A stretch of 64,000 nucleotides of DNA from Odiellus spinosus (Eukaryota; Arthropoda; Arachnida; Opiliones; Phalangiidae), in assembly GCA_963920705.1 (NCBI GenBank), contig OY987237.1, positions 14,228,601 to 14,292,600 on the forward strand, given 5' to 3'. The position numbers were made by a program, and so were the translations under genes. Below the pieces are notes generated by a model. It did not search any database, had not been told where the DNA came from, and saw only the letters and a list, made by a program, of their open reading frames with translations. Positions 1 through 64,000 of the stretch are shown here, one piece after another (position 1 is the stretch's first letter; each line of letters starts with the position of its first letter).

Positions 1-50
1 GATCCAGTACATCCCTTTATAATGTTGGTTACGGACAAAGAACTGCACTC

Positions 51-2936
51 ATGTACTACACCGAGATGCAACCCCTTTACTGGCCGCCTAAGACTCAATT
101 TCCCAAAATAATATCTGTCAATTTATTTCACACAAGTCCAGTGAGAATGGTGCCGCCTCTCATCTTTATGATAGCCAAAACTGCAGCTAAAATGTTAGCT
201 ATCATCACGGGAAGGTACCAAAACAAATTTAATTTCTTAATAAGGTTAATATTTAACCAAAGTATTTTACAGGGGTTTTAGAAAATGGTGGTACACACTT
301 CCCCCTAATAAAAAAAGTTACTTTATCGAAATGATTCGAAGCAACAATGGAAAAGTAATAGCTTTTGTCATATTGTCAACCGTATTATTTGCCGTGTACT
401 ACGAAAGCCATGTTCAAGAAGTTCCCCTGACTGGTAGAAGGAGATATATAGCGTTCACAAATTCACAATTTGATGAAATAGCAGATTTTGAATTTAAAAT
501 GGTAATATAATAATTTTATATTTCCTTGCTTGACTATTTATATCATGTTGCACTTTCATGATGGTCATAACCTAACCTTATTAGCAATGTGAGCTCTACA
601 AGTCTCAATTTTTACCAACAACCCATCCACACTATGAAAGAGTATCTAGAGTAACCGAAAGACTTCTCAAACCGATAGCTAATATGGATTGCATAAAAAA
701 CAAGAAATTTTCTATCGCCGTATTGAAGAATGATGAAGAAAACGCTTTTGTACTTCCAGTAAGTTGAATCCAAGAAATTCAAGCTGAGGCGGCCATCCCA
801 GTTTGAAAAACTTCACATGGAGCTTCATTAATGAAGCTCCATGCGAGCCAGAAGATAAACTAGCCAAGTAATCAATTGATTACTTCGTTAGTTTATCTTT
901 TGGCTTGCTAGGTAGTTTCCTCCCTTCATTAGTGGTACACCGCCTCAGCTGGAATACCTTTAATTTGTTTAGGATCTTAAATGCATGTGTAGTAAAAATA
1001 ATGGCTTATATTAAGTTATGTTTTCTAGCAAGGACAAATCTTTGTTTTTGAAGGAATACTAGACTCGTGCAAAAATGATGATCAGTTAGCAGTGATTATG
1101 GCTCATGAAATGGCTCATTGCATACTAGGACACGCGGTAATTTATATTGATATAGATGTATATCTCAAATTTTAATCACGAGTTTTCATAATTTTAGGCT
1201 GAGAACTTGAGTTTCGCTCATTTGATAGATTTCATGGTCATAGCAATATTAGCAGCATTATGGGCTGTCCTTCCATCAGATGGTGTAGCTATAGTGACTC
1301 AATGGTTTTTTCACAAAGTGGTTGATGTAAGTAGATGAGAATAAAATTTGTAACCATTTTCCTTAAAGTAGACACGCAACCGGAGAGATTTGGGCCTTGT
1401 CAAATTCATCTCTCACCAAGCTCGCGAATTTAATCTATAGAAATTAAAATATTCTTCAAGCTTTCTTTTTAACTTGTGCGTGAAGTCTGAGTTCATTTCA
1501 TTGTGCTCCCATAGAATATGAAAGAAATGGCTTACCCAAAATGTTTCATATTGGAAATTTTTAACAGAATTCGACCAAATAGATCAAATTAAATTATCTG
1601 AATTTCACAAAAGTAGACTAAAATTTAAAATGCCCTTGGTTCATCTATTCGGTTGAATTCTGTTGAAATTAAACAATTTGGACCATTTATGACCACCAAA
1701 TTTGGCTATTTCTTCAATTATTTTATGGGCGCACAAAGAAATGAAAAGAAACTCTGACTTCACGCGCATGTAAAACAGCTTAATGAATTTTTCCAATTAA
1801 ATTCGCAAGCTTAACAAGGCCAAAATCGATTCAGGTTGTGTCTACTTGGAAATGAAGCTAAAAGCTGATTTATTTTTAGAATCTGAACCCAAATTTAGGA
1901 ATATATAAGAAAAAATTCCACAATTTTAAGGCATCATTTTAGTACTCAAGTTTCATGGTAAAGTTTGAATTTAAATGTATGTTAAATTAAAGCCAATCAT
2001 ATTATTTCAGATTGCCAATGAGTTTCTTAAATATGAAACCATTTGGAAAAATTAGCAACATAATTTAAAAATTATAGGAAATCTGTAGTTTGTTTGGTTT
2101 ATCTGATTGGTCTGATTTTCCACTTCACTGAAATTCAAAATGAACCAAATCTTCAAAATTAATTTAAACACCAAATTGTGGAAAAATAATCAAATGTGTT
2201 TTTTTAAGTGATTCTGATAGTAAATTAAACGGGAGTTTAAATTTTTAAAGGGCTTATCTGCTCTAGAATGTGCCCCTTTAAAATATCTTCCATAATGCAG
2301 ACAGCCCAGCTTTGACTGCGTAATTTGGTATGGTCGTCTACTAAGCAATAATTAAAAGGCGACTTTAAAGGGGCCTTAAAAAAATCGCATATAGTCCTTT
2401 AACTCATTTTATATTTAATTAATAATATTAAATATAATTTTTGGTTTTTCAGATATGGTTACATCTTCCATTCTCAAGGAAACTAGAAACAGAAGCTGAT
2501 GAAATTGGATTACGTCTTGCCGCAAAAGTAAAACCATGGCAAAAAAATTTAATAATTAACAACCACTTAATTGAAATGATAAAAACCATTTCAGGCTTGC
2601 TTTGATGTTAGGGAAAGTAGCGCTTTTTGGGCAAGAATGAGCGTAAAAAATGACGATGATGAAGAAGATATCGAATGGCTCTCGACTCATCCAAGTCATA
2701 GCAATCGGTCAAATCATTTGGATTCACTCATGGAGGAAGTACGTTCCCAAATTTTTAAAATTATAACTAAACTAAAAATTGAAATCCAACAGGCATTGGC
2801 AATCAGGAAACAATGTGGCTGCACAGAATTACCGAGTCAAGACCCGAGAAAAATAATAGAACTTATCAAAGTTAGACAAGAATTGCAAAAACAAATTTTA
2901 AACGAAAATAGATTTGTTCACGTGGTGCCTAAATAA
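51..2936 (+). CDS. OMA1: OMA1 mitochondrial zinc metalloendopeptidase (8 coding exons)
   Basis: Inner-membrane M48-family protease that, in known animals, cleaves OPA1 and DELE1 under mitochondrial stress. Exons seen: 51-214, 273-501, 585-758, 1029-1136, 1198-1326, 2453-2527, 2595-2738 and 2793-2936, all with GT/AG borders and matching phases, giving 388 residues. The order of landmarks follows vertebrate OMA1: FHTSP, then a hydrophobic stretch and GRGFRKWWYTLPPNKK, a membrane span (VIAFVILSTVLFAVYY), TGRRR, AFVLP, the zinc motif HEMAH followed by CILGHA, a second hydrophobic helix in exon 5, the third-ligand segment ETEADEIGLRLAAK, and WLSTHPSH near the C terminus. The first ATG in frame is at 51, but the frame is open to base 3, so part of the N-terminal presequence may lie outside the window. 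The last intron is only 54 bases and in frame. Identification is firm; the start is not. Confidence 0.95.
781..952. repeat. Fold-back element in OMA1 intron 3
   Basis: The ends pair imperfectly around AGCTGAGGCGG. Inside are two further hairpins: a perfect 28-base palindrome at 816-843 centred on CATTAATG, and a stem pairing the AGATAAACTA region near 853 with the TAGTTTATCTT region ending near 901. It has no coding capacity. Looks like a non-autonomous DNA element (MITE). Confidence 0.75.
1367..1847. repeat. Fold-back MITE in OMA1 intron 5
   Basis: About 480 bases with terminal inverted repeats beginning AGTAGACACGCAACC on the left, matched by GGTTGTGTCTACT on the right. Pairing continues inward (GGGCCTTGT with AAGGCCAAAA; CTCGCGAATTTAAT with ATTAAATTCGCAAG) and again near the middle around GAATTC. 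TTAA lies directly outside the left end. No ORF. Confidence 0.75.
2245..2402. repeat. Short TTAA-bounded repeat, copy 1
   Basis: Begins TTAAAGGGCTTATCTGCTCT and ends with GTCCTTTAA. The interior (GCCCCTTTAAAAT, CAGCCTAGCTTTGACTG-like segment, GGCGACTTTAAAGGGG, AAATCGCA) reappears at 15504-15652, so it is a dispersed family. It sits in OMA1 intron 5, just upstream of exon 6. Confidence 0.7.
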
Positions 2937-3171
2937 TGTGATATTTATAGTTTTATAAAAGTAGAGAAAAATCTATTCTGGAGTTTTAAATGTGTGGTTT
3001 ATTTATTTATCATTAATCCTATAAAAACATTAATAATAGTCGTCCAGAAGCAAATTAACCCAAATAATACTTTGGCTTAACTAAAAACACATTTTAATCA
3101 AGGAAAATATAGACCCAGGACCTCAATGTCACTTTTAGACCAGGAAAAAATAAATCCCATATCTCTTTAGA

Positions 3172-3306
3172 CCAAGGGGGCTGACACTCATGAACACAGG
3201 TGTACGAACTCTTTGAACTATCAAAGCTGAACTCAGAGTTCAAACTCAAGGCACTGTCAAATCTGAACTCGGGTGTACACCGAATTCAAGAGTGTAAGAC
3301 ACCTCG
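3172..3306. repeat. MITE with GGGG...GACACTC ends, copy 1
   Basis: Left end GGGGGCTGACACTC, right end AAGAGTGTAAGACACCTC: imperfect terminal inverted repeats that include a GTGTACA pair further in. The core (TATCAAAGCTGAACTCAGAG, AACTCAAGGCACTGTCAA) matches the element at 7898-8060. Confidence 0.75.
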
Positions 3307-4515
3307 CTTGATTTAAACCCAGGAAAAAATAAATCCCATATCAATTTAGACCAGAAAAAAATAAATCTCAGATAACTTTGATATATAAAAAGCAAAGACT
3401 ATTTATAATATAAATCGAAAATATAAAAACTGAAGCATTGTAATTCCATTAATAACTAACCCCCAAGTATCCCAAGTTTATCCCAGGGCAAAATATTAGA
3501 AGTATCAGTGTATTCCAAGTAATAGTTCATCCTAAAGCAGAACATACCCTTTCAAGAACCTAGGTTAATTCAGGGTTACAGTTCAGAGTAACCTGGAATG
3601 AATTCTAACTAATACAACTACAGATTGATTATAATATATTCCTTCACAAGTGGTGAAGCTAAAACTAGGTTAAATCCGTTCAGAGCCATCTAGTTTGGAA
3701 TCCCCAGTTAAAAAAAAAAAAAGCTTGTCACAGTAAAACAAATGGCTGAATGTCAAGGCAGGGGGTTTAGTAGAGAGAGAAAAATATCGTCAACGTTTTC
3801 GGATTTGTGGAGAATTGGACACGTTTCGGAAAATTTGGATAGCAGAGGAAATAGGTTAGCCTTTACAAATCAACAAATTCACTCCCCTTTTTTAGCCAAA
3901 AAACCGGACTCGTAGAATGCCCACCTGCAGTCGATTAGGGACCATTATAGACCCCCCTGTGCACTGATTCACTACAGCTGAAGCAAGTGTATCCTGAAAA
4001 ACCAATACCATGGTGCATTAAAAAAAAAACCCAGCGGGCATTTCTTTTCATGTATCAGGTGCAATGTCAATCTTGCCTACCACCTCCAAAATCTGAAGGA
4101 AAGATACAATTTTTTCTACTCTTTGAATATCATTTTTCAAGAAGACTCTGTGAGTGTGAACAGCTACAGCTAATGGTAAGAATCTCTAGTTAAATTTTAA
4201 TTTTTTATCCATTTTAATTATGTGTGTAATATTACTAGATATACCTCATCATATTTATTGTTTTTATTATTTAGATATAGTTTAGATCAATAATTTGCAA
4301 GTATTAAACACAGTTTTGTAAAACTATGAGCGCTTGATGGATTCACAATTTAAGTTAATGCTATAGATTAATCTAAAATTACAACATTCCAAGTCTATTG
4401 ATCATGATATTGCGCGTCAGTACAGGTATTTATTATAGCACAAGGTTATAGGATATGTAAGCTGGTACTTGGAAATTAACTATGGTTTCTAAACATACTG
4501 TACTTGTTTGATGCG

Positions 4516-4552
4516 TGGATTAAATAACCTTAATGTAAGGTTATTTAATCCA
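4516..4552. repeat. Perfect 17-bp stem hairpin
   Basis: Two perfectly complementary 17-base arms (TGGATTAAATAACCTTA and its complement) separated by a three-base ATG loop. It is not followed by coding sequence. Similar short perfect palindromes occur at 816, 42491, 42525 and 60293. Confidence 0.7.
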
Positions 4553-4732
4553 TGGTTGATATCAGAAACTCATATGTTGCACTGTTTATGACCCAAAAAT
4601 CCATGTTGGAAAATTTCCTTCCCAATGAAATTATATTTAAATCAGAAATTAAATTAAGAATTAAGTATTTTTTAACAATTAAATTTTCATTTTAGTTCAA
4701 TAGAAATGAAATCTAAAATTTTTTAGTGTTTT

Positions 4733-5057
4733 TTAAAGTGAGGCTGTCACAGTTTTTTTCCAAATAATATTTGAGAAGCATTTTCAGATTGTTAAAAAAA
4801 TACGTGTAGATCTTTCTTTAAAACAAAATTTCCCTACAATACTATACATATGTGTTCTAGCATCACGTGATATGTTTTTCTATGAAAATTATCATTCAAT
4901 TGTGTGGTTGTTTTTCAACCATGGTTGTGAAATATATATTATTATAACCAAATTAAGTCAAATATCAGAAAAAATAATCTTAATATCTTTAATTTATAAA
5001 TTTCTTTAAAACGCGTCAATCCAGAGATGTAAAAATGTTGTGACAGCATCACTTTAA
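4733..5057. repeat. TTAA-flanked MITE (AGTGAGGCTGTCAC ends), copy 1
   Basis: Starts TTAA then AGTGAGGCTGTCAC and ends GTGACAGCATCACT then TTAA. About 320 bases, no ORF. The same termini bound the element at 12922-13117. The TTAA borders suggest mobilisation by a piggyBac-type transposase, which is inference. Confidence 0.75.
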
Positions 5058-6481
5058 AGAAGTTTTTTGTTTGCTTGAGCCTGAGGCAATATTAAATAAA
5101 AAAAATGTAAGATCATGTATTTTTTATACTAAAATTACTTTGAGAATCCTGCTGATTTATAATTATGGATTTAATATATATCTATTGAAGTTATTTGGGG
5201 GGAGGGGGGGTGTCTACAAGTAGCAGAAATGGTCAGACCCAAATTTAAAGGATTGAGAAAACCAACAAGGCTTTTTCTTTACAGAACATACCAATAATTT
5301 TGAGGGACCCCCAAAATAAACCGGTAGTAAAATTATGGTAAACCTATTCATTTTAGCCTTGTGGACCCAATAAGAGGGATTGTTATAATGGTCAAAATCA
5401 AATGGCTGGTGAACCTTAATTAGTTTGAGGTCAGAAACTAGTCAGTCGTAAACAAAGGGGCGCCGATTAGGGGAGTAACTTTATATTATCTGAGATACTT
5501 GAGTTTAATTACCAAACTCCCTCGAACACCCCACCAAGAAATTGATCCACTTTCTACCTTGCTGAACTGGTTTACAAATACTTCTTTAAGATAAACATTT
5601 AAACACGATTTCCAGTCTGTGAACAAAACTAACTTGTTCTTACTCGTAAAGAATTGGGTCATGGCATACATAAAATTCCTTTAGAAAATTTACAAATATT
5701 TTAAAAATCCAACTGGTCTATCATTAGACACGTGGATTTTTTTCCCCCCAAAAAAGATTATATTTCCCCCTCCTATTTTAATTTTTTTCCTTAAATCCCT
5801 GGGGATTGGTTAACGGGAATTTAAACCCCCCAATGAAAGTTAAAAGTTAACTTTCACAGTTATATATTTTACGTCCTGCGCCCGGGGTCTCATTCCACGT
5901 TGGCCAGACTTAATTAAGCGGTAAAAAGTAAGTTTCGCGAGGATAAACGCAATGTACGTCAGTATCCACAGATATTTAAGTCTCAGATTAACTACCTTGA
6001 AATTATTGGACTTAATTTCCCACCCTTACTTTATTTGATAGCTTAGTTACTCTTGATAACAAATATATTCCTGTCATATCTAGAGACTGAGTTGTTTGGG
6101 GGGAGGGGGGTAGAATTATCCCAGGGTTAGACAAACGGGAGATAATAGCTTAAAAGCTTCATGACTAAATCTTTCATTTCTATCTTAATCATTCATAGCG
6201 TAAGTCATAACATGGATATTTATATGAAATTTTGAAATCATTTTCGTTTTAGTGATATTGTAATTTCACGCATTATCTGTTCGCGTCAAAACGTTGATAG
6301 CTTTAATTATATCGTAACTTTTAATAGATTTGTTTAGCAAATATAAGCTTTAAATTCGTTTATCTTAATGATCTCATATTCGATAGGTGCAGATAAAGAA
6401 AATTTGCGTAGTATAAATATCTGGACTAAATTATAATAATTTTTCTCTTCCGTTTCATTTTAGTTCGGTGTCTGACATAAA

Positions 6482-13977
<7,496 letters not shown>

Positions 13978-15503
13978 GTTTATATATACACCTAACGATG
14001 TGAAACTTTTACTAAAAAAGCACACCTGCGCAGTTAATTTGTGACTAAAGTAACTGCCATGCGTTTCAATTGTACAAAGCTCTTCACCGCAAACACTTAT
14101 CTTCGCAAAAAATAATTTTCAAAACTGTCTTTTTACCTTAACTTGGTTTAAAACCCAAAAACTTAACTTTTCAAAAAGAATGATGATAAATTTATTGGAT
14201 TGATTTTTATTACGAGATTGTTTTCTCAAGTTTAGGCAGTTTGAATGTGATAAAAATAATTTAAAAAGTTTCAAATCTTACGAGTTTACCATTTGTTCAA
14301 GTTTTATCAACTTTTTTGGTTAGGGGTACAGCAACGAATGTTTAATTTTCATTCCCTCTAAAGCATTGTAACTATTTTTGTAAATTTTACCTATGGGGGA
14401 AAGCTCCCATTGAAAAAACCTGATCTATCAATAAATATTAATAAAAAACTTAAAAGTTAAGCTTCTTGCAAAATGATTCGGGACTCTATTTATCCGTCAT
14501 AGGCGATTAGGTGGATCCCAAATTGAACTTCAGTGTTTTTAACACTAAGCTTGTGTTTACTGTAAACACTATTTTTTATAATCTATTATGAATAGTTATA
14601 TAATTTAAAATTAGTCCTATACCAATGTTTCCAGCGGCAGTGATTGTGATTCAAGACCATAATTTCACAAACGTTTCGTCATTTAGAGGCCCAGTGCCCA
14701 CAATCACCCAATGATCCCGCCAAATTAGGCCTAAACTAAAAACTAGTTTTTGCAAGAATTCCCATTCCGAACTTTTTAAGTGTGCTTTCATTACTATTTT
14801 TTTATACTCACAATAACTCTTGTCTTCACATGTTATAAAAAATAACTTTGTTTAAATATAAAAAAAAACATTCTGGGAAACTATTGTAACGCGTTCGTTG
14901 AAACCGTTGACATTGAGAAACATTCAAACTGTTTCCGGGTCTCCGGAGGCAAAAAATAACCAGTGGAGTAGTGGACTGTGGACGCCAGAAACATCATTCA
15001 ATGTCGTCTGCTTGTGCAAGTTGTGCTTGCTTTTTCCTATGGTTTTGTCAGATATAACTCCCTGGATGGGCGAAATTTCACGTTTCCAATATTTCAGTTT
15101 CTTTAATTTAACTCGCCTCTAATTAACGTACAATATGTAATTATTGAATTTATAGCCACGGAGCAATAACAACGAGAAATCAATGTTTCTTAACATTAAT
15201 CAGACATGCTGTTTAAGAATATTCTTTCAAATACGCGCCCAAAAACCCTAATTAAGCGGTAGCCTACCGGCTGCTTCGCTATGCTTAGCTGAACCCGGCC
15301 AAAGACTTCTGATTAGAGCTGGCTGAATCGTACCTTTTGTGTTTAAATATATTCATAGAAATGATTGAAACTGCTATTAATTACAAATATATATAATTTA
15401 AGTATGTTTAATTATATATCGTTAAGTTTTGTGTATATTGAGAGAAGTAATACCTAAAAGTAGTAGGAGAGTTTTACACCTATGAATTTAATGCTCATCT
15501 CGG

Positions 15504-15652
15504 TTAAAGGCCCTATCTGCTCTGAAACTTGCCCCTTTAAAATGATCTTCCCTTACGCACGCAGCCTAGCTTTGACTGTACAATTTGTTTTGTACAACGT
15601 CGTATGCTAAGCTAGAAAAGAAGGCGACTTTAAAGGGGATTTGAAAATCGCA
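15504..15652. repeat. Short TTAA-bounded repeat, copy 2
   Basis: Begins TTAAAGGCCCTATCTGCTCT and shares GCCCCTTTAAAAT, GGCGACTTTAAAGGGG and AAAATCGCA in order with 2245-2402. The right border is less clear than in copy 1. Confidence 0.7.
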
Positions 15653-17755
15653 GAAACTAAAAATATATGAGACTTAAAATTTCATAATTATTCAATTGTC
15701 CGAGTAATTTTAAATTCTGAAAAATATTCATCTTGCTGATTCGAGACTTTATCTTCAGAAAACGTATAGGGTCGTAATATTTAATTATGATTAAATTGCT
15801 TGTTATACATTGGTTTTTAAGTAACTTTAAGAAACAATTAGGTAAAAGTCGCGACTAAAATACCAGACTATTTGTCTTCAAAACACGTTTAAGTCGAACA
15901 TATTATAATTAATCTAATCTATTAATAAACACGTAGATGATTCTCGTATTCGACTGATAAGACGTAACGGAGTCAAGTGTATATGAGGCCCAATAAAACG
16001 AGACACCTTTAAACGAACGATTCCCCTTAAGATGGCGTAATGTCCTCAGTCTTTTGTTCCCCGCCTCTCGAGTACTTCTATCAGATTTTTCGCTCGCTTC
16101 TTAAGTTCTTAGGGTTTATTTTAAAATGCGACCTGTTCTTCTTCGATGCTAAAATAAGTTTGTCCCTCCCTTAAAGTCCTTCTAATGGCGAAAGAAGTCG
16201 GCCACGCGACGGGTCCCGTTGCGGCCCTCTGGTGCGCGAACGACGCAACCATTGTCGTGAATCACCAAAGGATAACGCGCCCACCATCGACATAATTTGA
16301 CCATTTCACCAAAGGGGGTTGAAAAACTTGAACTAAATCCCCTTTTAAATCAATTGCATCAACATGTTTTAGCGACGAGATTCATTAAAACCTTAAAGGT
16401 AAGGTTTAAAAAAATACCAGTCGAGCGTATTGTATTATCAACCTACCAAAACCCAAGGGTCCAGGGTGGTACCAATTACCTTTCCTATAGAATCGGTTTA
16501 ATACATGTTTCCAGTACCTTAACCAAAACCTATATAAACCGACTACACAATGATTTCCAAAACAACTAAGCCCATAGATCTAAAATCACATTAATATATA
16601 TAGAAGCTTGATAGTGACGTCATTTTTTTGCCTTTCCACGTGTAAAACACCTGTAATGTTGATGGTCAGGCGAGGTTCCCATAAAAACAAATATGATAAA
16701 AAAAAAATCCTTACTATGAATTGTCCACTTTGTTACCGTATTGTATTATTTATTGTATTACTCTAAATAAGTGTCGTACCTAGTTTTATACAGCGATTAT
16801 AATTTCAAATTATTATCGCTTGTATCTTAACAATTCAATATATAGTATATATCTTAGGTTTGAGGTTTTATTGGCCTTAGCATAGCCTTAGTAACTGATA
16901 ATCAGCTGATTTGTCTCTATCTATATAGAAGCCGGTATTCTTGTCTTATCCGTGGCAAAACATTGAAAAATGAGAAGCTACAATAAGAAAGTTAATTACG
17001 CAGTATTTCAATCGAGCCGAGTAATTACTATTAGGCCTAATTGTTTCATTCCTAAAAGTATACGTCGGTCGCGGTGGGCGTTTAATTTCTTTTGCCAACC
17101 CTTTTTGTTACTATTTTGGGACTCTTTTTAATATTACCTCTACCTGGGCTATCTCCCTTCTCCCGAATAACAAGACACGAGAGCTCCGCTGTCCTATTAT
17201 ATACCCATAATGATGGAATAGAGTAGACCTTTCCGAGAGGTTATTTTTCAAATGGACCGCGTACCTTCCCTTAACTTCGGCTCATTAACGCTCGTATCGC
17301 GAACGGACTGTATACATCTCTACCTATATAACTGACTTTTACGTAATTGATGACGCAAATTGGACGCGGTCCCATTCAAGAACGAGCGGCGCGCGGGTAA
17401 AAAAAGGCTGGTAACGTTGTCCCATGCCTGTCAATGTTTTCGACAGTCGATTGGAGTCTTAACCCTTTTCGGGACGGTTTGTCTTCAAGCTGCTCTATCT
17501 GGGCATAAACTATGGCCCGATTTTGAATTCTATTTTTAATTCCGTTTCGGAAATATCTCTTTAAAAACGTCAAGATGATTATTTTTCATTCTTCGTAACG
17601 CTTATTATGACATTTGTCTTAAGCACTTAGGCTTCGCGCTCCGTTAGAAATATATATCCAGAGATTTACTCTGACACGGCTGGTATAGTAGTGCTAAGCA
17701 ATATTTGGTCATTCTTGACTCTAGATGGACAATCTGGACTACTTTTTTACTAGCA

Positions 17756-18112
17756 TAGGTCAAACTTGACTATAGTTGGTCAAACTTGACTATAGTTGGT
17801 CAAACTTGACTATAATTGGTCAAAATTGACTATTATTGGTGAATCTTGACCATCGTTGGATATTATTCTTGATTATAGTTAGTTTTTATTATTGGTTACT
17901 CTAGATTGTTAGTCATTCTTCACTATCTTGACTTTATCTTGAGTCATTCTTGGACAATTTGGTCATTCTCGGTTCTTGAATATCGTTAGTCATTCTTGGC
18001 TATTGTTGATCATTCTTAATTATCGTTGATCATTATTAATCATCGTTGATCATTCTTAATTATCGTTGGTCATTCATTATTATCGTTGGTTATTCTTGAC
18101 TATCTCATACCT
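17756..18112. repeat. Degenerate minisatellite, 20-bp unit
   Basis: Starts with nearly identical 20-base units of the form TTGGTCAAACTTGACTATAG (17759-17840), then decays into related GGTCATTCTTGACTATCGTT-like units up to about 18110. There are no unique spacers, so this is not a CRISPR array. Confidence 0.75.
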
Positions 18113-19078
18113 GGAATTTTACTATAACAATTAAGAAGTTGTTTACGCGTGGAAACCCATTGTTATGTCACGTGTATTCCTAAATCCGACAAAGCTCTTA
18201 AATCTTCACATATAGATATCTCATAACGAGTTGTCTTTTTGACACCCATTATCGGGATCCTACGAAACTCTCTTCGGCCGTTATTTAAAAAATTCTGGGA
18301 AAGCTCAATTATGAATAAGAGGGAAAAATATTTCTGGGACCATTTCGGAGTGTTTATCCCGAAATCCTATCAGATTCCAGAATCGCTATTCACGTGTTCC
18401 CGGTAAGCGAGTGGCGCCTCTCTTAGCTACACGCTGGTTAAGTAAAATTGAGCTTAAACGTAAAATCAACCAGAAAGTGCAGCGCGGACAAGCCAGACCT
18501 TCCTGAATATCTTCGGAATATTTCAACCATGGTAGTAAACGTCATCTTTGTAGTCGTTGCGTACTGCGACTGAAACTAAGCAAAGTTTTGGCTCGTGCTA
18601 CGTAAATCTTCCAAAATCCTTCTTCAAGTACACTCAATAGTCACGATGAAGCCTCAACAGTTTCAAAACTAGCCTTCCCGTTAATCCTAATACAGGAATT
18701 CCATCATTCCAGGTTATGAATCATTGCCAATTCCGCGTGAAACGCGTTTTGTATTCTGTTCTGCCTAATTGAGTTAAAAGCGTAAGAGGCTAAACGAGAT
18801 AGATTCTCTAATCACCAACTTAAAGTCTTTCGCACCTTCCCCCAACTTTACTTCACTAGCTCAAAATGAGTCGAACGAATTTTTTTTCTTCCGAGTGAAC
18901 GCCCTTGGCCCGAGTATAGTTTTCTTTGTGACTTTCTTCTTTAATTTCATCGTTCCACCTCAACCGGAAGTTCTATTGGGACGCGTCCAAGTCCATAAAC
19001 ACGCGAAATCGTCCACAAACTTTCGGTGGTTGTGTTGGGAATGCTTATACCAGTGATTCCCCGAACCGAAAGTAGGTG

Positions 19079-19130
19079 TATAAATAAAACCGATTAAAAA
19101 CCACAGATTCTTCTCTGTCACACTCACTTC
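19079..19130 (+). promoter_or_regulatory. Candidate TATA core promoter of the GLIS gene
   Basis: TATAAATA at 19079-19086 is followed about 30-40 bases on by TCACACTCACTTC, which could hold the start site. That would leave a 5' UTR of roughly 180 bases before the ATG at 19303. Position and spacing fit an RNA polymerase II core promoter; no transcript evidence. Confidence 0.4.
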
Positions 19131-19302
19131 GGTTGTTGAGAGCTACTCACAACGACGCGCTTTTTACTTAAATACGCAACACTGTGTTATATAAAATTGA
19201 ATAGAATTAAAATAAAATTAAGGACAAGGACGGTCGATAACCGTAATATGTTGTAATCGCGAATCGTAATCGGTAATACAGATTCTTCTTTGTGCTTTCA
19301 AA

Positions 19303-22300
19303 ATGTCGAATTTGGTGCCACCACCGAACGTAGATGGTCGTGCTTACCGCCATTATCGTTGGAAAGGTAGTCAGGAGTTTGTTTAATTGTTTTGGAAATA
19401 TGATTATAGTTTTGTTTGATAATATTTCGTGACGTGATTTTATTTAGTTATTAGTCGTCTGAATTGTTAAGCTTGAAATGTTTAAGCATTTGCGTAAAGG
19501 TATTCGTGGTTGTTACTGGGTTGGACGCGCAGTTGCCCATTAGAGTTAATAGAAACGAATTCGAAAACCCCCTCGGTTAAATATAACAGTTCGTTCATTA
19601 CTTGGTGACCATGCGTGCATTCGCGTTAATATGATGGTCAAAGTTGGTGGGTAACAATAATTTATCATTAGATACGGTCCCAGTGGTTTATTAAATTAGT
19701 TTCAGTATTTTTGCTTAACTGTAATCTTAACAATGTTTTATTTTCAGTCATGGCCCGTCATTCTTACGGGCTGGACCATTCGGACCCGCCTAGCGGAGCC
19801 AGCGTCGATAGTAACGACTCTGGAGTGGTCTGCGACCTTCCTAGCAGTCTCAACTCTTCAAAGGTCAGCTCCTTCGAGGAGACGCAAAAGGACGGGCAAG
19901 ACTTATACACTCTACCGAGTCACGAAACTTCGGAACTTGACAACCTTAATAAAAGTGCCTTCGGTTCCAATACAAACTGTGATACGTCAAGTTTCTCCCA
20001 ACAACAACAAACTCGGGAAAGTTTAAATTATGCCGATAATCTTATTGATCAAAACGATAAACAATTAACCTCCAATCAAGTTGGTCAAGATGGTCAAGTT
20101 CCTGCCAATAAAAGAATACCACCTGGGTGGAGTTGCGGGGTTTACGGAAGTGGCTACGAGAATTTGGTTGTGGGACATTTCATGCCGCCTATCAGGCCCG
20201 GTAAGTCCAAATTAACAAATTTTAATTGTTAATTTAATTTAAGGTCTTTATAATAGCATGAAAAGAACTAAAAACGCAATACATAGGCCTTCGAAAAAAA
20301 TGGCAACCACCATTCACTTTCCCTTTAAATTATTTCTTTGGCGTAAATTATTAAAATTTCAACCCCTTTTTTTTTAATTACTGGGAATTCTTGACGAATG
20401 ATGCGCGTAAAATTGGCGTAGTTCTTTAGAGCGATCTCACCCAAAGTATTTGAACGCTTTCCCAAATTATTTCTTTTTTTATTCTCCCTAGATTTTTCGC
20501 TCTGACTCCTTTAAAAATCCTTGTCGTATTTATTTCAGTTGAAATTCTCCGAAAAGTGTGTTTGGAAACTACACTAACATTATACGCTACTAACTTCATG
20601 TAAACCGAAGAATTTTTGAAGCTATTAATTTTCAAGCTTGGGGTCTCCGGAATTCCCCACGAAAGTTGTCGTACTTGTCACTCGAGAAGTCGCGATTTTT
20701 ACCACTCTTTATATAACCGAAGGTTTTCAATAGACCTACTTGAAAATCTTATAGGGTCATTATCGGTTTAAGTTTACAGCGAATACAATATTACGCTTAC
20801 TTCTATCTCACGCAAACCAATTCGCGAAGATAAAAGAGATCCTACGTTTGCGAGCGCTGAAAACTAATTTCGACTATAAGGTCGGATGATGAACTTATTT
20901 TTAAATCGCAACCACGTGCCAAGTACCGAGACAGTTCTTTAGGGTTTTTGAGACTCGAGAATATATTTTGAAAAACGTTTTTACCCTGATTAGTCCACGG
21001 GCCAATCAAAATACGACCTTATATATGACATTCGGTAGCTATGATATCATTCGTTAATATTAATAATTATAATTTCGTAACCTATAGTTTGTAGAGGTTA
21101 TAGGTGCGTGATATCAAAGGGGCCCACCTTGATAGGGAGGTTACAGAGGTCAATGGGTCATACGAAACGTAGCCGACCGACTAAACGTCATGGAGGAGTA
21201 TTTGTAAGGGACTTAACTAACTAGAAGCCTATGACGTTGCAACGTCTCCCTATAGGTTAAAAGCTTCTTTGTAGCGCAATATTTAATAGTGTTGTACTCC
21301 ATTATAAAATATTTGCCCGTTAGGCTATTCCAGGGCGCCTTAAATATTAATAATAAAAGAGAAAATTAATTCATTTTATAAGATTTTTGTTTTTATTTAC
21401 ATGGTATTTATAGAAAAATTTAATTAAATAAAATTTTTCTAAATCTATACTATGCCGATATCTTAACCATGGTAAATAATAAATTTAATGTATACTTCAT
21501 ATACCTTTTTATTCCTAATATATGTCTACCACTTTAAAAATCAGTCCGGCATTGGTTTACCCAATTGCCATGACATTAATATGGAACCCAGCCGATCGGG
21601 CAGCCAAACTATTTTGAATATATTTTTTAATTCAATTGAGAATTTTAATTTTATCATCTGCGCGGGCGGTATTAACGCTAAATACTTATGTAGTTTATGT
21701 TACTTATGCTATATAACGTAATTCCACGATTGCTTCGGAATTATTATTCGTTCAAAAAGCATTAAAATCTCTAACGAATCGAGAATATTTTGGCCCCCGA
21801 GCAACAGAAAACGCAACATTTGATATAACAGTATTTATAGAAACACTAATAACCCCTATAGCATCACTACGGGCATATACGAACGCGTAAAAATGAAGTG
21901 ACGATGTTTTTACAATCCTACCACTGAAGAGTAAGACAAAAAAAACATCCATATATTTTACGCAGCTGTTCCCAAACGAGAAAATTAGAAAGAAAGAAAA
22001 AAATTAACTTCTCCGACCTGACGCTTATGTGAAAGAAGATAAACTTGGAAGAATGCTTTTAATGTCATTTTAAATATACGTTTTTTTTTTAAGTACTAGA
22101 CTCTACCTAATCCCATGATAAAAGCTCAATATAAAACTAACCAGGAAATAACAAAAGATGGAGAAATATTCTTAAAATAATTTGCTGAACTAAAGTTAAA
22201 TAATTATAAAATTATAATCATAAAAACCTTAATATTTTCTAAAAAGTTTGACTATGGTATTGTCTGGGTAACATAGTTATAAAACAATGTATTACTATCA

Positions 22301-25300
22301 TTAATTTGCATAAATAATTAATATTTGCAATAAATAAGCACATTTTTGATATCAATAATTAATTTCACCGAGAAAAATAAGATTTGCCTGATTTGCTCTT
22401 ATTTTTTAGCTGGATAAGTTGTTTCGTCATTCGCGACATATTGGGGGAACCAATAAATATATTTTTAAGATTTAGACATGTGACATGAATGAAAAAAAAA
22501 GGCTAAAAACCTTCAAAAATAACTTATTGTTCTAAATTTAAATTTCTTGAAACTATTAAAGCATTATAGAAATCAAATCCGACTTAAATGAGCTTAAGAA
22601 TAAGTTAATGTTAAACTAAAAGCCATTATTACATTCAATTGTTATCATAGAACCATTTCTTTAATATTTTCGTAAGAAAAATTATGATAAGTTGCGTCAT
22701 TAATGTTTTAGGTATTGCATATCGACATGAAATGAACTTTCCCCATCTCGAAATACTTTTATTTTTTTTTTTATTATGAAATGATAGCTTAGGTTTCTTT
22801 TTCGCGTCACGCCGGGGTCAACCTAGGGGTCAAAGTGGCGCGGGTTGTACCCCCGGTAAGTCGCAACGCGAGCGCAAAAAAGTGCGTGCCACGTTAAGTT
22901 ACTCGCGCTTCTGTTAGTTTCATTAGATTTTTTTTTTTTTTTTTTTTTTTGTTGGTTAATATAAAATACTCTTAAGCTTCCCCTTTCTGGCGTGTTAAGA
23001 CGCGCGAGTTTCAAGGGACCCCCTCAACGAATAGGGAGCACGACATGCACACGCTAACGGGTATATCCGAATCCTTATAAGGTCACTGACTCAATGGGGC
23101 CCTAGCTTATAATTACTTCCCTTAACAAAAAATTTAACTTATGAGGAGTACGGTCAAAATTTACATCCAATATCTTGACCAGCATAGAATTAATCTATAT
23201 ATAACACCATATAAAGACGGTTTTAAAGCAAGCCCATAACATATGATGCTAATATTGCGTTTTGATTAGCGCATGTCTTTTTTTTTGTGGTATACGTTAT
23301 GGCAGAGGTATATAATAACCCCCTTCGGGGGGAAGTATGAAAGGTAGGCAAAATCGACGAACAACAAGTGCCCGGCGTAAATCGCTGCGGATCGACACAC
23401 CACTTTACTCCCAAAAAATAGTTACACCATTTTGAAACTCACTAAATTTACTTCCGGAACTCGCGAGCTGAAGTCAACCTTCGACTCCATTTTAACAGAC
23501 AGCCTGACTCCTGAGACAGGAAGTTCTAAACACAAATCGAGCCGTCTTGTTTATACAAAGACCATTTACTAGAGTAGCGACATTGAGAAGTCCAGCGCGA
23601 GCTAGTGGCCTAGATAGTCAGCAGCGGGCTCTTGTTGTTCGTGATTTTTTTAGCATTGGTATAGTATAGGGGCTTTCATACTTCCCCCCGAAGGGGGTTA
23701 TTATATACCTCTGATATTATTAAAACTAATCAACAACGACCAATATTGATTAAATATTGTAAACCAGGATAGTTTGGATAATTGACCGTTCGAATACTTT
23801 GATTACTAGCTACCAGCTGGTGAACGTGCCTAAACCTATTTAATTCTACATTCCTCGAGTCAGTAATTTGCTTAAACGTATATACCATACACGCGATATC
23901 TCTTCAACTCCATTGAGAATCCCCCGACCCTTTCCAAAAATTATCGTACTGTATGCGCGTATATATTATAAATCAGACGGCGGATTTTTGGATCTGATTA
24001 CAATAAGCACGTGTTCCTCTTCGTAAAAATTATGGAAGTCGCGTTGTCGACCGGGCGTTGGACTGGGGGCCCCGACATATACGCTCGCGAAGAAGTCACG
24101 ATGCAAATAAACAAAACTTTTTTCCGACGTCTTCGCGTTGTCGCTCGTGGCTTTCGAGTGTCCCCCGCAGAGAATGGGGTATCGATGACCGGAAGACGGT
24201 CTTTCTTAAGCCCTAAATTTCAGTACGTAACTAAGAAGCGTTTCGTAGCATCTCGATGGATTGTAATCGTAAAGATGGATAACAGTCTAAACTTCGTAGG
24301 CGTTGTAATCTCGAATTATTTCTGACTGTAGTCGAGGGACTGTGCCGGGCATGCGCCCACCGACCTCCCGCGAACCATTATACCCTTCCTCTCGTTATTA
24401 GACAATATATAAACAGATATTTACGTCCCCCGCCCCCTCCCCATCATCATTTATGGCATTAAAATGATGTATATCAAATTTAAGGAAGTTATTTGAAGGA
24501 TACCTTAAGCACCGCGGCTGTATTTCTTGAATATTCTGAACCATCTGTTGAAAGGGTTTTTTTTCCTCTAATTTCTTAAACATTCCTGATTATACTCTTA
24601 CATCCTTGGAAAGGGCAAACTAGTCTTAGCGGAGGGATATTTTAATGTACCTTAAATATTTAACTAGTGTTTAGCTATAGACAATAATATCTTTCTTTGG
24701 TGGACAGAAAGCTCTTGGCAATCCACACATCACCAAATACAGCTTGATTTTCATTGATACATGAGTTTTATCAGTAGCCGATCGCGGAAAAAGTTAATTT
24801 CTTTTACACTTAAAGGGAGAATGCAACCTAATTACAAGTGATTTTTATCGATTCCTTATCGTTTAAATAGGCCTAATCCATCGATAAAAAGTTTACAATA
24901 CAAGTATTAAACTAGAAATAAATTTAAAACTTACCCAGAAAATTGGCTTAGCGGGATTGATGGAGATCCTGAATCGCGTCCGTGTAAGGTCTAGCGACCA
25001 ATGAGCAAAGGCCCGTCGTTCACGCGAGATCTCCACGAGACTTACGTCGCGCGCGATTGGTCGCTAGATCTTACACGCGAGGAAAACAGGACCTCCATGA
25101 ATCCCACTAAGCCTATTTTCAGGGTAAGTTTTAAATTTATTTCTAGTTTAATATTTGTTTGTAAATATTTTCAGTAGTGGATTAGACCTATTTAAACAAT
25201 AAGGAATAGATAAAAATCACTTGTTATTAGGTTGCATTCTCCCTTTAAAGGGAAACTTGGAGCTAAAAATGTAACAGATTTTGAATTTATTTTCGGAATC

Positions 25301-28300
25301 ACCATGACAAAAAAGTATGGGTCAAAGTGTGGTCAAATTTCTGTAAAACCAGAAGCCGATAGATACTATAGTATCTACTAAAACTAAATATAAATTCGGA
25401 CCAATCACATTATTTCAGCCTTTAACAGTGCTTGTAATGTCCTAAGACCTTGGGCATCTTAAAAACGCATTAACTCAGAGGTGTAAAATTTTGATATAGG
25501 TTGAATCTAATTGGTAACAGCGTCATTTTAATTCAATGATTGGTTTTATTAAAAACTTATAAACCCGAGACCCGTAATTCGATCTAAATTTAAACACTTA
25601 TTAGCTATAATGATGCAACTTAGATTAGTTGTTAAGATAACAAAGAGTATATATTTTCACACAGTTTAGGCTTATTAGTTAAGTCCCAGCCACACCGCAA
25701 GAACCATCAAAGTAAGAAGCTTAGTAACAAACTGTCAACCCGGCTAACCACACCATCTCTAATACTTTCCGAATTGCCTAACATTCCCATAGAACCGAGA
25801 AATAAAATGCCATAAGCTTATAAACCACGATCGAGACACCCATTCGAGTCTCGTCAAAAAACCATCGCGAAAACCAAAAGGGGTGGTAAGACGACAGGGG
25901 TCGAAGGGTGACGGTGTATACTATAAAGAGGGGTGCGAAAGAGTTTTTCGCCTTGATCGTGAATCTAAAAATCTCGCGATTCTCCCACGGTCTTCGCCAA
26001 TTTCTACAGTACTAATAAAGGGCAGGAAATCAACGGTGGCTTTTTGAGAGCGAAATATACAGACGCGTTATCGCGCGAGAGACGAGCAACTTATACGATA
26101 GAAAAATGAAAAAGTTCGGCTCCCAAATGTGTGTGCCAATAAAAACAAGAGAAAGACGCGCGATTAATAGAGTCTAGGACCAACCCTATAACTGCCGAAA
26201 TTCATTCAAGTTATCGAGTTACCCTTCATGAGTCACGAGATCAAATTACCACAGATTATTTCTTTCAAATGTTATTTCGATCAGAGTCGAGTTAACCCTT
26301 TTTTTTTTGTCGAACTCAAAGGGGTTTTAATCCTTCTTTCAAAATAGAATATGATGCAAAGCAGAGCTGCCAGACTTGTTACCTTTAGATATCGCCCAAA
26401 CCGAGTGGGAAACCAAATTCAAGCCAATCACGCCGTTGATCTATCACATTTTGATTCGGGCGATACCATTTCATTAAATCATGAAATGCACCAAGGTTTT
26501 ACGTATAAAATTATGACAATGTTACGACGTCAAGAGCTTGGCACTTTCAAATCAAGTAATGGATATCGAATTGATAGTAAAGCGTAGGCTTAATTACAAA
26601 AAAAATATAACAAAAACACACCCATTGTGATTGAGAATGACAATGGTAACACGTCTTCAAAATTTTTGAAAAAAATGACTTGTAATTCGGATGAAGGTTT
26701 CAACACACCTTTCATGGAAACTCGTCTCTGACTTATCATGGATTATTATTTCAAAGACTACGTTCTTTAAAATGAATTAGGCCCGCTCCTATTAGTCTTA
26801 AGTTCTTAGTAATATTTTATCAGTCGTAGTAATGTTTTAAAATTGGTTTAAGCGAGGGTCGAGAGATGATACCACGTTATTATTGAGCTGGTTCTAACCT
26901 TCTTGTTTCATTTAACTGTCTTAACAAACTGTCCGCACATGTCTATTTTTCTAGCTGCTAGAGTTTTGGTAGTAAAAGCGTTTTTTTTTCTTTCTATATC
27001 GGCTTTCATTCGATGCTATATGATAAAGTACACTCTCTATAGTAGTACATATGCAAATACGAGTTGACTTTATTCTAGGGCAATGCTTCATTAGAAGTTG
27101 AATGAATTTTTACAAGGTCTCAATGAATTTAAATATAGTTAAACTAGTGATACTCGAGTCCCAAGATTGAACTACAGACCTTGAACAAAGTGTAATTAGA
27201 AATTAATCTTTCTTACTCATTATACAACATTTTGACTAAAATTTAATCGGCTCGAATTTTTGGCAACACACGTGTTTAAAGTGTGTTCAAAGGGGCATAG
27301 AATGAACCTATTTTTAGGAGCATATAATAACTATCTTTTGGGAAGTAACCTCAAAGATTAGCCAAAGGTTGTTCCCCTTATTAAACCTAGTTTATAAGAT
27401 GGGGCCCAAAACTGACCACATTTTAACCTTAAAGTTTTAAAAACTACTCGTGAACTGACAGAACTTTGTCCTTGACTAAGTTAACATTAACAGCCTTGAG
27501 CCCATATAGTGAGTGCACAGAGGCGCCGCCATATAGCCAGTTTTAATCTTTAAATGGTTTATTTTTCCGATTTAAGAACGATTTTTTTCTTTGACGTTTT
27601 GGGCCCTTCTAAATTAGCAAGCAACTATCACGTTTGCTATTTATATGACTATTATATAAATATAATCTTAATAAGAAAGTTCAACAGGTGTTAAGCTACG
27701 TCCCGTTATATCCGAGGCTTGTCATAACCTAAAATAAATTCCCTCTTTTGAACTTTGACATTGGTACAGTACTCAAACCGTGTTTTCTTGATCAAGCTGC
27801 GAATACCCGACTAAAACCCTCAAGGGGGACAGTCAATTCTAATTTTACATGGCTTACTATTTAGCTTTTAGGGATTTAAGAGGGCTTTGATATAGGACGC
27901 AACCACCGCTCATTTTTCCACCCAATTCTTTGACCTTTGACCTCGATACAAAAACCTTAAAAACGAAGACGGAATGTTAAAGTTAGGAATATCGTAGAGA
28001 TAGAGTCTCTTCATTTTCGTTTAAAGGGAGGTTGTAAACTCATTTTAAAACTCTGCTGAGCTTAACTCTAGGGTTCATTATTTTTCTCTAAATAAAAAAG
28101 TCCATGGTTTGAATGCCAATACGCCATTTCATAAAGGCTAGCAAAAAAGCTAAATAAAATATCAGCTTTATACTGCGTATTTTGGTCACGTGTGTCCTGT
28201 AACATTACGAGATCTAAATGACTTTATTAGATAACCTATTGGAGACGACTTTTTGAGGTGTTTAATCTATACGTAATTTTGTCCTCATTTTCACCCTCCC

Positions 28301-31300
28301 ATTGATGGTCGACCACCCCATATGCCACCCAAGCGTCTCAAGCGCTCCGCGGTGACATTTAACTTTGACGCGCAATCTTTTCCCCCCTTTCCAAGACGGC
28401 TACGCAACAGCTGTGTCGCCCAAAAAATGACACGAAAAGAAATCACCACTGTCGGGAGAAATCAGAGAATTATGAACCTTTTAAAAGAAATGCGGACGCC
28501 ACCCGCGCGCCCGAGCAATGATAAACTATAAACCTACTGTTACAGTTCTGGATGGTTGCCATAAAGTTCGAATATGGGTCAACTTAAACGTGACCCCATA
28601 AAGGCGTCAATAACTTATCACTTTGTTAGATTCACAAATCTTCAAAATTAAGTTAAGATTCAACGGGTCAGAATCGACCTCTGGTCCAAGGGAGGTTATC
28701 ATAGTCTATTTTCTCAATTAGCCTCTGATATTCCCATTACACAAACTCCTCTTAAACAGAACTAAATTGAGTTTGACGTTACGAGCAATTTTCCTATAAA
28801 TACTCCATTTACGATTCTAATTTATGTAAAATTATGTTATTTTTGCAACGTGCCAATAGAAAAACTACTTGTTTAGATGAAGTAATGAAGAATATTTTAT
28901 TAATGCTTATATAAAGAGCTAGCTAAAAGCGGTTTTAATACAAAGTTGAATTATCAAAAAGGCGTTTTTTCCCCTTTAAATGCTTGTAATTCGCTTTGTT
29001 TTTGTCAGATTCTCTCATGGTTAGTCTCATTTTGAAATTCTAGTCGTGCTTTAATTTACCTTTAAATAATTCTATAGAATTTTCTCTCGTTAATAACAAT
29101 GTATTATAATCATAATTAGTCTGCAATGATTGCAACCATATTAAACGTCCATTCAATTCATCCTATAGTGTTTTAACTTTTCCTTCTGACTGATTAGTGT
29201 TGACAAGCCTAACGACGCGTTCAACCAATGATGGTAGACGACGCGAACGACGCTCCGGCAATTCTGCAATTTTAATTGGTCGAAATTCGGAGCCTCTTAA
29301 CAAGCTCGCGACAGTCAAACTATAGGAGGGGTTGGCTATGTTATAAAAAAATCTTTCCCGGGCTGATTTCATTCAAGATCTCGAGTCTCGATTCCCCCCT
29401 CCCCCTTACCAGCCCCATTACTTACATAGAATCACATAGTCTAATTCAATCCTAGTTTTCAGTTGATACAAACCTAGACCTATCATATTTCTAAGAGATC
29501 CCAATCTTATACAGGATGAAAGTACAATATTATAGATACAGTATTCTCAGACTGGAATATGTCCAACTTAAATGAAGTAAAGTGTACAAAAGCTGAAGAC
29601 TACGGATTAAACCTATAAGTGTCCTTCCCTCTTCCACTAATATAGTTTCTGCTTCTTCAAGTAGATTGAACTAAGGGTACTCCAATACAAAGGGGTGAAT
29701 TAAAATGTTGCGGGGGTTTATGATTACTAGAAAACCGCCCCCGCGTATATATAGAAAGGTACCCTACCGGATAAGCATCATTTTCATTTATCAATTTGCA
29801 TCTCCGAGTAACGTTTACGCTATCGTTTATATTTTTTGGTTTAGGTTCGGCGAGCAGTTACGGTTCTCAAGCGCGCGACCGCAAACCAGTAACGGTTGGC
29901 GCCCAAAACATGCTTTTAGACTATTTATCCTCTCCCGGTTCCAGTAACTTGACCAGCGACTTATCGAGTCCGTCGTACGCCGAACGAAGTCCTTGCTCAG
30001 TCGATTATTTAACTTCTCATCACGATCAACAAACGCGTCATCGTACCAAAGATCTAAGCCCGTTACGAGACGATTACCACAGACCCAGTCAGGTGACGTT
30101 CGACCCCTTAATCTTGGAGAATGTCTTGTCTCCCATGAATGAAAGTTGTCAAGAGGACATCTTCGAGTCACTCATACCTCCCGATTTGTACAGTTCCGTT
30201 TCGGAGATTTTAGATTCGGAAGATTTACATTTATCTCAGCAATCTGAGAGTAAGGAATTGAAAGAACTCGGAGTTAAAGAAGAAGACGATCGTCCGCCAT
30301 CCAGTAGTTGGAACAGATATTCGGTTTTGCCACCGGTTTTAACAGCGCCGGCTCCCACACCGGTCGATTTTAACCCACCTCGGGAAGTTAACATGGCTCC
30401 CAGCGCAATGTCGGGTTACAGCGCGCCATTACCGATGTTTTCGGCGGCTTTCGCGGATTCGGTGTGTTCCTCGAGTTTCGCCAGCCCCAGACAATCCACC
30501 AGGTCGTCGTACTCGGGTAGGGGTTCGAGAAATAAGAGGGCGTTGTCCATATCGCCGTTGTCCGCGGACGGTATCGATATTAACAGTTTGATTCGAATGT
30601 CACCCACATCGTTATTACCCATGTCCGGGTCCGGATCATTGACCAGTTTATCGCCGGGTTGTTACGGACATTTGTCGGCCAGGAACAGTAGTAGTAGTCC
30701 GTCGAACGCGTCTTCGCATCGGTTAAGCGTCTCGACCAACGGTGGCGCGTCAACGACGACCGGTATCGGCGGACGTCACGCGAGTATCAAGGACGATTTT
30801 ATCGACTTGGACAGTAACATTGCCTTATACCAAGCCATGCAAAGTTTGGAATCCTCCATCGCCATGCAAGACGTTTTACAAGTAAGTTACTTTCCTCGAC
30901 GTTTAAGTTTCTTATTTACGTTATAGTTCAATAACTGAACCCGGAGGTCCCGCAATTTAGAGGGGTTTAATCTAAAGAATACCTTCTTTAATTTCCTTTT
31001 CAAAGGTTTCCCATAACCAAGCGGTCTTACCCCATAACTCTTTACAACAATTCGAACAAGATCTCATGAACCGACTGTCCGACCCATCGGCGGAACCTCA
31101 CACGGGTTCGGAACCGCCGATGACGGCCGCTGCTCTCCCAACCCCAACGGCGCTGGCGTCGTTACGTCCATCGTGCATTCCTCCTCTCAACCGACCACCC
31201 CCTTCCTACGACCAACACATGGCCAGAAAACATTTTCTCGTACAAAAGAAAAGTTCATCCGACAGTAGCCAGCCTTCGAATTACTCCAGCTTCGACAGCT

Positions 31301-34300
31301 CTGAAGGTAAGAAGCTAATTTTAAATTAAATTGAACGCGATGTCTAAGCGTATTTGACGCGATAACTTGGGAAAAGTGAAAAATTAATCCTTAAATAGCG
31401 TTGTTGATTTTAAAACTATGTCATTTGTCATAAACCGACAGGCGATCGTACTGGCGAAGTCAATGACGACCCATCGGGCATCAGACAATACATTTGCTGG
31501 TGGATAGATTGTGGTAATACTTTCCCCGACCAGGAAGAATTGGTGCGTCACTTGGAGAAGACGCACGTTGACCAACGAAAGGGGGAGGAATACACCTGTT
31601 TTTGGCAAGGCTGTCAAAGGAGACTAAGACCATTTAACGCCCGATACAAACTTCTCATACACATGAGGGTTCATTCTGGAGAAAAACCTAACAAATGCTC
31701 GGTAAGTTAAATATATCAGTACGTCTATTATACCAAATAACTTCGCGTAACCCGGTAAATACTTTCTTGCCCAAACGCGTTTCATTATTTCGTTTTTATC
31801 AACATTAATCTAACTAACATTGGAATAGTTTTATAAGTAAAAAGTTGTCAATTTTGTCGGGGCAGCTGCTTGTATACGGTTCACCACGCGAGATAAAGTC
31901 AGCTTTCACTCGAAGTTTTCAGAACGTACAAACGTATAATCCAAGTAAAGTGGTATCTTACCATCTCAGTGATTAAATATCGCGAAGATAAAGAGGAACC
32001 TAGCTTAGCGAGAAGTGATATCCCATACTGAATCTGATTAAAGAAGGGAATAGTTTTATTAAAAAGAAAAAAAAAAGGGCTTTCGTATATCGGGTATCCG
32101 GACAATTTTTTCAACGCAACCGATTTTGAATCTCAACTTAAAAGCGACTCCCCCCCCCCCCCCCTCATACTATAAACAAGTGTCTCCGTATATGAGCGTT
32201 TACGATAGCTCCTCAGAGACCCAGCAACTTACAGAAGGAACCAAAAAAAAAGAAATTCTCCTCCTTAGATGATAGATTATATTTGCAGACGTCCGCATCA
32301 AGCGCAATTCATAGCGAAACAGATTCTTTACGTTTCAAATCAATTAAATTTTCGAGAAGGAAGGCCATAACGCCCTACAACGTAACCTACAGATCTAAAA
32401 CCCCATTTTTCAATTAAATATTTTTCTCTCCAAAAGTTTGGGTTTATAATTAAGCTGCGTTCACACTACAGACTTTGAAACCGTTTTTAACCGTTTTGGA
32501 AAGGTCAAATTATAAAATTTTGAGATCACCCGTGTAGACCTTTGATCAAGAAACAAAATAACTATCTTAAAAAGTCGATTTGAACATTCGAAACGGTTTG
32601 AAAACGGCTCAAAAGTGTCACCGTCAACATTCCAAAGGGTAAAAACGTTAAATAGAGTATTTAGTTCCACGACAATACGCCAGTTCAAACTAAGCTAGTT
32701 TCTGCTTTCGGATCCAAGCTGTGATATTAGACACTGCTTATTAATAATAATCTTATCAAACTATTTTGTGCTAAAAATTCCACTATATTAGTTTTGACCT
32801 GTTTTTCATTTCCCAAGTATTTCCAAGTCGTGTACAATGGAATTTAAACCTTCTTCTAACTTAAAAGGTTGAATTAAATGTAACACTGTTACTAATTAAG
32901 ACCAGCCTAGATTCTCATTCGAGTATTTCGCGAGTAAGTTATCTTCTAGCTCAGTATAAACTTAACGCGCAATTTTGTATAGCTTACGCGTCTCGTAATA
33001 CAGAAGCTCGACATTGGTAAGGGGAGACGACTATGTCATCTAGAGAAACGAGCGGTGTCAGGGTCATTGCAATCGCTAAGTATTTTCAAAGTCATCGACC
33101 GTCACCGGCCCAAAAAATGTATCTTATCAGTTTCAAAACTAATTTGCAATAAATACAAAGTTAAACTATCGTTAAAACTGTCTTTATAACAAATTAGAAT
33201 TTAAGTTACGTAACTATTGAATGTTACTCAATCTTTGGATTAAAATTAATACTACAGTCCATTACTGAACGCAGTAAAGAACGCGGATTGCGGGGACGTA
33301 AGAGGGTGTGAGATATCTTTATAGACTACCTATTTTCCTCTTCACCCTCTCTTTAAAGGGAGGATGCAACCTAACAACAAGTGATTTTTTATCGATTCCT
33401 TATTGTTTAAATAGGCCTAATCCACTATTTAAAAAATTTACAAACAAATATTAAACTAGAAATAAATTTAAAACTTACCCTGAAAATAGGCTTAGTGGGA
33501 TTCATGGAGCTCCTGATTTCCTCGCGTGTAAGGTCTAGCGACCAATCGCGCGCGACGTAAGTCTCGTGGAGATCTCGCGTGAACGACGGGCCTTCGCTCA
33601 TTGGTCGCTAGACCTTACACGGGGGCAATTCAGGATCTCCATGAATCCCGCTAAGCCTATTTTCAGGGTAAGTTTTAAATTTATTTCTAGTTTAATATTT
33701 GTATTGTAAACTTTTTATCGGTGGATTAGGCCTATTTAAACGATAAGGAATCGATAAAAAATCACTTGTAATTAGGTTGCATTCTCCCTTTAAGGTTAAT
33801 TTGATATATTCCGCAAATGGTCGAGTATATTGAAAACCACCCAATAAAGCCTTGAATTATATTCATCTTACAATCGCGGACAAATCTTGCGGTATTCTTG
33901 TTAAATTTACAGAGCGTAAAAAATATTACCACATATTTTTTAAGATTCACAGATATAGAATGAAATATTACTTTGTACGTGATGAAAATTCAAGTTGATC
34001 GTGACAATATCTCGTAAAAGAGGGTGCCCTAAATATGCCTACAAGTCTGAAAACGTTATTAATGGGCCTCTGAAAAGAAAGGGTCATAGGTTACTGGATG
34101 AGGTTCTAAACCGCGAGTTAAACTTAAACATTAGGGAGCTTTATATTCAAAAGAGTAATTAAAAGATAACACGTTGGAATTTTTTCGAGCGGGGCCACGA
34201 TGAAACTCGAACGTAGAGATTTTTCGTGGCTCTTAAATCTTGGAACGAAATTTAAAACTTATTTATGTACGTTCTACGAATCGTCCTTAATGTCTCAAAA

Positions 34301-36395
34301 TTTTGTCCGACTCATTTTTGAATGTTTTTTCTATTTATTTAATAGTTTGACGGTTGTACGAAAGCGTTTTCTCGATTGGAAAATCTCAAAATCCACCTGA
34401 GATCTCATACGGGCGAAAGACCATACGCCTGTCAGTTCCCATCTTGCACCAAAGCTTTCAGTAACTCATCCGACAGAGCGAAACATCAGAGAACCCATCA
34501 AGATACGGTAAAAAACTAATTCGTCAAACTTCTATAGGCATATTCTTGGTGGATTTTATCAAGAAGGATCAGACAAGGAGAGGAAAAGTGGGGACGGCGC
34601 AGTTCCTATTGCGTCGGCCTAAACTCCCACTCTGGGAGAACGGGGGTAGAGATGTTTCGTGGTAAAATGTTGTCACGTGGGTAAAACGGATCCTTTATCA
34701 GCTTCGTAGCCAACGACGCTAGTGACCACGTGACAACAATTTACCTCGAGAATTTCCTATCCCCCTTTCCACCCGAGTGGGAGGTTGGCTCTTCTCTCTC
34801 TAACTCAACGCAGCCCTTCTTTTCCTCTCCTTGTCTGATCCTTCTTGATTTTATCTAGGAGTACTAAAAACCCACCATTCCACTTAAAGGGAAAATGAAA
34901 CCTAACAACGACTGGTTTTTTTTTATCGATTCTTTATCGTTTAAATAGGCACCCCTTATGAGAGAAAGGGGTTGGTAGGTTTTTATTTTATACTTCTTTT
35001 TATGGGCAACGAAATTAATACGAGTAATATTCAACTTGAATTAAATGTCTTAATTGAAAATTCCCATGGTTATAAAAAAGGTCATTTAAATAGTTTCGCC
35101 TCATTTAAGAACTAAAGAGCTTCTTTTACACGTTTTTCCTAGGCGTAACTTTTTTTGTTCATTCTTTCCGCCTGTCTATTTCTCGGTGCATTTTTCCTTG
35201 TCTTTGCGATTCATCTTTGGCGGATTCCAGAAACCATACGCGTGCCAAATACCGGGATGCACGAAGCGCTACACGGATCCCAGCTCACTCAGAAAACACG
35301 TTAAAAATCACACGACCAAAACGGACCAAGCCAAAAAGAAGGTACACGCGATTTACGAGAAAGTCGAGTTCGAGGAAAAAAAACGAAAAATAGATTCCAA
35401 GCTGAGATTTCATAGCGCACGAAGTTAGAATAAGTTGAATTAGGATCCTCATTCCTCTCATATGTCACGAGTTAGTTAATCCCGAAGTAGCTCATCAGTC
35501 AATTTCCTCGGACATGACGCCTCTTTCGAGTTGCTCAGTATTGCTTCAAGTTACTTATTTATTCGACAGCTAAGAGGTGACCTTAACGAACCAGTGGACA
35601 CGGATCTGTTGAGCAAATGTCTGACCATCCAAGCGATTCGACCCAATCACCCCATTTTACAACAAGGAGATAGAGAGGATAGTTACGCGACGCACGATTT
35701 TATAATGACGCACGACAGCGGCTTAGGAAGATCGCCAGCCCATAACTCGCAACACTCGAATTTCAATTCCGGCGGATACTACTCCAGTAAGTGTCATTAA
35801 AGGTCAAATGTCCCAATATATAGGTTAACTTATCAAGAATATAAATTTCTTATAGATGGTATGTCGTTTTCAAATACGATGTCACCTGGAAGTCATCAAA
35901 GCAGTCCCCAAACACTACGCGACATAGCTGAAAGGTGTGTTTTAAAAAATGAGTTCTTTCCCCATTATTTACGATGGCAAAACGGAAATACTAATAGTTG
36001 ATTGAAAAACCTATTTTACGAACAATTAGCAATGAACCTGTTGATACCCTCATCTCCATACTCCAAGACACGAACCAATCAAAACTAAGTCTACCACCGA
36101 TTAGCCAATCAAATAGAAGAAGTCCATCTATTAAACCCCTGGAGAATAGTAGATCCGCATCTTCGAGATCCAATATTGGTAAGTTTCATCCCGTACAACT
36201 CAAAAACGTTTACAAACGATAACGTTCCATAAAACTATAAATTTTCCAGGTCAGTTACCTCCGTTAAACCGAAACCCAGTCTCACCCGGGTTACCATGGA
36301 GCCCTGGTACCAATCTTACGTTTCCAACGTTCCAGGATTCTTTCTCTAACAAATATGGCATAATCTTGGAGGACTACGCCAGACCAGGAGGGTAA
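19303..36395 (+). CDS. Glis: GLIS-family C2H2 zinc-finger transcription factor (11 coding exons)
   Basis: Nuclear Gli-similar factor; relatives are vertebrate GLIS1/GLIS3 and, more distantly, Drosophila lame duck. Exons: 19303-19366, 19748-20200, 29845-30881, 31006-31306, 31442-31701, 34346-34507, 35231-35341, 35570-35786, 35856-35934, 36030-36178 and 36250-36395; phases join to give about 991 residues. Five fingers: finger 1 CWWIDC...[11 protein letters not shown], finger 2 CFWQGC...[10 protein letters not shown], finger 3 CSFDGC...[11 protein letters not shown] (split by an intron after CS), finger 4 CQFPSC...[10 protein letters not shown] and finger 5 CQIPGC...[10 protein letters not shown], with GLIS-type linkers. 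After them KKK joins [19 protein letters not shown], like the GLIS3 segment following its fingers. The N-terminal 600 residues are Ser/Pro-rich and low-complexity. The C terminus is uncertain: the TAA at 36393 overlaps a good splice donor (GG then GTAAGA). The 36030 acceptor was chosen because it is the one that keeps phase. Confidence 0.94.
23303..23713. repeat. Fold-back element with perfect 41-base ends
   Basis: The arms at 23303-23343 and 23673-23713 are exact reverse complements. Each carries its own hairpin (CCCCCTTCGGGGGG) next to TATATAATAA. Weaker pairing continues inward (ACGAACAACAAG with CTTGTTGTTCGT). About 330 bases lie between, with no ORF of note. The perfect arms imply a recent or conserved structure. 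Confidence 0.8.
24810..25248. repeat. TTAA-flanked long fold-back MITE, copy 1
   Basis: Starts TTAA then AGGGAGAATGCAACCTAA and ends with the reverse complement plus TTAA. The arms extend almost to the centre, through ATCGATTCCTTATCGTTTA, AATTTAAAACTTACCC and GGTCTAGCGACCAAT. The centre is G+C-rich with CGCG runs. Full copies also at 33353 and 47943, single ends at 34884 and 52765. Confidence 0.85.
33353..33793. repeat. TTAA-flanked long fold-back MITE, copy 2
   Basis: Same family as 24810-25248, in GLIS intron 5, bounded by TTAA on both sides. Very similar to copy 1 in both arms; the central G+C-rich block is in the opposite order, as expected for an element inserted the other way round. 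Confidence 0.85.
34561..34846. repeat. Fold-back MITE (AAGAAGGATCAGA ends), copy 1
   Basis: Lies in GLIS intron 6. Ends AAGAAGGATCAGACAAGG and its complement, flanked directly on both sides by the 9-base repeat GATTTTATC (34552-34560 and 34847-34855), a clear target-site duplication. Interior includes GTTGTCACGTGG and its partner. The second copy is at 56944-57222, reversed. Confidence 0.85.
34884..34948. repeat. Single end of the TTAA fold-back family
   Basis: TTAAAGGGAAAATG, AACCTAACAACGA, TTATCGATTCTTTATCG and TTTAAATAGGC match the outer 65 bases of the element at 24810, then similarity stops at ACCCC. No second arm is visible nearby. Truncated copy in GLIS intron 6. Confidence 0.7.
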
Positions 36396-39300
36396 GATTT
36401 TATCTAATTCGTATCTTTCAAGCTAAGGGTGCTACGTGTTTAAAATCTGGTGGCGCCAAAGTGGTTTTAATTGACATTCTGGCATTTTGTGGGCGCCGTT
36501 GAGTCACGCACTAGCTCATCTCTCGATAATTGAATTGGCTTCTACACAAGAGATGTTTTGATGACGAATGTTTTTAGTTCGGGAACGCGTTGGTTTACCA
36601 AAATAGTATCAAAATTTAGGGGAAATTCCCGAGGTTTTTCGCTACTTAGGGGGCCATTTGGTTTAGTCGACGTGGGAGAGCGCGTTGACAAAAAAAGGAG
36701 GCGTTTTAAAAGAGAATGAATATAAAGGAACCAAACACGTGGATTTTAAAGTTTCATTGCTGGAGGTCCTATAAGAGTTATTTTTTTATGAGAGGAGGAA
36801 GAGTGTAACAACAAGGGTGTCTATTAATAGACACGAATCTCATTCATAAGATCGTATTCGTTGGCGCTAATTGCGCTGACGACATATTATTGCTACAACT
36901 TCATACTTTAAAGCTCCAAGTTACATATATGGGTTTTGATTTGTGATCATTATGTGGCGGCGTGATTTTATCTTTGGTAGGCCAATGGAACAGTATACTT
37001 AGACCCATTCTTTACCCGTGGATATTAGATAAAACCTTTTATACCCATATTTCTATGAAACGAATATATGCAAAGTACATAAACATTGAACTTACCTTAT
37101 TTATTAAAGTGACTATAGACATATCCACTTGAAGCCTTTTTTTTTCTAGTTATTCACTAATCACTCCTGTAGTTTTTCATATAATATAATCGATGGGGTG
37201 TGATGTTCCATTAAAGTTGTTAATCCGCACAAAGAGCACAAAACTTCGCGGTTTAGGGATACCAAGGCTTACATTACTGGTAACATAACGCGGTAATAAA
37301 CGGATATACGGCTACCAAATCAGGCTCTTGATACAAAATAAAACTTTTAAAGAGACTATTTAACGTAAACCGAATACTTGCGTTTAAAATTGTATATATT
37401 AATAGTTTATTTAATCGAAATAACACTTCGAAAACATGCTTTGTCCGAATAACGCCAAAATCGGTACATCACTTTCAAGCCGGCGTCGTCCGCTTGATTG
37501 TAACATGGAGGGTTAATCTAATCATCCAATGGAGGCGAAATATACATATATATATATTTATCCATGAGTCTTATACCATAAATGATGAGCGAAACTGATC
37601 CATAATGCTAATATTATCAAAATTACGTTTACTTTCAGAGTCTCTTAAGGAAAACATAAATCTATAATGGATGGAAATTATTTTGCCATATTACTATTTC
37701 GTTTCTTCGAACGAAAAATTGGCGGCTAGGCGCATTTAATGGCTCAATATGGTCCAACTACTTGATGGATTACTGAATCCTCGTGGTTTTCGAAGACAAT
37801 ATTATAGAAGCCTTTTACCTATAAGAAAGGAGTATTAATGACAGGAGTTATGATTCGTTAACTTTTAATCAAGTTGTGACACGACCCTTTTTTGGGTGCT
37901 CAAAATGATAACGAAACCTTTTTGATTTTAAGTAGTTTAAATATTAATTAAGGCGGTATTTTACTTATAATTGTACATTTTCAAATCGATAGCTCTCTCT
38001 TTTGTGTTATATTGTTTTTCCAGTATGTATAAATCTATAAATCAATGACTCGCGTCCTTCAAGGGTGTTAAAAATATTCAAGAAAATTAACAGAATGGGA
38101 ATATTAAATTCCCTCAATTAATTGTAACCAGTGATAGTTATATTTGAAATAAAACATTATTTTGCGTCTCTTAAATTATATTGTTTTTAAGTAGCCATAG
38201 TGATCAGCGCGTATCCTTGGTGAGGGAACTTCCCTTTCAAAAAGTGTTGATACTCCACTCCAAGCTAGAGGCGCGTAATACGAATGGCCAATTCACTTAT
38301 AAGATAAAGCCTGGAGTTCATTCATTTTCAAGGTAGATTTATTTGGAAAGAGAGAAACGGTATTCCGCGCATTCGTAAACACATTTTCCAACTTCTGAAA
38401 ATAGGTTTTGGCACGTTTTTCTTGATTGCTAAGAACGATAGAAACGTGAACGCTGGCTTCTATTCACCTAGTCTCGAGGATTGAAGATTTTTTTTACTAG
38501 TGAAGCACCTGACGGGACATAATTTAGGTTATTTAGGCATTACGTTATATTTTTAATTAAGAGAAAATTAAAATTTCATAGAATTTTGCAGTACCGCCCT
38601 ATCTTTTTCAATTGTTTGGCATATTCAAATTAAAGGGAATAGAATCTTTATCATTTTAGGGATGATCCCCATAACGAGCCACTGACCCACGTTATAATTC
38701 ATAAATACGAAAGGCTTGAGGTTATTTTATGGTCCAAATAAATGATGAAAAGTTATAGCTACACTTTTTATACCCAAGAAACATATAAAATAGATCCCGC
38801 CCCTACGTAACACCTCATTTATTTAACTAAATGCGCGCATTTCATTGAGCATCAGAGCGCGGCAGTGAGAACACTTTTACAGGAGTTACATAGCAAATAC
38901 ATTAATCCATTTCAGCCTGGCATATGGCTTTTCTGTAAAGGTTAAAAACCGGCAGATAAACCATTTCTACAGCACTTCTTGGGGGGAAAAACCGGTATTT
39001 ATATTATAGTATAAGTTCTAAATATCTACTAATTTACAAAGGGATCTTAACTTCAATGATTTCGTCATTATTATCAAAAGTACAAATATTTAGATTAGAA
39101 AATTGACTATGGAAAAAAATCAAAAAATAATCCTTATTTTAAATCAAAATTAATAATTTAAATAAATAATTATGTATACTGTTAAATTTAATCATGAATT
39201 TAATTACGATTTCAGAAAATTAATTAACATCTTAGGAACCGGGTTGCAAGATGGCCGAATTTGCCACAGGGAAAGGAGGTATCTTAAAGGGAATATAACC

Positions 39301-39584
39301 CTCAAGAGGTTCTTTATGGAAAATTTGGTTTTTTAAATTCCCTTACAAAATTCCCTAACCTTTTGGCCCAATTTAATAATTCCCTAACTTCTCCAGGTTT
39401 TCCCTGACCTGTGACAACCTTGTTAATATAGTAAAAATAAAAAATATGTTCCTTCTAAGCATTGTAGATATCAATATTAAATGACAATTACTAGAAATAA
39501 TAGGCTTTATTTACGTACTTAAATTTTCTTACAAACTTAATTAAAAATAATTCAACAAAGGTCATAAAAATTCATTATTATTTA
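36396..39584. other. Region between the convergent GLIS and GULO genes
   Basis: The 3' flanks of both genes meet here. No exon recognised, though a GLIS 3' exon cannot be excluded because of the stop/donor overlap at 36391-36395. A perfect 18-base palindrome (GTGTCTATTAATAGACAC) is at 36817-36834. Near 39330-39420 are repeated CCCTAAC/CCCTGACC phrases ending in GTGACAACCTTG, of a kind common at degenerate DNA-element ends. Confidence 0.5.
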
Positions 39585-42116
39585 TTAAGGAGTTAGAATC
39601 CTCTCCATGTAAGAATTAACAAACAAATTTGTTGGATCTAATTTCTCTCGTATTTCGCACCATTTCTTCCATTGCGGATAAAGTCTCTCGAAATCTGGTT
39701 TACGAAGTTTGTGAGCCTGAAAAGATATTATAGGTAACTTAAAACTGACACGAAGGAAAAACAAACAGAAAGAGGATTGTCGCATCACCTTGGCCCAATG
39801 CGGCCTTCCACCTGCCTCCATCATTATATTTTCGTAAGCTGCCCAGTATTTTTCGTAGGGAATGGGTACGTTATATGGCCTGTACATGACGATATTAATA
39901 AAACAGGTATCCCTTCCGTAACAAGGGCTAAGATAGATATCGTCTGATTTAACGAATCTTATTTCAACAGCGATATGAGCGTAAACATCGGGATTAGCGT
40001 CGAGCCATTCTTTTAGCGTCATTAACGTTGAGCCAGTTTTGGATCTAAATAAAAATTGAAGTCTTTTCAAAATTGTTTAAAGGGATTCTATACTCTGATG
40101 ACAAGTTATTTTTGATTGATTTGAACTGTTAACTGTAAAAACCATATCAAAACTCTCAGCAAAGGTTTTGTAGTAATTTAGAGTTAATTATTAAAGTCAA
40201 AAACTCGCTAAGCCTAAATCCGTTTCGAATGGAAGCCAAGAATTAGACAAGCTAAACCTAAATCCATACGGAATCAAAGTCACAAACTAGGCCCGCTAAG
40301 CCTAAATCCAGAGTATAGTATCCCTTTAAAGAATTAGATTTCAAAATGATTAGATTATACCTGTCAATGGCCCATTCTGTCACGTATTGTTTAAACCTAC
40401 ATTCCAAACTCAAAACTTTATAACTCTCTCCGACGTATCTTTTAGGTTTAGAGTAAAGTAATCTGTACATTAGTCTATTCACGACTGGCGTAAACCCAGG
40501 AATCATAGTTCTGTAAATAAAAATCAAGATTTTGAGAGGAGATCTCTGTTCATTTTGATATCGATAATCAATTTCGAAGTTTTGAGTCAAAATAACCGAT
40601 ATTCTTGCCGTCTAACATTTAAATTTTGCGTTAAAATCTATTGAGAAGTGACATAAAAAGCAAAAATATCAGTTTTTGACGGTAATCTGTTAAACCTAGA
40701 TATTGATATCCATTAAATTACGATATCGGCGAAAAAGTAACATACCCTAACCAATATCCAAACTCTAAAGCGTAGTAACCGATTGCGTAGTTCCAAAACC
40801 AATTTGAACATGTTTCTAAGGTGGAGTATTTTGTCACAGGCTTAAATTTTAAGTTTCCAAATTGCATAGAAAAAATTTATTAGACTTCATTCTGCCTTTA
40901 AAATAATTTTGTCACAAGAACTATGGTTAAAATATTATTACCAATGACGTTTTACTGGAGTGTATGACAACCACATTTTCGGTATGAGGATACCTAAAAT
41001 AGAATAGTAAAAATTAGAAATGATTATAACGTTTGTAAACTAATTTATTATTTCAAAACTTACCAGTGAAATAGGAAGTATTCTGATGATTTGTAATGAA
41101 CATCTAAATGTTCGATAACATCCTTTAAACTAGCCGGATAATCGTTTCTCAAGAGGTTAAACTTTGGTTCGCATTGATACGTTATACTAATGATAACTCC
41201 GATGGCCCCTAAATTATCAGAAACAATTTAATCCTCAAAAAATGTACTGTATATCGTTAATATACCTAATCCGCAAATTGTGGAAAGATATAATTCTTGA
41301 TTTTCCGTACGCGAACAAGTTTTAACTTCGCCCGATGCTGTCATAAGCTCTAATTCAGTAACCTTAAAATAGTCGACTAATTAATTACTTAAAAGTGATC
41401 ATATTGTAGCTTTATTCTTACAAAAGTCCCCATATGTCCAAAATTTGAGCCACTACCGTGGGTTCCCGTTGATATGGCCCCTGCTAACGTTATCTCTGAT
41501 ACAGACCCTAGACTTTATAAAAAAATATTGGGAATAAACTGAGGTTATGCTAAAATACTAAAACTATACGAAATATACATAGTTAAATTGAGGTTATGTT
41601 CAGGCAGCGTCTCGTGTAGTGCACTAACTTTTACTCCACCTCCTACTTTAACGGAGCAATTCATCGTATCAACCTATGAATTTTTCACATTTACGATCAA
41701 CAACCTTCATAGATTTTACGTACGTCATTACTTACATTTATTTGGTCAAAATGTTGTAAACTAATAAGGTACTCATTACAACAAGCCAAATCCGAAGGTG
41801 AATGCCCACATCCCACAACACGAACTCGTTTCCCATCATTGTTTGCAAAGGCTAGAATCTTGGTTAAAATTTAAACTTGGATGCGTGAAATTAATCAAAC
41901 TTTTTGTATCATCGAGACATACCTGTCTCAGTTCGTTAGGTGTTTTAGGTGCAAAATAAAGCTCAGGCGAGCATGTGAACGTCTTCGACCAGTTATTAAA
42001 AATCACACCAGGTATACCTAGGCCCTACAAAAATAAATTTTAATTTTACTTTTTATTCACAATTTACTATTAAAAAATGAGGGAAAAATTGTTTTCGCAC
42101 ACACCGTTACGTTCAT
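39585..42116 (-). CDS. GULO: L-gulonolactone oxidase (12 coding exons)
   Basis: FAD enzyme that oxidises L-gulono-1,4-lactone with O2, the last step of ascorbate synthesis, on the ER membrane in vertebrates. Exons on the minus strand, 5' to 3': 42116-42111, 42024-41923, 41858-41736, 41673-41579, 41512-41422, 41362-41266, 41208-41064, 40993-40942, 40840-40746, 40510-40361, 40044-39789 and 39716-39585. Every junction is GT/AG, phases agree, and the 447-residue product matches vertebrate GULO (440) throughout. FAD domain: FNNWSKTFTCSPELYF, then VVGCGHSPSD whose His (about residue 55) aligns with the FAD-linked His of GULO; LGSVSEITLAG and STGTHGSG follow. C-terminal domain: CSNWFWNYAIGYYALEF, LECRFKQYVTEWAIDR, AVEIRFVKSDDIYLSPC, IVMYRPY, GGRPHWAKAH, REKLDPTNLFVNSY. 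Introns are 62-95 bases in several places. The two-codon first exon is the least certain part. Confidence 0.95.
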
Positions 42117-42490
42117 TTCGTAAAAATCCGGGATAATCCGATGAACTACTTGAAAAGTTTAAATGTGTAAGGATTACGCTGAATGACCTACATTAACTAC
42201 TTAAAAAACTATGTTAATAATGATAAACTGATTTGAATAATTATCTAGATTAATAGCAGCCGAAAATCTAAAAACAAGAACGGAAATAAGTACCGAGTAT
42301 CGGACATAACCTTTGAAGCTAATGTTGACGCGTGAGAGAGACGCAGAGACCCGGATCCTGCATGGACGCACAAAGGCCAACTAAAATCGCGTTTCAACAT
42401 GGGAAAGTCAACTTCACCTAAATATTGACCGTGGAAATTCAAACGTTTGGCGCTGAACAACGTTATTAGCAGTTAAAACTACGAACCAAA

Positions 42491-42564
42491 CAATGCCTAC
42501 GTAAAAATTACGTAGGCATTGAACCATGGGCCAAGAAACGTGATATCACGTTTCTTGGCCCATG
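42491..42564. repeat. Two adjacent perfect palindromes upstream of GULO
   Basis: The first, 42491-42521, has two 14-base arms and a three-base AAA loop. The second, 42525-42564, is a perfect 40-base palindrome with no loop, centred on GATATC. Three bases separate them. They lie about 375 bases upstream of the GULO ATG. No coding role. Confidence 0.75.
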
Positions 42565-42957
42565 ATTGAACCAAATCATCAAATTTTCGTAATTATGCAT
42601 GGAATTTTACATACTAAGATAGCAGTTAAAACACTCTAAAAGATTAAATACGATTTATCTTGGAATGAAAAATATCGTACAAATAGTACCGAGAGAATTA
42701 AATGAAATACTTTTGAACATCGAAACTAATATTAACTTAATTTTGTCAATTAGCTTTAAATACATATATATCATTCTTGGTCAAATTTACACAGCTTTGT
42801 GTCAAAAAACACTTATTTACCGTAACTAAACACTATTTATGGACTTTAAAAAGTATTATTAATACAAAATATGTAGAGATTTATGAAATATAATAAATAT
42901 TTTTATATTTTATTACATTTTGAAATTAAATTCTACGAATATTGATTCAAAATTAAT

Positions 42958-45263
42958 TAATTTATATTTTCCGATGCCTAATAATACGTAGAATAATATT
43001 CGTTAATTTAAATTATAATTAAATTAATTAATACAGCTTATTTATTTAAATTGTAATTTCTACCAGTCGGAGTTTTCCCAGCTATTGTACTAATATTTCA
43101 TTGGAAGTTGACTATTAAGCATGAACACCCAAAACTTCTATTGTTCATGGAAGAAAGCGAATGCGGCTATGGATTAAAGAAATTGTATTCCGCCCTGTGA
43201 TAGGGTCTGCTCTATTACAACGAGCTCCATGAACGAAAAATGGAACAACAATGTGGAGGGAGTTTGATTTAAATTAAATATTATATTAAATACTTACTTT
43301 TGAACTTACTTTTTGAGTAAATATTCGTACTATTTAATTTCAAAACGTAATAAAAATTAGAAATATTTATTTTATTTTATAAATCTTGACATATTTTGCA
43401 TAATTAATACGTAAACTTTATGAAGGTCCTTAATTAAAGCGATAATTTGTGTTTAATTAGTATATTTTGACGCAAACTGGTGCAAATATTTACCGAAATT
43501 GATTTATAATTATTTTTAAGCGTAAATTATATCGTAATATCTTTGTAATTAAAGTTAATTGAGAAAATTAAGTTAATTAAAATATTTTTTTCGCATTTTG
43601 AGGCTAAAAACGGCTAATTTAGTTATATAAAACTGGGAGGAGTGTTTTTAAGAGCTTATATATTCCTAATCAAGTTTAATCACGATTAAATTTAATCTAA
43701 ATTAAAATTAAAATTGCTCGCACGTTCTCAAAAATATTTTTAACGGATAGCCCGTGTCCTCAAACCTAAGAATAATTATTTTTCTTTTTAATTTATCTTA
43801 ATTAGGACCCGTAATTAAATTAAAACTAAATTTAAATCGCGTTTAAAATTGTAAAATCGGATCTATGCAAATACCCATGAAAAAAACCCAACATGAAAAT
43901 TTCGTTTTGAGAAAAAAGTTTTCGAACGAGTCTTTTCACTAAAATCTAAATATTTGGCTTAATTTTAACTAATTTTAAATCCTAAACTATGTCATCTGAT
44001 AGATTAGAATACGAGGAATCCGCTCGTGTTATTATAATTAACTTAAGACTAATAGGTAATTAGTTATTCAATTAGAAAGTTAAGCCTAACTTCTTTTTCA
44101 GTTCGAAAAATTGAATTAACGCTTATAATTAGATTAAATCTCGATTATATTTAAACAAAGCATACTTAATCTAGTTAATTAACGCGCGAGAAACTCAAAA
44201 AAGTTAATTTCATTATCCTGGGATAAGCGGTTAATTAGTTACGTAATTAAGTTCCACGATTTTAACCAATTTTTTTTGTTTCGAAGTTTTTAAATAATTT
44301 TCCCGCCTTGAAATTAAGTCGCGTTTAAATGTGATATATGTAAAAAAGTCAAGTAGGATACGGAGAATAAAATAAAATTAGTCTCGTTATCCTACGGCGA
44401 TCCGTTAATTAGTTATCTAAGAAAGTTTGGGACTAATTATGCAATTTTCTTGATTTTAAAATGTTTACCACGTCACTACGGCTTTAAAATAAAACTTTAT
44501 TAAGAAAATTAAACGTGTTTCGATAGATTGGCTCGCAGGGATTTCAAAAATGTTAATTTCGACGCTCAAAATTAAGTATTTAAATAAATATTTAATTTAA
44601 ATCAAACCCCCTCCGCATTTTCTTCCATTTTTTGGTTCACGGAGCTCGTTGTAATATAGGGGAGCCTATAACTAAGGAGAGAAGCGTTTCTTTTCTCCAT
44701 AGGCCCATTCGCTTTCTTCCATGAACGATAGAAGTTACTAGTGTTCGTGCTTAAAGATTGAATTGAGACAAAACTCCATTAAGGTGAAATCCTAACCTTG
44801 TTTTTTTCCCTGTAGTTTAAATAAAACTTCATTCGGTTTGTTTGGCAAACGGAGGTAAAGGGGTCTGAAAGTGAGAGGGGAATGAAATTCCCGGAGTCAG
44901 CTTTTATTTTCAGCGGAAGAATAATAAACCATAACTCTTTTTCCGTAGAAAACACTCTGCAAATTACGGTTGATCTTCGCTCCAAAAATGGTTGCATTAG
45001 AAAACGGTAAAAATTGCCAAAAAAAGTGTCTATGGACTATTCCATTTTAGAAAATTGGGGGTCTTGGTTTTTCTATATATATTTGTACAGCCCGAATACG
45101 CTACGGGTATAACTCAACTTCCAATGAAAGATTAGAATAATAGGTAGGAAAACTCCGACTGGTAGAAATTACAATTTAAATAATTAGGCTAAAATAACTG
45201 ATTTAATGAAATTTTAACGAATGAATATTATTCTAGGTACGGTGATTTTTCCCAAATAAATTA
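42958..45263. repeat. Large (2.3 kb) inverted-repeat element
   Basis: The left arm from about 42958 and the right arm ending about 45263 are reverse complements over several hundred bases: AGAATAATATTC, ATTTAAATTGTAATTTCTA, CCAGTCGGAGTTTTCC, TTTCATTGGAAGTTGA, GTTCATGGAAGAAAGCGAAT, TTACAACGAGCTCC, GTTTGATTTAAATTAAATA. The right arm contains about 350 extra bases (roughly 44760-45110) missing from the left. The 1.3-kb centre is A+T-rich with dense TTAATT/AATTAA words and has no credible ORF. Confidence 0.8.
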
Positions 45264-46864
45264 ACTGTTAAGTGTTAAACATCCTCGTCAAGTTGTCAGA
45301 GAGGTTTGATTTGCCGAAAATATGGCCATACTCGATGGGAAAAGTTTGGAAATTCGTGGCCAATCATCTTCGAGTACCCTCTGTTGGTATATGTGTTTTA
45401 AATTAAAACATCTGTTGGTATAGTTGTTTTAATTTCAATTAAATTTTAGATAAACTTTAAATTAATTCGAATCTAGTAAAGATATAATTTAATTGATAAC
45501 AAGTTTTTAATAATTAAAAGTTAGTTTAAATTCATTTAAGTAGGTGGCGACAGCTATGTTTAAAAATTATTCTATAGATTGTAGTAAATATTTGTCAACC
45601 TAAGATTAGAGCGAGCGTAAGCTTCTAACTTTATTGGTTATCCTGTTTAATATCTTTGAAATAGTTCAGGGTAGTTTTCTACACGCTATACTCTTACGCT
45701 GACTTTTGAATGAAGTATCAATATGATAGGTCAGAGATAGCGTTCTCCGCGCTTAATGTTTTTTTTTTTTTTTTTTTTTTCAAATTTCCATAGTAAAATC
45801 CCATAGTGCCTAACCTGACTTAACTTAACCTAACCCAGCCTATGGGATTTTCCATATCTATATCCATCGTTGGTTAGTGGGGGTTTTGAATATCGTAATT
45901 TCCCCTAACTAGCATGCCCTATTATCAATTGTAATTGTTGAAGTTACTCGGAAAGTAGGCTTAACAAGGATCCGTAGAGATGTTATGATTTGATAGCTCG
46001 TCGTTATCCCCCGCTAACGCTTTGGATTCTACTCCGAAAATAGGGTTAAAGGCTTCGAAACTAGTTAAAGTCGGTCTTGGCCCACTAGGATTGTTAAAAC
46101 CATACATTTATTTAACCCAACATTAATATGTAACAGCCTTAAATAGTCTTAATTGCCTGTTCAGAAAGCCAAAATACATTTTGTAACCAACTCGAAAATC
46201 TAAATCTGATTTTAACTCTTAGATTTTTCTATCTGAGATGAGAGAGTTAGGGGTGTTTGGCTGTAGGGCGAGAGGGGGTAAATAGAGGTGCACTCTTAAG
46301 TCCAGAAAAATATTAAAATCAGTTCCATTTAATCCGGCCTGATCAAAGTCATTGGTCTTTTATATTTACTCGATTACTTGATACGGTATGTTAACTACCA
46401 GGACTAGTATTTTTAGTAGCCGGCTAAAAACCATCTTTCCGGTTTGTAAAGTATATTTTATTTTCCTTATAAACCGGTGTTAGTGGGAAGTGAAGGGCGG
46501 GGGGGAAAACAATCCTCAAGTTCAGGGTTAGGACGTCCGTCGGAATTCGCTCGGTAGTAGTTGTTCGGAGTTTAACGAGAGCGCACCTGTTGTAAAAGCT
46601 TCTGATCGTGGTTTTCTATTCGGTTTCCCCCTTTTTTTGTTTGAAGCAAATTTATCGATCTTTCGATAACCTTTTGTAACTCGAAGAATTTGTTAAAGTC
46701 AAAACGAGGTTTGATTCTCATAAAACACGCTCCCAGCCATCGCAAATTGGTGGAAAATTGTTTTTTCTTCAGTGAAACAAAGACTATAAACTGATGTACC
46801 CCGAATATTGGTCACGGTTTTTGTTCTTTGGATTATTGCAAAGTTGATTCGATCGATATTAGAT
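45264..46864. other. Upstream region of the PAN/ZP gene
   Basis: No exon recognised. Holds a 22-base T run at 45759-45780, a short degenerate CCTAA-type tract at about 45812-45840, and at 46494-46508 a GGCGGGGGGG stretch. The 300 bases before the ATG at 46865 probably contain the promoter and 5' UTR, but I cannot point to a start site. Confidence 0.45.
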
Positions 46865-49800
46865 ATGTCTTCCATTTGGACTCTTCATTTTAACCCCAAG
46901 ACGGGGTTCTGGACTATATTATTGCTGATTTTTCTTTGCCAAAATGTCAAGTCTGAAGGTGAATATTTTTTGGTTCCATATTTCTCTTGGGTTTTTTTTT
47001 TGAAGATATTTAAATAAGGTCAAAGAAATTTTAAGAGATAATCCCAAGTTGGCAAATATGGCTTATTAAACTTTCTGTAGGCTCTTGGCGAGATTAAGTT
47101 TAATTATACTTAAGTATATGATTGACTTATTCATAATTAAAGGTAAGATTTCCCCCTTCTGTCTGATTGGATATATCTCATCCAATCAGATCGTTAGAAT
47201 TGAAACCATCAACGCTAGAACGTCAAATCTAATTGAAATGCGCCTTCCGATGAACCGTAACGCGTTTATGTTAAAATTAAATTTTAGAGTTACCAACGAG
47301 ATTCGGAACTTAGACACTCAGTTAATTGCATTGCACAAATTTTAAACTCCTATTTTCACGATAATACGTGTTATGGTTGTCAAATTTTATCTACTCTTAA
47401 ACAATGGTAGAGGCCCCTCAAAAATTTTATGTCCACCCACCATGAAGCAATTAGTCTTTCGTAGGGGAATGTGGAGCAGATGGTTAAATTTAGGAATAAC
47501 AATTAGGCTTTTCCGTGGGATAATCAATGGCTAAATACACATTTGCATCCCTTTTTGGTCCCTAACACGCGAAATATTCGTTAACCATACCCTCAATTAG
47601 TTACGCCTCGAAGTGTGTCACGTTATAGGTACGAAAGATAGTTATCTTTTCCGTGGCACAATGTCAAAGAGGGGAACACAAGAATATCAAGATTTAATAG
47701 TGTCCATGGTCAGTTTATCTTGGAATTGTTAGTATAGAATGTTAAGGTGTTTACCCGCCTTTGATAATTGTATCAAGTAGTGTTGCGTATTTTCTTTTTT
47801 GTAGTACTTAATTCAGCTGAAGTTGAAATTATCGCGAGTAACTTTCGCACTTGGTTAATTCTAATCCTTCAAAGTGACAGCTAAATTGTAAAATTATAAA
47901 AATTCCAATTGGTTCGATTCTCATATTCTAGACATTTTATACTTAAAGGGAGGGTGATCTGAAAATAACTACAATTAGCCTCTTTCGATGCAGTAACTCT
48001 TAGGATTAGCGAATATTTAAATTTTAAATATATGGACCCGAAATTGAAATAAATAAAATATTTAAAACTTGCCCGAAAAATAGACTTAGCTGGATTCATG
48101 GAGATCCTGAATTTCTTCGCGTTGAAGAGTCAGGGGCCAATGAACAAAGCCCGTCTTTAAGGCAAAATCTCCACGAGACTTCCAATAAAATTCGATTGGT
48201 CGCTGACTCATTAATACGAAGAAATTCAGGATCTCCATGAATCCAGCTAAGCCTATTTTCCGGGGTAAGTTTTAAATTTATTTATGATTAAATATTTGTT
48301 TTCAAATTTTTTAACTGTGGATTATGCCTATTTAAACGACAAATAATCGATAAAAAATCACTTGTTTAATAATTTCTGGCACTGTGACACTAACGTGATA
48401 TAGTTATTTGATTGTGGAAATTATAAAAGCCCCTATTTAATTTATTAAACACGGGGAAAAGCACGTACGATATATCTTGCGTAACTTGATAATATCAAAA
48501 TGTATGAATCTATATCGCACAAGGAAAGACATTCATTGATATTCGTGTAAAAAAACCGGAAGAAACGTATTTTCGCGAAATCGATGCTAATATCGTATCA
48601 ATTGACCCGTTCTTATTCAAACGATCGTGACGGTGTCCTTTAAGAGAGATGTCATCAAAGACCCATAAACCTAAACTCGCGGTCATATTCAAAGATGACG
48701 AGGATGAAAAATTCTCCACCGATAAAGAGCACTTTTTTTATTTATTATTATTTTTTTTTTAAACAATCTCAGTCCAAACCATCGAACTTGAGTTGAACCG
48801 TGAAAGATTTTTGGGCGAGAACGTTTTGAATAAATTAAAACTTTAATCTTACATCCATAAACCCCGTTTCCTGTGTAGTTTTAGTTTACAAACTATATGG
48901 TAAAAACTGCAGTGAAATAAACGCATATTTTGTGTTTAAAATTAAGAAAATCTTGCCTTTTTTTCAAGGTTGGTTCAAAGTATAGGATTTTCTATACTTT
49001 TTCCAACCTTGAAACTAACAAAAAACAGCCGTTAAATAGAACCCGTTTCTACGGAAGATGTTGCCATTTTCCAAGACTAGGACCCAGTCAGTATTTATTT
49101 AATCGCCTATTACCAGAAGCCGATGAAACCCTCCTTTGAAGTTTTTTTTCTCCCGGGTCTTGTCTACCCCTCTCTGTATGGGTTATTCTCAAAAGGCGCG
49201 ATTCGTACGCCTCCTAACGGTAGATGTTTTCGGAGCGGGAGTTCGTCGAGCGAATATCTCTAGCAGCCTCGGAGTTCGTCCAAAAAACGTCGTCGTTTGT
49301 GGAGAGAGAGAATTTCCAATTTTCCGTAGACAGGGGGGATGAAGTAGGACCCCTCCGATCTCGTAAAATTGGGAATTTTACCCATACAGAGAGGAGCGCT
49401 ATATGGAACATTAGAGTAGTAGACTTCAAAGGAGGGTTTCATCGGCTTCTGCTAGTAACTAGTAAACGTCATATTTTTCAATTTTATAGATTTTTAAACT
49501 GTATAAATATGAACTATTCCAAAATTTCTCCATTTCAGATTTAGATTATCTATAATTCTTCTCGTCTTTCAGTTCCTAATGGTTTTAAGTATAAGATCGT
49601 GAATTTTTCAGGCGTAATTAATGTTTGTTTAATGAGTTTTTAACATCACGATTTCTATTTAGCCGCACTATCCCGTTCCAAGATGATAAGATTATTTTTT
49701 TTCCGTTTGCTATACAGTCTGTAAATTAATTTTGGTTTCGCTTTTTTCGCGAAGTGCTTTTGTTTTAAGGGAGGGCGAAGAAGAATATTAAATGATTTCT

Positions 49801-52800
49801 TAATTGATTCTTCTAGAAATTAAATCTATTTGCATTCAATAAGTGGCTTAGAATTGTACGTAATACATAGATTTTGACATTCAATTTAAAGGAGAACCTA
49901 CGACCAATGATAAAATCCCAGCGACACGTGTCGCGGCACACTCTTTGAATCGCTCTAAATCTCGTTCATGATTATTTTCAGGCGCAAAATCGTGCGTGCA
50001 ACAGCACATTATGAACCGAAGGTGAACTCTTTTGATTAATAGGAGGTTCACCTATCAGTCCCAAAATCTAAACCTTTTCCGATTTTTTCCCACAATTCAG
50101 AATCATTTCTTGAATATTTAAATAGTTAAATTGATAAAAATCACTTTATTTTCCTCGTTACCCTTCCTTTAACCCTCGGGTTTCTTGCACGAAGAGGGTG
50201 TAAATATCTCGTGATTAGCTCGACGGTTAATTCACTCCATTGTATTTTCCTAATTGAATCGGATGTTTTAGATTAGTGATTCACGAATTTCTAGTTTTAG
50301 TCAACTAGTTTATACTTCAGTTTTAACATTATGTATTACTTCGCCTCAGTTTTGGCCAGTTATGCAAATATCCGGTGAACCAGAGTGTATGTTTGTGTCT
50401 GGTGTTCTTTCTCATGTCGTGATAAAAATGCTTTATATGATAATGAATCCAAAATTGGCTCAATATTTTATTGCGAGGGATTATAAATCGGGTTGAGTTC
50501 ACACTATTTGAGACAATGTCTACCGTCAAATACGAATTTCGTTAAATATCAGTCTCGATTTCGTCTCAAATTTTAATTTATTCTATTTTCCAAAACGGTC
50601 CAGTCTAGCTTCTAGCCCGAATGAATGAAGCATTAAACAAAAAGGAAGCCAGATTCGCTCGTGTTCAGCTTCACGCATTTGCGTGTACGTGAACCGTGAA
50701 AATACCCGCTTTCCGATAAAGGGTCAATGGGTGGATATTTTATTTTACTAGCCACATCCAGTTAGAATCATTCTTAGTTTTCAGCGAGTTCGAATCTGTT
50801 TCCTTATGTCTGTTTTGGGTTTAGAACTAATCTTGGAAAGGTCAGAAATCGTTCACTCTCAAGCTCTGAACGTGTTGAAATATCAGCCTTGATTTAACTA
50901 TATTATTCCAAAGCACATTTCCCATGCGAACCGAAATTTCTTTAAAGGAAAAGTTTCATAAATATTTCGTTTAGATATAATAAATAATATAATTCATATG
51001 ATTCTGAATATTAACCAGTTGCCCTTAAATTTGTAGCTGCACAAATTATACCTGTGTTAATTTTAACTAATTAATTACCACCTTCAAGTTCAATGTTATC
51101 AGCAAAGGTCCATGTAAACGTACGAGCCCATCACTTAAAACAAGCCAAAAAGTTATCACCCCTGTCTGGCTCGAGTGATTTGGACTCTTCCACGATATTT
51201 TCAGTTAAGATTGTTTTTGAGACTAGCCCTTTAACTTTCTTCGCAAATCCTGGATAGGGGGTACTTTAATCGCTATGTTATTTTTGACGTATTGGGTATA
51301 GTGTACCTAACAAGGTGGAAAATCACTCCCTTACCAGAGTTTTTACGACGACCAAACCCTCCTCGTTATCGTACGACGCATGCGTATATCATTACACTTT
51401 AATTACCATGATTATTGTTCAAAATTTGAGAGTCACTGTCCATCTTTCTCGCGATATTTCGTCTATTCCAGTAGGAAGTTTTGAAATTTTAATAAAAAGT
51501 TATAAGTAAAATGTATTTCGGGTCTTATCCCTTAATTAGACTTATATAATCTTCAATGAAAAAGCCTAATTATAATTTTAACTAATTTATTCAAAATCTT
51601 ATCCGAACTTTAGATAATTATTTTAAAACCAAATTCAAACTTTACATGATAATTATTTCAAAATCAAATTCAAATGAAAATCGAGAATTTTTGGTTCAAG
51701 TTCTTTCACGAAAAAGGTGGCGCGAAAGTGACCATATCACGTGACTGAACGCCCGAGAATCAACAGTAAGATATATAAGAGCCAGGAAACTATGGTGGTG
51801 ACGTAGTATTGCCTGGAAACTTTGTTTTAAATTATTTATTTTAAATATTTTTTCCAACAATTTTTCTTAAAATATTATTCAAATTCGGATTCTTGAAAAA
51901 TCCGAATTTAAGAAATTCTTTGGAACCTTAAATCAAACTTTAACTAGTTATTTCTAAGCCTAATTTCAGTTTTAACTTTCAATTAATGACACTACTATTT
52001 TATTTGCCAAATTAAAATTAGTTTTCAATTAAATAGGTATTTTTCCCGACGAAGAAATAATTATTCCTAATTAAAAAAAAAATTCTATAATTTTTTTATT
52101 ATAAATTTTTTTATACTTTCTCCTAATTTGCATCGTTCGTTGTACTAATAAGTGGTTTCGGTCTTGATTTGTTATTTTTAATTTATTCTAAAGGTTTGCC
52201 GCACCCTTTGGCGGTACCCGCTAATATATACATGTGTCTAAAAGTTCCAAAACTGAATTTACAAAACTATTTTTATTCCCCTTATTAGATTTAACATTCG
52301 CAATCTTAATTGAACCGAAAGTATACAATATTCACTGAATTAGAACGAATAGAGTATAATAACCACATCATATTATAGGATATTCTTTCCTAGACTTTTC
52401 ACAATATTGCTTTTAAGTCGGTTGTCGAATCGTCAGACCCGTTTTTAATTGTTCCTAGAAAATTATAAGCGTTCATGAAAATGTAACGAATGATTCTATG
52501 TTAGGGGAAGTTAGTGAAACTGGTAATTCTTTTTATTATATTTAAATCATTTCTACGTTTCGACTCTGTTAGCTCTGTTTCTCTGAATGAATTAAGAAGG
52601 CGAAATCATGTTCTTTTCAAGTTCCAATTATTTTATAATTAAGATAGCTAAGACTTATCAGACCGGTATTTTACGTATTTTTTTACGCAAATAAAACACG
52701 AAATAAATTTATTATAGAAAATTTATTTAAATTTAATTTAATTAATTGAATCTTTTCTTTATATTTAAAGGGAGAATGCAACATAATAACAAGTGATTTT

Positions 52801-55800
52801 TTGTCGATTCCTTATCTTTTAAATAGGCCTAATTAGATGAAAAGTTAATTATTAATTTTCATAAATAATTTCAACCGGTAAATTCTAAATTATTGCTTAT
52901 TAGGATCAAGGACCTCACCTTTTTCTACTTTTAAAACTTTTCAAGGTTAGGTATAAGCTTAAGATTTTTTTTTTGTTTTTCGTTTCGAAAGTTGAAACTG
53001 AAGGTGGAAAAAGTTTAAAGAATGTCACCCACAACTTCGAAGTGGGTGTCTGTGTATCGGTAGTTTTTTTTTTTTCTCATTTTTTTTTTGCATCGAATAA
53101 TTTGGGCATAAAGATAAAAACCATTTTTATTTTTTATTTTAAATTTAAACTAGTATTTTTTACGAGATTAAGAAGGGCGCATGGTGTTATATATTTGCAT
53201 TATAACCTTCAAAAGGTACAAATTTCACATAGAAAAAAAACGGGATTTCTATGAAAATTCAAGTTCATTCCAAGATTAAATATAAATATTTCTAGATTTG
53301 ATTAATATATATTTTTTTTTAAATTAATGTCATCCACCTTTTATCTTAATACTTGAAAAAGGTATAAAAATGTAATAAGTCAAAGTTCAAGTTTAAAATC
53401 ATGTTGACCTCAAGAGAAATTCAGCTTTTGAACCATTTAAGCTTGGAAGAGAGAGAATCACCAGATTTTAGCACCCACTTACCTCAAGTTACGTGTCTTT
53501 TCTGGTTTTCTGGATTAGAAAAACTTTATTTGAATTTACTTGCAAAATTACGAGGCTGTGAATAGATAAATAATATATTTTACCTGTAGGAACCCATACC
53601 GGTTTTTAAAAAATTTCATAAGATTAACCAAAATCTTTATGAATTTCCTTATATTTCTCAAAAATTTAAGCAAACTTTTAATTTTTTACCAAGCTACATC
53701 TTTTAAACAGTTTTATTTTCTTCAAATATCTCTTTAACCCAGGTTGTTCTGATTATTTTCATAATTCAACACACATTTACAAAGCTAAGAATAAAATTGG
53801 CTGAGATGATATATATATTAATTAATTAACGGGGCCAGTGATTATGAAAATACCAGATCCATATGATCCTATTCTTTTTTTTTAATTTCGAATAAATTAA
53901 TAACCAGGTCCCAGAGACAAATAAACCCAGTTTTGAAATAGTTAATCTGGTTTTGGACCAATAAACTACTGTGTTGTTTCTCGGACTGTTTCCTTTTGTT
54001 TCTTGATGCTTAAGACCGTATTTATGGACTAAATCTTCATGTGGTCTTTGTTATCAAGAGACGAATTTAAAATTGGATCATTTAAGCCTACCTCTGGTAT
54101 TCATAAACGTCCTCTAACGGCAAACAGTGCAGGCAAAAGTATTAACTAACAAAATCACATACGAAATTGGTTTAAATTTACCCGGCGTTTTCTAACAATG
54201 TTAATCATCTTATATTTACTTAAAACTTTGTCGAGTTAAGTGTTTTCTAAAAGATATTTCTCGAAACGCGTTCCAGCCCTATTTTGCGAAAATGACACGA
54301 CTTTATGGTGAAAGTTTAATTTTTACTTAACCACGAAGGCCAGTGGTAGATTTCGTCATTTTAATATATATATATACGATGCATGGTCGTCGCCCTATTG
54401 GCCTTCAAAATTAATGTTATACAGAGATTCACTCTTTATGGCAATACGCCCGATCTCGTAATAATCTTAAATACGTCATATAGCTTGAAGAAGTCATGAA
54501 AATATTTTAGAAAAAAAAAAATATATATATATATATAAAAATTCCCTCATTTGCGTGGGCGTGGCTTTTTGATAATGATTATAAATATAAGGTAGTAACA
54601 GGAATTCACATTTTTATATATAAGTATATTTAAATTTTAAAATAAGATTTAGTATTATTTACTAAATTATTTTTGAATTTGTAAAAAAATTTGAAAATTA
54701 AATTAGAAATAAATTTGCTCATTAGGATTCGGTATACAGCATTGTGCCCCGTTGTTAAATAAGTTTCTTTAAATTAAAAAAAATGTTTACTTCACCGAAA
54801 TTTAATTTACATATTTAATAAATTCGTATTTAATGTGTAAAGATTTGTAATATAAATTAGCTCACGTAGATTCGTTACAACATTGGTATTTATTTTTAAA
54901 TATTAAAATTAAATTAATTTTTAATAGACGAAACATAATTTGCATATTAAACAAATTGGTATTAATTTGTTTTTATAAAAATGTTAATCCAGTTTAATCC
55001 CAAAATAATCTGATTTGGGTCCACTTGATCGACTCCCAAATGATCGACAAGAGGTCCACTTGATCGACACCCAAATGATCGACTCACAATTGATCGACTC
55101 CCAAATGATCGACAAAGGGTCCACTTGATCGAATCCCAAACGATCGACAAAGGGATCAAATGATTGATGCCTAATCATAAATTCCCGACAACAAAGGGTG
55201 CATTTGATCGTTTCCCAATTGGTCAACTTCGTAATAACGATTATAAATAGATTAACCAACCTAACCTAACCCAAACCTGACCTAACCTAACCTAACATAA
55301 CCTAACCTAACCTGACCTATACTCGTTACTCGCTAAAAAACTGGGCTGTCGATCAATTGGAATGGCTTGTCGATCAAATGGGAGTCGATCAAACGGTAGT
55401 CGATCAAACGGACTCCTTGTCGATCAATTGGAAGTCGAGCAAATGAACCTAAGCCAAATGGATTCTAGTGTACTGCCAATCCATATCTATTAAAAATATA
55501 GTATACATTACAGTTAAAATTAAATTAGATGCGTTTCAATATATACCATTAAAGCATTTATTGAAAGCAAAAGTGAAACTGCACTGGTATATTTTTATAA
55601 CACACAATACCATTTTTATTTAGTAACAAAATATTGATATTCATAAATTTATTTAATTTTTTTTTTAACCTTTTATCATTGTTTATTTATTTAGGTTGCG
55701 CGGGTGGATACATCACGTTCGAGTTGGTGACTGGTTTCGTCTATACGGCCCCTTCGGACACGATGCGTCTCCTTCCGGGAACTCTCCAATTGACCGAGTG

Positions 55801-58800
55801 CTTGTCTAGTTGTAGGAAGAACAGTTCCTGTCAATCGGTCAACTTTGAAACCGGACTGTGCGTCCTTTTCAGTTCCAGCGCTACCGAGAGGCCCGGAGCT
55901 CTCACGTCCTCGCAGTTTCCTGTGTTCACTATCTACGCTCAGAAACTCTGTCTCCTAGGTAATTATTTCCCTTAAGTTTAATGATGGGGAGGGGCTTAAT
56001 TAATTATGTCGCGTACTAATTAGCTACCCGTGTTTACTTTTTTCGTGTCCGCCGTAATACAGGATTTGAATTTGTTTTAGCAAATTTTTTTTACCCTTTT
56101 AATCTACATTCAAACCTTTTCCTTTTTCCTGTAAATTAGGAGTAGTAAAACCCACCACCCCTAGTAAGTATCAAAAACACAACAAAAAAAAAAAACCCCG
56201 GTCAAAATCAATCAAATACATCAAATAATACCTTATTGGCGCCCCATATATGGAAATCTAACATGTCGAAATCTGATTTTATTTTGGCAAAACTGATTAA
56301 CGAATTGGTATCAATTCGATTTAATGGAAATAGGACCCCGAAATAAACCGAAATTTATCTTTTAACGAGAAAAAAACCTAGTCACAAAGAATTTCACTTC
56401 TTTAAAATGATGTAAATCCATAGAATCTTAGCCTCCTTATGAAGGGATGAGCTCCTCCGGGTGTAACACGATGTGTAAATTACGTCACATATTACGTTTT
56501 TAACCGAGTAATGGTTTATGATCAAGAAATCCGGGCCCAAACAACATTATGGTTTATATTTTCAGCAAAACCTGAAAACCGAATTTTTTTAATGATAATA
56601 ATAATAATAATAAGCCAAACAGTGAACCTAGTAATTTTCAATCTTCTAAACTCAAACAAATACTTCCCCCTGAAATCATTCCTTTACCACGATTTCTCGA
56701 ACAACCAAAAAACAAAAAAAAAAAAACTAAACAAAAGATATTCCAAAACACACGAAAACGAAAGTTAAAATGGGTTTAGCCTAAAGAAATACGAAATATA
56801 GTGAAAGTTATTCTTCCTTAACTGCGTTATTACGTAAAGAAAATCGTGCCGTACGGAATGGAATTGTTATCTAAACTATAGTTAGATAACACAACGTATA
56901 ACGCTAGCTGCAAACCTATTCGTAAGAATTACAATTATGAACCAAGAAGGATCAGATAAGGAGAGGAAATGTGGGGCTGCGTTGAGTTAGAGAGAGAAGA
57001 GCCAACCTCCCACTCGGGTGGAAAGGGGGGATAGGAAATTCTCGAGGTAAACTGTTGTCACGTGGTCGCTAGCTAGCGTGTCTCATAAAGGATCCGTTTT
57101 ACCCACGTGACAACAATTTACCACGAAGCCTCTCTACCCCCGTTCTCCCAGAGTGGGAGTTTAGGCCGACGCAGTAGGAGCCGCGCCGTTCCCACTTTTC
57201 CTCTCCTTATCTGATCCTTCTTGTATGAACAAAAGTTCATAACTTATATCAGAAAGATAATTTCCTCGCCGATACCGTAAAGAGTAAGATGCGCGCAGCC
57301 GTCGCAGATGTATTTCGAGCATGCGCGTGCGCAAATCTAGCCAGAGGAGACGCGTATACATTAATTTGCGCGCGAATGTTATAAGCTAAATATTTCGCGC
57401 GTTTTTTCCCCTTTCTTTTGTATTGATTTTTTCTTGAAACGCCAGTTAATTCACAAGCTACTTACAGTGTGCATCCGGCCCTTAACGCTGTCAGCACGCG
57501 TAACACTCTGTCGTATTCTAACTGTATAAACACAATAACGAAATAACGAAGCTCTGAAAACACTTAACTAGTGTTCTCAAGCAGTTAACTACCTACAATC
57601 GAGTTCTTGGCAAACTGATATTGCTTCTTGGGCGAAAGAAGGTAGCTTTAAACTATACGAAGATAAAAGATTTCTCAGGTGAGTTGAAGAAACTCCTCGT
57701 GCAAAACTCGAGATCGCCTTCTATTGTACTAATTACGGTTCAATGGATCAACTTTCAAGTTAGCCATCTCCACCCTTTTTAAAGCTTACAATCTTATATA
57801 TTTCGTCCACTGACTTAGAAACAACGGAGTTCAATTCGAGAAAGAAGAGATTTAGTGTTTAGTCAATTCCACTTTAATTATCTAATTATAAAGTTGTTTT
57901 AAGCCCATTCTTCACGGTCTTTTAGGCAACCGTCTGGTAGCATTTTTAACATGAACTCTTATAGCCCACAAAGGGGGCAGGGGTATCAGTGGAGATTAAA
58001 GAAGTTTGCCAATTGTATTGCAAAGGAAATTCGCAAACCTCGCGTAATTACGACTTAGTTTTCCCAAATTAATTTTGCAAACCAAATTTGGCAACTTTGT
58101 TCAACTTTCCATTCACCACCGAGCAATAGTTTATTCAAATTATTTTTGCAAACCAAAACTGCGTAAATCTTAGTTTTTGATTTTTGCGAGACTTGGCCTT
58201 TAAAGTTTTCCGTGTCACTGGCCACTGTGGACCCACAACGCCTATTCTTTCGTTGCGCGATATTCATCTATCTGTAATTTTGCGTGTGTCTTGGTTGAAA
58301 AAAATGATAGAGTAATCGTGATCGTACTTGAAACGAAACTAGCCGGAAGGTATTATTAAGGAAAATGGAAAATAATAATAAAACTATTTCAATTTGAAGG
58401 ACTGACGATTATTTGGTTCGAAAAGAATAGGAAAAAATGTTCTTCGTCAAACTTTTATTTCGGAAAACAATTTATATTGCATAAAACAGTTCAAAGTTCA
58501 TGGGATATCGAACGATTCTCTGTATTAATCATTTTATTTTTAATTTTAAGTTTGATAACCAATGGTTAAGTCGTTGCTCAGAACGATACCTAAACATTTT
58601 AAGATAAATCTGCAAGTTCAAGGAGTTATTTGAGAATTGTAAATATGAACTGTCTTGGCCAATACTACAAATTCGCCAGATACTTTTGTCTTTTGAACAT
58701 TAATTTTTCCTCAGGTGTGCAGGGCCTAATCTGGAACATGTATTATTTGAGTGTTAAATTAATTTATAATTTAATTATTATTTTGGGATCATCTGGTTTT

Positions 58801-59926
58801 AGTTTTTATCCAAATTCTTTTCCCATGCTCTCGTTATATATGATTTTATTCGAAGTAGATTATAGAAGTAGATTTTACGATTTTTAGTCACGGGTTAGAG
58901 ATACTAATGTTCAGTTCAACGCGACCTTGTATTATGTTTCTATCTCTTTGGCCCTATTTGTTGAAAGTGTATATAGAGACGGTCATAATGATTACGTCGC
59001 TCGGCGCCGAGTAAACATGTCTGGCACGATTTTACCATTGAAATTCTTTAAGAGTCGTTCCCAGGGAATTTTTAACCCCTTGTACTGAGTTGGTAGGTCA
59101 TCAAGCCGATAAGGCACCCACGAAGAAAAAGATACATCTTCCATTAGAAACGTATTTTACTGACCAAAAAAACGAGTGACCTTAAGTACGTATACTTTAG
59201 GATTAAGACTAACCCACTTTTCAGTACGAAATGGTTATTACAATTAGAATAAAAAATTTAAAGGTAGTTACTTGTCTGTTAACTCCCCAGAAAGCTATGT
59301 ATTTCATTTGGTAATCAGTTTAATTACTTTACTCTTGTTCAACTGTCAATAAGAGTTACCACCAAAATCTGCTTATGTCTGGCAGATTGATTTATAGGAA
59401 CGGAAGCAAACCAATATCATTAATTGCAATTTAATTATTGGCAGAAAGCAATTATCATTGTTAAATTTGGTTATTTTGTTTGGTTATACATTTGTTATTA
59501 AAATATGAATTAATGTTTCGGTTGTTATACAATTAAACCTATAAGGAACCTATTGGTATTATTAAATCCCATCGTTGATAGAGAGAGTCAAATTACCAAA
59601 ACATTAACAATTTATTAACAATATATTTAAATTTTATATTGTTGCAGGAGCCCAAAAGTGTGACAGAGAATGGTTATTTGAGCGCGTGAATGGCTACGAA
59701 CTGAGGGAATTGTCAAAGAAACGTTTCGACCAAGTACCATCTCGCGAGTCGTGTATGGAAATATGTCTGGCCGAGCGAGATTTCTTGTGCAGATCGGCAA
59801 AATTCGATCCCATTACTAGTCAATGCGCCCTCAGCGACAGGGACCGGTATACGGCTGCCGGAAACAGACAATTCGGCCCCGCCGAATCACCCGCGGTACA
59901 ATATCTAGAGAGCAATTGCGTCGACG
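46865..59926 (+). CDS. Secreted PAN/Apple-domain protein, probably cuticular ZP family (5' part)
   Basis: Exons 46865-46958, 55695-55958 and 59648-59926, all joined in phase 1, encode 212 residues; the gene continues past 64000. Exon 1 is a signal peptide (MSSIWTLHF... with core WTILLLIFLC, ending QNVKSEG). Exon 2 is one PAN domain with six Cys, starting CAGGYITFELVTGFVYTAP and ending FTIYAQKLC. Exon 3 is a second PAN domain, six Cys, starting CDREWLFERVNGYELREL and ending LESNCVDG. Signal peptide plus tandem PAN domains, one per exon with symmetrical phase-1 introns, is the layout of the insect apical-matrix proteins neyo/nyobe/morpheyus, trynity and nompA, which end in a ZP domain and shape cuticle or sensory caps. 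The ZP domain is not in the window, so that assignment is inference. A non-ZP PAN protein is possible. Confidence 0.8.
47943..48371. repeat. TTAA fold-back MITE, copy 3 (degenerate)
   Basis: Begins TTAAAGGGAGGGTG. Shares AAATTTAAAACTTGCCC-like, GGATTCATGGAGATCCTGAA, CAATGAACAAAGCCCG, TCTCCACGAGACTT and the TAAGTTTTAAATTTATTT segments with the copies at 24810 and 33353, but the outer arms are eroded and the right terminus is lost after TCACTTGTTTAAT. Confidence 0.75.
49115..49450. repeat. Fold-back MITE (AGAAGCCGATGAAACCC ends), copy 1
   Basis: Both ends carry AGAAGCCGATGAAACCCTCC in inverted orientation; pairing continues through TTTGAAGT, CCTCTCTGTATGGG and CGGAGCGGGAGTTCGTC. Second copy in reverse orientation at 62188-62522. 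The several overlapping open frames here are by-products of the repeat. Confidence 0.85.
52765..52833. repeat. Single end of the TTAA fold-back family
   Basis: TTAAAGGGAGAATGCAACAT, AACAAGTGATTTTTTGTCG, ATTCCTTATC and TTTAAATAGGCCTAAT match the outer 69 bases of the element at 24810; the similarity then ends abruptly. No opposing arm nearby. Confidence 0.7.
55015..55450. repeat. Inverted GATCGAC arrays around a TTAGG telomere-type tract
   Basis: 55020-55215 is a tandem array of units like ACTTGATCGACTCCCAAATG; 55345-55450 carries the same words in reverse complement (GTCGATCAAATGGGAGTC). Between them, 55255-55318 is (CCTAA)n with variants CCTGA and CATAA, the complement of the arthropod telomere repeat TTAGG. 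Low-complexity open frames here are not genes. Confidence 0.8.
56944..57222. repeat. Fold-back MITE (AAGAAGGATCAGA ends), copy 2
   Basis: Reverse-orientation relative of 34561-34846: ends AAGAAGGATCAGATAAGG and complement, interior GGAGGTTGGCTCTT-complement, GTTGTCACGTGG and GGGAGTTTAGGCC segments in opposite order. Flanks share TATGAAC on both sides, consistent with an eroded target duplication. Confidence 0.8.
57322..57333. promoter_or_regulatory. NRF-1/EWG-type binding site
   Basis: TGCGCGTGCGCA; read on the minus strand it is TGCGCACGCGCA, a full match to the NRF-1 consensus YGCGCAYGCGCR. It lies in a short G+C-rich patch in otherwise A+T-rich intron 2 of the PAN/ZP gene. NRF-1 family sites usually mark promoters. 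What it would start is not visible. Confidence 0.4.
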
Positions 59927-60292
59927 GTGAGTAATCTTACAAAGATTTTATTTTATCGTATGATTTCTTAAGGTCTTTCCCGATACACTTCCAAGTTAAG
60001 ATCATTCCCCTTTGCGCGCACGCTTATTTTGTTGGGGATGACGCGACCTTAGCCCGCCCAAAAACCTTTCATTTTCAAGAACTTTTCGTTATTTATTTAA
60101 AAAGAAAAAAAACACTCCTTGGTATTACCTATAGTTATGAAAAGTGAGTTTGTTGGAAACATTGATCCGGGGTCAATCGACTTTCAATCTTACATCCATT
60201 TCCTTTATATTATATTCTTTAAAACGTGTAATGAATAGCCAGCAGAAACCTGATACTGTATCAATTGAGCACCATTACATGAAGGTTGGAAG

Positions 60293-60328
60293 AGCGCTTT
60301 ATCGGAAACCGTCTTCCGATAAAGCGCT
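60293..60328. repeat. Perfect 15-bp stem hairpin
   Basis: Arms AGCGCTTTATCGGAA and its exact complement around a six-base loop. It sits about 20 bases before the 26-base tandem array. G+C content of the stem is higher than the surroundings. No associated gene. Confidence 0.65.
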
Positions 60329-60346
60329 ATTCGAGTCTCTCTTTTT

Positions 60347-60606
60347 AAAGTAGGCTTAACTATATTCTTTGGAAAGTAGGCTTAACTATATTCTTTGGAA
60401 AGTAGGCTTAACTATATTCTTTGGAAAGTAGGCTTAACTATATTCTTTGGAAAGTAGGCTTAACTATATTCTTTGGAAAGTAGGCTTAACTATATTCTTT
60501 GGAAAGTAGGCTTAACTATATTCTTTGGAAAGTAGGCTTAACTATATTCTTTGGAAAGTAGGCTTAACTATATTCTTTGGAAAGTAGGCTTTACTATATT
60601 CTTTTG
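60347..60606. repeat. 26-bp tandem repeat, 10 units
   Basis: Ten contiguous units beginning AAAGTAGGCTTAACTATATT and ending CTTTGG, nearly identical until the last one. From 60607 to about 61080 the array decays into looser units of 30-40 bases built on AAAGTAGGCTTAGCTCATTT and related words. Confidence 0.9.
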
Positions 60607-62187
60607 AAAGTAGGCTTAGCTCATTTCATTCCCCAGATAAAAACCTTAGCTCATTTTATTTCATAGGCTATAGGTTTATCTCATTTACTTTTTTCATAGG
60701 CTGTAGGCTTAATTACCTCGTTTTATTTCTAGAAAGTAGGCATACATTATGTGATAAGTTTATTTCATGGAAAATTGGCTTAGGTCGTTTTATAAGTTTG
60801 TTTCATGTAAAATAGGCTTAGGTCGTTTTATAAGTTTGTTTCATGTAAAATCGGCTTAGGTCGTTTTATAAGTTTGTTTCATGGAAAATAGACTTAATAC
60901 ATTATTATAATTTTATTATCTATTATACCCGATTTTATTTATATTGACTTCAAAGTAGGCTTAGCTCATTTTATTCACTACAAAGTATTCTTAGTTCATT
61001 TTATTCACTTCGAAGTATTCTTAGCTCTTTTTATTCACTTCAAAGTAGGCTTAGCAGCCTTGGAAAGTAGGCTTAATTTCTTAATTGATGTAGAAACCAT
61101 ACCTTCTAAATATTTAATCTAACCAGCATGCTATCTTTTAGTTTTTTTTAATGACAACAAAAGCATTCGGTGTCAAAAGATCATTCCCATCTTTACACCA
61201 TCTTCCAATATCGAATTCCATCCATAAAATTTCATTTTAAAAGAAACAGGCTCTCCTTAAAAAAAAAAAAATAAAATAAAATAGGAAAAGTGCGTCATTA
61301 ATTTTGTGAATAGCTTCAAAATCTTTTCTCCGTTCTTTGACTTCTACTCGAAGCGTAGGCTAAAACTTACCTCCCATACAAAAGGATGATATTTCTCATT
61401 TTTAGCAACGGCACCCGCAGCTAAACAGTTTCCCAAAAAACTTTCTTCTTTTCATTATCACGTAAATTAGATTTTCCTTACAATATAAATACCAACCTTT
61501 CTATTCCAATCCCTTAAGGGAGAAAAAGAATAAAAAAAACTTTCTTTATAATTTGTTTCTTGGAGAAATATTGCGTGAAGTTTCAGTTAATGTCTTAAAT
61601 ACCGTTTTAGTTTATTTCTCTCACTTGAAATTATCTTTTCCACCGGACAGACAAGTTTTTCCTACTTTAACGATGATTTACAATTTTACACAAAGAGTTT
61701 TTTTATTTTTTTTGTTTATTTTTTTTTCGGATTAACGAACTTTGAAATGATATATTAGATAACCCGTAAGTTCAATCCCAAGTTTCATTGGATATAAAGC
61801 TAGGCTATAAAGTAAATTATTAAGATGTAAGAGGGTAATTACCAGGAAATATTATAATTATAAATGGTTAATAAATTATACTAAATAAATTTATTTCAAA
61901 ACACTTCTAGATATTAAAAGCTTAAACACACTAGTTATATGTATCGTTCGGGTTTAATATAATAGGCTTAGCATACTTATGAAAATTAGATATACAACGT
62001 ATTTTAGGCTTAGCAGATTTGGGAAATTAGAATTATTTTTATTGATTAGAATTATAACAAAATATTTTAGGCTTAGCATACATCTAATTCGTACAAGGTT
62101 TTAAGGGAACACTCGTGGATCAAACGCGATGAAAGTTAAGCCAATTTTCCATAATGTTTCTATGTAATAAAAAGCTACTATTTTATC

Positions 62188-62522
62188 AGAAGCCGATGAA
62201 ACCCTCCTTTGAAGTCTACTACTATAATGTTCCATATAGTGCGCCTCTCTGTATGGGTAAAATTCCCAATTTTACGAGATCGGAGGGGTCCTACTTCATA
62301 CCCCCCTATCTACGGAAAATTGGAAATTCTCTCTCTCCACAAACGACGACGTTTTTTGACGAACTCCAAGGCTGCTAGAGATATTCGCTGGACGAACTCC
62401 CGCTCCGAAAATATCTACCGTTAGGAGGCGTACGAATCGCGCTTTTTGAAACTAACCCATACAGAGAGGGGTAAACAAGACCCGGGAGTAATAGACTTCA
62501 AAGGAGGGTTTCATCGGCTTCT
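62188..62522. repeat. Fold-back MITE (AGAAGCCGATGAAACCC ends), copy 2
   Basis: Reverse-orientation relative of 49115-49450, with the same ends and the same internal CTCTCTCCACAAACGACGAC block. Flanked by ATTTTATC on the left (62180-62187) and, after one extra G, on the right (62524-62531), an 8-base target-site duplication as made by hAT transposases. Confidence 0.85.
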
Positions 62523-63397
62523 GATTTTATCAATTTCATTCTTCCTTTATATTTTTTTAAGATAAGTTTGTATAAACTATGTAATGAAGCCTGAGGCGGA
62601 TTAATACATCATAGCTCACAAAAAGTAGTATTTAAAATTATAGACTATAGGCGTATCGTAAGATAATTACATCTTATTATATTTTTCTGTTTTTAATTGG
62701 AAATGAAAACGGGCTGGGATCTATAGTTAGTTTTAACTTTGAGTTTACATCGTGATTAAAGATAGACTATCATTTTCTCGTAGGTATTAAATTAAACCTA
62801 GCTCTCTTCTACGTGATAAAAACTGAATCTAATTATAGTTTTAGGGGCTATTTTGTATATTTTATTAATATCAATTAACTAGAGTTTGAGGCGTCACGAT
62901 AAAAACTTTCATATAATGATGAGTTTCGGATCCCGGAAGCCAAATAAATTGCCGAAATCGAAAGTTTTATTTTATTTAAATGTTAGTTTTGTTTCCCTAA
63001 CCTGGCTTTTACCGGAAGGAGATAAGATAAAAAGAAAGACGTCTTGAGGGCCTTGAATAATCGTGGATCAGATCGTAATGTTAGTGTTATCAAAAGTTTA
63101 TCTATTTATTCCCCGAAAGTAAACAACGCCTCGTAACTTTATACTATCAGCGAAGGTTTCAGTAAATGTACCGGCAGATTCTGATTCGAGACACTCTAGC
63201 GGCTGCAGTCGCCGTGTAAATAGTGAAATCGGAAGCGCCACTCTGCGGAGAAATTTCGAAGTTGTTGGGGAAGGCAATATAGCCGAGCGCGGCCCGCCTC
63301 TCTCTCGACTCAAAATATCGTGAAAGAGTACAAATCACTCGAGCCAGATGACTTTTATGGCTGTGATTAATACCACATAAGCATGTTAAACGAATTC

Positions 63398-63738
63398 ACT
63401 CGGCCATACCAAGAATCCATTAAGGTTCCATAAGAATATGGGAGGGCCGCGATTCAATAACCATCCTCCCAAACTTTGTAGCAAAAGTTCGTCTGCTTCG
63501 AATTGATTTTTCAAGTAAATCGCTCCTGCCATTTATTATTAACCCGCGCCAATAACGACCTTGACATAATATTTTGGGTAATAAAAATGGAGCCGACCGA
63601 AAAAAAGATCTAAGCGTACAAATGTTGCGAAAATTGCGGACGAACTTTTGTTACAAAGTTTGGGAGGATGGTACCAGAGGCTAAAGCTATGCTCCCATAT
63701 TCTTATGGAACCTTAATGGATTCTTGGCCATACCGAGT
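63398..63738. repeat. Fold-back element with long arms
   Basis: Inverted arms of about 40 bases around AAGAATCCATTAAGGTTCC and ATAAGAATATGGGAG; a second paired block is CCATCCTCCCAAACTTTGTA with AAAAGTTCGTC. The outermost bases are ACTCGG and CCGAGT. No ORF. Confidence 0.8.
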
Positions 63739-63775
63739 AACCTTGAGATAGTCTTCCATGGTCCTGAAGGACTTT

Positions 63776-63811
<36 letters not shown>

Positions 63812-64000
63812 AAATGACCCTAATCGATTTGAACTAACCTTCAACCGGAAGAAAGGATGTAATATTATGAAAACCAGTATCCGGTATTTAAAATATTTTA
63901 ATCCGATGACTCTCCCATAGATCAACTCCAAGATTTAACCGTTCTTATAGAGATATTATTCAAGAATAAAGAGAATAATTTCCTTAAGGGAGGCTGAAAA

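Follow-up and report, generated by a model that had tools for sequence, protein, structure and literature searches.

Several surveys have outlined where L-gulonolactone oxidase (GULO) occurs among arthropods. Henriques et al. 2019 (PMC6582580) describe the gene in Araneae and Acari, consider it likely lost in Mesostigmata, and report it absent from Hexapoda and Crustacea. In insects and Daphnia, none was found by Wheeler et al. 2015 (PMC4396506), and Duque et al. 2022 (PMC9233358) report it in species of Arachnida. Neither “Opiliones” nor “harvestm” occurs in the main texts of PMC6582580 and PMC9233358, and in the genome note on Odiellus spinosus (PMC11503004) the main text contains neither “GULO” nor “ascorb.” Among the titles listed by our literature search, with most subscription journals outside its scope, none was on GULO in Opiliones, and such a report may exist.

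The host of the gene described below, Odiellus spinosus (Opiliones, Phalangiidae), is an arachnid. Because GULO has already been reported from the other arachnid orders Araneae and Acari, its occurrence in a harvestman is expected. An earlier note on this DNA had set the gene against the loss of GULO from winged insects. The absence from insects is indeed reported, but these same sources remove most of the surprise, given that arachnid relatives carry the gene. The harvestman GULO fills a gap and leaves the accepted picture unchanged. Its value is modest: an intact-looking gene from one more arachnid order is of use in placing the loss reported for insects and crustaceans.

The whole stretch of DNA analyzed, called the window, is 64 kb long and corresponds to C15:14228601-14292600 on chromosome 13 (17.2 Mb) of a Hi-C assembly. 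Within it, the GULO gene occupies positions 39585-42116 on the minus strand and comprises 12 exons totaling 1350 nt including the stop codon. The model was built from exons recognized by three-frame reading and joined at GT-AG borders. All 11 introns have such borders, span 57-316 nt, and are AT-rich (27% GC compared to 40% in the exons). The spliced frame runs for 449 codons without an internal stop, whereas the other two frames contain 38 and 37 stops, and at the intron base composition 449 open codons would arise by chance with a probability of about 3e-17. Chance-open frame aside, family similarity settles that this locus is a real gene. According to PMC11505616, the rat and mouse GULO genes likewise have 12 exons.

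All exons lie on the minus strand. Exon 2 (41923..42024, 102 nt) is bounded by GT-AG, is in frame, and aligns to a provisional sequence of the rat enzyme. Exon 3 (41736..41858, 123 nt) encodes GHSPSD with His57, the putative FAD carrier, and exon 5 (41422..41512, 91 nt) encodes the gatekeeper Gly113; exons 4 (41579..41673, 95 nt) and 6 (41266..41362, 97 nt) are placed by the spliced gene model. The ALO domain begins in exon 7 (41064..41208, 145 nt) which is followed by exons 8 (40942..40993, 52 nt) and 9 (SNWFWNYAIGYY; 40746..40840, 95 nt). Exon 10 (40361..40510, 150 nt) is placed by both the gene model and the protein search of the genome, exon 11 (39789..40044, 256 nt) carries Glu348-Arg350 and HWAK at residues 403-406, and exon 12 (39585..39716, 132 nt) contains LDPT and the stop codon TAA. 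Between exons 8 and 9, an in-frame alternative donor at 40956 and an alternative acceptor that moves the start of exon 9 to 40815 provide a second in-frame joint, which yields 436 residues. Neither joint exactly matches the provisional rat sequence; compared to it, the harvestman protein has six extra residues at this joint and three near the N terminus.

The start codon resides in exon 1 (42105..42116, 12 nt), which is the weakest exon and lacks similarity support. Two donors are in phase: ATGAACGTAACG followed by GTGTGT gives 449 residues, and ATGAAC followed by GTAACG, six bases earlier, reduces the exon to 6 nt and gives 447 residues. The sequence is compatible with either donor, leaving the choice ambiguous. 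Thus, the length of 447 residues given in the earlier note stands if the earlier donor is used, and the model adopted here has 449. Whichever donor is used, the ATG at 42116 is the only candidate start when the 500 nt preceding exon 2 are searched for an ATG that opens a phase-0 exon shorter than 90 nt with a GTA or GTG donor. A more distant 5′ exon may also exist. A first exon as small as the one at 42116 is plausible because Henriques et al. 2019 (PMC6582580) describe a first GULO coding exon that perhaps consists of ATG alone. Likeness to the Araneae and Acari genes is by description only in that source, and comprises HWAK and possibly this ATG-only first exon.

Two Pfam domains account for most of the spliced protein: FAD_binding_4 at residues 24-158 (2.4e-27) and ALO at residues 182-445 (7.9e-80). 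The NCBIfam model TIGR01678 (sugar 1,4-lactone oxidase), which we take to cover animal GULO and fungal ALO, gives 462.9 bits, above its cut-off of 396.8. In contrast, TIGR01679 (bacterial FAD-linked oxidoreductase) reaches 267.1, below its cut-off of 292.25, and TIGR01676 (plant GLDH) reaches only 97.7, far below 458.25. Alignment with a provisional rat GULO reference sequence shows 202 identical (46%) and 295 similar residues out of 442. The two proteins share the two-domain layout, the FAD histidine (54 in rat and 57 in the harvestman, where it lies within VGCGHSPSD), the gatekeeper glycine (111 and 113), the Glu-Arg pair, and HWAKAH. We take position 54 to be the published position of the FAD histidine in the rat enzyme. 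The gatekeeper glycine of mouse GULO is placed at 111 in PMC6582580. The provisional rat sequence is supported because its FAD histidine falls at 54 and its gatekeeper glycine at 111.

By these sequence comparisons, the harvestman gene is an animal-type L-gulonolactone oxidase (GULO, EC 1.1.3.8). The earlier note had described an intact, intron-bearing gene whose product resembles vertebrate GULO and carries GHSPSD, HWAKAH, and LDPT. That description is borne out by the 12 exons, the uniform GT-AG borders, the open frame, the family models matched, the identity to the provisional rat sequence, and the presence of all three motifs in the spliced protein (residues 56-61, 403-408, and 432-435, respectively).

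The functional residues are consistent with this assignment: Gly113, the Glu348-Arg350 pair, and HWAK are all kept. Among eight prokaryotic relatives, the FAD histidine and the gatekeeper glycine are present in all, the Glu-Arg pair in five, and HWAK in one (Sinorhizobium), with HWGK in the other seven. These motifs agree with GULO, and because prokaryotic relatives share them they are not by themselves proof of it. HWAK is given as a GULO motif, and HWGK as a feature of more distant proteins, in PMC6582580.

Comparison with PDB structures returned GLDHs (8qnr/8qnc) as the best-scoring matches, with the N-terminal FAD domain aligning best over residues 13-234. In 8qnr, a leucine replaces the FAD histidine and an alanine occupies the gatekeeper position, in contrast to His57 and Gly113 of the harvestman protein. 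An engineered GLDH A113G variant in the PDB carries glycine at the place aligned with harvestman Gly113. According to PMC11505616, alanine at the gatekeeper position goes with dehydrogenases and glycine or proline with oxidases, although with exceptions. Together, His57, Gly113, the contrast with GLDH, and this gatekeeper rule point to a predicted covalently flavinylated oxidase.

Searches of the whole genome with PF04030 (2 matches) and with the full protein (10 matches) hit the GULO locus only. These searches, which work exon by exon on the best candidates and in which exons 1 and 8 gave no match, found no second copy. GULO is therefore single-copy in Odiellus spinosus, as far as found. Elsewhere in the window, plus-strand exons at 9517-9831, 35090-35425, 55601-55975, and 59608-59934 encode, in this order, a UDPGP-family nucleotidyltransferase, presumably UAP1-like by motif, a C2H2 zinc finger whose match scores under the Pfam cut-off, and two PAN domains. 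Pfam matched four of the nine neighboring open reading frames searched and gave no match for five. No Rfam family at the gathering threshold and, by ARAGORN, no tRNA were found in the 64 kb.

Candidate pathway partners reside elsewhere in the genome. All seven matches to PF08450 fall at 24.838-24.848 Mb of C3, where they form two tandem regucalcin-like sets (C3:24838000-24847900); one of the seven has a TAG inside it. Both sets keep residues matching Arg101, Asn103, Asn154, and Asp204 of a provisional human regucalcin sequence, and a match to Glu18 of that sequence is present in one N-terminal exon at 24.8406 Mb. We take these five residues to be catalytic or metal-binding. The N-terminal exon of one regucalcin-like gene was not found at the tandem locus. 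A gap of 5.7 kb separates the N-terminal exon at 24840618 from the one that follows, and this N-terminal exon may be part of the second gene or of a third one. As judged from their sequences, the tandem genes could supply the step before GULO. Thirteen matches to PF00860, the SLC23 transporter family, occur in four places (C6:21.07 Mb, C1:0.83 Mb, C8:16.02 Mb, and C16:13.16 Mb) and represent possible ascorbate or nucleobase transporters. Because these matches exist, dietary uptake of ascorbate is also possible.

We consider it very probable that the locus is the vertically inherited GULO of Odiellus spinosus, found as one copy, whose product yields ascorbate from gulonolactone. Regucalcin would supply L-gulono-1,4-lactone as the substrate. 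GULO, with FAD presumably bound covalently to His57, would then oxidize this lactone with oxygen, which Gly113 as gatekeeper would admit to the flavin, giving L-ascorbate and hydrogen peroxide. We infer that the gene is expressed, that FAD is covalently attached, and that the enzyme produces ascorbate and is located at the endoplasmic reticulum membrane; for substrate, product, and membrane location, the basis is family knowledge. The suggestion of the earlier note that the animal may produce its own ascorbate is a reasonable one. The broader proposal, that vitamin C is synthesized in harvestmen themselves through the route ancestral to animals, with regucalcin acting first and GULO second, seems likely to us, with somewhat less confidence. 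If true, then together with the spiders and the ticks and mites it would make GULO the arachnid rule and place the insect and crustacean loss later, on the branch of those two groups. The locus, known at chromosome level, and its candidate pathway partners are available for assay.

Three other explanations deserve weighing. An intact enzyme might act chiefly on a different aldonolactone, in the manner of fungal ALO, and operate outside ascorbate synthesis, given that Pfam ALO and TIGR01678 are common to animal and fungal enzymes that differ in substrate. We regard this as improbable in view of the HWAK motif, the Glu-Arg pair, and the 46% identity to the provisional rat GULO sequence over 442 residues, and also because regucalcin-like genes with the expected residues are present in the same genome.

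It is still less probable that the gene has recently been silenced and persists as an open frame that is untranscribed or has an impaired start exon. Such a state would accord with a tiny exon 1 that lacks similarity support, and with a frame known from DNA alone. However, neither a premature stop nor a frameshift interrupts the 1350 nt, all splice sites are unbroken, and the functional residues are intact.

A bacterial source was considered in light of the prokaryotic relatives. A search of plasmid records gave 153 matching records, 46 of which cover at least 80% of the query; the best identity among the matches listed is 31%, and all 153 are under 60%. Eight records, hand-picked for spread from the best 25 of the 153, served as the prokaryotic rows of a 10-row tree. 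Its remaining rows are the harvestman protein and the provisional rat GULO, the sole other animal, with fungal, plant, and other arachnid rows left out. The eight belong to the same protein family as the harvestman enzyme (TIGR01679, prokaryotic aldonolactone oxidases) but are only 24-31% identical to it, and the harvestman and rat proteins join at 100/100 against them. Within the reach of these eight rows, the tree appears to count against a bacterial origin. Scans of genome contigs and viral contigs by short peptide patterns confirmed no relative; such scans miss existing prokaryotic relatives, and their silence is no proof of absence. Henriques et al. 2019 (PMC6582580) thought that contamination might account for their Rhipicephalus microplus sequence. 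For the harvestman gene, contamination or a recent acquisition from a gut organism or symbiont is scarcely credible given the 11 GT-AG introns, the position of the gene within a chromosome of 17.2 Mb in a Hi-C assembly, the low identity of the plasmid records, and the tree that joins it to rat. Vertical inheritance of an animal-type GULO is the explanation we favor.

Several further observations come from elsewhere in the assembly. Hemocyanin_M had no match in the genome, but the control likewise matched no genome, and the result is no proof of absence. A miR-965 pattern also gave no match, which is no proof of absence either, and a comparison of arginine kinase with PDB entries did not separate the clades. 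The mitochondrial genome (contig C286, 16,074 bp) has a duplicated non-coding control region, with copies at 6026-6871 and 9056-9902 that share 96.8% identity across 851 bp. The second copy is flanked by trnL2 and trnL1, and trnL1 is separated from rrnL by trnI and trnQ. The gene order has no trnL2 between cox1 and cox2, the placement that is a mark of insects and crustaceans, and an insect or crustacean origin of the DNA was rejected on this ground as well as by the species identity; weighing Mesostigmata and Myriapoda from the same gene order gave no result. Finally, C17 carries cox1-like stretches at 1.11, 2.96, 3.13, 4.24, and 4.38-4.39 Mb, some with TAG besides TGA, which resemble mitochondrial DNA copied into the nucleus.
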